The notes under the pieces were generated by a model, which made no database searches, was not told where the DNA came from, and saw nothing but the letters and a program-made list of their open reading frames with translations. A DNA stretch of 64,000 nucleotides from Rhizophlyctis rosea (Eukaryota > Chytridiomycota > Chytridiomycetes > Rhizophlyctidales > Rhizophlyctidaceae), in NCBI GenBank assembly GCA_027596075.1, contig JADGJC010000064.1:1-64000 (forward strand), read 5' to 3'. Positions 1 to 64,000 of this stretch are shown here, one piece after another. The position numbers and the translations under genes were made by a program. Numbering within the stretch: position 1 is the first letter of the stretch; every line of letters begins with the position of its first letter.

Positions 1-465
1 CTTTCAGATTGTCTGAACACGTGACCTGTGAGTCACCATTCAGATCCCATTCAATCTGACCACTACGGATGCTCTAATCTGTGGAGTGCGTTCGTGGCTT
101 CTCTGGATATTACGTCAAAGGGGCATACCCAAGGGGTCCACCACTCGATTTCGAAATCCTAAATCCTTCAATCCTGAGTTCAATCCTTTCAATCCTAAAC
201 TTCAATCCTTTCAATCTTTGAATCTTCAATCCTAGGTTCGGATTTGTGTTACAATCCTTTCTCTTTATGGCATGTGTGTCAACAACATGGCTGTGTGTCT
301 GCTACGTGACAGCTGTCATTTTAATTTTTGACTGTCATCAGCAATTTGTGATTGGTGATTGCAATGATGCCTGCAGGTCCTGCTGCTCCTGAAATATAGC
401 CTGCCATGTTCGTCATGTTGGAACTTCAATCAGGTTGGGAGTATGAGTGGAGTAAACTGAGTAAG

Positions 466-492
466 GGGATGGATGGATGGATGGATGGATGC
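466..492. repeat. (GGAT)n microsatellite
   Basis: Six to seven tandem GGAT/ATGG units lie inside the MITE-like element. The same tetranucleotide, in the opposite orientation, recurs near 3.55 kb and 46.43 kb. Confidence 0.9.
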
Positions 493-520
493 CTGGATGT
501 TCGCCTCAATTGTAAACAGA

Positions 521-546
521 AAACCTGTGGGCGTTCCCACAGGTTT
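521..546. repeat. Perfect 11-bp inverted repeat (hairpin)
   Basis: AAACCTGTGGG and its exact reverse complement are separated by a four-base CGTT loop. The hairpin lies in the middle of the MITE-like element. It could be a structural feature of the element or a transcript terminator-like fold; no function can be assigned from sequence alone. Confidence 0.85.
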
Positions 547-1095
547 CCACTAGCACCTCCAATTCGGAGGGGAAGAGATCCTCCAGCTGCGGAGCACACC
601 CAAAAATGAGATGATGTGCGGCGCCTACCAAAAAGAGGATGTCACGTGAAAATTCAATCCTTTTGTTCAATCCTCAATCCTTTCAATCCTAAACGCTATC
701 CTTCAATCCTTATTTCCAATCCTTCAATCCTAAATCTGAGTGGTGGACCCCCTTACCTATCGCAAAGCGGAAACACAAAAGATTGCCATCTCTTCTTACG
801 TTCTAACGAATTGACAATTTTTGAGAAATGAAAATTCATCCTTGCAAGGGGGCAGTTTTCATTGGGAGCGGGCTGTGAGCGGGTTGACCGGCCTGGGTTT
901 TAGGTTTTTCTTTTGCCCGTCGCTGCCACGCCAAAAATTCAAAATGTGGAAATGGATCGCAGCCACATGTTAGGCTAATGTAAGCAGCATGGTCACGCAT
1001 GCACTTGTTTTCCATCTGCCGGAACATTTGATTGCTCAACAAGAACAAATCCTGATATCTATTTAGAACCCAACATTGCTCCGATTAGACCATCC

Positions 1096-2532
1096 CTAAG
1101 AACACTCGAGCACTATCGACCGCAGCCCACCACTATACTGACACCTCCGCCAATGATGCCGGTGTATACCCCCCGCACCAGTCCTCCTGCCCGCCGCATC
1201 CACAAGATATTCCATTGTGCTGAATGAGTATCCGCTACTTCCCATGGATTCCGTCCCCGCATTGGGCAGTAACAAATATTGCCAGCCGCCCAGTTTCGGA
1301 TCCAGCACCACCAGAGGGCACTGTCCAGTCTCCTTAGAACCCGAATACATTATCATCCAATCAGTAAAATACGGACTATAGTACTTTGATTCGATCCCGT
1401 TATAGCGAACCGAGCCGTAATTTGGAATGGCATACAGGAAAGATAGTTTGAAATCAAACACCCACACCTTCCAATCAACCAAGCTAACAAAGACGTTGAA
1501 TCTGGTCAATTCAACACTCGTAATGAAGCCTGTTTCGACCGTAAAATGATACGACGCGATGCGCTGTTGATCCTGCAGACGCATGAGAATGAGGTCCCGA
1601 GGCGTGCGGTCGTCTTCATGCGGGATGTAGGCCAGGAGGTTCTCGTTGAATGCAGGGAGGATATCTAAATCGATGGGTAGTATCTCAAAGGCAGATGCGG
1701 GATCATCTAGTGAGATGATTTTGGCGTATGTTCTCTTCACGCCATCCTCGCACATCTTCTTATGATGTACAATGATGCGAGATCCACGAACGAGCTTGAC
1801 TCGATCTTTTGGATGAAGCGGAAGTGGTGGCAAAGGTTCGCCTGAGAATAGGTTCTGGAAGGTATAGGTGACGTCACCGTCGAACATCCATTGGGCGTAA
1901 GTGTTGTTGTCGTCAGGTGAGGTGCACACCAATATATGAGACATATTATAGGCTACGAATGGTGCAACATTCCGGATACGACGCGGGATGGCGAGCATTT
2001 CAGTGAACACATTGTCGAAAAATCTTTTTCGTTTCGGAAAACCGACGGAAACCGACGCCATAACGTCGCCAATTGGTCGCAACCCGCATATGGACACGAT
2101 AAGCCCTTCGCTGTTATCAGATCCCTAACAACTCCATCACTTCTCCTCATCAAAGATGGCGACTCGCTGACTTGGTCAATGATGACATGAAAGTCCGAAC
2201 CGAGCGCGTGCTGCCTCAGCCCCAAACGTCTCCAAGCCCACCACAAGGTTGCAACGTCCCGCCTGTTGAATTTGAAAGTCTGTTGAGTAAGTTGACACAA
2301 TTTTTGAAGGCCTGCGCGCAACTTACCAGTTCTCGTCTCCGTACAAAGGCGGAAGGCAGCCCTCCGGAAACCCGGCAACAACCTTTGACTTCCAGATTTG
2401 GACCTGGTTGTCGCGAATGAGCGCACACCACTGCTTGCAGACGCGTTCGCAGCGGAGCAGGGTGGAGATCGAAACGTTCGGTGAGGAGAAAAGTAGGAGG
2501 AGAAAATCGGGGAGAGTTTGAACGGTTGCCAT
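1096..2532 (-). CDS. F-box protein, putative SCF ubiquitin-ligase adaptor
   Basis: Three exons (2532-2327, 2262-2172, 2124-1096) join in frame to about 441 residues. The N-terminus (PDFLLLLFSS...LLRCERVCKQWCALI) is a typical F-box, which in this family binds Skp1 within an SCF E3 ligase. The long C-terminal exon has repeated beta-rich blocks (for example FNVFVSLVDWKVWVFDF and SKYYSPYFTDWMIMY), suggesting a propeller-like substrate-binding half, but no WD signature is certain. Intron 1 uses GTAAGT; the AG at 2263 avoids a TGA formed by an earlier AG. Intron 2 is short (47 nt) and its GTCAGC donor is inferred. The substrate is unknown. Confidence 0.75.
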
Positions 2533-4252
2533 GTTCGCAAGACCGGGAGTGTATCAATACTTTTGGCGGTAATGGATCCGGTGACCGGGGCGTTTGCTGA
2601 AACAAAGGCGGTAAGCACGTCTGGCGAAAGGTTTCATCGAAAGACATAGACAAACCTTGCAACCAAACGAGGCGGGGAAGTTCCCAGAGTATCGAAAGTG
2701 AAAACAGTAAAGTAACGCAAACGATGGTGACGGAAGATGAGATGGGTGCAGAGCCGCTGTGTGGTGGGAAGGGTGGAGCCGAGAGGGTGGTGGTACGCGT
2801 TCGATCAATCTACTGATGAATCAACCACGTAAATGTGACTCACGTGGCTGGGTGGTCGATGAGGCTTGGGATTGTCGATGAGCCTGGCCAGGGTATCATA
2901 AGGACTGTGCTTTCGTCCTCTCTCACTTTTTCTCTTTGTCGCACTTCATGTATGTCTGCGATTTCTTCGTAGCCCACTTTCTGTGGGGGCCCTTCAACTT
3001 CAAGCCGCCTTGGCATCGACGAGTCGGCAGGGTCGCGGCCGTCCTAGCAATTGGGCGAAGCACAACCTATGGGCTCACTTTCTGGGGGCCCGTGGGTGTT
3101 GTGAATGCTGATGAAGGTTGCGCATTGGCTGTCGGTACATGGCACGTCCGCAAGGCGGAGTGTGGTGGGAGTCTGGCAGCACCGTCTAGAGAAAGGCGGG
3201 AAGGGTAGCTGAGACTGGTGTGCAACTTGCTCTCTGAAGGTTGCAGCAGCCATTTGAAGAGCGCAACCTACTTTCTGGAGGTTTGCCGTTTGGTTATAGT
3301 AATTCCGCGATGGTCCCTTTCCTTCTGATCTGTCAAAAGTGTTGCGCTTCAGTGCTTCGTTGGTGTGGTTCGACCCCACTCCCAGATTGCCTTTTGGGAT
3401 TCGTCGTTGGAGCTGCTATGCTATGCTGCACTTGTCGGTACTTTGCTGATATCCAAATATAATGATGATGTTTTTGATTGATATTGCTGTTTGCATCCAT
3501 GTTTTCATAATGCGTCCATACACCCACCCATCCATCCATCCATCTATCCATTTATCCATCCATCCATCCATCCATCCATCCATCCATCCACCTATCCCTC
3601 TATCCGCAACAATTGTCAATTGTGAAGACCCAAAATGCCCCTACCAACTGATGGTTCACCAATGGTGTCTTTCCTCGCGGTGAATTGTGAAATAGGCACT
3701 CTGTCAGGGATGCTTCGCCGAAATCTGATGTGCTGGCTGTTCCTCTTCTTTATGGTGCACCAGTTGGTGGAAAGTACCCAATCAAAGCATCCAGAACAGT
3801 GTCGGAAAGTGCTTGGCATTGTGACCAGTGCAATCTTCAACATAGTTGCGTTTCGACATTGGCCCCTCTATCATTTTTATGTAGTTGACATATCATTCCT
3901 ATATTGAGATGAGAGTAACCGACCCCTCTTCATCGATGGCACACATACCACCAAGAGCGTTGAATCTTCGTGCATAACGGATAACCTCAACCACTTGTCA
4001 TTAACAACAGAGGGCAGGAACCAGCTGATGCACACTCCCGCCACTGTTGCCAATGGATTTGTCAAGACGTAATCAACATCACCAAAGCCTGTCGCCGTCC
4101 AAGCGCTCGTGTCATTCGAATATATCTGAGTTTTGCATTGTGGTAATGATAAACTAATGCCGCCTTCAGCGAGAAGTATGTGACGCTTCAGATGACTGAT
4201 CTATGTCTATTGCATAAGTACGGCGGGTACGATGTTACGGCTCATGCACTGT
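2533..4252. other. Gene-poor interval (1.7 kb)
   Basis: No recognisable protein, tRNA or rRNA is visible on either strand. Short open frames overlap one another in several frames without family similarity. The interval contains the TCCA microsatellite and loose repeats of a CTTTCTGGGGGCCC-like string (about 2980 and 3077). Confidence 0.5.
3524..3605. repeat. (TCCA)n microsatellite
   Basis: About 80 bp of ATCC/TCCA repeats with a few interruptions (CTAT, TTAT). It produces artefactual open frames rich in His-Pro-Ser-Ile on one strand and Trp-Met-Asp-Gly on the other. Confidence 0.95.
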
Positions 4253-5166
4253 TCAATTCCTCCGTCGAAGTTCTTCTACAGATTCTCGTAGATATTTCTT
4301 ATCCTGTCCATCATTCAAATCATCAGATGCAAGGCCGGAGATAGGACGCACAAACTCAACTCACGCATACAAACCTTCGTATAATGATAATGAAGCTGTA
4401 AGTAATCATACTTCGCCTGCTGAGCCTTCTCTCCCAACATCTCAGCAACTCGCTCTCGAATCGCCAAAAGATTCGGCCACCGCTTCTCATAACCACGAAC
4501 AAGTCCGTCCTCGTCTCTCGCGGCCTCTGCCGTAATGTCTTTGATCATCTGTTCTATTTCTGCATCGCGACCAGGTATTGGATTATGCGGCACATCGAAC
4601 TCTAGAGGATCGTCCGGTCCGTCTATGTCTACTACGATTACGGCACGCATAGCCATCCATGGGCCGTGTTCGGGGTGAATACACAAATAACCGGACTAGA
4701 AGGTGCAAGTTAGTCGTTGATGCGATGACACAAGATAGGCAAAGAGTGAACGTACTCTACTGTAATATGCCAAGCTTGATATGTGACACAACGGCTGGAA
4801 GTGGACAAACTTCTCTCCTTTATCGTCGGGGTACCGTATTTCGTAGCTTTGCGGGAAGTCTGCTAATATTCGCTCCAGACAGTCTTTCACATATTCGTTT
4901 AGTGGGTGCTCTCGCGACTCTATTCTTCCTTCCGGGTCTTCGGCTAGATATTGAATGAAAGGGTTCCAAAGCGCCTTTGCGTTCGCAACGATTATGCCGA
5001 GGGTGGAGGCTCTCCCGAAAGTTGGGAGACTAGCTTGGCCATTTAGAGCGCGGTTGTAGCGGGCGACGGGGAAGGGTTGTATGAGGTTGAAACCACAGGC
5101 GCGTAATTGAGGCTCCAAGGTATTGAAGGTCGCTTGCCAACTCTGATTGTTTGGAGAAGCTGTCAT
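4253..5166 (-). CDS. MMACHC: MMACHC-like cobalamin trafficking protein (cblC)
   Basis: Three exons (5166-4756, 4695-4375, 4303-4253) splice in phase to about 260 residues. In animals MMACHC binds cytosolic cobalamin and removes its upper ligand so that B12 can serve methionine synthase and methylmalonyl-CoA mutase. The N-terminal half shows the family pattern (CGFNLIQPFPVARYN near residue 25; HISSLAYYS near 130), and exon 2 begins with the hallmark SGYLCIHPEHGPWMAMRAVI, matching the GVCIHPRFGGWFAIRG region of vertebrate cblC. Donors GTACGT and GTTTGT and acceptors CTAG and ACAG are clean. It lies 230 bp downstream of TCF25 on the same strand. The gene is absent from most Dikarya, so its presence suggests a B12-using early-diverging fungus. 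Confidence 0.87.
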
Positions 5167-5396
5167 TCTGTTTTGGTGTGTGAAAGATCTTGTGGGCCAA
5201 AAATAGATCTGGGATTGGATGAAGACTGCTGTGGCGCAGCACTGGAAGTGAACTTGACTTTCTTGGTTGTATTTAAACACAAAATTTACAGAAGGTGTAT
5301 CTTGCAAACGAGTATTTCCCTGCGCCGAACTGAATCGACTTTCCGCAAGTCGACTCAAACCGGCCATGTTGCAACAGAGGGTTCATGTGCATCCCG

Positions 5397-8007
5397 TTAT
5401 ATATGTCGTCCAACCGGTCCCCCGTCATCTGAATCATTCCCTTCCCGTTCCCCATCATCATCTCCCATCTGCTCGCCCTCATCGCCAGCCAGCTCCTCAG
5501 GTCGAAATAGACCCAATCGCGCGATGGTATCTCTTAGCGTGGCCATCCATTGCGGGTTAGGGTTATCCTCCGTAGCAGGCGGAAACAGGCCAGGAAGAGC
5601 CGCTTGTGCTGCATTTATGGTTGCAGCAATATGATCTTCCTGCGCGTTCTGGTTTTGCTCCATCTGTGCCGCCTCCTGCTCCACCTGGCGATCAGCGGGC
5701 GGAGGTGCTACACCCGCACCCCCTCCTGGCGCTCCCGCACCAGCAGCTCCTCCCGCGTTCATCCAGGGAAGTAAGCTCCGCAGAAACGACGCCATGAAGC
5801 CCATGTCTTGAAATGGATTGGCCGATCTAGCTAGCGACCATTGGTACTCATCGTATATGGTTGCAGGGGCGTTTTCAGGGGGTATGGGATCGTGCATTTG
5901 GATTCCTTGCGAAAGGATGTCAGGCGGGAGGTTGGCGCTTATTGAAGGGAAGTCTGCAAGCGCAGTCAGTCATGACAGCAAGAGACCAGAGTATCGCTGC
6001 TTGCAATCACACCTGAAATAAAAATGTGCCGTGAAACGTTCCTAGGGATATGACCAGAATACTTCGTCTTTCGTACTTCTCGGCCGGCTGCGATTTCAGC
6101 ATCTGCCTTCTTCAGCCTCTCGGCAACGAACCGAACATTTTCCCGCAGCCAAGCTAGGACCTGCTCGATCCGTCAGCACGAATGGGAGCTGCACGAATGG
6201 GCTATTATTGCTTGCCTCTGGCACCTTCCACAACTCGTGATTCCGCTCGACAAACAAGTCGACGAGTAATTTCAAGGACTGTTCAGAATCCGTGCTGCAG
6301 AAAACAGTGAGTCAATGACAAGTTGAGGTCCGTGCAAACCATGAAGACCTCACACACCTGCCCGCTGTGAAAAAGCTATTACCGGAAACCGCTGAATCCG
6401 TCGTGGAACACTTCTCGTACAAACCGGGAATAGCAGACGGGAAATACGCGATCGCGGTTTGCAACATCCGAGAGCTTTCCGAGTGATCCTTTTGGTCCGC
6501 GATCTCTATCTCCCATTCGGCAAACGCAACAGAATAAGCCATATTGGGCAAGAGCTTAAAACCCTTCTGACTAGCCCATTCAGTATTCAATTGCCTGAGC
6601 CAGCGAAACTCCTTAGCCCGCAATGCGTAGTAGTCGATACTTAGAAGGGATCCTAAGGGATCGGTGTCCGGGTCAAGGCTAGGGTCAAAACTGTCAGCTT
6701 TAAAGCCTTGAAATCATGATTCAACACCAACCCAACCTGAGTAACAGCTTGGCATACTCAAAAGCCGTTCTCCAACAACCACGCCTCGTCAGATACCCCA
6801 CATGTCGAAACAAAGCTAAGTGCATTGCTCGATTTTCGAAAATCTCATACGACAGCCTGCATTTGCCCGTCGCGACATTGAAAATCGAATGGAAACCCCT
6901 TTCTAAGGCGAGCAAAGCTCTTTCTGAACCAGTTTTAGAGATTGCGAGCGGACCTGAATAGGCGAACTGGGACTAAATACCTATCAGCTCAGCGGCCATT
7001 GCAACATCCCCGCTATGCTTGCAAACTTCGCTTAATTGCAATAATGTGTCGATGTGGTAAGGGTACCTGAGAGAATTGTGCAGTACGATTAGCTGATGCA
7101 CAATACGCATCGACACTTGCTACTCACATATGGAGAAGGTTGGTCAAAGTTGAGGGATCATGTGTGGATATACAATCTAAAAATCTGTATTGAATCTCCT
7201 GGTATGACTTCGAATGAACGTATGCGAAATATGACAGTCCTATACAGTTTGATTCAGAGGTTCGTATCATCATGAGTACTCTATTTGTGGAGTAGACGTC
7301 CACTAACCATCTTTGGACTCAACAAGCTCCATCGAGAGTCCCAAACGCTCCATCCGAGGCCATTGTGCTCGAGGAGCAGCAAGTAGGTGTTTCTTCGGCG
7401 TGCGAACGTAATTCTTTTTCCGAATCTCTTCGTTGACCACTCGAGACCCAAACATGCGTTTCATTTCCGCATCCGCATCCATCATCCGACTATCCACACC
7501 CAACAACGTTTTGACTTCGTCCGCCCCCGCCCGCTTTGCTGGTGTGCTGTCGGTGCTCGTCTCTCCGAACTTCTCGTTAAGTTCCCGCAGTGTTCGGTCA
7601 AATTCATCTTCATCCTCCTCTTGAGCAGCCTCAACAGCAGGCGCTTTCCCCTTTGACTGATTCTTCTTCTTCTTCTTCTTTTCGGATTTCGAGGTTGTGG
7701 GAGAAGTGGGCTGTTCGATTACCGGTGCGGGAGGAGTATCGCTCTCGTCCTCTTGCTCATCCACGGGTTCCTCTTCTTCTCCTGCGTTGAGCTAGGGTGA
7801 CTTGGTCAATATGACAATATGTGAGAAGGAGAACGTCGTATGGCTTGTTACCAGGTCGAACAGGTTTTGTTCACGTGCACTGGCAGTGGCAACCTCGTCC
7901 TCTTCGTTTGATGCAATGGAGCCAGTGTCGCTTTCCTCGTCTGAAGGTGGTGCTACTGGCAGAGCGTTTTTCTGGTTGAGTAGCTTGCGGTATGCGCGGG
8001 AACTCAT
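5397..8007 (-). CDS. RQC1: TCF25/RQC1-like ribosome quality-control factor
   Basis: A multi-exon gene whose pieces align in order with TCF25/NULP1, called Rqc1 in yeast, a component of the complex that ubiquitinates stalled nascent chains on 60S ribosomes. Exon 1 (8007-7852) starts MSSRAYRKLLNQ. Exon 2 holds an acidic stretch, a poly-Lys block and the motif MKRMFGSRVV...WPRMERLGLSMELVESKDG. Further exons give HIDTLLQLSEVCKHSGDVAMAAELIG, the GCWRTAFEYAKLLL block and the FKLLPNMAYSVAF block. The last exon has FMASFLRSLLPWMNAG, a GAP-rich linker and an acidic tail. Exons 1 and 2 and the YFAYVHSKSYQ exon join in phase; some middle splice sites were not resolved base by base. It shares its upstream interval with the Fanzor copy. 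Confidence 0.87.
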
Positions 8008-8173
8008 ATTTTAATCCTGTCAACTTCCTTGAAGTGTTTGCCAGTGCGGTGTAATGATGGGTGGTAAAAATAGGTGCATGGTCGGGGGAATGAGGTCTGG
8101 GAATGAGGTGAAGTTCCCCAGTCCTGTGGCTTTGTGAAGGGAGTCACATGACACGATTTCAGGGTCCTTGCTG

Positions 8174-8230
8174 CTATTCGCTTTCCTGCCTGTACGATGG
8201 CTACCAGGTGAGGAAAGAAATGGCGAATAG
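8174..8230. repeat. Imperfect inverted repeat upstream of the Fanzor copy
   Basis: CTATTCGC-TTTCC (8174-8186) is mirrored by GGAAA-(six-base bulge)-GCGAATAG (8212-8230), forming a 13-bp interrupted stem. It lies between the TCF25 start and the first Fanzor-frame ATG. It may belong to the left end of the Fanzor element or to the shared promoter; neither is proven. Confidence 0.6.
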
Positions 8231-8282
8231 ATAACCGGCGTCAAGGGAAGGAACCAGAGTCAAACCAGCCCAAGTTGGACCC

Positions 8283-9894
8283 ATGACTGGTCAAAAATCC
8301 CCAACATCGTCATCCTCCGGGGCAGCCCCCGCACCTCCCACATCAGACTAACAGTCTCCTTTGGATAACGACTCTCCCTTGCGCGACCATCAACCTTACT
8401 GGAACGACAAAGTTGCCAAGCTCAGCAAGGTTTTCATCCCGCCTTCCGCACCTCGCGACCACCCCATTCCTCCTCAACCCCAAAGCAACAAGAAGAAGAC
8501 GACTCCGAAGCCAACTCCGGGCGAGAACAATGACGGGGCGAAATCCAACAAATCCAAACGGGACCGGAAAAAAGAACGGAGGGACAATCCCCGCCCACAA
8601 CGCCCGGAACCACCGTCCTTCGGCAACTCAACGTCACCACCAAAATGGGGTTCAACGTGGTTTTCCGTAGAATTTCACAATGCCGGTCGGGGTCCACGAG
8701 TCCGAGCAGCTGCAGCAGTTTGAGCAACGGTATGTAACCCTGACCTCTGTGTTCACCCCGAATACCGAGTCCTCAGTTCACAATCCCAAATTTCTCACAC
8801 ATATGTACATTTAGGTGGTTGTTCCGGGATGATCCTATGAAGGCTGACTCTGACGATCTCCGTGATGATCCAACGGACGCTGACTCTGACGATCTTGGAA
8901 TGCAGCATTTTTTGGAAAGGTATGTTGAGTACATCATTCACGCACTTGCACTTTGTATGGAATCAACGGCTCATTCCTAGGTATCTCGGCCCCACCGAAT
9001 TGACTGCCCCTGACACTCCATATATTGATGAGTACGACTCCGACTTTTCCGATGACTCCAACCACAGCCAACCGCGCAAGAAGGATAACCTCGATGGGCC
9101 CAAACCAATATCGCCTACCCGGACATCCCGAAAAGCGCCGCAACAACCACAAGTGGCCAAATCTCGAAGGAACATTCCACTACACCTGCACACTCACCTA
9201 CAACCGTGTCCTGCATACTCGGGATTGGAGCTGGGTTCACATGAGACCCATCGGCGAAAACCAAGCCGAGTACCCATTGGTCGTCTCGCTAGATCCTGGC
9301 GTCCGCAAGTTCCTTGCCTTCTACTCTCCCACCCACGGCACCGGATTCATCGGCTCTCCTGACATGTCCCGCATCGTTCGCCTTTGCCTCCATCTCGACA
9401 GCTTGATATCAGCCGCAACACAATCCAACCATAACCGTCGCCGTGCCCTACGGCGAGCTCAACATCGTATCCGGCGACGCATCATGAATCTCATCACCTA
9501 AGTCCACAAGAAAACTGCCAATTGCCTTGTCAACACGTTCAACATCATCATCATCCCGCATTTCAGCTCTATCGACATGTCTGCCCGCCCCAACCGCAAC
9601 ATCAATGCCAAAACAGTCCGCAAGATGCTTAATTGGGGCCACGCCAAGTTTCGACAACGTCTTCTCGATCTTGCTGAAGAAAAGGACAAAGAGGTCATCG
9701 TGCTTCCCTCCGAAGCTTATACCAGCAAGACCTGTCCTCGTTGCGGTACGATCAAGCACCATCTAGGCGGTAATGAACTATATAGGTGTTCGAGGGCTGG
9801 ATGTGGGTATCAAGCGGACAGGGATGTAGTCGGTGCGGTTGGCATGTTCTACCGTGCCTACGGGATGGGGGAGCTAGTTGTGGAGGGTTTTTAG
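8283..9894 (+). pseudogene. Fanzor: eukaryotic TnpB-like RNA-guided nuclease, interrupted copy
   Basis: The C-terminal half is a TnpB/Fanzor RuvC nuclease. RuvC-I is VVSLDPGVRKFLAFYSPT (Asp codon 9292). A helical NLIT-stop-VHKKTANCLV segment follows, then a strand ending IIIIPHF, then IVLPSEAYTSKTCPRCG (Glu codon 9712), a CPRC...CSRAGC zinc finger, and the RuvC-III DRDVVGA (9817-9834). Just upstream is a LEGTFHYTCTLTYNRVL wedge-like region. The N-terminal part has a Lys-rich, NLS-like stretch (about 8490-8580) and acidic repeats (DADSDDL). Two GT-AG introns are clear (8730-8814, 8920-8980). The reading frame is broken by in-frame TAA codons at 8349 and 9499 and by frame changes near 8640-8680 and 9060-9160. 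Without those it would be a Fanzor-type protein of ordinary length. Codon use follows its neighbours, so it is not a recent bacterial import. Confidence 0.85.
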
Positions 9895-10000
9895 AAAATT
9901 TTCATTGCATATCTAGTCATGTGTTTGTTGGTAACCCCTCCTAGTACTAGCAGCATCCATGATTAGATAGCGCCTTCGGGCTTTGTTTGACAGGCCACCA
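9895..10000 (+). ncRNA. Candidate guide-RNA scaffold (fRNA) / right end of the Fanzor element
   Basis: Immediately 3' of the nuclease stop, ATCTAGTCATG (9911-9921) pairs with CATGATTAGAT (9958-9968) with one G-U pair. Inside that stem TGTTG can pair with CAGCA, enclosing a CTAGTACTAG palindrome. Right after it comes a GCC-TTCG-GGC tetraloop hairpin (about 9972-9981). In characterised Fanzors the guide RNA overlaps the 3' end or 3' UTR of the nuclease gene, so the position is right. The RNA itself, its ends and any guide segment are inferred. Confidence 0.4.
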
Positions 10001-10118
10001 AGTGTGCGCTCATGTAGATGTGTAATCTATCCGAATGTAGTTGAAAGTAGTTAGAATCGCCGCAGACAAGACCCCAGATTCTGCAAGCATTTGTGGCAAT
10101 AATGTATGGTACTTCTAC

Positions 10119-11322
10119 TTAATTACATAGTAACTTTTCCATAGCCCAATAGTCCTCGATCATTTCCTTGTAAATCTGGTGCGCAGTGTCAGGTTGGTTG
10201 ATAACCCGTTCGCCTCGCCACGGTTTGCCATCTGGTCCCAATCGGTGAGTTTGAACCACATCAACCTCTGAAGTGCAATGTACCCACATCCACCCTGCGG
10301 TGCTTCCGTCCAGTGAGCATATGCCACATTCTTTGCCCAATCATCCACCGTCCACAACGGATGAACAGGTGCCTTCTCCTCCGGTGTGCGCTTGAAATCC
10401 ACATTGAGAGCTACAAGCCCACCCGGCAACATGGCAACATAGTGTCCCAACGCAATATTGGACATATCCATGTCACCCATTGAGCGGTTCTCCGCCTCCG
10501 CCTGCTGCCAAACATCGAATTGCATCTTGTATAGCGTCTCCGATGGTTCGACGATGTACAAGATGGATGTGAAATAGTCGTTGGTGGGCCACCAGTAAGC
10601 GCGGCAGGCGTAGAACGGGTAAGGGGGGTAATCAAAGAGACTGTCAAGAGATTGGCGAACCACACTGGAGATGGGTATGTTACATGGAGAAGGTGCGGAA
10701 TACATCAGTCAGTGAGGTAAGATGAAAGAACCAGTTCCCCGAGCAGTATGAAAGTCCAATGCTCCTCTTGGTTAGGCAGCACTCACAAGAGGCACAACAA
10801 CACATACCCGTCAGCATCCAACACGACAATGCGATCAAACTCTATCAAATTGAAGACCTGCAATCTTGTAAAGCAGTCTCGATAATAAGACATGACCAAA
10901 TCACTGCTCATCGCGTTCACGGGCAAGAGTTGCATGCCGATGCCCTCCATCTTCCTACGTGATTCCAAACTAACATCCGGGGTGACAAGAGCCACAATCT
11001 CAATATCCTCCCGTTTCCCCGCCCGCACGATGGAGTTTGCCATTAGGATGGACGTACACACATACTCCTCGTTGGTGACATATGTAACATATGCCAGGCG
11101 TCTGGTATCTGTGGTATGGGCCGATGAAGTTACCCCGATAGCATGCGAGATGGACGACGAGGAGAATCCTCCCGATTGGAATGCTAAGTATAAAGAACCG
11201 AGAATGACAATGGCTGTCAAAGATATCAGTCCAAACCGTACGAAAAGCCTTGAACGGCTGCTGGACGAGACGCTAACTGCCCCCCACATCCGTTCCAACG
11301 GTCCAGTATATATGGAGACCAT
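10119..11322 (-). CDS. GT8 (glycogenin-like) glycosyltransferase, type II membrane protein
   Basis: Exon 1 (11322-10808) encodes a short cytosolic N-terminus, one membrane anchor (LFVRFGLISLTAIVILGSLYLAF, about residues 27-49) and the start of a GT-A fold: RRLAYVTYVTNEEYVCTSILMANSI. Then comes FDRIVVLDADG, whose D-x-D binds the metal and nucleotide sugar. Exon 2 (from 10664) joins in phase to give DADG-VVRQSLDSLFDYP, followed by the acceptor-side region (YWWPTNDYFTSILYIVEPS). The architecture suggests a Golgi enzyme; donor and acceptor sugars are unknown. The last part switches frame: the expected GPDGKPWRGE motif and tail (to 10119) are in a different frame from the ALQRLMWF segment, so there is either an unresolved intron near 10210-10300 or a frameshift. 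Confidence 0.75.
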
Positions 11323-12027
11323 GATTGAAAGTAATAGTGTTACACTTGTGCATATGGTGTCTCCCAGCTACACAAAGAGCATGTGCATCTGAGGTTCTTG
11401 GCTGTGACCATAATCTGACATTCACCCAACTTAGCCATCGGCCGTGGGTGTCGATCATAGGATTTGCATAGGATTTGGTAAAAATAACGCCGATCTTGTG
11501 CATTGGCTGGCGGGCCCAGTCCAGGACCTCGGACTTGTTGTGGCTTTGCCAGGTTCCTCATCACTTCAAAAATCAGATTTGTCGGCCATCTGTTGCGGAA
11601 GGCGGTACTTCAGTGCCTAGGTGCACCTATCCATCCAGAACCTTCGCTTCAGCCAGCGCCATTCAACATCGCAATCTCTTACGCTATAAGTCTACAACCT
11701 TTTTTCGGGAGAAGAGATACTGATTTGGACTTGATGTGCACTGTGCTTTTTGCGCGGGGTATAACGGTATCATCCATACATTGATTCGGCACAAAGCACG
11801 CTGGAACCCGATGCATCGCCACTCTTCGCGAATCAGGTCACAAATTGCGGACCCTAGGATCAAGAGTGAAAAGGTGCGGAGCATTCGCACATTGTCCATC
11901 GCGCTTACTCGACACGCAACTCGAGTCCCACCCTTATCAGCCGGCCTGTGACGCGCGCCCCCAAACTCCTCCTTGACGCGCTGAAGTGGGAGTGACATGT
12001 CAATACCACTGTCTTATGGTCCAGCAC
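11323..12027. other. Intergenic, nothing recognised (0.7 kb)
   Basis: The interval lies upstream of the GT8 gene and downstream of GCN5. Open frames here are short, overlap on both strands and show no family motifs. Confidence 0.5.
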
Positions 12028-14324
12028 TTACTCGATACCCTGCTCGAGTTTCACCTCTTTGAGCCGCTCCTTGAAATACTTTTCGCATTTCACAGCGCTG
12101 AGCATGGGTCATGTGTCAGTCATCGCCTTATGCCGGGCAAAGTTGCACCAAGCTCAGTGACGTACCATTTCCAATAACTCGTCCCATCAGCATTGTACGT
12201 CTTGCAATTGCTGAAGATCAGGTTCATGTCTTTGGTAAAGCTGTCCAGTTCCGTATATGCGCCTTCTTCCATCTTCGTCTCCATTGTTCTCAGATCTGAG
12301 AAAACTTCATGTTAGTCATGGGAATCAAGCCATAACATGAACAGCGAAAGTCAGCTAACCCATCGGTTCTTTGATGATCTCATAATAATCAGGCACTCCG
12401 GAAACTGGTTCTAAAAATGGCCAAGCGTCTTTATAAGCCTTCATGTCCTCCATCATGTGGCGCATCAAACGGTGCAGTGGTCCGCGGGCTTTCATTTGTT
12501 TCCGTTTGTTCCTGAGATAGAATTGGATGAGTATATGAACGCCATAACTCTACGTCGAAGGGTGGACGACATACTGTGCTTCCATGTCCGGAGTCCAACC
12601 AGCTTCAACTGAAAATGGCATCATCAGGAATGAATGGTAAAGTGCAAAAGCGGCAAACATAACTCACTCAAACCGGGTATCTGTGCTGGATCAATTTTTG
12701 TGGCGCCTTGCTTGAAATCTTGAAGTCCATCATGTACAATATGCGCTTTTGAGAGTCGTTTGATCTTCTCAAACACCGCCTGCATGATTATCATTAGGAA
12801 ATGCGGGAATCCGTTGATGAGATTATTCATACCTTTCTTTGCGCCTTGACTATCTCGGCGGCCTTTGTGTACTTGAACTTGTCTAATATCGTACACTTAC
12901 GAAAGGGTTAGCTTGACGATGAAGATGATTGGGCATTACCCAAAAAGAAAGGATTCAAGCTTACTTGCATGATGGTTCCTCCCTCATAATCTTTGATGTA
13001 GCCCATCCACACTGCCCTGTCCAGAGTGATCTCATTTGTAAATCCCTATGGTGATGATCGCGTCAGAAAGGAAATCCCGCTCTGGGTTGCTAGAATCACA
13101 CCCACCTGCTTCCGAAAGTAACCCGTCGCGTAATTATCTGCGTATGTCAGCAAGTATTTAACATCGTATTCGACCACAACGTGGTCTTTGGTATAGCTCA
13201 TGACACGGCGCCCAAATCCCTGGATGACCATCAGGAAGAGTTCGAACATGCGGGGTTCTATCCAATCGCACATACATTGACTTGCTCATGTGATTCAACA
13301 GCCAGAAACACAATTTCCGCAAATCCTCTTCCGGGAAACGGGCGGAAGGTAGTGCCGCCTATCACAATATTCGGCTTACGAATGCATGCCATTGCGCGAT
13401 GATTTCTTGGCAAGCAAAATCAGATTGAGCAATACATTGGTGATTGCTGATATCTGTTACCTGTCAAACACTAGCCGGGCGATATATTCTCTCGGCATTT
13501 TCGGCAGTTGGCGTTGAAATACGTTCTTCAGACCAGTCAGAAGGTACATTGATTCATCGGTCCCATCATTCTCCACAACGCGATAATAGACCTCCCCTCG
13601 CCGTTCAAACTCCTCAGCTTTCGATTCTTTGGCTAGGTATGACTACTGACCGCCGTTACTGGCGTTATCTTGATCCGCCAATGCAGCAACATGGCATACC
13701 TTATCTGCGCCGGTGTTATCCGTTTTGGCTGCAGCAACAGCCGCCTCAAAGGCTGGCGCTCCGCCCACCCCACCTCTATGTATTCGTGCCGGTGCATTGG
13801 GATCTGCCTGTTCCGATGGTCCTTCGTCATCCTCTTCATCGTCTTCGTCGATTACGACACCGCTTCCTTCATCCCCTTCAACATAACCCTGTCCCGGCGC
13901 CGTGCGCTTGTTCTCTGGTATTTTCAAAAGATCGTCCAACGGAACACCGTGAATATGATCTTCGTCCTCAATTGGCTCGCCGTCTTCTACAGCTATGGAC
14001 TGAGTACCCTGCAAGTTGGCTTCTTCATCGTCGCTCTCATCGCTGGAGGACAGTCGTGGGCGCTTCGGTCGAGGCAGCTCGCCTTCCTCTGAGTCAGCGA
14101 GTCTGTCAATTGTGCCGTATGCTGAAACAAGAAAGCCGTTGGGGCCACTTTGGGTAAATTGAAAACCGCTCAAAGCTTGAAATCGTGCCCACCGCTAAGA
14201 TCTCACCAGAAGCAGCTTCTGCAGGTTCTGTCTGCACAGATGTTTCCAGTCAGTCTTAGCTTAAATGAGCGACGTATCAATGACTTACCGCCACATCTTG
14301 GTCGTTCAAATAGTCCCGTTCCAT
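12028..14324 (-). CDS. GCN5: GCN5/KAT2-type histone acetyltransferase with bromodomain
   Basis: The catalytic subunit of SAGA/ADA-type complexes, acetylating histone H3 tails. The start exon (14324-14289, [12 protein letters not shown]) joins in phase to [10 protein letters not shown] at 14194, followed by an acidic, low-complexity N-terminus. The pre-HAT segment is [26 protein letters not shown]. The HAT core follows: [31 protein letters not shown] (general-base Glu of FAEIVF kept), the acetyl-CoA loop GFGRRVM and [18 protein letters not shown]-terminal bromodomain has the [20 protein letters not shown] and NCKTYN signatures. Introns are 50-70 nt, and the GTATGT donor after EQVN is well supported. 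The acidic N-terminus replaces the PCAF homology region of animals, as in fungi. Stop TAA at 12030-12028. Confidence 0.93.
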
Positions 14325-14580
14325 TGTCGTACAGTTTAATATGATGACTTTTGCGTCATGGGAAAAGTTGGAAAAGACGGTGCCAGGAGGGAGGTTCGAA
14401 ATTCGACTTTCGCAGCAGCTTTCCCGGTTCCGAACGATATGGACACAAAGGCGCAGCAGGTACTGCGCCATCGGAGGGCGCACGCGAATACGATTCATCT
14501 GCTCCCAATGTCTCAATGCGGTCCAGACCCCTTGGGCGAGTTCTTTGGCCCCCTTTCCCCGCTTTTGACAGCCAAAACCC

Positions 14581-14588
14581 TTATAAAA
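14581..14588 (+). promoter_or_regulatory. TATA box of the GH26-like gene
   Basis: TTATAAAA lies 65 bp before the ATG at 14653. It is the clearest TATA element seen in the window and suits a strongly regulated secreted enzyme. Confidence 0.6.
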
Positions 14589-14652
14589 GGTAGAGGCCCC
14601 TTTTCAGACACGCAGCGAATGGACACTCGGTGAATACTACACCTATTGCAGC

Positions 14653-16223
14653 ATGAAATACGGTCAAGCAATTACCTCTGTCGCGTTCGCGGCAGCGCTT
14701 GCGGGTAACGCCTTCGCTCTGGCTCCTTTGGAGTCCAACCAAATTTACTTCGGTGCCTGGCTCGACACCTCACCTTCCTCTGCTGGGTTCGACTCACCCG
14801 TTGCCTTCAATAAGAGGTTGGGACACAATGCTGCCATGTTCCAGCTGAGTGAAGACTTCCCTCTCGACTTCAACGCCCCTCCCCCCGTGGAAATTCTCGA
14901 CTACACACAAACGGACGCGCTATTGTACCTGACCATTTATCCGTCAAAGAAGAACGTAACCGTCAACACGAGCAACCAAGCGGTATGCGTTGTCCACGTT
15001 TCATACATGTTGCACTTTCTCATACTGTCAAACAGCTGGCGCAATTCAGTGATAGTGATTTATCGGAACTCGTGAAGCAGGTTGTGGGATATGTCGTCAG
15101 GGGGCGCAAAGTTTTCATTCGGCTCTTCCCCGAAATGAACGGATCGTGGAACCCGTGGGGACAAAGGCCAGTCGCCTTTGTCGCACAATGGCAACGCATC
15201 GTCAATGCGATTCGCAGCGCTCCTGCATTGCCCGCCGACAAAAAGGATTGGATTGCCTTTATCTGGGCACCGTCGGCGGCGGTCACACGATCGGGTGAGT
15301 CTGCGTGGCAGTATATCTCACTAATGATCGCAACGTAACTCGATTTTAGGTGGTTACCCCTTCCCCGGTGGCCTCAACACACCCTTCACCCCCAATACCT
15401 TCAGCGCCGGAACCAGTGGTTTTCCGGCCAGAACTGCTGCGAACGCAACTGAGTTTGCCAAGTTGGACACGAACGGCGATGGAGTGTTCGACGCCAAGGA
15501 TGATCCCTACGCTCCTTACTATCCGGGAGATTCGTACGTGGACTGGGTTGGCTTGTCTATCTACTACTATGGAAACGTACGTTCCATATAAAGCAGCATG
15601 CAGTCCCTTGCCTTTCATTTGCTCACCTGCTCATTTCATTTGATCAGGTCTGGCCATGGGGCGCAAACGAACTTCCGGCCGACACCTCATTTGTCGAACA
15701 AATCACTGGAACGCCGCCTGGTCAACCTGCGTCGGTGAATTTCTACGACGTCTACTCCACAAAAGCCAACAAGCCCATGTTTGTCACCGAGACGGCCTCC
15801 TCATTCCATGAATCCTACGTCAACGGCACTGCAATCTCTCCCGGCCCCGGTGCGCTCGCCATCCACCAGAAGTTCTGGAAACAGTATATCACCTCATCCT
15901 CTTTCCTGAACCAGTACAGCAAAATCAAGGCGCTTTGCTTGTTCGAGTTCGAGAAGCCGGAGGAAGCTACCAACCGCGACTTCAGGATCACGCACGATTC
16001 CAACATCTTGGCGGCGTTCAAGTCGGACTTTGAAGCGTCCGACGTTTTGTCCAAGTACATTTTCGCTAACTGCACACAGGGTGCTGTTAACTGCACGGGT
16101 TCTACTTCTTCCACCACTGGAGGAGGGTCAAGTAAGTCAGATGCCGGCTTGACCACTTCCGCCAGCGGGCTTTGGGCTGGACTTTTGTCGGTCGCTGGTG
16201 CTGGGTTGTGGGCTATTATATGA
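14653..16223 (+). CDS. Secreted GPI-anchored glycoside hydrolase, GH26 (mannanase-like)
   Basis: Four exons (14653-14982, 15036-15294, 15350-15576, 15648-16223) join in frame to about 463 residues. There is a signal peptide (AITSVAFAAALAGNAFA, residues 6-22). The catalytic barrel shows VFIRLFPEMNGSWNPWG, whose Glu is the likely acid/base of GH26, and PMFVTETASS, whose Glu is the likely nucleophile. A DTNGDGVFDAKDD insert resembles a calcium-binding (dockerin/EF-hand) loop. The C-terminus is Ser/Thr-rich followed by a hydrophobic tail (LWAGLLSVAGAGLWAII), the pattern of a GPI-anchor signal. GH26 enzymes cut beta-mannans or related beta-glycans; the exact substrate is inferred. A wall-anchored enzyme could act in feeding on plant or algal walls or in remodelling the fungus's own wall. 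Confidence 0.85.
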
Positions 16224-16720
16224 GATTTTCTATAGCTTTTGATTCCAGACTAGGATAGTCATAGAATATGTTAGATCATTTTTGCGCAGCATCTTTTTTG
16301 TTTAGATGCTGTTTGTTAGTTTGAGGAGTGCTTTTGTTAGATGTATCTCATTGTAGCATCGTGGTCATGAAACCAATATTCAGGATTATGGTGTCTTAGC
16401 ATAAGTACCAACTATTTTGTGCAGACTTAGCGACTAGGGTCCTGAATAAGAACTAGATGCGCTTCTTGGACCTGAAACAAGTTAGATGCGTACTGCTTCA
16501 TTTAGATTTCTGATCCTCCGTTTGGAATGCGGAATCGATGACGAGACACATGAGGGTTTCATGCAAAGCGGAACGTGCAAACAATGTATATACATGGAGA
16601 AAAGGGATTGGAGTTTTGTGGGCGGTTTACATAGTACTGTCACTTGTAAATTTGCTTATCATTGCAGGCCACACATTCAGCAAAAGAGTCCGTAGCGTTC
16701 CATGCATTCGAGGGACTCGG

Positions 16721-17455
16721 TCACTGCTTGTCAATGTTCATCGGTTCCGCAGATGCCGCTAAGGGCCTTCCGTAGTACGGCGTCCCGTCGGCGTAAGACC
16801 CCCACTGGTTGTGCTGGTTGTTGTACTCGTAGTACTGGTTGTTGTGCTGGTAATGAGCGCCACCAGCGTCGGGAGCAGGAGGAGCAGCGAGACGTGCCCC
16901 GTAGTCGCCATAGCGATCGTAGCGGGAACTGTGCTTGCGGGGAGGAGAGTAGTGGTCAGAGTTGTCGGGCTTGTTGCGGTTTTCGTCCCAAGTCGGGCAT
17001 CGCGGACCATCGGATTTCGCCCACTAATGCCGATAAGACGTCACTGTTCGTGCGTTGAGCAAACGCGAGCGATGGCGCAGATTTACCTCAACACAGATTT
17101 CATAGCCATCAACCTTCTTGCCATGCATGTTTTTCCAAGCTTTTTCAGCGTGTTGATGCCAGTCATACTCGACGAATGCAAACCTGCAGAAACATAGATA
17201 TCAGTACATGTTCCACGATGTTCCGAGACCTATGAATAGCACGTACCGGGTTGGCTTGTATGTAGGGAGAGCGGGAATGTCAACTCGGACGATGTCGCCA
17301 TCTGGCATGGGTCATCAATAGTAAGTATTCAAACACCGAAATTGAATAGATGAACCCCCATGCAGCAATACAGACCTCCCGAAGTCGTACGCCAGATCTT
17401 CCGCGCGAGTCTTTGGAGATAGGCCATGAACGAAGAGAGTGTTGTAACGGGTCAT
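16721..17455 (-). CDS. RRM RNA-binding protein, small SR-like
   Basis: The start exon MTRYNTLFVHGLSPKTRAEDLAYDFGR carries RNP2 (LFVHGL). The next exons give GDIVRVDIPALPTYKPTR and FAFVEYDWHQHAEKAWKNMHG, where RNP1 appears as FAFVEY. The last exon is rich in Arg/Ser/Tyr/Gly/Gln (SRYDRYGDYG, QHNNQYYEYNNQHNQ) and ends MNIDKQ. This is the layout of a single-RRM splicing or mRNP factor. A second open frame on the same strand through this low-complexity tail is a shadow. It shares a 440-bp divergent promoter interval with the XRCC3-like gene. Confidence 0.8.
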
Positions 17456-17894
17456 TGTTCAGTAACGTTTTGTGAATCAGGTCAACAGAGAATATCCTTG
17501 ATGGATTGTTTTGGAACTGCGCGTCGTCTTGGTCTTTCTTACTGTATGTTTGAAAGCTCAATTGAAAATGGATGGGGAAGAAGGAAGCAGAAGTGAAGTG
17601 TGGGAAAGAAGTTGAACAGCAAACGGACTTGAGACCACAATTTTTGTTCGCACCGGGGGTGACACCCTTGAGTTGAGTGTTGGAATGTGGTGCTGCGGAC
17701 ATCTGCAGCTGTGCCACCCAGTAATATATCGGAAACTGATCAGCTGCGCCATTTTACATTTTTGAAAACGGAGCGGTCCGACGGATTCGGACAAGCTATT
17801 TTTGCTCCACCCTGGCTCTCTGTGCGTTCCAAGTCGCCAGGATCTGTTCTTCACAATCTGCCCTCAAAGAGGCCGAGAGACTAGCGAGGAAGTT
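17456..17894. promoter_or_regulatory. Divergent promoter interval, RRM gene / XRCC3-like gene
   Basis: 440 bp separates two start codons pointing away from each other. No further gene is seen; specific transcription-factor sites cannot be claimed. Confidence 0.45.
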
Positions 17895-19134
17895 ATGAAT
17901 GTAGATGAGCTCGAGTTTCCGTTTTGGATTCTCAACAAGCTGCATAAAGGTACACGTCAAGGAAGAGTTCAATGCAAACCGCAGCTGTTTCTCACCACAA
18001 TCTCTAGCACGACTTGAAACAGTAGAACAAGTCGTGTTGCTTTCAGCTTCGGATTTAGCCACGAAACTTCGCGTCGACGAACAAAGTGCGAGCGAAATCC
18101 TATTAGAAGTCTCTGCTGCAGTGTTCCAGATTCCGAAAACTGTTATCAGCGCTTCGATATTGCACCAAAACCAAGCTCGGCGTTTGACGCTTGGAGACTT
18201 GCTACTGGATTCAGTGTTGGACGGCGGTATCCTCGCAGGAGCAATTACAGAAGTATACGGACGTAGTGCAGCCGGCAAAACACAACTAGCACTACAGCTT
18301 TCTATAACTGGGCAGTTGCCTGTTGAGGAAGGAGGCTTTGGCGGAGGTGGGTGTCCTTCACCAGATAAAAACTCAATTGTGAAATTGGAACACAACAGCT
18401 GACTTTCACCAACGCCAGGCGTAGCATACATAGCAACCGAGCAAAAGTTCCCAATCCAACGTTACACCCAACTCCTCGCCCACTTCCAAACCCGCTACCC
18501 ATGCCTCAACCCAGAAGTCTGCCTGAACAACCTCCACATCCTCCACGTCAAAGACCTAGAAACCCAACACCACATCCTTTGCTACCAACTCCCCGCCCTA
18601 ATAAAACTCCACAAGGTCCGCACCGTCCTAATCGATTCCATAGCCGCCAACTTCCGCGGCGAAGAAAGCACCACAACTTCCACCGTCAACGCTGCACAGA
18701 TCCGCGGCAAAGATCTGTACGAAATTATACGATGCCTGAAAGAGGTGGGGACGGAAAAAGGGGTGGCGATAGTGTGTTTGAATCAGGTGTCAGATGTGAT
18801 AGGGGATCCAGAAGCGGTAGCGACGGCCGGAATGACACAGGCGCGGCAGGCGTTTTTGGAAGTGAAGGGCCGGGAAGATTTAGCTGATGGGGAAGTAGAA
18901 AGGGTCAAGCCGAGCTTGGGATTACAATGGTCGAACTTGGTGAATGTGCAGCTGATGTTGTCAAGGAAGGATACAGTCATCGGACTTCCGGTTTTGGAAG
19001 GTGCTTTGGAAGGTAGCACTTATAGTATGAAAACTGTGCGGACCTTACGGGTGGGTTTCGCTCCTCACTTGCCACGGCGGCAGTGCCGGTTCACTATCAC
19101 GGCCGAGGGTATTGTTGGTGTACCGGATCCGTAG
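17895..19134 (+). CDS. XRCC3: XRCC3-type RAD51 paralog (homologous recombination)
   Basis: Three exons (17895-17949, 18008-18346, 18419-19134) join in phase to about 369 residues. It is a RecA-fold ATPase that in animals and plants helps load or stabilise RAD51 filaments during break repair. The N-terminal helical domain (LETVEQVVLLSASDLATKL) is followed by Walker A EVYGRSAAGKTQLALQL, the VAYIATEQKFPIQRY segment, Walker B VRTVLIDSIAANFR, and the family tail WSNLVNVQLML...VRTLRVGFAPHLP...CRFTITAEGIVGVP, which matches XRCC3 better than RAD51C or RAD51D. In exon 3 the codons switch abruptly from C-ending to G-ending near 18,720. The 3' end faces the GYP7-like gene at 150 bp. Confidence 0.87.
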
Positions 19135-19285
19135 GCCGCAGCAACCTCGACCTCGGAAGCGTTGATCACACCTCCAGCGGCATCTGGCATATTGCTTTAC
19201 AATGAACAACAAAAGATAACGTGACTATTTACATCGGGCAAGCCCCGTACCACCGCCGCCAACGCGGCAAAAACACACCGCCTAT

Positions 19286-22200
19286 CTACAAGCACACCAG
19301 GTTCACCAGCTCCCACAATTCCTCCTCGGTACACTCCACCGCCTTCCGTTTCAGCGGTTCCGGCGTCCGACTGCGACTCCTACTGGCACTGACGCTCTTC
19401 CTAGGCGTTGCTCCCTTGCCCTCCTCACCATCGCTCCGCCCACTCCGATCGTCCACTGTAAGGTGCCTCCGCCTAATGCCCTCAGGAGCCGGCGGCAGTT
19501 CCGTCGTGGCGCGGGTGTCGACATCAACGTCCAAGCGCTCTTTGGCTTCGTGCGAGAGTTTGTCGCGGAAGACATAGAATAGAACTTCGGCCCGTTGCAG
19601 GGTATCAATAAGATTGATATGACCGGATTGGTCATTGATCAACTAATAAGATGGTCCACAATAAATATTTGTTGACGTGTAAATCGAACCCCTGAGGACA
19701 TACCTTGAGCATTTCATCGAATGCCGTACACTTGAACATTTCAGCTCGCCTGGCATTCAAAATGGCCAATGCTACGAACAAATGGAAGTGGCGGGTGAGC
19801 GGGCAAGCCCACATGACTTCCCACAACGTGCTGGTATCTTGGAAATCAAATTCCCGTTTGAACAACACGAGCAGCCATCGGAAGCAGATGAATAGATTGA
19901 TGCTATCGGTTGCCTCTGCATAGAACGCGTCAGCCACTGAAGTGTGTGCCGAATCTTCGCAATGTGCACTGACCCAGATGCTCATACAGGAACGGGTCGA
20001 TGAATTTGATCAAGAGCTCAAGACGCCTTAGTTGTGTGCGCATTCCACTCTGATCACGAGAGAAGTTGTTTTGCTGTGTGTATGGCTGTTAGAACATTGG
20101 TGATTGACGTGACCCAAAATGCATTTACCATCGTTTTCATGAATTCCACGAAGCACCAGAAAGCCTCGCTCTCGGATCTCATGACGGCCAGAATAGGTGC
20201 CAGCAAATCGTTCATGCCTTGCACATAGCCTGTATTTGTCAGATTAGCAAGTGTGAACTCCTATGATCTTGAAGTCCTGCCGACATACCCAGATCAAAAT
20301 TGTACATCGTGTACGTCATCAAAACATTCTTGAGCATCTCCAAATTCTTCGAAAACGCTGCAGACTGAACTACGTCGTCTGATCCCGGAATTGGCGGCGC
20401 ATTGGCAAGATCCGTTTCAGCGCCGAGGAAGAAAGGCACAGTCCTATCAGTGCGCACGACATCCTTCTCTGCCATCACTCTCATTTATTAGTCGATGATC
20501 GCAATGTCAAATGGAGTTCACCATGCTCACCAATTCGGTACTTCCTCTCCCTTAATTTGCTCACAACGTCCATGTCCTCTCGCTCATCGCCGGCACGTCC
20601 CTCCCCAGCAGTTTCTTCGCGCTCCTCCGGCTCCGTCTCCGCCGCTTCGGCCAAGATTTTCTGCCATTGTTGTTTCATGTGGTCGTACTCTTTCCTATGT
20701 CAAATATGAGAATCTGGTCGGTACACGTTCCACTGCAGAGTTACATACTGCCGTGAATCCAGTAACTTGGACCGTTCTTCATCAGTTGAGTCATACGGAT
20801 ACACATTCAGCAGGTATTTCCAAACGTCCGGTCTAATGAATGTTGTAAGTCGTGATGCAACGTTGCTTCCAAGCGGTGCAAATGTATATGACTCCTACCG
20901 GATGTCATTCTCCACGCCTGCAGCGAAAACGTATGCCTTGACGTAATCAGCAGTCACAACTAGCCGTCCTTTGGGGTCGTACCATGACACCCATTGCTCC
21001 GCTGAAAGGGGCTGCTTCGTCCGATGGTGCGTTCTACCAGCCTAATCTGCAGGTTGAGTGTGATGTCCCAAGAATGAGAAATGCCAAACATACCGCCAAA
21101 ACTTCAAAATTCCCTGTTTTGTCAACCACCGGTTCAACAGCCGCCCTCCTATCACCGCGCAGTCGTTCCCCAAGATCGCCGGCATATCTTGCCAGGTATT
21201 GACCGAAACTGTCATACTCCTCCAGAAGCGCTTCAGCTTCAGCGGACGATAAGAATAACGAACGAATGTTGGTGGGAAGCAGCGGCAAGATTGGGCGAGC
21301 CAACGGGTGCTCCAACACTTGTGCACCCGTGCTTCGCGCAATATTTGTTACTCTTGAGAAGCGTTCTAACATGTCCCACCCCACGTCTTCGATTTTCTGT
21401 TCATCATTCTTTAGTTATGTCCACATAGCGGGTAAAGCATATGTATTCTTACAGTAGCCATTGGTCGTCCTACAATTCCAGAAACAATACCGAAGCCCGC
21501 GGCTCCGATTTTGTACAACGCAGAATCGGCCGGTACGGTCGGAAGACCCTCTGGCCATTGTCGTCGCCGGATTTGCTGTGCTTCAGCAGTGCCATCAAAC
21601 GAGGCCAGCGTGAACGTTCGGATGGATGTTGCGCTCGAATCATCAGTCGCAGGCCTAAATCAATATGATTGTCAGAACTTTGGTGATTTTGACCTGTGAA
21701 GTGGGATGAGTGGGATGCAAACCTTTCAGATAAATCTCTCCCAATTCCTCTACACCAAGCCCTCAATAGATTTTCGACTCTATCCAAATCTGGAACTGCG
21801 CCATTGTCCTTCTCAAACCATAAATCAGGTAGCTTAGCGCCCTCGAAGTTCAGTTCAACGGTAAGACGCGTCAAGCATGCTTCCTCGGTTCCTGATAGAG
21901 TCAATTCCGGGGCGAGCGTGAATGAGCGAACGTCCTCCATGGGAGCTGATATCGCTTCAGTAATCAACGAAAGTGAGTGGGAAGGTGAAGAAACAGCGGG
22001 TGCGGAGTGCGATGTGAGTGTGAGGACTGTATTAAGATTTAGCGGCTGCTCACAGTAACACCGGGGAAGTAAACAACAACTTACGAACGCGAGTTCGGGC
22101 AGCAACTTCTTCATATTTGCCCACATCTTGTGCGGGTATTGTGGTTTTGGGAATCCAGGCGAAAAGATATTGTTGAGGGTCCTGTGTGGTTCTGTCTGTC

Positions 22201-22344
22201 AAAAGGCTGTGATTCTCGCATGCGCAGATGTGGACTTACATCTTCAGCTGCCAAACAAAGGTATCCTAACATCGGGTCAGACTCGGAAGACCTTATCGAA
22301 ACGTTGGCCTGCACGTGCAGCAAGCGCACGCTATTTCCTGCCAT
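19286..22344 (-). CDS. GYP7: GYP7/TBC1D15-like Rab GTPase-activating protein
   Basis: Multi-exon gene. The N-terminal half (MAGNSVRLLHVQANVSI; FAWIPKTTIP) resembles the DUF3548/PH-like Rab-binding region of TBC1D15 and GYP7. The TBC domain follows: GVENDIRPDVWKYLLNVYPYDST, DVVRTDRTVPFF with the arginine finger, FDLGYVQGMNDLLAPILAVM with the glutamine finger, EAFWCFVEFM, INLFICFRWLLVLFKREF and LWEVMWACPLTRHFHLFVALAIL. The C-terminal tail is basic and Ser/Arg-rich. Such proteins switch off Ypt7/Rab7-type GTPases at vacuolar or late-endosomal membranes. Both catalytic fingers are present, so it should be active. Not every small exon boundary was traced. Confidence 0.87.
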
Positions 22345-22784
22345 GGTTTCTTATTAAAAGTCTCTTAGAAGTTTCACTCAGCAGCAGCGTTGCTATATGG
22401 TTGGATATATTGGAGAATGCAAGATGTTGAATTTGGGGGGATGGGAGCGTGAGGAGGGCTCGTGAGCGAAAGCGCGTGGCATGGGGGCATGGGTCGGTTG
22501 GTCTTGGGAATCTTGGCGGTGCAGTGGCGGTGCGCTGTGGCGGGGGTGTCTCAATGGGCGCATACAATGTGGCTGGCCGTGATATTTTTGGATTCTCACA
22601 GCATGCTATTTTTATGAACAGCATCTACTGCTCGGAATTGAAGTGCAAGAGTCCATCATACACGCAAAGGAAATTACACCAAAGTATTCTGATAGATCCT
22701 CTCCTTCATACTCACCAGTGAGAATTCGATCCCGAGCTTAAAGGCTATAGAAATATTCTTGTGCTAACCCATGGAGGAGCAGAC

Positions 22785-23823
22785 ATGAGCGCGGACTCTC
22801 TTGACGACGACTATTTCGCTGGTGACGAGCTTATTGGGCGGCAAACCAGCGACGCAGAAGAGCAGGATGGAGAAATTGAGGAAGTGGGGGAACGGGAGCC
22901 ACTAGACGAAGAGCTGGACGACTCCCCAGTGCAGTCTGAAGAGACAACGAAGAAAAGGAAGCGGGAGGAAGATACGAAGGAAGAGAAGAAGGTAGCCTTG
23001 CTCGATCATGGAGAGAACATGGAAGAATTTCTGATGAATGTTATTGCATGAAATGTCTCAGAAAAAGAAGAAGAAGCCAAAGAAGGTGTGGGAAGATAGA
23101 GTCACGGGGGAGTCGGTACTGGAGGAAGCTGGTATGTGGCCTGGTACCATCGTCAAATATTCCTACCCGGCTCATGTCTGAGTATTCACAGGAGTGGAAC
23201 CACATCTGTGCGAAGCATTTACTGAACCACATGACGATGATAACTTGACGAGTTTCGTTAAGACCTGTAAGTTGACCGCGTTTGCGGTGATCAAATGGAG
23301 ATGGCGTAATAACAACCCTTCTTCCCTTCAGTGTTGCCAAATTACGAGAAGGAACTCACCAACCCATCAAAACGCGCACATAATGGATCACCTCGTGTCA
23401 TTATCATCACCAGTAGCGCTATTCGAGCTGTGAACCTTATCAGAGCTGTGAAAACGCTGGGCAAATGTGCGAAGCTATTTGCGAAGCATCTGAAAGTGTC
23501 GGAACAAATTGCGCAGCTGAAGGCAGAAAAGACGCCGATTGCGGTGGGAACACCGAATCGGATTTTGAAGTTGTTGCAGGATGGGGAAGGTGGGAGGCCA
23601 TGTGTAGCTGAAAAGCTGCTCTCATTCCAGTGAATTGACGGCTCTCTTTCCTGAATTAGGGGCATTGGATCTGACGAAGCTCGCATACGTAATACTGGAT
23701 GGTTCACATAGGGATTCCAAGGAGCGGACATTATTTACAATCCCAGAAATCAAGACCGATCTGGTGTTGCTATTGAAGGAGATTGCCAAAACGCAGGGAG
23801 ACGCCGCCATGTGTATATACTAA
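22785..23823 (+). CDS. CMS1: CMS1-like small-subunit ribosome biogenesis protein
   Basis: Starts MSADSLDDDYFAGDE, with a long acidic and Lys-rich leader (TTKKRKREEDTKEEKK). The core has PHLCEAFTEPHDDDNLTSFVK, a P-loop-like strand SPRVIIITSSAIRAVNLIRAVK, KLFAKHLKVSEQ, TPIAVGTPNRILKLL, and, after an intron near 23,575-23,660, ALDLTKLAYVILDGSHRDSKERTLF. These match Cms1/CMSS1, a degenerate DEAD-helicase-like factor associated with 90S pre-ribosomes. The first intron is uncertain: a GTAGCC donor near 22,990 to CTCAG near 23,064 would link the Lys-rich leader to KKKKKPKKVWEDRVTGES. Confidence 0.82.
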
Positions 23824-23940
23824 AGCAAATACAACAAAATTGTGGGAGCTCAGTGTGTAGCTCTCATGTAGACATCTGCAGATGTCAGCGCACCTACGTG
23901 CCGTGGGTACCAAGCTTTTGACGAGATTCTATCTGAACGT

Positions 23941-24456
23941 TCAGTCTGCTTTGGGTGCTACAAAACCCATTTGTTCTCTGACCACCTGTCCAAACATACT
24001 CGCGTTTTTGGTTTCATATGTTTTGCACCCCTCCCAAACTCGGTCCTCCACACTTCTAACCAAAGTGTCGACCGTACACCATGCGAGCACTCCTTCCCCC
24101 TCCAACGCTTCTGCCAACTCGGTCTGGTGGTTATCCATCAGTTCCGTGTTGACCACAACAAGAAGTCGTTTTCCGGCTGCCAGCGCTTCGAATATCGAAC
24201 CCGACCCTGCGTGCGATATTATGAGGTCGGCGGCGAGCATGTCGGACCGGAGGGAAGGTTTGAATGCATAGGTTGTGACTTTGAGACCAGGGTGAGTGGG
24301 TGGAGGTGTTGCTATGGGACTATTGCCGTGTTGTATTGTTAGGTTGGTGATGGAGTGCTTGGCCAGAACAGAGAGGAAAGGTAGGGATGTGGCAAGGTCT
24401 ATCAACGAGTCGAAACGCGTTGTGCCAACTGTCAGAAAGGCACTTTTGCAACTCAT
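23941..24456 (-). CDS. ALG13: ALG13: UDP-GlcNAc transferase catalytic subunit
   Basis: Single-exon gene of about 171 residues from MSCKSAFLTVGTTRFDSLI. It carries the ALG13/MurG C-domain pattern: FLTVGTTRFD, ITNLTIQHGNS, SDMLAADLIISHAGSGSIFEALAAGKRLLVVVN and MDNHQTELAEALEGEG. With membrane-bound ALG14 it adds the second GlcNAc to dolichol-PP-GlcNAc on the cytosolic face of the ER. Length is typical of fungal ALG13. The start was chosen at 24456 because the upstream extension is unlike the family. It is convergent with CMS1 (117 bp) and divergent from UBC7 (295 bp). Confidence 0.93.
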   Translation of the reverse strand: MSCKSAFLTVGTTRFDSLIDLATSLPFLSVLAKHSITNLTIQHGNSPIATPPPTHPGLKVTTYAFKPSLRSDMLAADLIISHAGSGSIFEALAAGKRLLVVVNTELMDNHQTELAEALEGEGVLAWCTVDTLVRSVEDRVWEGCKTYETKNASMFGQVVREQMGFVAPKAD

Positions 24457-24751
24457 TTGAAGACGCGTGTGATATAGAGTTATACAGTTCTGTCTTGCCA
24501 AACCTGTGACAGGCAGTCGCTGTGATGGGGAATTGATTGAATTCGCAGAAGGAAATTGAAAAGACCACCTGAAGCGACGATGGTCGATCGGCGTTCCCCT
24601 CACGTAATGGAGCTAAACCAGCTAACTACGCAGTCCTGATTCTGGCGCTCCTTCCTGATTCCCGTTGTCAATTGCTACATACCCTCCTTCATCCGCCCGT
24701 CTTGAACATTGTGCATTCAAACCTTCGTTAGAACCTTTCTACTCTCCCAAA

Positions 24752-25535
24752 ATGTACCGCTCTCCTTCTTCATCAACAGCGCTGAAGCGCCTCATGACGG
24801 AGTACAAAGGTGGGGCGTCAGAAGGCAGTCCTCACTTCTCACAAGCTGAACTGTAACTTACAACGTTTTTCCCACAGAATTGACAGTAAACGCCCCAGAA
24901 GGCATAACAGCGGGACCAATAGACGAAAACAACTTCTTCGAGTGGGAGGCACTTATAGCGTAGGTTCCCTCTGAGTCAATTGCGTTTCCCGTTTGACCGG
25001 ACAAATCATACCGCAAACACAGTGGACCCGCAGACACTCCCTATGAAAACGGCGTCTTCACCGCCACACTGAAATTTCCCAAAGACTATCCGTTGAGCCC
25101 TCCTGTCATGAAGTTCACATGTCCAATGTTCCATCCCAACAGTATGCCATCATCGATTCACAATTTTCTGTGTCCAAACTGATAGCATGCTTTCTTTGTA
25201 GTCTACCCTGACGGTACCGTGTGCATATCCATCTTGCACCCACCGGGCGAGGACCCGAACATGTACGAGTCGGCTTCCGAACGTTGGTCGCCAGTGCAAA
25301 GTGTTGAGAAGATTTTGCTATCGGTTGTGAGCATGCTAGCTGGTGGGTGCTTTGTCGACGGAACGACTTGAGATGGTGGCACTGACAGGACGATTCAACT
25401 TATGACCTAAATTTACAAACAGAACCAAATGACGAGAGTGGTGCAAACGTGGAGGCGTCAAAAATGTACCGGACTGATCGAGCACAGTTCGAGCGAATAG
25501 CTAGAGAAAACACGATGAAGGCATTGGGCCTATGA
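24752..25535 (+). CDS. UBC7: UBC7/UBE2G2-type ubiquitin-conjugating enzyme
   Basis: A short first exon ([19 protein letters not shown]) joins through a GTGGGG...ACAG intron to [30 protein letters not shown], then [24 protein letters not shown] and [23 protein letters not shown] (catalytic Cys in VCISIL). The extra acidic loop [17 protein letters not shown] is diagnostic of the Ubc7/UBE2G and Cdc34 classes. Ubc7 works with ER membrane E3 ligases in ERAD. About five exons with introns of 60-85 nt were followed; all expected residues are present. Confidence 0.93.
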
Positions 25536-25739
25536 ACGATGTTGCTCGATGTTCATTGGTTCGGCGTTCGAGGTTCCGTTTTGAAAACCGCAACAAGGCA
25601 ACGATCTTTGAATTTTCCAAATGATTCACATTAAATTATACATACATAGCGCAATCAATGCACTGCCCCCAGACGGGATTGCAAATGGCAAATATTCACA
25701 TGAAGAAACCCAACCCGCTTCCAGCAACCTTTATGATAC

Positions 25740-26512
25740 CTATTGCCCTGCCCCTCCCGACCCACTTCCTCCCCCCGTCATCATGCGTGCCTTCGCCTCT
25801 GCAAACATTTTTTCCTGCATTGCGGCTATTTCTTCTGAATTGAGATCAGTCTGTGGTTTGAGCGACCGTTTCTCACGATCCTGTAATGGTTCGTTTAGTG
25901 CTGTCCGTCCGCTTCGTTCACGCCACCCAAACGATTGGAGACAACACCAACCTTTTGAGATTTTGTGTGATCGTCGTAAACTTCCTGCACTTCCGCTACA
26001 AAACTCTCAAAACCCAATTGCTGCGGTAATGTTAAGAATATGGACTTTTTCTCATTTCAACATCGACAACTCACTTTCAGCGCTTCGATGACATGGTCTC
26101 CCGCAATTGTCTTCTTGGCCTCCTTCTCGCAAACCTCGTTCGCTTCGGATGATAGCAAGTGGATGAACTCTGCAATACAAAGATCAATTGCCTGCCATGT
26201 ATGACCGATTGCGTGGCATGACTAACCTACACAGCAGTCTGCGAGCACATCGCGAGTCTCCTTGGCACATTGCAAATCAGGTGGCATCATTTCTTGTATA
26301 AGCTTCGTGACCGTAGCTGGTGCCATTGAAGAGAAGTTGCAGAGCCGATGAGTATCATGCATGCAAGCCGTTGAGCGGACGTCATTGTATGTTGTGAAGT
26401 ACCACAGCTGGTCATCATCAACCTGGATACTGCCTAATAGGCTATGCATACCTTTCGGAAGCGACAGGTCCTCATCCGGGGCTCCAGTCAGTCCCTCAAG
26501 ATCGTCGTCCAT
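25740..26512 (-). CDS. NCB2: NC2-beta / DR1 transcriptional repressor subunit
   Basis: The start exon MDDDLEGLTGAPDEDLSLPK joins via a GTATGC...CCAG intron to ATVTKLIQEMMPPDLQCAKETRDVLADCC, then VEFIHLLSSEANEVCEKEAKKTIAGDHVIEALK, the canonical histone fold of DR1/NC2-beta. Further exons include EVYDDHTKSQK and, after the acceptor at about 25,870, DREKRSLKPQTDLNSEEIAAMQEKMFAEAKARM, ending in a Gly/Ser tail. NC2-beta pairs with NC2-alpha and binds TBP on DNA to block TFIIA and TFIIB. Confidence 0.9.
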
Positions 26513-26975
26513 ATTCAGGTTCGGAGATATAGAGAAAGGTGTTGTCTATGGGGTAAAGGTTGTTTGACCGCGCTGAGAAGTTATTGCAGGACAGTGTGCG
26601 TATGTGGGAATGTGTATAGTAATGGGAAGGATGTAAATACAGGATCTTGGGGAAAGGGTTTAGCTGGCCCGAGTGGGGGTGACGCGTGTCCGAACTGTGA
26701 TTTTCCTATGGGTCTTCGCCAGCGACCCCCCCACTTTTATTTGAATTGACTTTGGCTTCTGTGTTGGACCAACCCTGGAAAGGAAGGCTCAATCCCATGC
26801 AGGTTGCACATGCAAGCTCAGCGGGTGTTGCAAATTGAGTAAGCAAATAATATACTGCGCCATTTGCTGCGCGGGGCTTTCGAGACAAGCCACTTCACTC
26901 GCGTTCCACCTTCCTTGATCAGAAAGCGCGCTATTTTTGGCCTCCTGCTCCTACAATATTCAATCATTTCCCACG

Positions 26976-29900
26976 ATGGAGACGGCTTCGCGGAAGCGAA
27001 AGGCAGGCGTGTCTTTGCCAGACTTGGACCATACGGCAGGAGTTATACCGAAAACAGTGAACCAGTTTGCAGCACTGAGAGCTCTGAAACGAGTTCGAAG
27101 AGCTCCTGGGTCTTCGGCTCTAGCCATTGGCACCCCCAGACTGCCAAAACTAGCTGCTACCTCTTCTTCTCCAATCACTGATGTTGGCACGGAACTTGAA
27201 GACGAGGAAACTAGTAACAATTTACGGGATGTCTCCTTAGTGCCGATGGGAAACACAGGACGCGACGGTGGTCGCAGCCCGAAAGGAGAGCAGAATTGGC
27301 AACAACGACCGCGTCGACAACCGTTAGAACGCGAGAAGCCGCCGTGAGTTATAATAAGGTCATAGACTATTCTCAATAGCTAAGTTAGTTTCTTAGGGCA
27401 TTGGATCCGAATGTAGCTTCGACGTTTCTGCCTTCGGCTCAAACGTGCGTTTCGACAGGCAATGGCTTGTGTTTAGTGGCGATGAAGCCCGGCGAGGTGA
27501 GTAATCATGTGAGATTGTGTTGCGACAATCGCTTGAATCACGTCCGGCATATGTTACGATGGCGGTGCTCCGTGACCTGCCTGGATGGAAGGCATGTCCA
27601 AAGGGAGCCTTGGACGTTGTTTCATGGAAGCGTATGGCGAATAGGTGGTTCGATGATGAAGATCGTGACTGACGATTTCCGAACAATCCCGTATCCAGAC
27701 AATCTGCTTCCAAGGAATAGTACTTGTAGCTCCGATTCTTGGAGAATTCTGTATCATGGGACATCAATTCACCGCAGATCCAGCTTGGAAGGCCTATGCA
27801 ACTCCTTCTACCAACTCGTCCGTACCAGCTCGAAAAACGCCTAAACCGAAATCAAAACCAAAAGCACCATCCGCCACTACGACACCTTCAGCGCTTCCAT
27901 CAGCACCTCTCTTCTACCCTTGCTATTCGCCAAAGTCCACCAGTTTGATGGTAATCCAAGCAGCGACCGCGTCCGTGACCATGAATGGTGCAAATAGCTC
28001 TGTTGGCAGTGCTGTACATCTATCGACTACGCCGGGTCGAACTTCGAGTGACATAGCAGCATTGCTAGAACGCCTGAATATCACGGATGACACCATTGTA
28101 GTTGCTCTTCATACCATGGCGTTGAGCGGCATTGGCGAAATCGTCAGATTTGTCTCCGGGTGTGACGACCTCTTTGTTGGTGTTCCGCAGGTACGAAGGC
28201 CCATTTTATATGCGGCGGCTGCGAGATGTCCATATAGGAGTTGGTTGGGCAACAACATTATATAAGTGAGAATTGACAGTGGTTTCATTTGTACAATAGG
28301 GACAAATAGACTATTTCAAAATTGAAGGCTTCTATCCTGTAAGTTGTGACCCGGCAGTTGATTGATGTGGGTGGACGGATGGGGAACTCATGGTTGCATA
28401 CTGTTTAGATCTTTACTCCGAAGGAAGATATTAGTGCACTGATTGTTCCTAAACAATGGTCAGAAATCTGTCAAAATGCGATGGACCGAAGCAGCTATAA
28501 TGGTGAGGGACGCTATTTTCCTGTGCTGCAAAAGTAGTATGTAAGCGCCTGCTGAACCTACTCCGTGTTTCAGAGCCACAAATCATCTGCATTGTGGGCG
28601 GCAAGAATTTAGGGAAATCCACATTCTCACGAGTGCTCACCAACGGTTTGCTGAACAAGTGCGTCGCCCCGATCTTGTAGGCATTTGGAAAGATGACTCA
28701 CAACGTAAATTGTCTGCACAGGTACCCGGAGGTTGCATTTTTGGAATGTGATATCGGTCAATCTGAGTTCACACCGAGTGGCTTCACGTCTTTGCACGTT
28801 TTGAAGCATCCCATTCTTGGTGAGTGAGATGGCTCTTCTTATCTGGCCGACTTTGGCACATAAATTTATGCGCTCAACGGAATCCAGGCCCACCCTTCAC
28901 ACACACTCTCACGCCGCACAAGTCATTCTACCTTGGTGCGACGTCTCCGAAGAATGATCCCGATTTTTATATAGCATGCTTGCTTGAACTTGTTGATACT
29001 TGGCGACGGGAGCTTGCAGTGCGCGCCGATGGTGTGGCTAGGCCCCTGGTCATCAATACTCATGGGTGGATCAAAGGTATGTAAATGCTGCCGCCTTGAG
29101 CGGGCTTTCAGATCAGACATATGATTCTGTACATCTGCAGGAATGGGTTTCGATCTTTTGCTGCATTTCCTGAAACTTGTTCCACCCCAAACGGTCGTCC
29201 AAATGCGCTGGTCGCAACCAGGACCAGGATATCAGGCCAAGAACCTACCACCCGAATTTGCCGACATGGTGCGTAATGCACTAAGAGGCGACAATGAGGG
29301 TGTCAATGGAAGCGGTCGGGGAGAATCGGTTGATACTGTGCAGGTTGTTGAGGTGGAGGGTTTTGAGGGTAGTGGACGGTGAGACTCAATGTCTTGTACG
29401 CGGTTTGGGGAACAACTCCTGGTCTAACGAGTTTCGCATTCATAGGTCAAAGTACTCTGCACCAGATATTCGCAGCTTATCTCTCATCTCCTACTTCCAC
29501 CAAAGGAACGGCGACCCAACAGCCCCAATCACCGATCCCTCCACATGCAACACTTGGTGGGACTTCCATAGTCCTCTTTCGGCTCGAATTCCGTTCAAGG
29601 TTTCATGGAACGAAATCCGTGTAAAGTTTTTGAATGGCGAAGTTCCCGTCAGTCAAACCCTGCACGCCCTAAACGCTACCATTGTCGCCATTGTTCGCGA
29701 TTATGCAACCTATGAGATGCCACCTATTCCAGGATTGGACTCCACACCTACAGATGAAGTTGCGACCGCACCATTAGAGTCCACAGACCCAGCCTTGTCC
29801 CTCCGCACCATCCCTTCTTCCATTCCATTCCATCCCGCCATGCACAACGCCGTCGGACTCGCCATTGTGCGCGGAATCGATGTGGAGGATCAAGTCTATC

Positions 29901-30243
29901 ATGTTATTGTTGGAGGCAGTTTGGAGCGAGAGGAGAGGGCACTGGACGGCGTGAATATGATGGTTCGGGGAGGGGGAGTGGAGATGCCGGCTTGGTGTTT
30001 GTGTAGCGGCTATGAGGTCAGTTGCACCACTCATTTGTAGTCTCCATCTGCCTTTTGTCCAAGTGAGATTGAGGAGTGGACATGCCAACCCATATTGACA
30101 TTATCCTCATTCTTCACATTCAGCGTTCTATCGCACACATCCCATATACTAGCCGAACTCCCACAGAAGGATTAGGAGCGCTTGCAAAACGCACTAGACA
30201 TAACCTGTTACGACGGAAAGGCAAAGGGAGCGGACCCACTTGA
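26976..30243 (+). CDS. GRC3: GRC3/NOL9 polynucleotide 5'-kinase (rRNA processing)
   Basis: Long multi-exon gene. A basic N-terminus (METASRKRKAG...ALRALKRVRRA) is followed by the beta-rich domain (LCLVAMKPGE, SWKRMANRWF). The CLP1-type kinase core then has Walker A IVGGKNLGKSTFSRVLTNG, VAFLECDIGQSEFTPSGF, GPPFTHTLTPHKSFYLGATSPKNDPDFYI, RPLVINTHGWIKGMGFDLLLHFLK and TVVQMRWSQP. The C-terminal domain contains DYATYEMPPIPGLDS and a basic tail ending RRKGKGSGPT. In yeast GRC3 phosphorylates the 26S pre-rRNA end after ITS2 cleavage with Las1. Walker A reads GGKNLGKST, still a valid GxxxxGKS/T. Exons between 27,500 and 28,550 were not all resolved. Confidence 0.88.
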
Positions 30244-30281
30244 ATGATCGTGTTCATAGGACTTTTCGTAATACACGTAAT

Positions 30282-31307
30282 TCATAGAAGCCCATGAGAT
30301 CTCAGTCGTAGCACCAGCTCCTCTATTCGACTGTCTTTCAAGACCAGTAGTTCTTCCAATTTGCCCACTTTTAGTTGCAAAATCTGCGGATTCAAAAATG
30401 ATAGATTGGTAACGCGCGCGGTTGGTGCAGTGTCATATGCAAAATAGCCCACCTGAATGGTGTCCTGTAGTTCCAAGATCATCTGATCCTTTTCTTGTGG
30501 GCTTAACTCTTGCGTTGCCGAATACGTAGCTGATGCGGGTAATACCCCTGGCTGAATGTCAATCCTTCGTTGCTCAATGCACAAGGTTCCTCCCCATTGG
30601 ACTAACCGGCTGTGGTCCCTGGCGGATATCCATCTCCTGCCTCATACGCGGGCGCCGCACGCCCCTGTCCCCGCTGTGAAGGGTGGTGTGTTGGTAGTGG
30701 TGGTGGCCCTATTAGCTCGTATGATGGGCTGGAGGGTGGTAATGAGGATGGTTTCGGATCTTTGGCGCGTTTTGACAAGTATGCTTCGATCTGATAGTGA
30801 GGAACCCTTCAATGCCAAATTACGTCAATGCTACGATCCGCGGAACAGACCTTCTGACGTAGTTGGAACAGGAGGTATTCTATGTACCCTGGCCGGTTCT
30901 GTACTATCCCATTTATGACGTCCTCGCTGACAATATACCCTAGCTTGCGGAAAACCTTCTCTGTGATGAAAGGGCAAGTCAAAGCGTGTCCATTGTGGTT
31001 CAGATGACAACGACATACGGTTCAAGGTGTTCCAATTATACAACTTTTGAGCAACAGCATTGGCGGGTGGGTAGTTGTGTAGTTCCACTAGTTTTGGTAC
31101 AAAGTGACGGAGGATCTCTGCGGTTGCGACTGAGAAATGATCGGTAGATATGTAAATACTGTTGTCAATGCGCACGCAATAGGAGACGCTGGTTGCCTCA
31201 CCTCCGTCACTGAAATCCCTTGTGATATTGCGCTTCGGTCTGGATAGTGGGATTTCGTCAATCCATGCGTAGAGACTTTGGATCTCTTCTTCAGTGAGTT
31301 CTTGCAT
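30282..31307 (-). CDS. SPEF1: SPEF1/CLAMP-like CH-domain axonemal microtubule protein
   Basis: Starts MQELTEEEIQSLYAWIDEIPLSRPKRNITRDFSDG, joins in phase over an intron (acceptor TCTCAG near 31,129) to VATAEILRHFVPKLVELHNYPPANAVAQKLYNWNTLNR, and continues with FRKLGY, VINGIVQNRPGYIEYLL and LRQK. This is the SPEF1-type calponin-homology domain that binds microtubules of the ciliary central pair. The C-terminal exon has a coiled coil (ILQLKVGKLEELLVLKDSRIEELVLRLRSHGLL), also as in SPEF1. The protein occurs in organisms with motile flagella and is missing from Dikarya, so it argues for a zoospore-forming fungus. Confidence 0.92.
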
Positions 31308-31803
31308 GGTGTTGTCAATGATACTCTTAGTGGCTGAGAAGAATGTCAGCCTGTTGCATGGACGACTGAGAATGATGCTTCGCGGACTTCAAAGAGCAGT
31401 AGCTTTGCACTCCTGATTACGATATGTAAGGAAAGAGAACTTTAGCCGCGATTGTAAATATAGGAAGGGAAGGTGGTGAATGATGGAGGGAGACGCATTT
31501 TGGAGATGCGAGTGGCCGGGACGCATTTCTTACGTAAGCACCACATTGGCCTCTGACGCCATAAGTTCATTTATCAAGGGCACCAATTGATACATTGTGA
31601 TTGATGATTGATTTGCTGACCAACCATCGTGCATCAGGTCGCCGCGCTTCTCGCTCGGTCCTTCGCTTGGCCCCTTGTCCGTGTTTCAACCTCCTCCATT
31701 CCGAAATTTCACACCTGCACACACCTTTTCACACCAGCCAGACAGCAGCTTTCCCATAACATTGTGCGAGCATAACTACACTATATTGATCACTTTCAAA
31801 ATC

Positions 31804-32663
31804 ATGTCCATCTATGTTGAAACATCTGGAGGAGAACTCATCCTCCCAACGGGAACTCACGCACGGAGTCTCATCACAAAGTACAACTGCAGATGCATCC
31901 GAAGTAAATCGGTATGAAATAATTTCTCACCCTTGCACATCCACATACATCACACCGCTCAATTCCCTAACCGCACCTCAAACAGCACCAAAAACTCAAA
32001 GACTACTACATCGACTCCGTCCTCCCACCCGGCCACTACCACCTCATAGGCGAAAACCTCGGCTACATCGACCCAAAAACCTCCTCCGACTCCACATCAT
32101 CACAACCACAACCACCACCCGACCGCAACCAAGATATAAAACTCGCCCTCCGATCCCTCGAACAACTACAAGAACACCAGCACCAGCGCATCCAAAACTT
32201 GAACTGGGACTACGACTGCATGTTGCGGTCGCGGAGAAAGTTTCTGGCGGATGTGAGGAAGACGGTGGAGAGGGTTGTAAGGGAGGCGGAGTTAAGGAAG
32301 GGGGTTGGGATGGGTGGGGGTGGGGTGGTGGGTGGTGGGGATGGGTGGACGATGGGGAAGGGGGTGTTTATGCATCCTTTTGGGAGTTCGCTTGGACTTT
32401 TCAGTAACGGCCACACTATCAGCAATGGGGTTAGATGTGACGCGGGGGCGGCTCCTGCAGCGGATGGATCGATGCTGGGTGGGTGGGGTCAGATTATGCC
32501 TCCGTGGGAGGGTGGGGGAGGCGGTGGTTTGATGAACGGACCTATGCCCCATGGCGGTCCGTCTTGTGCAGTACCTGGAGATGGAAGTTCGGCATTTTTC
32601 CATCTTGGACCGAATACGGTGTCGGGACATATGCACCCACCGTTGATCAGATCGGGTGTTTAG
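31804..32663 (+). CDS. Orphan protein with Gly/Met/Pro-rich C-terminus
   Basis: Not recognised. Exon 1 (MSIYVETSGGELILPTGTHARSL...) joins in phase across a GTATGA...ACAG intron (about 31,912-31,985) to HQKLKDYYIDSVLPPGHYHLIGENLGYID, then a predicted helical or coiled segment (LALRSLEQLQEHQHQRIQNLN...FLADVRKTVERVVREAELRK) and a low-complexity GGGG/GW/MP tail. The coding strand is strongly C-rich up to about 32,215 and strongly G-rich after it, without losing the frame. No localisation signal is evident. An overlapping frame from 31,814 is less likely because it does not splice in phase. Confidence 0.55.
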
Positions 32664-32949
32664 GCAGGCTAACATTTTACAAAACATTCGTCTGGTAGGG
32701 AGATAGGGACGGATAGTATCAAGTGTATGACCTCAAGTATCAAAGTCACTCAACGCGGAATATAATAATACAATTCCCTTTTTGTTTCCACAATCATCTC
32801 ATGTTACTGTTCTGTGCAACCAATCTGCTGCGCATGTTCATCGCTGCATGATGTATTCATTGTTAACCCACATTCCCCAAACGCAACATTAGCAAAAAGA
32901 ATATATTACAAAATCAGAGGAAACAAAAAAATCTCCCCCGCAATCAAAC

Positions 32950-35900
32950 TTAGAACGCCGCCCTGTTCCTCAAATCCTCCAACTTCTTCGAAACCTCCGC
33001 AACAGTCTTATCCAAATCCTCCGCAACAGCCCTCTTCTTCTCAGGCGGAAGCAAATTAAACTGCTCACACAAATCCCCATCAATCGTCGCCCGCACCGGG
33101 ATGTAATAACTACGGTACGAAAGATGGTCCCGTCCACACAATGGAGGCAGTTCATTCCGGAGGTGCATCTCCAGCGTCTGCATGAAGTCAACGTCGTCTT
33201 TGGATACGAATGGAATCAAGGCGCCGATGGAGCCTAGGAAGGTGGTGTAGATGATGATGTCGCGTCCGCCGGGTGTCAAGCTGGCTTTGTTGACGGATGT
33301 TACGGTCGCGCCGGCGTGGAATTCCGCGACGTGTTGCAGCTGGTTTACGAAGACAAATGATGATAAGGTACGCCGAACGGAAGAAAGCTAACGTCAAAAG
33401 CACCTTACCTTGTGCGGCGCACCCTGCAAATATCCACGTTCATACACCAGCTTGTTCCCCGTCGGATCATCCTCAACCTCCTCACTCGTCTCTTGTGGCA
33501 ACCGATCCACAAACAGATTTCCAAACTTGTCCCCACCAACAACAGTGTCATAATCCACCATCGTGGATGCAGTGATCCATCTTGGTGTTGTGTCATCCGC
33601 AAAGATCACGATCCTGTTGTCGAAGTGTCGGTACGCGCAGTAATGGACGGATTCTTGAACGTCGCCGACGACGATGCGGTTGCCTTGGGTGTGGATGCTG
33701 ACGATGACGTTTGGGAATTGCTAAGGGATAACAAGCATTGGGCATCAAGTTTTCCGTTTGTTCAGACGTCGACAGAAACAATCCAACAAATTTTCCGTTT
33801 GTTCAGACGTCGACAGAAACAATCCAACAAACCTTGTTTTCGCACTTCCTAAGCAATTTCCTCTTTCCAAGTTCGTATATCCGCAGAGCATTTCCCATCC
33901 CCACCAACAATCTCCCCTGGAACGGACACATTGCGTACGGAATAGCATCCACGTCGGTCTGCAGACGTCCAGTTTAGTATTGTATCCCACTTTGTCACCA
34001 AACAATTGAAGCACCAACCTGATGGACAAGCTCCAAAGCACTTCCGTCTTCAACAAATCGGTACACGTGCAACCGTCCCGTGGTGAAACTTTTCGGTGAC
34101 AAAGACACATCGACTGCTGTTCCTACCACTAGGAAAGACTCGCCGTTCTGATTGTTGAAGACACATGTTGTAACACTGCAAGATATATACAAAATCAATC
34201 AGATAGGTCCAGCGCGTAGGGCAAATAAATTCGAAATATACCTGAACGCCGCCTCATTCCTGTCCAAATCCAAAACACTCAAAGCCTCCCCATCCTTACT
34301 GATCAATCTAATACACGATCCCCATTGCCCAGGATCCGCTTTCGGTAGTCCAAACTGGTCCACTGGTAGTTCTTGCGAGGAGGGTTCTTCACCTTCCACT
34401 TCCATAGCGTCATCTTGGTTTTGGGCAAGCAGCTGCTGCCGTGCACCAGGGCTGTACGTCCCGTGTTCCGATTCAATGACGACGATGGTTTTGGTGTGAG
34501 GGTGCACCGTGAAGCGACGCGGAGTGTATGTGGACGGCACAATGGTTTGGTGGAAGACGTTGCCGAGCTTTTCGACCGTGATGATTCTGCAAAGAGAAAA
34601 AGGATCAGAGATACCAATTGCGGAAAGTTCCACTTTCCATCTCACCGAAGTGTGTTGCCAGCAATAGCAACAATCCCCTCTGGACACTGCTCGGAAGTAA
34701 AACTCGATCCATATTCCAGCATCTCATACGACAACGGAATCAACTTGTTCCGACTTTGAAACGTGAATGACAACCATGGGCGACTGGAAAGAGCAAGGAC
34801 TGCCGAGCTGCCTTGGATGGTAACCAAATGCAGCTTGACTGGACGTGCGCCCAGGAAGCGCACTCGAGTATCGCTCATGGTACCCGTGACGGAGTCAAGA
34901 GAGCTTCGGAAAAGCAGACCATTTTGACACCCGATGTTCACATACAAATTTCCAACCGTGGTTCCTGTATCCATCATTTCGACTACAGCCAAGGACTCGA
35001 TGGGTGCATTCACGCTCTGAAGATTTTGATCAGAAAAAAGCACTTGCAGAAACGGTGTCATGTTCGACATACCTGCAGTCCCAAATTGTCCCAGCAATTG
35101 TTCACATCCAGAGACAAAATCCTCACTGCATTGATACCTTCCGTTGGGTCCGTGTATCCGACAGCCTAGCACGGCGAATGATGAATACCAATGCAGTGAC
35201 GAGAACCACCGCCAATGACTTACTAAGAATTTAGTCTGTTGACGACGATCAGGAACAGGTCCCAATGCCAACGCTGTCACTAATGCTTCCATAGGCTTTC
35301 GCGTTTGGTATTCATCCAAATGCCCGCTTGCATCCAACTTGAAGTACACAAGCTCGCCTCCAGACAGCGCAATGACGACCTAAGAGAAGAACATTGAAAA
35401 ACGGAGTTCCAAGTGACATTAGCTTGATATTGTTACACACCTGACGTTGATTGCACGCTGCTCGGATGATAGCTTTATTGCCCGGAGTCTTCCATTCGCT
35501 GACACGCCTGTCCGATCTGATGTGCCGAATGCCGCGTGGGTAGATCTAAAAGGACAGATGAGCATCTTATCCGCATGTACCAGCTGCATATGCAAATACA
35601 TACTTGAACAAGAGCGTCATCACCGAGTTGAGCTACCATCAACGTTGGCGTGCTGTTCAGGAAACCTGTGTCTGTCACCTCCTCCACCGTTTCGCCAATC
35701 GAGAGAACCAGCGTAGCGTCAACGAAGGAAACGATGATGTATGCATCGTACTCATCTTGTATACCTCGAGTTAGCTTGATCTCCTTCATGTGATTTAACC
35801 GGAAAAAAACATACCACTGGCGCTTGACTTCACAGTCCACACTGCATTTGGATTCCCAGGCAATTCACTGACGGCCATTTCGGATACTTCCAAACCGTGT

Positions 35901-37534
35901 CGTAGGATGCGGAACGATGAGCGCGAGCCACGACCGCACAACGCATAGATTTGGGGTGTTTCTTCGTTGTTCGGGTTCGCTACCTTTGCATCGATCAAAG
36001 GGGATAAGGATTCCAGCTCATCCACCGGAGAAAGATTCCGCAAGGGCCGTGGGACGAAGACCGCCGTATGATCATCGACATCCTCAGGAGTCTCTGCAGA
36101 CTGGAATTCGGGTTGATCCTCCTCGTCATCGCCAAGGTTTTCGATTTGGTATAGGTAACTGAGATGGCAATGGTCAGCAATCGCACAGATAATGGATGCT
36201 TTGGCATGACTCACTGGTTGCCGAACTCGCTCGCCAAGAACAAAAACCCAGTCTTCAATAGAGACAATCCAGACGCCACAGGAATGGTATCGAAATACTT
36301 GATTCGCATATTCTGCACGCCAGTAATCACTCCATCGTTGCCCGCCTCGTACTCCAACGTGATTTTGAAGATGTCCCCTTCCTCGGTTTGAGCGAGAATG
36401 AAAAAACCCTTCTTGAGCTTGTGCACCACGCTTGATACAATGATTATTGACCTCGGCTCCGCATCCTCCCCATCCGCAGAAGGAGGCTTCTGGTACGGAT
36501 CCGGTCGTTTGGGTATTGGTACTCGAACGAGCGGCTTATGGTCCGGATGCCGCCAGGTAATCCAGTTCTCTGAACACACCAAAACTCCACTGGGACCGTC
36601 GCTTCCGCCGGGAACCGCTATCAGCATATTCGACCGTGGATCAATAGTGTCACTCCACTTCCGTACGACATGATTCAGTCCGAGATCCAGCTCATAGTAC
36701 GTCAAGGTCTGCATGTAATGGATCAGCGATTGTCAGCAATATGTCAAATCAACACAGGTTTTGGGACATACCTTCTCGGTTTCATGGAACGCGTCCGGGT
36801 TTTCACCTGAATCGGCCTCTGAATAGTCAACCTCGATGCTTGCGAAAATAGGGTTCTCGAATCCGACGTCCACGCCCACGATATGGTGGCATATCGTGGA
36901 GGATTTGTGGGCTTCCAGAGGTGACGAAATCGTCAGACGAGTGGCTGCGTCTCTGTTCAAGATGTATACTAGTTTTTGTTTTTCAATGGCGCCTGGACCG
37001 TGGGAATGTTAGAGAGTCGTTGCAATGATAGAACACCCTGAAGGCTAGAAGATGACGTGATTGAACAGTACCTATCATGACGGCTCGCCCTTTCGGATCC
37101 GCTGCGAGATACTGGCCAGGCACTATGCGTCGGCAACCACTCTTCCCAAACATCTCAGAATGAACTGTGTCAAAAGCATTCTTTTTGGTGTTGTACTCCA
37201 AAATGGTGATCTTTCCCGAGTCCGTTCCCACAACAATGTAGTCTATTTACATTGCAATCCGATTAGTAAACAAACGGTGGTCATGACGTTTTGTTGACTA
37301 CACCGCACCTTTAGAGCCGCCTGTTAGCCGGAATGCTACTATTGATCTAATGATACCAAAGATCTCTCTCGATACCAGCGAGTGAACCTTTCCCGTTGAT
37401 GGATCCGGCTTCAGCAGTTCAAGAACGGAATTGCGTGCAACCACGATCTCCTGTTGCTTTGTGCCCGAAAAGTTGCCGATAGCTGAGGCCGTGATGGCCG
37501 TCGGTTGTTGCAAAGTAAGGTGGTATAAAAACAT
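32950..37534 (-). CDS. RSE1: SF3b130 / RSE1 (SF3B3), U2 snRNP splicing factor
   Basis: A large multi-exon gene colinear with SF3B3. The N-terminus [22 protein letters not shown] with [21 protein letters not shown] is near-identical to the family. Downstream come [73 protein letters not shown], the [18 protein letters not shown] block, [14 protein letters not shown] and [37 protein letters not shown] and the CPSF-A-type C-terminus ([40 protein letters not shown]) close the protein. The triple beta-propeller scaffolds SF3b for branch-point recognition. Frames are clean throughout, a useful contrast to the right third of the window. It shares a 0.5-kb divergent interval with the GT4 gene. Confidence 0.95.
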
Positions 37535-38028
37535 CCTCTCAAAGCTTTTCGAACAAGTGTTTGAAGTTGACTCTTATGAAATGGAAGGGTGCAACGGTTC
37601 TGAGAATTGCGAGGTCAGGGCGCAGGCACTGCACCGAAGGTATGGAGAGTAGCACCTCAACCAAGCAAGAATAAATATGTGTGGCAAGTCTAGTGTGAAG
37701 CTTTGGAGACTATGCGGGTTGTTGGTTTCGAGATTTGGTTGGGTTATGATTCGGAAGGGGAATGGTGGAAAGGGTTTGGAAACTTTCATTGCGCAGCCCA
37801 AGGAGCAGTCGAATGTCCAGCATCGCGTGTGTCACCTCGAGTCAATCCAAAGTTTGCTACACAAGGCTAAAAATATGCCTATCCTTGGTATCAGAACTTA
37901 CCTGCTCCATGATGATGTCAGAGGACCCTTGATTGAATTCAATGAAAGGTTGCGCAAGTCCCACAACTTCCATCTGCTAAATTTAGACCCACACCCGAAC
38001 CATAATCTTATCACCTCAACCGTGGAAG
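37535..38028. promoter_or_regulatory. Divergent interval, RSE1 / GT4 gene
   Basis: About 490 bp separates the two starts. It holds only short overlapping frames with no family resemblance; specific elements were not identified. Confidence 0.4.
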
Positions 38029-39758
38029 ATGACTTATCGAGTACTGCTCGTGCAGAGTGCGCACGGGCTCTTCGCCAGCTCTGGAGGATATCGGGCAAAC
38101 CTCGCACTTCTACAGGCACTCCAACAGCATGGGCACGCGGTCAAGATGATTGCGAATGCGTACGAGAAGGATATTGCACAGCTGAAATGTCAAGTGGACC
38201 GCAAGGACGACGACAAGCTCGGAGACCACAAGATTTCTGTCTTCCGGTTTTGCTGGAATGGAATCGTTGTTGTAGCCTTTGACTGTGATACTTTCAAGGG
38301 TATCTTTGAGTCGGTGACGGCTGCACACGGTCGGCGAAGTTGGCTGATGGTAAAAGTGTGTCTCTGCAATATCATGATGCGCGAGCCAACATTGCTGTCT
38401 ATGCTTCTTAGGATGACGCCGATACGCCATCTGAATTTCTAGATAGATCCCGTTTTATAGCCGCGGAAGCGGACGCTTTCCAACCAACACACTTCATTTT
38501 CAATGATCAAATCACGCTCAAAATCGCAATTGAAGAATGCAAACTCATGTGTGCACGCATCTTCATCGCACATGATGTGCAAAACCTCCCCTTTGGCCCA
38601 TACGCGAAAGCTACGTGGTCTGGTAAGCACTAACGCGTTGCGCAGATTTGCTTGTAGCACTCAATACCCACTAGAAAGCCAGAGCCCAAATGCATCCCGG
38701 CGAAATAGTATCTCGCAACGACTTCATGGCCGACTAGCGGAAGTCGACGCGTTATGGACTGTCAGCGACGCGGTCAAGAGCTTTTTCCACATGTAACGAG
38801 ACCACACACTTTATGGGATGGATGCCTTACTGAACACCTGAAATCCTCTAGACATGGCAATTTGACATCCACCCATGTTCCATGCCATCCGGCAATCTAT
38901 GGCGACCTCGAAACCATCCCGAACTATGGTTGAGAGCCCCTTTGCTTCAAGTTTCTGTGAAATCATTAGTTGCTAACAATGATGCTAGACAACTTCAATG
39001 CTCCATACGTATGTGCAATCAATCCGGGCGTTTTGAAGGGTTTCGACATCTTTCGAAACACCGCGAGGGATATGCCGGATATACAATTTCTGGCGGTTAG
39101 ATCGTGGAACACAAGCTCCTTTGTCTTGGATGAATTAGGCAAGATACCAAATATCACGTAAGAATCAACGATGTGCATCACGTGGCGGCACGTGGCGGCA
39201 CGAAGTTGACATCCTTTCAGGATCTGTGAACCAAAGTCCAACATTGAGGAGTTGTGGAGTCAGGTCAGGGCCATCTTGGTCCCAACCATTTTCTTTGAGG
39301 CGTTTGGCCTGGTTGTTATTGAAGCAATGCTGCGAGGCATTCCTGTAATCTCGTCGGATTCGGGTATGTAGCACCTGCCACGCAACTGCATTGCGTGAGA
39401 TCGTGACACAATTTCAGGAGGACTGCCCGAGGCGCACCTGGACGTCCCATATGTCATTCCGGTCAATCCAATCACCGGCGCGTTGGAAGACGATTCGGAT
39501 CTGGTCGCGAAGTACGGCGTATTCAAGCAACCTTCCAACGACCCAAAGAAATGGAAAGATACCCTGCGAACGCTTTTGACGGAGCATGCCTTGTATGATG
39601 ATCTGAGGACTAAAGGGCGCGAGCGCGCTATGGCATATATTCGCGGCCTGAAGCATGAGATGTACGAAGAACAGATGAGACGTGCCCTGGAGAATGCGAA
39701 AGTTCGGCAGAGGTTTGAGCAGAACATCACTCAGTTTACGCATTGGGCGAGGCACTAA
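38029..39758 (+). CDS. GT4-family glycosyltransferase (GT-B fold)
   Basis: Starts MTYRVLLVQSAHGLFASSGGYRANLALLQALQQHGH, the Rossmann start of a group-1 glycosyltransferase. Middle exons carry FIFNDQITLKIAIEECK, CARIFIAHDVQNLPFGPYA and MLDNFNAPYVCAINPGVLKGF. The C-terminal domain has the diagnostic PTIFFEAFGLVVIEAMLRGIPVISSDSGGLPE (E-x7-E), followed by a long helical tail to HWARH. No signal peptide or membrane segment is seen, so it is probably cytosolic. The acceptor is unknown. The lack of eukaryote-specific landmarks (it is not PIG-A, ALG2 or ALG11) leaves open an ancient bacterial origin, but it has several host-type introns. Confidence 0.82.
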
Positions 39759-40257
39759 TTAATGTTCTGTAGGCCGACACTTGCTTCCACTATCAATTAA
39801 GTTCACATATGGGGCATCCGTAGACATATTTAGGCAAATTAGTTGGAACTGCATAGGACTTAGATAGTGTGCATAAGTCAATGTAATTAGGAATCGTCTA
39901 GTTCATTCGAAGATCTGGAGATGCACAAGACGAGCGCAACTGTGCATGACAAGGTGGCGAGGCATAATGAAAACGCGTGCAAGTTACTGTGCCAATGGCG
40001 CAGCTCTAAATGAAGCATTGCGCAAAGCCACTCCTGCACAGACTGGCACAGACCCTGTCATGCCCCCCCCACCTCCCCACCGTGGGAAATTGATCTAGTT
40101 TCACCTTTCGCCATCTTTTCGTGAGATTTCAACTTTTACGAACACTCAAAACATCTCTCACGCTACTGGTCATATTGGTAGCTCTTGCAAGTGAGTAGCA
40201 ACGTCACGTACGCGTCCCCGTGCGCCCTATGCTCATATGTATATGCTTGCCCCAGGA

Positions 40258-41964
40258 ATGTCAGAAGCAGAGTCACGTCCGGACGGGGTTTCCAAAGAAA
40301 GCGAGCAGGTCAGGTCACCCGTACCGTTCTTTTGCCGTGTACGTTACTTATACTCGACTTCCTTGCATCAACAGCAAGCCCGCATCGATGACGAAAGCGC
40401 GAAAGACTCTTCCAACAGTCCCAAGCCTAACGCCGGGAAGACAGCGCAAAGCGACGCCAAATCGACTCATGACAGTAATCATGATGGTGGCGGGCGGCAG
40501 GCTGTCGAAATGGAAGCGCACGATGATGAAGCGAAGCCTCGTCGGACTCGGGATCAACTTGGACCGAATGAGTGTTACAATTGTGGAGGTGAAGGACACA
40601 TGGCGTATCAGGTAAAGATGTTGTGATTGGTATCCATCATTGCATGGATGTAAGACCGACCAACCGCGGTATTTCATGCACTTTGTAGTGTCCATCTCCC
40701 AAAGGAGCCCTCGCCGAGTGTAACGTGGAATGTTATGGTGTGTTTACCGTCATCCATTTCAATTTCGGATATGCCATTTGGCTAATGATCATGCGAACAG
40801 GTTGTCATGGATTGGGCCACTTCAAAGTAGGCTCAGCTTTCCGAAATACCGTTTTGCTTCCCTGTGACGTACCGGAGCTGAAAAATGTGTAACTTGCATC
40901 ATCTCAGGTGATATGCCCAACTATTCATCCCAAGCCACGTAAGTCTTTTGCTTGTAAATGCGTGCAGAGCTACGCTGATGTCAATGTTTTCAACAGCCCG
41001 CACATTCGAAGGTCCGGGGTATCGGCGCGGGCAGGGTAGTCGGCGTGGACAAGTCCGGTACACAAGCGCTCCTGCAAGGCCCAGGCCCAAGCCGCAGGCT
41101 GCCCAAACAGATTCGGAAGCTGCTCAGGATGAAGGCAATGACGCAGACGTCAGCACCAACGAACAGAATGGAGAGCAGCACCAGACCGGCAACGTGGACG
41201 CTCGCATTGAAGCCCGCAAGGCTGCGATCAAAGCTTCGAGGGAACGCAGAAAACAGCGAGTGCGAGACGCCCTAGCGGCCGCGAAAGCGGGGAAACCTGA
41301 GATGAAGGAGGTTGCAACACAGACGGGTGATGTCACTGAAGCCGACAGTGCGACTCCTGGTACGTTTCGAAACATCGGTTAGCATTTGTTCAAAGAGTCA
41401 TACTGATGGAACTATATAGCAGGTGACCAAGTCGAAAAAACGGCTCGCCGACCGAATGCATCAAACTCGCGCGGACGTGGTCGCGGAAGGGGATCGGCTT
41501 TCCATGTAACTCAATCCAGGATGCGAGGCACAATGAGTGATTCGGGCGAAGCTCTTGAAGCTCCACCTCAAAAGCCACCACCCGCACCAACCAATGAAAC
41601 GCAAGTCAGGCCTGCGGCCCCTCACAAGGCGGCAAACGCTCCCGGAAACGGCGGATTCCGGGGTGGATATCAAGGCCCACAAGGTCGGCTCGATTACCGC
41701 GGACCAAGGCAAGGGCAGCAACCTCAACAGCGCCAGCAACAATCCACCCAGCAGCAGCCTGCGGGAAACAACATACAATTCGGCTCAATCGTGCCAACTC
41801 GTGGGAGCGCGTTCCGAGGAATGCCGCGTGAGCGCGGCGGGTTCGGTAGAGGGGCTGGGGGTGATCGCCATCTGTACAATACGAATCAAGCTCCGCCGAA
41901 ATACCAACGTCGCGACAGTGGCATTGCCAATGAATATCCAAACTACGTTCCCCAAGTTTGGTAA
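40258..41964 (+). CDS. CCHC zinc-knuckle RNA-binding protein with RGG tail
   Basis: Begins MSEAESRPDGVSKESEQ. Knuckle 1 is CYNCGGEGHMAYQ-C and knuckle 2 is CYGCHGLGHFKVIC, both CX2CX4HX4C, assembled across at least four short exons (40.6-40.95 kb). The rest is a long disordered region: an Arg/Lys helix (ARKAAIKASRERRKQRVRDALAAAK), RGRGRGRG, GGFRGGYQGPQGR, a Gln-rich block and FRGMPRERGGFGRG. The layout resembles Gis2/CNBP-like or Air-type factors fused to an RGG tail, so an mRNP or translation role is likely. A putative intron at 40309-40374 is 66 nt with no in-frame stop, so its retention would still give a full protein. Confidence 0.75.
40309..40374 (+). other. Stop-free 66-nt intron (3n), possible alternative exon extension
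   Basis: GTCAGG...CAACAG splits SEQ|QARIDDES. Length is a multiple of three and the frame stays open, unlike the other introns traced here. Confidence 0.45.
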
Positions 41965-42300
41965 GAGGTTTCGGGAGGTTTGACGTTTCAGACCGAAACT
42001 CATCCGCAGCCCCTCTTTACACAGCGTCTCGTGTAACGAACCCGGCCACTTTGCCCGCAACTGTCCATCTACTTGAGCCCAACCTGCCACCGCCACAACC
42101 CGTTCAATTCCCTCTGCTGATGTCCTGCTTCCCTATGCTCATCTGCGGCTTTTGTACAAGCTGTTCTGCATGTGTTAAACCGCGATAACTTTCCCCCTTG
42201 CTGTATCATGCTCAAAAAACCTCTGCTCCGTATGTTTGATATTGCGCTGGTAATATATTGCACATCATACAAACATACAAGAGTATCGTACTCGCATTAT

Positions 42301-43069
42301 CTATTTCGTCTTGATGATGCGTAGCTTACCCGGCACGTACTGTTCACGGTGGCAACTGATTAGAGACACAACAAACAACACGGAGGGAGAGTATGGTAAG
42401 AGAGGTTGTGCACCGAAACGGTAGCGGGCATACCTTGAAGTTATCCGAGTAGTTCTTCACTCTCTCCTTCTCCCTCTTGGGCTCCTCTACCCAGTAGTCG
42501 TATCCCTGTCGTTCTGCGAACAAAATAGCGTCCTCCTTTGTATGGAAGTTCATGCGGACACCTTGGACGGGGTCGTGACTGCACCAGGTTGAGTGTTAGC
42601 CTCCTGCAGGCCCAATGTATCTCGCCGTATGGTACAATACCTAGTGGCCCATCCCATCAAAGGGTTCTCCCATCTCTCCTGAATGTCAAAGTCGATCCTC
42701 CAGTACTTAGTGCCCGCAACACCGGATTGCATGGCCGTCTTTGACGGCTTGAAGATGCGGACGGACCGTCGGGATACTTCGGGTGGGCATCCTGCACGGC
42801 CGGAACGTGAGCAAGCGCAAGGATATGAGGACGCCACAAGCTGTTGACTGTGAAGACTAACCACTGATAGCATCGCCAGGGAAGATTTCCCGTCCTTGAG
42901 GGTTAGTGACGATAGCCGGAACTTCCCTTCCCTTCTCTTTGGCGGCGACTTGGTCGGTACCGAGGTCGATCAGGCGTTGGACGGGAATGTCGAGGATGCT
43001 GCGTCGGGCGGTGATGGACACCGCGGCTGGTGATTGCACGGCGCGGGTGAGGGTGCGTGTTGAAAACAT
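42301..43069 (-). CDS. NDUFS4: NDUFS4-like 18/21-kDa subunit of mitochondrial complex I
   Basis: Exon 1 ([26 protein letters not shown]...) is an Arg/Ser-rich mitochondrial presequence, followed by [23 protein letters not shown]. Later exons give [67 protein letters not shown]...NYSDNFK and, after the GTATGC...ACAG intron, [12 protein letters not shown]. All match NDUFS4, an accessory subunit stabilising the NADH-binding module. A functional complex I fits an aerobic fungus with standard mitochondria. Length is about 170 residues, as expected. Confidence 0.92.
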
Positions 43070-43271
43070 GATGAGGGATGAGGAAGTTGGGTAAAATCGT
43101 GAAAGGAAAACTTGGAAAAGTTGGACGGAATTTGTGAGTTGGAGTTCGAGTGTTCCTTTAACAAGTCATGTGACTTTGTGCATTAATGGCTATTTCTGTA
43201 TTTAGAGTGTGGCTATTTTGAGGGACGCCTGTGTCACCGCCCGCACGCGTTTCGAAATCATCATCCACCAC

Positions 43272-43374
43272 CGTGTATTACAAAGTATCGGTGACTTCAC
43301 TCGACCACCGATAGCGTCCTAAGACAAGTGCGGTCATCAAACTACAATACTCCTGTGTCCCACCCTTGAAGTTT
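43272..43374 (+). repeat. Left 103-bp inverted repeat
   Basis: Begins GTGTATTACAAAG and ends CCTTGAAGTTTT. It is identical to the reverse complement of 45291-45393 at 102 of 103 positions; the only difference is A at 43325. Confidence 0.95.
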
Positions 43375-43684
43375 TGTGCGGCTTGCTCGGGTTTCTGCCC
43401 ACTTTTCCTCTCCCTCTCAAAACCCTCTCTTCCGACTCTCTTAGAACTCATCAAACCAAAAGGAAATCTTCATTTCGCCGAGCTTTCGTGGGGCCAATCT
43501 CAGAACCTGCCAGCGTGACAGTTGGACGACCTAATTTGTATTCCGTTCCTACTCGTTTCAGACACCGGTTTTTACACGACCAACAAGGTGAGCTAGGATA
43601 CCGTATTCTTCGTGGCACCTGCATGCGTACGATTACTGACCTGAACTGCACAGACAAACTCGTTCACAATCAGTCCGGTGTGTC

Positions 43685-44601
43685 ATGGTTCGACGACTGA
43701 ATACGTGTTGTGGCTGTTTTGACCTCAGAGGAGGGACCATCGTAATTGGCGCATTGACTGCGGTAAGTCTCACAGGTTGGGTTTGAGGCTGCGCAACTTT
43801 GCTGACAATTTTGCTTACTGCAGGCTTTGACTGCTTTCATTGCCTTTGACCAGCGAGTGGACGGTCCTGCCAGTTATGCGTTGTTGGTGTGGGGTATCTT
43901 GGCGACCGCGTTGATGATTGTTGGGACAGGGGCTGTGGTGAAGAACCGTATTATCGGCATTAGGAATTTCTCGTTAGTGTACATGGTCAACGCCCTGATT
44001 GCGATCGGCATTCTCATCGCAAGCGTCGTGGTGGACCAAACCAACCGACAATCCATTGTCGACAACTGCGTCAACAATTCCATAGACCTTCCAGACCGAG
44101 ATGAGGAGGATGATTGCAACACAGCGGCAGGGAAATACCTAATACAGACAACGGTTTTCAACGTGATCATCTGTTTGATCTTGGTAAGTTCGCAATTGAC
44201 GTGATTGCGCTGGCAGACTTCTGCGGGACATTTGCTCACTCTGGGATTTTCAGATTTACGCGTCCGCAGTTCTACGATCATTCTATCTCGACATCAGTGT
44301 AGATCCAGTCAAATACGGCATCGGAGTAGCTCCCGAAGTGACGGACACAGCTTACCCGCTCGTAACGGTCCATAACCCATGGGGCTTCCAGAACGCTTGG
44401 AATTCGCCAAACAATCAACCACCCTTACCTCCTTACCAACCACCACCACCCAAATACGAACCAGCAGAGGAAGCACCTCCCGCAGCGTCTACACCTTTCG
44501 GTTCTACTTCTACTTTGCAAGATGAGGCTGGAACTAATGGGGATGGGGTCAGTGGACCACCGCCTGCAAACCATATCTCGCTAGGTCGAGTGGTCGAGTG
44601 A
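43685..44601 (+). CDS. Four-pass membrane protein with Pro-rich tail, C-terminus altered by an insertion
   Basis: Three exons (43685-43762, 43824-44183, 44254-44601) give about 261 residues. MVRRLNTCCGCFDLRGG precedes four hydrophobic segments (about residues 17-35, 40-62, 70-90, 120-142), with an acidic, two-Cys loop between TM3 and TM4 (DNCVNN...DEEDDCNT). It resembles MARVEL/tetraspan-type small fungal membrane proteins, but no family is certain. The cytosolic tail is Pro-rich with PPPPKYEPAEEA, a PY-like ligand for WW domains. The current stop (44599) lies inside a 56-bp tandem duplication/insertion; without it the Pro-rich frame would continue to 44726. The gene sits inside the inverted-repeat pair. 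Confidence 0.75.
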
Positions 44602-44637
44602 AGTCACCGATACTTTGTAATACAAACCATATCTCGC
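44568..44637 (+). repeat. 56-bp insertion flanked by 14-bp direct repeats, carrying a 34-bp inverted-repeat end
   Basis: AAACCATATCTCGC occurs at 44568-44581 and again at 44624-44637. Between them, 44590-44623 is identical to the outer 34 bp of the right inverted repeat (45358-45391). It is not an intron, because no AG precedes the second copy. Confidence 0.85.
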
Positions 44638-45290
44638 CGTCGCCACCTGCTACGCAGGGAACAGCGTTGCCTTCCGAACCTCCGTCGGCGCATACGCGGG
44701 ATGTAGGAGCGCGGTCGATTGTCTGAGTTGTTGTGTATATATCATCACCCTCTTCATTTTTGTTACATATGGATTTAGCGTAGACGGGCAAAGTTCGTTG
44801 CAATTTCATACCGTTGCTGCTGGCATCGTTTTTGTATATAGCAATTTATTAGTGCTAGCCTTGTTTGTCAATAGTATTTCATGCAATACTTTCCCTGACT
44901 TCAAATTGAGGGCAAAAGATTGGACAGTATGAAACCATTTGGCTGAGGAACCAAAATCGATCGAAAGGAACCAAAATAACACCAGATCCGCAGCCTGCAA
45001 CTTGTGCCTGACTGCTGACCCACCTTTTCCTCCCAACACCCATCTGTGGAAATTCCTGTTTTCATACAGGTTACAATTGCGTCAGGAACCCGGCTCGGTA
45101 TGGCTCGGTATGCAGGTACGTTTGTCATTTGGTGTTTCTGTTGTCTATAGTTGTTGGTTGTTACATCTTTCTTCCATTCCTGACTTGTTACCATTCTGCA
45201 CCGTCACTAGAGGCATTTCCCTTGTTTCCGCAAGTCCACGAGAACTGCAACATCATCCTCCCGCCACAAGTTCTATAGAATATATAGCAA

Positions 45291-45393
45291 AAAACTTCAA
45301 GGGTGGGACACAGGAGTATTGTAGTTTGATGACCGCACTGGTCTTAGGACGCTATCGGTGGTCGAGTGAAGTCACCGATACTTTGTAATACAC
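45291..45393 (-). repeat. Right 103-bp inverted repeat
   Basis: Mirror copy of 43272-43374 (102/103). The pair spans 2.1 kb. No obvious target-site duplication flanks the outer ends. Confidence 0.95.
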
Positions 45394-45417
45394 CCATCTG
45401 CGCGACAATACATCACA

Positions 45418-45585
45418 ATGCCCTCCCGGAAACCACCTCCACCTCCTCCAACCTACGAAGATGCCACCACAACCGACGAAACCACCCCCCTCCTCCCCCC
45501 ACCCCCCACCCCAAAAGACGACAACGAAAAAGAACTCTTGGAATTCATCCGCCAAGATTTGGAAGGGCAGGGTGGTCGTGCTTGA
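45418..45585 (+). CDS. Small Pro-rich protein, possible tail remnant
   Basis: A 55-residue frame starting 25 bp outside the right inverted repeat: MPSRKPPPPPPTYEDA, then TTPLLPPPPTP and a charged helix EKELLEFIRQDLEGQ. The PPPPTYED motif recalls the PPPPKYEP tail of the membrane protein inside the repeats, so it may be a remnant of a second copy or an independent small gene. Homology is not demonstrated. Confidence 0.35.
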   Translation: MPSRKPPPPPPTYEDATTTDETTPLLPPPPTPKDDNEKELLEFIRQDLEGQGGRA

Positions 45586-46563
45586 GTTGATGGGGTCTCC
45601 AAGATTTTTTGAGTTTGAGGAAGATTCGAGATTCCGTTGCTTTCCCGTTTTGACGAGGGATATTGACTAATAATAACTTCAATGGCATAGGGTCTTTTCA
45701 TCAGATGCGGTAGGGTGTATATAGATAGTTTGTGTGCGTGGGTTTTGCGGAGGATAGTGCAGAGCGGTGCGAAATCTTTTGCTGAGCGAGCTTAGGATTG
45801 TATATAGGTATTTTGGCATCCATTCTCGTATGAGTGGTGAAGTGGTTGTTCGCATGGTGTTGGATGGAGCGTTGTATTTTAGCAGATTTGGGTAGGATAT
45901 CTCGGCGGTGGTCCGTCTGGTGGAGTTTGTTGCATACGCTTTTTTATAGCTTTAGGCGGAAGAAGTGCGTTTGTAGGTTGTGGAGATATGGCATGAAATT
46001 GGAAATTTGATTTTTTGTCGCTCTGTACAAGCTTGATGATCACTTGGGCCAACGTGCAAATGTGAAATTGGGTGAATTAATTACCTTCTACCTCTTCCCA
46101 ATTTCTAAGATTCTCAAAACACCAAGTCCCGAAATCATCGCTATCGGGATCGTGATCAATTAGGATAGCCATAGCAGGAAACCCCTATTGAAGTCCGCTC
46201 GATCGGACTGACATCATAGTCGCCCATTAGCACGTGACAGCACTGCCATGCCATATCGTAATAATGTAAACAAACTGTGTTTGCACTTCAGCCCGTCGAT
46301 CGCCCCATCAGAAGTCTTTATCAATAGGAACAGCGTGCGTTTCATTGCTCTTCATTCTTTCCCCTCTTCACATTTTCTGCACTCCCACGAAGAGAGCTCT
46401 GAGCGAGAACTAGGTATGTGTCGTCCATCCATCCATCGTTTTCATCCATCCATCCATCCATCCATCAACATCGACTAACTGAACACTCTCCTTTCTACAC
46501 AGTTCATCAATCCTTGACACTCTTCAGGCTATGCCACCGTCCAAGTACTCGTTGTGCAACCCA

Positions 46564-46640
46564 GTGTTGGCCCCGCGGTTCAACAGGAAGGGGGTGAGCC
46601 GGCCCCATCTAAGGTTTACCATTTGGGCATCCGGACACCC
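46564..46640 (+). repeat. Unit 1 of a 75-bp dispersed duplication
   Basis: Shares TTGGCCCCGCGGTTC, GAGCCGGCC and CATCTAAGGTTTACCATTTG with unit 2, 212 bp downstream. Conservation is patchy, as in structured RNA or degraded repeats. Confidence 0.75.
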
Positions 46641-46775
46641 AATCAGCGAGTACGGACGGGTTGAGTTCCTCAGGTGCGAAGTTCGATGATGTTCCCCAAG
46701 ACAAGTGAATTCCCTCGCAGGAAGACAAGCATCCTACTCCGACCCTACCCAGGGGACGCCCATTCCACAACTGAA

Positions 46776-46850
46776 GTATTGGCCCCGCGGTTCGATATAG
46801 AGGGGGGAGCCGGCCTCATCTAAGGTTTACCATTTGAGCAACCGGACCCT
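46776..46850 (+). repeat. Unit 2 of the 75-bp duplication
   Basis: Same order of conserved blocks as unit 1, with differences concentrated between them. It is followed at 47,020-47,090 by a C/G-rich, foldable stretch (CACC-TCCCC-GTGG). Confidence 0.75.
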
Positions 46851-47689
46851 GTGTGAGTGTGGTGATGGGGAACGGAAAGAGGACCGGTGTGCGTCTGAGA
46901 GCGAGCCGAAACGAAGGGGAGGAGTTGAGAGGATCTGATAGGGGCTCAGGGTGGGGTGACAGCAGGGGAAGTCAAGGTAACATCTCCATTAGCGACTCCA
47001 TTTTACTAATTGGGCTTCGACAACCGCCACCTCCCCGTGGTGAAGCCTGGGTGGGAAGGTCTATCATCCCTTCCTGGCGAGGAGCGGTCTTCTTTTCATA
47101 ATTTCCTTCTTTCAAGTTTGACAGGACTCGGCAAGGCATAGCATAGTGTCGTGTAGTGTGTGTGACTCATGTAATATATGATATAAATATACAATCTTGA
47201 TAACAAATTTGGTGAAGGGAAGTTGCAGTTGTTGCATGTTGGTAGTTCTTTTCTTTGCGCTTCCAACTTTGAGGTTGGTCTTGTCCCACAGTAAGTTCAG
47301 CAGTCCGCTGTGAGAAACTTTGAAGCACACTGGCGCATCGACTTTACAAAGATGCTCACCACGTGTCCTTTCCCATGACCTGCCAGGTTTTGACGGGTGC
47401 ACGACCCGCTTGTCGCAAGCCACATATAGACAATGTTCGGTGTACCCTCTCCTTTAGTAGGTTAGTGGTGTGGAAGCAGTATGGCGAATTTCGGGTGTCA
47501 GGCTGCGGACCGCTGGGTCTGCGGCGCCAATGCTTTCTCAAGTACTCTAGCTAACACCCTCATTCTGGTTTGTAAACAATAGACAGAGGGACCTTCTCCT
47601 CTCTCCAAAAGCCGACGCACCGTCCGCAGCATGTCATCCACAAACTCCATACGCCGCTCTTTATTGAAGAGGATTAAAATCATGTCCTG

Positions 47690-48267
47690 AACCCCCATCC
47701 CCACCGGCCACGAAATGCGCAGCACACTCAAAAGGATGCGTCTAAACGTTCTTCCGACGGCCTTCCCGATAACGCGTCCGCTCCGTCCTCATCTACATCA
47801 AAATGCTCTCTGCGAGGCAAAGTGTGGAAGATCCTCCTGGGAGTATACAGACTCTCCGCGCTGGATTACATCACATTCATTGAAAGGGGCCGAGCGAAGT
47901 GTGGGACAAGATCAAAAACGATACGTTCAGAACGTTTGCGAAGGATGTGGAGTTCCACGAACGCGTTGGAGAGAGTGTCAGTGCGATTTTGCTGAATAGT
48001 TTTGTTTGGAAGGTCAAAGGTGGGCTGCTCCTTTGTATTGATGACCCGTGGGAACAAACCTTGAACCAAGTGGAAACCAACCTATGCAAATCTTCCCCTT
48101 CTCGCCTCCTAAACCCCAACTGCTCATACGTCCAAGGCATGAACGTACTTGCTGGACCATTCCTCTACGTCATGCCGGAACTCGACGCGTTCTACTCGTT
48201 CATGCAGTTCATACAATGCACATGTCCATTGCATGTGCAGCCGCAGTTGGAGGGCGTACGTTGTTGA
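47690..48267 (+). pseudogene. BUB2: BUB2-like TBC-domain GAP, frameshifted and truncated
   Basis: The segments KVWKILLGVYRLSALDYITFIER, VWDKIKNDTFRTFAKDVEFHERVGESV, ILLNSFVWKVKG and SYVQGMNVLAGPFLYVMPELDAFYSFMQFI...CPLHVQPQLEGVRC match Bub2/Cdc16. In yeast Bub2 acts with Bfa1 as the GAP for Tem1 in the spindle-position checkpoint. The frame slips by one base in the GGGG run near 47,886 (ERG | SEVWDK) and again near 47,750. It ends at a TGA right after EGVRC, where the family continues for another hundred or so residues. The glutamine-finger motif YVQGM is kept. What follows is unrelated PLK4-like sequence. Confidence 0.78.
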
Positions 48268-48487
48268 GCTGAGGAAATTTGTGGTAGCCAACTGAAAAGC
48301 CGGCATATGAAATCCTTCGACGTCCCCGATGGCTGCAACAACGCCTTCATGTCTCAAACGATCACAATTCTAGAAGTGCTATTTAATCTGTCATACATAG
48401 TCAAAGTATGGGGAAATGGTAAGCCGAGAGCATACGACAGCTATACACAACACTCTCAAGTATTGAACTCATTATGGCGACAACCAG

Positions 48488-49340
48488 ATCGACAAAGGCT
48501 CAATGAAAGCAGCAAATATGACCCGTCGTGTAGCAAACGAGGTCGAAGTGCACTGGCAGCTACACCACCCGTCTATTTTGGAGCTCTTCAACTATTTCGA
48601 AGACGATGCGGATGTTTACATGGTCATGGAGTTGTGCAAGAACGGGGAGATGTATCGGTATATTCAACGTCGCGGACGCCCGCTGTCGGAGCCGGAAGCT
48701 CGTGGGATTATGACGCAACTGGTGCAAGGGATGTTGTACTTGCATTTCAGTGGGATCATTGTTCGGGACTTGGAATTATCCAACCTAATTTTCGCTCAGG
48801 ATTTTGAGCTGGTGAGTTTATCGCATAGCCTTGACTATAGTGAAGCCCAATCCTCACATCGGAGATGCGATTCAGAAAATTGGCGATTTTGGGCTTGCTG
48901 TAAAGTTGAGCGATCCAGATGGGGAGCGAAAAACCATGTGTGGTACACACAATTACATTTCGCCGTGAGTATTGAGTGACTATCTCAATTCAGTCATATT
49001 GTAGGTGCAATGCGGGCTAGGAATGTCTTTTAACTTCGACTATTGCAGCGAAATAGTCTCTCGACAGCCGTACGGTCTCATGTCTGATGTTTGGTCCCTT
49101 GGCTGCATGCTAGTGGTTATTTTGACCGGCACTCCACCTTTTGAGGTAGGCAGGCTTGCCTTGCTATTGATAAACAGGGTACATAACGTTGTGCGCAACA
49201 GAGTCAGGCAGTCAGAAATACCCTTGAGAAGGTCTCACGAGTGGAATATCGGCTACCGAAAAACCTGTCGGATGAGGCGAAAGATTTGATTCACTAAATG
49301 CTCCAAAAGGTGAGCGAGGGCCAAAGCATGCGCTTTGATA
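48488..49340 (+). pseudogene. PLK4: PLK4/SAK-type kinase domain, N- and C-truncated
   Basis: Five exons keep one frame: [135 protein letters not shown] and [21 protein letters not shown]. The SILEL, NGEM and LSNL strings and the activation loop are PLK4-specific; PLK4 triggers centriole duplication. Oddities: the HRD motif reads VRD, a TAA (49287) interrupts the C-lobe where the family has Gln (LIH-stop-MLQK), the glycine-rich loop exon is not found upstream, and no polo boxes follow. It is either a dead fragment or a badly called region; intact splicing suggests it was functional recently. Confidence 0.78.
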
Positions 49341-50059
49341 TATGCCGCATTGCTTACACGTTCGGTGTGATAGGATTCCAGAAAACGTATCCTTTTGGAG
49401 GGTGTTTTGTACCATTCCTTTTTACGTGCGTTCTTATTGCGGTCAATTTGACGGGGGGCGAACACAATGGTAACTGGCTTTGCGGATCGGGTGGCGAATG
49501 AGTTGTATTCGTTGGGTTGAATGGTGAGTGAGACTCTTTGTTGAGAATGTCCAATGAAATATAAAAATTCCAATGATGTTGACAATCCCCTTTCAGTGAC
49601 GGACAAATCACTTTTCTTTCTGGCGGAGAAGCTGCCGCAAATGCGTGTACTGCAGAGGTGGTTAATCTGTCGCGGCAGGCCTGAGTGCATTCCCTGAACG
49701 ATGTAGAATACCTAGAGCTCTTCCGCAGCGGGTTTTGGAGGGAAGGTTGTTGGTCGGTTCGTCGCTGTTTGCTGCTGGTACGGCTTTTTTCCTGTTTCGA
49801 ACATGCTAAATTCGCTTTCATGTAACTTCCGCTTTCAACCAGCGTGCGGTAACGGTGACACGCACTTTGAGAGCGACGAAGACCTTGGTGATGTCGGGCT
49901 TGGAGGATGGGTGGGCAGCATGCACAGTGACGGCAGAGGAAAAATGCAATCGGGGAAGGAATGAATGGTGGAGGTGGTGGTATGGTTTGTCGATTCCCAC
50001 GGCTACGGCGCATCCATCCACACGACGCAGTCCCCACCTCCCATCCATAACGCATCACC

Positions 50060-51352
50060 TATGTCCTCCACGATTCGCCTTCCTCACAACCGTAACCTTG
50101 CCGACGCTCCTACCCCGTCCACATCATGTCCTGACGTGGCGAGGCATCCACCACCATCAGAGCTCTCAACAAGCTCCGAACCTTCCACATCGGACGTTTC
50201 CGCCGTGAAGAACTACGTCGATTGGTTCTACTGCCACCGTTTATGCACATACCCGACTTCTACTTCCAAAAACCCCATCGTCCCTCTACCGACCAACCAC
50301 GACTACTTCCCTGACGACAGACGCCTCCAGAAAACCTTCTGGGGATTTCGATCGATGGACTTGCTACGTTACGTACAAAGCTCTCTCCAGCCTTGCGTCC
50401 CGCCTCTTTCGATCACCACCACCACCATCACGATTACCTTCCAACACCATCTCGCACGCGCGTTTGAAGACTAATTACACGTTAGGTTCGCTGGGCTGGA
50501 TCTAGAAATAGGTGGTGGCGGTTCAGTATGGGAAGAACAAGGCCATGCCGTTATCCGAGACGGGCAAGGGGACTTTAGAATATCACTACCCATCGACCAC
50601 ATCCGTTTCTCCTTCGCACCACCCGAACTACCTTACAACCACCCACCTACAACCCCACCGCGACCCGCTAGCCCACACCGCCATCTCCATTATAAACCCA
50701 TCCTGATGGACTTATCCATGCAAGTTCGATCCCGTAGCTCCTCCGCCGCCGAATACTACCACGCCGACGTGCTGCTCAAGCTGTACGGCAACAGTAACCT
50801 TTCTCGGCAGTCGCAGCAGCAGGTGTATCCAGCGTTGTGGCGCATGAGGAGAGGTTGCATGGCTTGAAGGCCGGGAGGGGTTTGGGGGATGTGGGTTTGG
50901 AGTCGGTGGTGGGTTGGATGTGGTCGATTTGTTGGGGTGTTGGTATTTCAGGCCGTGGAGAGAGGTGGAGCCGAGTGAATATGTGTGCGACTTTTGGTAT
51001 GTTGAGCTGACCGGCTGTTCGTGTTGCGGCTTTGCACTCTCGATCATTGCTCATTTCAGTCCTCTCGTCCCTCCATCACCAGCGTCCTACTACACTGCAC
51101 GCGTCTCTTCTTGCCTTTTCCTGCAACATACTACCTCCCTCTCGCTCCTCGAACCTGCACGCCCTACTTGCGACCGCAGCATAAACTCTCCACGCATACC
51201 TGTGTCACCGTCGGAACGGTAGTGGAGGGAAACGGGAGGTTGGGAGGGTTGTGTGGGGTTTTTGAGAGGGATTGGTGGGCGGATTGGTGGGCGGGGGTGG
51301 GGATTTAACGGTGCGGGTATAGTTGAGTGGGTGTGGGATGCGGATTTTGGTG
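50060..51352 (+). CDS. Unrecognised protein-coding region, structure uncertain
   Basis: Two stretches look coding: MSSTIRLPHNRNLADAP...NYVDWFYCHRLCTYP...DYFPDDRRLQKTFWGFRSMDLLRY (to about 50,380), and FAGLDLEIGGGGSVWEEQGHAVIRDGQGDFRISLPIDHIRFSF...DLSMQVRSRSSSAAEYYHADVLLKLYGN (about 50,487-50,800), probably joined by a GTACAA...GTTAG intron near 50,375-50,487 whose phase I could not reconcile. A later frame ends AELRYVGYLGLELNIECST near 51,410. Composition switches from C-rich to G-rich near 50,800. No domain is recognised. Confidence 0.4.
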
Positions 51353-51991
51353 GAGCGGAATTGAGATATGTTGGATATTTAGGTTTAGAGTTGAATATTG
51401 AATGTTCGACGTGAATTGCACTTGCGCTCAGAGGGTTGTATGAAGGGGAAAGAAAGTCAGAGGATGCCCCATCAATCACTGATTAGATCATTAATAACAC
51501 TAAGGCACCAGTCCCACCATGTCACGTAAGCAAGTGGCTTAGACAACCTCATCATGACATCATGATCTTGCGGGTGTGTTTGGGTTTGTTGGTGGGGTGA
51601 AACCGGGAGAGACGGGTGAAGGGAATAGCTAAGCTGCTCCGAATTCTCCGCCTGTGGAGGTGATCCTGGTCGGGCCTAATAGGGGTAATAGCAAGATTAT
51701 CTCTGATCACCGTCACTCTTTGGCTCTAAACTGTCATCGCCACTTTCATCCTGATGATTGATGGGCATTGACAATTACCATACCTACCGCAGTGGGGAGT
51801 GGGGTGTCAGCTGATCGCGTGTGGGTCTGAGAAAATGATATAAGAGGGGGTCGAGAAAGAAGATCCCGTCTCATCTCACTTGCTTATTCTTTTTGCATAA
51901 ATCCACATCGACCCACCTATACTATCTAACTGCATATATTAGATCCTCATCTTACATTGAAGCCCCACTAATCCTCCAACAAACTCGCACA

Positions 51992-52579
51992 ATGATGTCC
52001 CAATCCATGAAATTCCTCCGCAGCACCAGCACTACCACCTCCCGCCTCCTCCGCCCAACATCCTCCCGCTCCTACCATCACAGCACCCCAATCACCATCC
52101 CCCCCGTCACGCACCAATCCTCAACACGCGATCTAGCATCTAAACCCCCCGTCCCCCCACCCCACAAATCCCAACACAACTTCTTCCCACACGTCGCAAA
52201 CGCTGAAGCGGGCGAAACCGCAGCTCCCTCCCCCTCAAACAGATCCCAAAACCCTTCCACGCAACAAGTCAAAAACACCACCCGGAAATCCATCCAAGAG
52301 CTCGATAACCTCTCACCTCGGGAGTTGCGGTCTATGGCAGGGGCAAGGACGGCTGAGCCGCCTACGCCGGCGAAGTTGACGGATCATAGGAGGATTAATG
52401 AGGAGTTGGTTAAGCCGCAGGCTCAGCAGGCTGGGGGGTCGAGGCAACCGCATAAGGGGTCGGATTCGGTGGAGAGGTTTGCGAAGCCGGGGCAGGTAGC
52501 TAGGAGTACGACGGAGAGGTTGGAGGCGGCGAAGGAGGCTATGCCGGAGGGTGGAGTTAAGCCGGTTAAGCCTTTTTAA
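51992..52579 (+). CDS. Orphan protein with mitochondrial-type presequence
   Basis: A single-exon frame of about 195 residues. MMSQSMKFLRSTSTTTSRLLRPTSSRSYHHST is Arg/Ser/Thr-rich with no acids, a good mitochondrial targeting peptide with a possible SRSYHHS-like processing region. The rest is hydrophilic and probably disordered (SIQELDNLSPRELRSMAGA; ending GGVKPVKPF). No family is recognised. The coding strand turns from C-rich to G-rich at about 52,318 inside the exon. Confidence 0.55.
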   Translation: MMSQSMKFLRSTSTTTSRLLRPTSSRSYHHSTPITIPPVTHQSSTRDLASKPPVPPPHKSQHNFFPHVANAEAGETAAPSPSNRSQNPSTQQVKNTTRKSIQELDNLSPRELRSMAGARTAEPPTPAKLTDHRRINEELVKPQAQQAGGSRQPHKGSDSVERFAKPGQVARSTTERLEAAKEAMPEGGVKPVKPF

Positions 52580-53369
52580 GGAAGATTGGAGGTGTGGGGG
52601 GAAACTGGCGCTGTATAGCATAGAGTCATCTTGTCTCTTAATATGATTAGGAACAAGATCATAAGATCTTACGTTCTGCACATTTTCTTTGCATTTGTTG
52701 ATATTTTGATTCTGAGCATAGTTAATCAATATTTTTGCATGAAGTGGCTGGACTTGAAGGCGAATGGTTATAATAGATCCGCGCCCCACGACGCTTTTCT
52801 GGTCCTGCAGATGGCAAACGCAAAGAGGCTGGGACTTTTCACCCAATCTGCCCCACCACCTTTGACATTGAAACCATCCTCGTCCCTTTTATGTGTATGG
52901 TGTCTTGGCATTAAGGTCAACCACTAACCACGCTCGATGTCTTCATGCTGAGCATGCACGTCATCTGATCTTTTTTATGTTTCGACAACGAATTCGGGAC
53001 GTCAGCCTCTGCATTGTGCAGTGGCTTTGTCTGAGTCTTGATGGACTTCATGTAGGAAATATGTTCTTTTCAGAAGACAGCAGTCCCTCTTGTATGACAA
53101 CACGATGAATCCCAAAAGTGCTCAGGGTGACAAGACCCGAGAAGTTTTCGTCGTTTAACACTGCTCCTCCGACCGAAGGAGACGTCCGACCCTGCGCCCT
53201 CAACTACATATATCATCTCCATCGAAACTAAAAGAACAATTAGCATTGACCCAGCTAATATGAGGATGCATCCGTTGTGGTTTGATATGAACATTTTGAT
53301 TGTGCCGACAGCATATGGAGGTCAAGCTGAGCCAAATGTAAATCTCCGTGGAAGGGACATCGGGTGCAG

Positions 53370-55210
53370 CGATAGCTATGCTGGACGACATTCAATGTTG
53401 ATTGATCCCCACACGTGAACCATCTGCACTACTGCCGTTGCACCGTGTGATCTCTCATCTGCGTTAGTACCATTGCGGTTTGGTGTGACCATCAACTTCG
53501 TGGCATGCTTTCGTGCTTCGCTGGAAGCGGTCAATTCTTTTCCCGGATAAAAAGCACTCCTCCATCCTTCCGCGCCTCCGAAGATCATGTTCAGTATTTT
53601 CAACCTAAATCAGTCCTTTCGGGATGCCTGTAAGAACATCACTCAGATCCATTGGACACTCCTATATAGTGACCGGAATCTCCATTGTAGATGGGCGTGT
53701 GGGCACTTCCATCATCGCCATCGTCCATAATTGGGCGCGCCGAAGCCCTCCAGCGCAGGTAGCGGTACGGATTAACGGAATGAGCGGCAATCCCCACTGT
53801 GTGGATAGACTCACCGCGTTCTTGTAGCATCAAAGATCCGGGACGTGCATCATACTTTTTCGCATCAAAAAACATTCTCAACCACTGGACGAGGGTAAAA
53901 GGAACAAAGGGAGGTGAAAATGTTCACAAACACTCGATGGCACAGCCACTGGACACTTTGATTTCTAGACAGAAACACGTTGTCTAAGCCACACCCGACT
54001 TCTCAATTTCACAACCATTTGCAAACAACTTCAATTGCAACAAGTGCCGTGCCTGATAAGTACATTTGCACCATCTTGACCTCCGTCTCGCCCGAGTGAG
54101 GAGCATCCATTTCCATACCATATTGATCTATGAAGAAATTGGAGGGCCATCGGTAATCCGCAGCCAGTCTCTTCCAACGCTAAAACATTTGAGTCAACGT
54201 GCCGCCTTTAGTCGCGCATCCATGCAGAGGTCCATGTCACTCATTGCACGCAACTTTAGAACTTACATAAACCAAAGTTGCTGTGGAAGCATGAAAGCCA
54301 CCAGACTTTGTTTGGGTGCCGTCAATGGCCTCGATTGAACACATCCGATACATTATTGCCGTCTTGGGTACTGTCACGTGATACTGGATAGTCACTCGGG
54401 GCACCTTCTCTTCAATCGTGTGGAACCGAAGCAAAAAGTAAGTATAACTCCTGCCGCCCAAAAACTCCACTCTGCGCAAAACAGCGTCAGTTTCATTTGA
54501 TGGATGCGTTGATGTTGCAAATTGGACTTGTGAACAATATTCTTCGAGAAGTGACTGGATTTTGGGACTATGTGCAGTGTACAATGTTCAATAACAAATG
54601 TGATGCAATCAAGAATGAAGCGCATTTTGTAGAACCCGCGAAGCGTGTCTGTTCCAGTTGTTGCTCACGATTTCGATATCTTTTGGATGAGAATGGACAA
54701 GCAGGAAGAGGGAATGCGGGAACGGTGTGGGCGGGAACATGGGACGTCCAGAGGTTGCGCTCGGTAGTTTTCGTACTCTTCCAAAGACATAGCGTCAGGT
54801 CGGTCAAGGTTGACGCGAGAAGGCACGCAGTTGTTGACGAATTTGGCTTCCCAGTGAGTGGTCATCTCAAGGTCAACAGTCGTCGCACCAGGAAAATTAG
54901 GAGGGGCGCAAAAGGGCTTGATGACGCCGAGGTTCAGTTGAAGATCTTCGAGGTCTTGGACTTTTGCTGTTGGGGCGACGGATGATGTTAAACTCGTCGC
55001 ATGCCCAATCTTGTGTGGCGACTTGGAGGTAGTGTTTGCCAATCTGCTAGCAGAGACACCAAGTAGGATGAGGTTGCCATCGTGGTAAAGTTTATTGGTC
55101 TTGCCTTCGGGCATTCATTTGGGGCCGGGGGTAGGTTTACCGGCGATGGCAGCGGCCATGGCGGTGTCGTCTTCCATCTCGATGTCGTCCATGTCGGCCG
55201 TCGCTGGAGC
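53370..55210 (-). CDS. Unassigned minus-strand coding region (several exons)
   Basis: Plausible coding pieces in descending order: an acidic start MDDIEMEDDTAMAAAIAGKP (55,196), PEGKTNKLYHDGNLILLGVSASRLANTTSK and HWEAKFVNNCVPSRVNLDRPDAMSLEEYENYRAQP (55,110-54,750), FVEF-like EFLGGRSYTYFLLRFHTIEEKVPRVTIQYHVTVPKT (54,480-54,360), MFFDAKKYDARPGSLML (53,880) and MIFGGAEGWRSAFYPGKELTASSEARKHATKLMV (53,590). They share orientation and protein-like composition but could not be spliced into one frame or assigned to a family. This may be one gene or remnants. Confidence 0.35.
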
Positions 55211-56060
55211 CGCAACGAGCGACGCGCTTGGCAGCAGGACCTGCAGTGGTTATGGATAACGCCATCAAAACTCGTAGATCAGACTCAATATCTGTCACGG
55301 AACATTCATTGAATGACTTGATGGATACTCTCACCTTGAAGAGCTGTATTATCGCAATATTTATTGTCTTGACCCCTGCTCGCAGAAGTCGCTCTTGAGG
55401 CCTCCCTGTTTCCAATTATTCATTACTTTCTGCGCTGTAAATGACATAGTTCGAGATGCCTTCACCTAAACATGCAGACCAAGATTGATGGGAAGGATAT
55501 CGAAGAAAAGGGGAGCGATAGGCGATGGATATTGTCGAAACCATCGGTGTGGAGGCGGGGTTGCAATGACGATGTCCGAATCACAGATATGGAAGTTATG
55601 GACCACGGGTGTCAGGAGGGCCACTCACAGCTTGCTCCCATTGATGAAGCACGGACAGTTCCAAAAATGACTTTAACACCCTCAACCTCCTCAACATTCT
55701 CATCCTCTTCCGGTCCCATATCTCACGCCTCTCCCACTTCTAAGCAACCCCGTCCCCACACCGGCATCCGGCGGAACATCACCACCGCACTTTGACGTCA
55801 TTCTGATGGACAATGGAATGCAGCGCATAAGGGGGCAGGAGTGCGTGGCGGAGCTTCAAAAAAGAGCAGTTATTACGCCTGTGGTGGGGATTACGGGAAT
55901 TGCGTTGAAGGAGGATGAAGTTCAATGAGGGCGGGAGCGAATTTGGTTATTTCGAAGCCGTTGGCGAAGGGGAAGTTGAAAAGGACTTTGAGGTTGATTC
56001 TGGTGGGGATGAGGAACCCCGGGTGGGGGGCTACACGGCATGGGAGGCCGTGCAAGGGCC

Positions 56061-56185
56061 GGGGGGGGGGGGGGGGGGGATACCCCTAAAAGTTTNNNNN
56101 NNNNNGCGCGGGCCGCCCCCCCCCCCCCCGGGGGCCGCACCCCCCCCCCCCCCCCCCGCCCCCGCGGGCGGGGGGGGGGGGGCGC
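56061..56185. other. Assembly gap (10 N) between G and C homopolymer blocks
   Basis: N at 56096-56105. On the left is a run of about 19 G (56061-56079). On the right are C runs (56115-56128, 56139-56157) and a G run (56171-56181). The pattern is almost certainly a sequencing or assembly artefact. Any frame through it is meaningless. Confidence 0.9.
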
Positions 56186-56586
56186 GGCCTACCCCTTCAC
56201 GTTTCGAGTTGCTCAAACTAAGCAGGTTCCACTGTGACGTATTCCCTAAAATCGGATCGCTGAACTTTGCACGTGCTATTAATTTGTGTCTGATCATGCA
56301 AAACATCGTGGAGGAACATAGAATGAACGACTATTTCATCACGGTCCTGCCGAGCGTTCAACGACTTTGTCGTCCAAGCTGAAAGCCTCCAGGATTGACA
56401 GTTCTCACCCACCTCGACTTGGCAATCCGTCAATCTAATAATGCGGATGTAATGAATTCAAGATTTCCATACATGCAAGTATTCTGTGCATCATGCTTTT
56501 CATCCCATGGTTTGAGGTGTGGTGCACGAAAATTCGCAAAGGAACAGCAAGAAGAACTGAAGATGATGCAAATGCAAGACTATGAG

Positions 56587-57310
56587 ATGCAAATATGAGT
56601 TCTGTTGGATTTGCCAGGGGCCGTGGAAGAAGCATGGGACGCAGTGGTATAACTGCAATCGGTTTGATGAGAAGAGCAGCAATGATGCTGGGGATAGTCA
56701 GGCAAAGTCGAGGGCGGCGTTGGAACGGTATTTGCATGTAAGTGTCTGATTGCTGGGATAGGGTTGATGCACTTCATGAGTTTGGTGTTAAAGGGGGGGT
56801 TTTGCGACGATCTCGATCGACATCTCTTTCTGCATCATCGATCACTGACTGATACTGTTCGACCATTCTTTTCGAACTCAGTACTACAAGCGCTACGCCA
56901 ACCACGAACAATCCGCCAAACTCGACAAAGACCTCTACGAAAAGACCGAAAAGAAAATGGAAGAAATGCAACTCAGCTCCAAGCTCTCCGGGATCGAAGT
57001 CCAGTTCGTCAAGAAATCCGTTGAAGTCCTCCTCGACGCGCGGACGATCCTCAAATGGACGTACCCGTTCGCGTACTACCTCAACCGGGACAACGTAACT
57101 GCGATTTTCGAGGACAATCAGCGGGATTTGGAGATGGCGGTTGAGACTTTGAGCGAGTTGTTGGAGAAGCCTATTGATTCGGAGGGGGTTTGGGAGTGGA
57201 GGAGGGACGCAGTGGAGGGTGTTGGGTGTGTGTGTAGGAGGCTGGAGAGTTTGTGGGGGGTTGTTGAGAGGGGGTTTGAGGGGGGGCGGTGGAAATATAC
57301 GTTATGGTGA
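56587..57310 (+). pseudogene. Ariadne-type RBR E3 ligase, C-terminal part only
   Basis: From CKYEFCWICQGPWKKHGTQWYNCNRFDE (end of RING2, with the catalytic-region Cys pattern of RBR ligases) it runs across a GTAAGT intron to YYKRYANHEQSAKLDKDLYEKTEKKMEEMQ, then GIEVQFVKKSVEVLLDARTILKWTYPFAYYL and TAIFEDNQRDLEMAVETLSELLEKPI. This is the Ariadne domain of ARI1/HHARI, which transfers ubiquitin with cullin partners. Upstream RING1 and IBR are not found in frame; the sequence there has stops and then the N gap. The fragment could therefore be a whole gene broken by bad assembly. Confidence 0.8.
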
Positions 57311-58840
57311 TGGCGAGTGAAGCTCCGGTCATGGCGAAGAGCTAGATAGGCAATGTGGGACGGTGGGTGGAATGGAAGTGATAAGGAGAGGTGGGATTGG
57401 TAGAGCATGTACATAGCTCTTTGCACAATTGCAGAATACACACCGCACATCTTCGCACATCTTGCACAATATGACTTTGCGTACCATATCTGATGTGAGG
57501 TTTTCATCGGTGCGTCGCCGATAATCTCATTGCAGGAGCTTCATTCAGGAGGTCTCATGTATGATGGTCGATTCGATCACCTTCCCATTCTTCCCCTCCT
57601 CCTGTAACATTCAGGCAACCCCCAAATGGCCCCAACCTCGAACATAAAAGGCTCAGTCTTAAGGGCACTTACCACTGTCGCAACACGGCCGAATAGATAC
57701 CTCCACTGCCCACTCCACCCACCAACACCAATCCCATGCTCCACTCCCACCAACCCCATCGAACTCTCATTCCTCATTCCTCTGATGCCCGTAACCCCCT
57801 CCTCTACCACTACTACCACCACCACCAAGACCCGACACCACCCCACCACTTCCATAACCCTGGGCAAAGCCCTTAAACTCCCCAACCGACCCCACAACCC
57901 CTGCTTCAAAGGCGAATGCGCCAAACTAGGTCCCATCACTCCCCCACCCGCTCCCGACCGATTAATTGATCCGAACCTTTCTCCCTACCCAGATCATAAG
58001 TTAGGGCCGTGGCGGTTGCTGCTATTGCTCCACTGCTGTCCATGCTGCGGAAGCAGCCGCGACTGGGTCATTCCCACACCACCATACACCATCGGGCCCG
58101 GGCTCTGTCGTTCGTTCCCCGGTCCCGGTCCCCGTCCCTGCACACTCGGCAACGACCTCCCAACCGCATAACCCCCAACACATCCCTGCTGCTGTGCCTG
58201 ATACCCCACTCCTCACGCCCGGTCAAAAGTGTCATCCCATTGATGTTCTTTGACTTGCTCAAACGTATTCACTATGCTTGATATGATGGAATTTCTTTGG
58301 TTAGATGGTTGGACTCCACATCTAACATGCCACACCAGGCTGATGTTCGGTTGAGTAGTGTATATTGTTTTAAGTACTGTTGAGCGTTTCAGTTTGATAT
58401 GGATGGTTATTGTCTGAAGATTTATGTGCATGATGACGTATATATTTCTGGAAGGAGTCTTTGCTGTTCATCTAAATTTTCCGTCCTCTTCTGCATCTTG
58501 CTGGAGTCACGGAGGGTGTGAAGTTGCCTGAGAAATTGATGGCGTTGGCGATCGTATTCTGTAGAAAGAATTTCGTAAAACGGCATCGCACCAACTCGGC
58601 TTGAAGGAGCGCTTTCACACCCGGACACCATTCTGTTTCAACACCTCCATCGCCTCGAGCTCCTCTATGTACTTTGCGCGACTTCTTCACGTTGACGCTC
58701 GGTAATTCGCTAGCGAAGAAATGGTGAGATTAGTGCTCTGCCGTCATGTTGTTTCAAAATTTGTAAGTGGCACAGCAGGAATTGATCCTAACTACCTTCC
58801 GGTCTCTAGTTTTTGGACAATGTATGAAGTGCCGTGGGAA
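57311..58840. other. Low-complexity interval, coding status unclear
   Basis: A plus-strand frame (57,626-58,171) is Pro/Thr/Ser-rich. On the minus strand Gly/Gln-rich frames (57,994-58,209: QAQQQG, GPGPGNERQSPGPMVYGG) resemble disordered tails of RNA or DNA regulators. I cannot decide between strands and claim no gene. Confidence 0.3.
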
Positions 58841-59353
58841 TCACTTCCCATTTCTTCTTGGCGACCTCGTCTGCATTGGCTTCTTTGAAGAAATTGCAGG
58901 AGAGGCGGGAGCGCGAATGGTGCGGCTTGCGGTGTTGTTTCTAAGGTTGGGGAGCTGTGTTTGGGAAGGGTTGTGTCGCGGATGGAGGATGTGGGTGTGC
59001 GCTTGCAGTGATTTGGGGACCACCGTTCCCTTCGTTGGTGGAAATATATATGGACAGATGGCACGTGGAGGATGGAGGATGTAGTGCTGCGGAAGAAGGG
59101 CATTTGCTGTCGTTTTCTCCTCATGGAGCTGGATCGCTATTTCGTGGGTGCTGAAATTGTCTGGATGTCTTTCCCACTTTTCGTGGTGGGCGGGAGTGGG
59201 AGTCGGGGTCTCGGTCTCATGTTCTTCCGACGAGTTGGGTTCTGGGTGGAGGGCTGCTTGGATTTGAAGCGTCGTGTCGATATTTTGTGTTGGAGCCGAA
59301 GGGGGTTCGCTGTTGTATGTTTCTCCCGGGTTAGGATCAACGTTTCGTGACAA
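58841..59353 (-). CDS. Hypothetical hydrophilic protein
   Basis: A 170-residue uninterrupted frame from MSRNVDPNPGETYNSEPPSAPTQ, rich in Pro, Thr, Glu and His, with a basic end (KKPMQTRSPRRNGK). No domain is recognised. The opposite strand has equally long G/V-rich frames, so the call rests only on composition. Confidence 0.3.
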   Translation of the reverse strand: MSRNVDPNPGETYNSEPPSAPTQNIDTTLQIQAALHPEPNSSEEHETETPTPTPAHHEKWERHPDNFSTHEIAIQLHEEKTTANALLPQHYILHPPRAICPYIFPPTKGTVVPKSLQAHTHILHPRHNPSQTQLPNLRNNTASRTIRAPASPAISSKKPMQTRSPRRNGK

Positions 59354-60278
59354 GCGATGAGTTTATGTATTGTTATGGAATTCAGGAAATTGCAAATGGG
59401 AACTCAATCTCCCGGCTGACCGCAAGCAAAGTATTGTCCATATTCGGCTAGATTGTGGTCCGTTTACTTGGTCTCATTCTATAACGGGCGGGCTCTTCTA
59501 GGTGGACTTCTCGGAAAAGTCACATGATAGAGAGGACAAGATGGTGGAGCTTGGTAACCTAATCTTTGCTCTGCTTGGAAAACAACAAAGTCCACAATCT
59601 CTTTCTGTGTCGACTGCCGCTGTCAATGCCTGGGATTATGCAAACTGAGCTCAATTAATTACTTAATCCTGCCCATGTTGTAGAAATAGAGAACAACGTC
59701 GAGGAAGTGTATCGGAAGCGTCTGCCAGGGACCCGTGAATGCTTATCAGAGGATGTCAAGCCTTGTGCGGCGAATCCAGATGCCTTGTCAATGTTCTGGC
59801 ACTTGAAGTCTTCGAGACGTCCTGGCCACGGTGTGTTGGCGGGTTCTGGCCCTGGCGGTAGGTGCCTTCTTTACTTTGGTGATATTGTAAACAAAGCAGT
59901 GAAGAACTCATCCCGGTGTCAGTTTTCGACGCACTCACACCATTTAACTCAATAGAAAGACCTCTCTCAAACATAATGGGAATATCTGCCTGGGTGGACG
60001 AAGAGGCAGTCAGGCAAAGTCGTCGCATCGGTGGGGTCGATACTGCTATAGCGTATGTGTTATCATGATATCGGACCCTTATCTTTCACGCTTCTCATGA
60101 TGGCTCGAATCAACAGACCTTATTTTCGCACTCATCTAAACATGAAGTTAATCTACACCCATGATCTCGACACGAAGCCCTATGCGATCTTCATCTTCAA
60201 GTACGGAAGTCGTGGTAAGGCTTTCGTATCATAATGCCCGGCGCAAGCGTCGCTTTTCATGACATCCAAAATCAGAAC

Positions 60279-60652
60279 TACTCCAAGCGTAAAACATCCT
60301 AAAAACTACGGACACGGATCCCATGGACACATAGGTCGTTTTCAAAAGCAAAGCGTGCTTATAAGGGTGTTGGTCGCCGGTACGCCAACCTTGTGTGCTG
60401 CAGCCCGATATTGATCTCAGCATGCGGTGAGTTGTATTTCCGTTCATGATTCAACACATGGTGCTACCGAAAGGTGTCGTGATTGAAGTGCTAACAGCAT
60501 GCTTTCGTTGACAGTGCTGGTGAGCTCACCAACGAAGAGCTCGAACGCATCGTCACCATCATGCAGAACCATCGCCAGTACAAGATCCCCGACTGGTCCT
60601 CGACAGGCAGAAGCAACCGTAACGGTCAAGATTCATATATTTAGGTGTGTTC
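60279..60652 (+). pseudogene. RPS18: Ribosomal protein uS13 (RPS18) fragment
   Basis: Clear pieces are NILKTTDTD, KGVGRRYANLVC, DIDLSMR and, across an intron (GTGAGT...GACAG), [27 protein letters not shown], the signature region of eukaryotic uS13. Defects include two stops before KGVGRR, a base lost in the TTC of the expected DWF, and a scrambled AAGGCC turning KAD into SPI. The downstream half of the protein is missing. A functional copy must lie elsewhere in the genome. Confidence 0.85.
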
Positions 60653-60738
60653 AAACACAGAGAAATACAAAACCACCCTTGTGCCATTCGTCGAGTTTCA
60701 ACTGACCCAACCATTACAGGTTTGCTGTCTCACCACCA

Positions 60739-61094
60739 GGTGTCATGGTCGGTATGGGTGAAAAGGACTCTTACGTTAGTGCAGAAGCTCAATCCAAGCG
60801 TGGTATCTTGGCCTTGGTATGTAGAAATCGGCAGAATATGTTGTGAAATCGGCGTTGATAAGACTTTTGGGTGATGTTAACATATGTCGCTCTCATAGAA
60901 ATACCCCATTGAGCACGGTATCGTTACCAACTGGGAGGACATGGAGAAGATCTGATTCTGGTGGGTTTTCGCTGTGGGTAACATTTTTGAAGAACTTCGG
61001 GAATTGAGAAATTGTTATTGAATCTTTCCTATCCAATTTTCATGTCTTCAGGCACCGCACCGTCTATAACGAACTTCGTGTTGCCCCCAAGTAG
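60739..61094 (+). pseudogene. Actin fragment
   Basis: [26 protein letters not shown], an intron (GTATGT...TCATAG), KYPIEHGIVTNWEDMEKI, then a TGA where Trp is expected, and after a second intron HRTVYNELRVAPK-stop. This corresponds to about residues 42-96 of actin only. Ser replaces the usual Gly/Asp of DSYVGDEAQ. Ends are abrupt on both sides: uS13 sequence precedes and ARPC2 follows. Confidence 0.88.
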
Positions 61095-61114
61095 GGGATG
61101 CGAAAAACTCGTAA

Positions 61115-61874
61115 TGAACATCGCCGACTTCGACGGCGTCACATACCGCGTTTCAACTCCCGACAGCAAATCCGTCCTCCACATCTCTATGGCTCTCAAA
61201 TGCTAATCAGAAGTCCAACAGTACGGAGCTGACGACGTCTTGAGGCGCGTATATGGGGAGAACTTGGTGGATCCTGAAAGCGGATATGATGTGACGATCA
61301 GGATTGATCAGGAGAATTTGGCGGTGGATGGCGGTGGGTTTGGTGGACTTGCCATGCTGTTGATGTTGTGGGAGAAGTCAAGGCTGATGTTGAAATAATG
61401 TCTGCAGACAACTTGATTTGCACGTCGCTTTCTCAAACGCAACGCGCTCGCGGCGCTTTTCGAGGCGGCATTTAAAGCTCAAACGGAGGGTCAGGACACT
61501 TAGCTGATGACTGCACAACTGGGAGCAGCAAGCGTACTGCATTAAGGCGCAGCATTACCGTGGGACTGTCATCTTCTCTACGGTGTTCAAAGAAGAAACA
61601 GGCAGGATTTTCGGCTAGGTCTTCTTGCAGGTCGGTAGGAGGTTACCGGGTTTTCAAAGTTGCGATGTGCGAAATCTTACCCTGGATGATACGATTACAG
61701 GAATTCGTAGATGCGCGTCGCCCTTTCACCCTTCAAAATGAGCCCCAAGTCTTGTACAGCCCTCGTGAACCGCCACTGGAACTTCGGGGCGTTCCTGGGT
61801 TACAAGATTCAGAGGACATCGCGTACGTCACCCCCACGTCATCCTCCGTCTCGACCTCGCCGGCCGCGACTTAA
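61115..61874 (+). pseudogene. ARPC2: ARPC2 (p34-Arc, Arp2/3 complex) with stops
   Basis: IADFDGVTYRVSTPDSKSVLHISMALKC-stop, EVQQYGADDVLRRVYGENLVDPESGYDVTI, then FVDARRPFTLQNEPQVLYSPREPPLELRGV and DIAYVT match the p34 subunit that holds the Arp2/3 complex on the mother filament. The first 20 or so residues, part of the middle and the C-terminal helix are missing or out of frame. In-frame TAA after MALKC (61204) and frame changes near 61,400 and 61,870 break it. Confidence 0.82.
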
Positions 61875-61904
61875 CCGACTACTCAATTAAGATACGCAAT
61901 ATCT

Positions 61905-62229
61905 GCGCATCTTGCTTGTGGCATCTGAAGAAAGAATACAAGTTTTCTGCACTGGCCAAGGATATGGAGGCGCTGGTCATACTGGCGCCATAGTCGTGGT
62001 GCGTCATCGGGAACTTGTATAGGTATGTATTTCCGACATTCTGCAAATGATTCCGCGTTGACGCTTTCAAAGCTTGAAACAGGAACACCAAACCGCCATC
62101 CGATGCATCGCCCGAGCAATGCAGCTCGACTCATACTACGATTACGCATACACGCTATTGGGACACGAATTCATGGCGGTCGAAGACCTGGAGCAGGCGA
62201 AACAATATTTTATGAAGGCGAATCCGTAG
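61905..62229 (+). pseudogene. CDC27: APC3/CDC27 TPR fragment
   Basis: LWHLKKEYKFSALAKDMEAL and, after a frame change, HQTAIRCIARAMQLDSYYDYAYTLLGHEFMAVEDLEQAKQYF match the start of the C-terminal TPR superhelix of the anaphase-promoting-complex subunit CDC27. A TAG follows KANP, where the family continues (NP-RHYNAWYGLG). Only about 80 of the expected several hundred residues are present. Confidence 0.75.
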
Positions 62230-62539
62230 TCCATCATGTGCGGCTATGACTCGACCATCTATGTTGTACTGAAGGACGGAGAGGTGCAAGTGTGGGACGT
62301 GAGGGGGTTGGCTCTTGTGGTGAGTAATGTGTGTCAGAGCAGTTGTATATTGGTGAGGAGGGAAATGATGTTGGTGCGGGGTGAATGGGTGACTGGATGG
62401 GTCAATGGGTCAACGACCAGTTGAAGAGGATTGGGACTGTGCATGATGAACGGCTGTTGGAGGAGTGTTGCTGGAATCATTTCACTCGATGCATACGTAT
62501 GGTCAGCTTGCTATATGAAATCATTTTGACAAATGCTGA

Positions 62540-63140
62540 TTGCCAATCTCGCTCCGCCACGCATAGGCTGCGAAAGAGCCCACCGGGACTTGTCAAATCC
62601 CTTCCACCCGATCATGGACTTCCTGCCAAACCCGGACACATTCCCAACAATATGGACTGCCTTGGACGCTTCCGGCGCCATACACCTCGGGGAAGGTGAG
62701 GAGCAAATCCGCACAATTACGCTCATAAAGTGACATCAAGTGCGTATGTGGTTCTACGTCCATACTCCTCATACTGTCTTCGTGCGACTGACTCATTTCC
62801 ATTGCAGTCTGCTGGAGCCTCAAAAGCAAACAGCTGGTCTGCGGGACGGAAGAAGGACGACTCATCCAAGTCACACCGGAAGGCACGATTAAACGACATC
62901 ATTCAAGCGCCTCCGTCATTGGAGCGTCCCGAGTTTCGAGGTAATTGATCCCATCCCATCACCTTAAGCGTACACGTAATGATGGGTTTTGAATCGCTAA
63001 CAACAAACGTCCATTCCAGCGAAAAGCATAGCATGGGTGGAAAACACCGTCTGGATCGTTTGCTACGTGATGTCAGTGAACGGCGACGACGAGGTTCGGA
63101 GACTTACGTTATTTCGCAGGAAGGGACGCCCGTGAGTTGA
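62540..63140 (+). pseudogene. Possible NUP214/NUP159 beta-propeller fragment
   Basis: VCWSLKSKQLVCGTEEGRLIQVTPEG resembles the [24 protein letters not shown] blade of the NUP214 propeller. The following exon (AWVENTVWIVCYVMSVNGDDEVRR) fits the next blade, and FLPNPDTFPTIWTALDASGAIHLGEG upstream may belong. Frames change between pieces. The assignment is tentative. Confidence 0.35.
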
Positions 63141-63484
63141 GCGGTTCTGACTCGATTCCTTTTTTGCTGTGTTGTAAGACTAACTGTTTGGTGATGATGG
63201 CCGTGAACGCATAGAAAAAGACCGTTTATTACTGGGTAGGACAACCGAGCTACCCATCGGCGCCGCGGGAAGCACATCATTCCTTTGGTCTTTTGAAAGG
63301 GTGGTGGGTATTTCGCTTTAAGATCAGGAGGTCGATTGGGTTCCCTGAGGACTGTTATTGGAAGACCTCTCTCTGGGTTGGCTCTGGATTTCTCTGTCCG
63401 CATTTTATTGAATCCTGTCCTCACTCTCCCCATTTACCAAACAGGACCCACTCCAAACCACATTTGCATCATCACCGACCCACG

Positions 63485-64000
63485 CTCCGAAGATTCCGCC
63501 AATCGCAGCTATTTACATCGATATCAGCATTGGTGAGTTGGCCTTACTTTGGCTGACATTTCATTCAACGAGGAATACTTATTTCCTCAAATGGTCAGGT
63601 GATGGTGTTGAGTCTATGAGCACGTACTACGGTCCCGGTGCTATCCGACCGATCTACCACCTGAGATTTTGAACTGCGGTCCTGCGGCCGATGTGTACGT
63701 ATTTGCCTTCGCGTAACTTGTCTCAGCTTGGTAGACTCAATTCGCTTTAGCAGTTTGGATCACTATGGGACAAACGTCACAAAACGTTGCGGCGGAGTTC
63801 CGGATCAGTCGCGAGGGAGCAGGACAAGTTCGCATTGCGCTCGCATAACCTCGCTGCCAAAGCCTAGCAGGAAGGGCTTTCTGAAAAGAGATTGTGCCTG
63901 TGACGTTGCCCGATGGTACTGTTGTTACAATGGATGATGGGATCCGTTGGACCACCTTGGAGAACCTGGCGAAGTTGAGGCCCGCGTTCGGCGAGAAGGG
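63485..64000 (+). pseudogene. POT1: Peroxisomal 3-ketoacyl-CoA thiolase, frameshifted, runs off the window
   Basis: AAIYIDISIG, an intron (GTGAGT...GTCAG), DGVESMSTYYGPGAI, NCGPAAD, MGQTSQNVAAEFRISRE, QDKFALRSHNLAAKA, EIVPVTLPDGTVVTMDDGIRWTTLENLAKLRPAFGEK: the order and spacing of ACAA1/Pot1. Defects are small: one extra G in GAGGGAG (SRE/EQD), a TAG where CAG is expected (KA-stop-QEG), one base lost before EIVPV, and a stop in the HLRF region. The catalytic C-terminus would lie beyond the window. Confidence 0.85.

Follow-up and report, generated by a model that had tools for sequence, protein, structure and literature searches.

The window analysed here is a 64,000-nucleotide stretch of DNA from the chytrid Rhizophlyctis rosea, and at positions 9256-9861 of its forward strand it carries a TnpB/Fanzor RuvC-zinc finger unit (the window copy). 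On one side of this unit lies a TCF25 gene (6312-8010, minus strand), divergent from it, and on the other a GT8-like gene (10160-11367, minus strand), convergent with it. This placement had been proposed in an earlier note made from the sequence alone, and it holds: PF04910 matches the TCF25 gene on 6315-6713 (E 3.5e-26), and PF01501 matches the GT8-like gene on 10783-11367 (E 0.0034, below the curated cut-off). The extents given for both genes are those suggested by open frames; the pieces at 7306-7791 and 7795-8010 of the former and at 10160-10708 of the latter matched no Pfam family. Rfam returned 0 matches over the whole window, and a near-perfect 41-nt tandem repeat (2.1 copies, 97% matches) was seen at 33746-33831.

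When all six frames of 6500-11500 were searched with a RuvC profile built from seven IMG/VR relatives, the unit scored 217.6 bits (domain E 4e-68), and no second region of that span came near this score. The unit falls into two parts, both on the plus strand. The first (9256-9498, frame 1, recognized by profile and alignment) contains RuvC-I, with its DPG motif at 9292-9300, and the helices that follow; searched alone, this piece matched a single antibody (E 0.2) among PDB sequences and, in Pfam, just OrfB_IS605, below cut-off (E 0.032). The second (9502-9891) is recognized by PF07282 (E 4.7e-15, above the Pfam cut-off), by the NCBIfam model NF040570, guided_TnpB (E 3.1e-15, under its curated cut-off), and by the solved structure 9b0l. 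It contains RuvC-II, whose relocated Glu (9712-9714, within SEAYTSKTC) precedes the zinc finger by six residues; the C4 zinc finger (TNB) itself, with Cys codons at 9733, 9742, 9787 and 9802 and the spacing CX2C...CX4C; and RuvC-III, DRDVVGA, with its Asp at 9823-9825. The unit ends at a TAG (9892-9894). In a motif alignment that holds 15 of the 23 rows chosen for it, the DPG, the Glu column and the RD pair are invariant across all 15 rows. According to a passage of PMC10711439, DPG together with the relocated Glu constitutes the Fanzor fingerprint; the window copy carries both, as well as the zinc finger and the DRD.

The four motifs that the earlier note had placed at the C-terminal end were thus all located, and its attribution to the TnpB family and the Fanzor lineage is borne out by the profile score, the Pfam match and the fingerprint. 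The note had also named two findings that would count against this attribution, namely, best matches to a non-TnpB RuvC family and the lack of the upstream half in every sibling copy. Identity as a TnpB/Fanzor stands because the best matches are to TnpB/Fanzor proteins and because the HTH/REC half is present in one sibling from the same genome, C21 (PF12323, E 5.1e-5). The description of the motifs as one C-terminal unit needs amendment: all of them are present, but they do not lie in one open frame, since an in-frame TAA at 9499-9501 (plus strand) divides the unit between RuvC-I and the next helix. This stop falls on a conserved column that is gap-free in the alignments and therefore does not look like an intron, although it may be a sequencing error. 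The final 390 bases, with RuvC-II, RuvC-III and the zinc finger, form an open frame.

The upstream region and the frame change

Directly before RuvC-I is a stretch (9100-9258, plus strand) that is shared with the same-genome locus C225 (40% identity over 53 amino acids; E 2.6e-9 against a small, purpose-built set), and that we call WED-II-like from its place in the alignment. Farther upstream, the Lys-rich N terminus described in the earlier note corresponds to a Lys/Pro-rich open frame at 8352-8723. This frame encloses a weak, putatively remnant N-terminal motif (QPYWNDKVAKLSK...) at 8391-8429 (plus strand, position mod 3 = 0), which is the best six-frame match in the whole window to an N-terminal motif profile (E 0.005-0.006) made from 22 distinct nonwindow rows, taken from 29 loci with both anchors among 132 examined. 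The profile of a second motif, SWFS, had no match near the window copy among the best seven matches listed, and for the reading at 8352-8720 nothing else in the genome reached E <= 1 (5 candidates scored). An HTH/REC segment was not detected upstream of RuvC-I in six frames of 6500-11500. With a second profile (65 distinct rows from 80 usable of 132 loci, none of them from this genome), the scores, which are uncontrolled by shuffling, were 59.7 bits for C21, 15.4 for C270, 2.7 for C225 and -4.8 for the window copy. All that is visible of the HTH/REC/WED half is therefore the WED-II-like stretch and the weak N-terminal motif; the missing HTH/REC may reflect a lineage that diverged past recognition rather than a loss.

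The two spliceable introns that had been reported are also there. From an ATG at 8680, with A at -3, a putative exon 1 (8680-8729) is followed by a putative intron of 85 nt (8730-8814), a putative acidic exon 2 (8815-8919) with a 36-nt in-frame tandem duplication at 8823-8894, a second putative intron of 61 nt (8920-8980) and a putative acidic exon 3 (8981-9072, frame 0), all on the plus strand. Both introns read GTATGT...TAG, and splicing yields a 113-codon reading that runs up to 9165. It was equalled by 1 of 300 dinucleotide shuffles and by 3 of 206 other tiles of the window. A weak codon model, which gave the correct frame top rank in 126 of 252 test pieces, picks the splice-predicted frame in all three putative exons; an earlier model had been based on two open frames. 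The acidic exons had no relative in the genome beyond the window itself (3 candidates scored).

As read from the sequence, the spliced upstream reading is in frame 0 and the RuvC unit in frame 1, so that exon 3 requires a shift. Because the resemblance to C225 starts near 9068-9100, we place the frame change at about 9070-9100. A third intron linking the two frames was considered; only weak, nonconsensus acceptors fit by eye (unscored), and a frame change is therefore more likely. With this change and the TAA, the window copy has no uninterrupted frame. The 367-aa relative L020, for its part, matches it over residues 167-362 alone, with one stop.

Related loci in the genome

The genome searched comprises 44.1 Mb in 634 contigs; families of radial-spoke proteins and of fungal chitin synthases were both found in it, in keeping with a flagellate fungus. 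PF07282 occurs at 8 places. A near-full-length IMG/VR Fanzor2 query of 367 aa found four loci at E <= 0.01, each of them interrupted: the window copy (one TAA), C270 (one TGA), C225 (two TAGs) and C21 (two pieces in different frames). C21 and C270 have a recombinase gene upstream (Pfam Resolvase), and that of C21 passes the NCBIfam cut-off for IS607 transposases; the first HTH/REC and TnpA profiles included rows from these two loci, so that their matches there hold by construction. At C21 (105690-107405), the IS607 transposase gene, a 264-aa open frame, is followed directly by a Fanzor2 in which the HTH/REC half is retained but the frame changes. C270 (7012-8724) consists of a piece of an IS607-like recombinase gene and an interrupted Fanzor2, and it is the recombinase-bearing copy nearest the window copy in the tree, with weak support. 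Two further, more diverged PF07282 loci, C1 and C438, score 65.0 and 23.3 bits with the RuvC profile; an HTH/REC trace is seen in C1 (11.9 bits) and a short recombinase-like one in C438 (22.2 bits). Frame changes were seen in both (C1:444611-444931 and C438:5954-6103).

An IS607 TnpA serine recombinase adjoins C21 and C270. Next to the window copy, six frames of 6500-11500 gave no TnpA signal, and we rejected the idea of a TnpA remnant there. Nor did the search for intact siblings with shared flanks, which the earlier note had suggested, bear fruit: at the DNA level, no further copy of the window region or of the C21 element was found in the genome (by a search that skips very common words), and the three other Fanzor2 loci are each interrupted. 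A recent multicopy family with shared flanks was rejected accordingly, with these two regions tested. An inverted repeat at 9795-9809/10281-10295 was considered as a pair of element ends and set aside as chance, because one arm overlaps codons of the zinc finger and the second falls within the GT8-like gene.

In a tree of 60 rows (5 from this genome, 25 of 80 bacterial loci and 30 of 57 IMG/VR loci, among which some contigs recur), the window copy groups with C225 (99/89), and C270 joins the pair weakly (90/57); the tree left out Fanzor1, C438 (too short), and C391 and C224 (no profile match), and its bootstrap is unsettled. Identity to the window copy is 48% for the closest copy in the same genome, 44% for the nearest IMG/VR locus and 40 to 42% for the nearest bacterial loci. 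Between the window copy and C225, the three codon positions differ at 0.41, 0.30 and 0.65, with third positions near saturation. Third positions differ most, which suggests that much of the divergence accrued under protein constraint. The earlier reading of the copy as old is upheld. Of the columns conserved in the family, the window copy keeps 45 of 56, C225 36 of 49, C270 43 of 54, C21 34 of 45 and C1 22 of 36. Retention is 51 to 54 of 55 to 56 in six outside copies, but these six helped to choose the columns, which favors them; the seventh, L155, did not, and it keeps 44 of 56, so that column retention neither shows nor excludes decay.

A broken copy and the alternatives

We consider it very probable that the window copy is the decayed remains of an old IS607-type Fanzor2 gene, now dead. 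Three features carry the argument that it is dead: the stop, the frame change and the missing N-terminal half. At the locus, a full RuvC/zinc-finger fingerprint and an in-frame stop were observed, no HTH/REC half was recognizable and TnpA was absent, and the reading also draws on the relatives in the same genome, two of which have an IS607-type recombinase gene. Given that the REC half is undetectable and the copy interrupted, we classify it according to its ancestry, as a Fanzor2 relic rather than a working guided nuclease. Most likely, it makes no guided nuclease today.

The ancestor would have been an IS607-like element that was mobile and that encoded a TnpB/Fanzor; guided by RNA from the element's own end, this enzyme would have cut DNA beside a transposon-adjacent motif. 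RNA-guided cutting is thought to help IS607-like elements persist. In such an ancestor, REC and WED would have recognized the target-adjacent motif and held the guide-target duplex, and RuvC would have done the cutting, these being the roles described for Fanzor1 structures in passages of PMC10432273 and PMC11423790. For much of its divergence the copy would have been under protein-level constraint; its N-terminal half would then have been lost, or have diverged beyond recognition, and the copy would have been broken.

Some features speak against a relic. With its two spliceable introns, its well-placed start codon and a codon bias that agrees with the frames, the upstream part resembles a gene rather than junk, and RuvC-II, RuvC-III and the zinc finger are still open. 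One might therefore propose an exapted chimera, in which a short, intron-bearing, acidic N terminus is joined to a Fanzor2 RuvC/TNB lobe in a nonguided host gene and the stop is recent or an error. That the two-intron reading beats chance, that the weak codon model tracks the spliced frames, that the RuvC lobe keeps most of its conserved columns and that the upstream part has no second copy in the genome, at the DNA or protein level, are all compatible with such a gene. However, the spliced frame meets the RuvC frame only via a further shift or a weak intron, the TAA lies in frame, and the genome search found no relative of the N terminus; we regard the proposal as improbable. We find it distinctly improbable that a host took over the Fanzor2 RuvC/zinc-finger lobe with the acidic, intron-bearing N terminus replacing the REC half, without RNA guidance, in a gene that is failing or mis-sequenced at one codon. 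Among the literature matches listed, no paper title concerned Fanzor domestication.

It is quite unlikely, in our estimation, that the locus encodes a working Fanzor2 with a diverged N terminus at 8352-9100 and a stop that is either a sequencing error or read through. Such a gene could account for the N-terminal motif at 8391-8429, as well as for its distance to the DPG, which is about 251 codons without the putative introns (about 299 with them) and so lies within the 222 to 257 codons of L018, L019, L020, L022 and L024. Yet HTH/REC, a segment that relatives keep, gives no signal, there are frame changes and the TAA, and the query that found the window copy showed its three sibling loci to be interrupted as well.

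Affiliation and comparison with known systems

On its sequence and its modeled fold, the window copy is a Fanzor2 of the IS607 type, not a Fanzor1 like SpuFz1 of Spizellomyces, the affiliation that the earlier note had implied. Its top solved relative by sequence is the mimivirus TnpB-like L79/Fanzor2 (9b0l; E 9.5e-11 in a PDB sequence search), which also came first (E 5.9e-45) when PDB sequences were searched with a profile of eleven rows, two of them pieces of the window copy and nine from elsewhere. The read-through 9091-9891 was also modeled with AlphaFold2 (mean pLDDT 71.7, with residues 1-57 and 167-170 below 50), and the model again retrieved 9b0l first in a fold search (E 5.5e-11), with SpuFz1 first seen at rank 17. 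SpuFz1 was absent from both PDB sequence result lists (36 and 27 sequences); with C391 and C89 as queries, by contrast, it was the first match. We therefore dropped a Fanzor1 identity, and we think it very unlikely that the copy is a Spizellomyces-type Fanzor1 which a eukaryotic DNA transposon has captured. The two do belong to the same broad family, the host looks like a flagellate fungus, and SpuFz1 does appear among the fold matches; against this weigh its absence by sequence and its low rank by fold, the IS607-type copies that are the closest kin (in a tree without Fanzor1 rows) and the fact that a close relative of SpuFz1 sits elsewhere, at C89. There (C89:78700-79128; L175:1408-2718, minus strand), a 436-aa open frame matches SpuFz1 at E 5e-144. 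C391 matches it at E 1.1e-5, and two Fanzor1-type pieces, C391:8157-8792 and C385:18594-18818, are 91% identical over 75 residues. From these sequences, the Fanzor1 family of C391 and C385 appears to have been active more recently than the Fanzor2s. A Fanzor1 query found no relative among the viral contigs ("viral" being the IMG/VR collection's own label for its contigs).

Prokaryotic contamination, or a misassembled bacterial IS607 element, is hardly conceivable, for although the nearest bacterial relatives are hardly less similar than the nearest IMG/VR locus, the copy lies on a 166-kb contig with eukaryote-type genes on either side and spliceable introns close by, and its closest relative is another copy in the same genome.

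If it is a relic, the window copy adds a fossil to the record of bacterial IS607 TnpB nucleases spreading into fungi. Among the fungi tabulated in earlier work are two, Spizellomyces and Allomyces, that we take to be zoosporic. Fanzor1 alone is entered for them in the table (PMC3627910). Fz2 is broadly present in fungi according to a passage of PMC10432273, so that a Fanzor2 in a fungus is not new and the window copy alone is unsurprising. What the genome offers is a combination: both Fanzor lineages in one flagellate fungus, four mutually distant, interrupted Fanzor2 copies, recombinase genes that still adjoin two of the Fanzor2 loci, and a separate close relative of SpuFz1. It is a useful setting in which to ask whether Fanzor2s enter fungi repeatedly and then die out.

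A passage of PMC10711439 derives Fanzor2 from IS607 TnpBs, mostly cyanobacterial. A scan of bacterial genomes with four IMG/VR copies found 255 relatives; 80 were kept, and 54 of these 80 are labeled cyanobacterial. These pro-Fanzor-like IS607 TnpBs (Cyanobacteria and others, e.g., Moorena L037) have the same DPG and relocated-Glu fingerprint as the window copy, the nearest being 40 to 42% identical to it across the RuvC lobe; the aligned ones are bacterial and open across that lobe, whereas the window copy would be a fungal relic. The IMG/VR loci are Fanzor2-like as well (L018, 47% identity over 119 query residues; nearest in the tree, 44% over 205 columns), and an upstream recombinase frame was found in two of the seven viewed (L019 and L020), unlike the window copy, which lacks a TnpA signal. 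In L018, L020-L022, L037, L041 and others, the nuclease frame extends without a stop well upstream of the nuclease, through a PYW...LWLP stretch that, by eye, overlies the recombinase gene's end in a different frame; this stretch is possibly an overprinted N terminus. L024 seems to have the motif without an overlapping recombinase gene end.

Of the solved structures, SpuFz1 of Spizellomyces punctatus (8gkh) shares with the window copy the TnpB superfamily and a fungal host, but it belongs to the Fanzor1 subgroup, and neither of two PDB searches by sequence matched it to the window copy. The Fanzor2/L79 of Acanthamoeba polyphaga mimivirus (9b0l) shares the RuvC/TNB lobe, the DPG, the zinc finger and the DRD; it was solved at full length in a ternary complex, whereas in the window copy the HTH/REC segment is undetectable and a stop lies inside.
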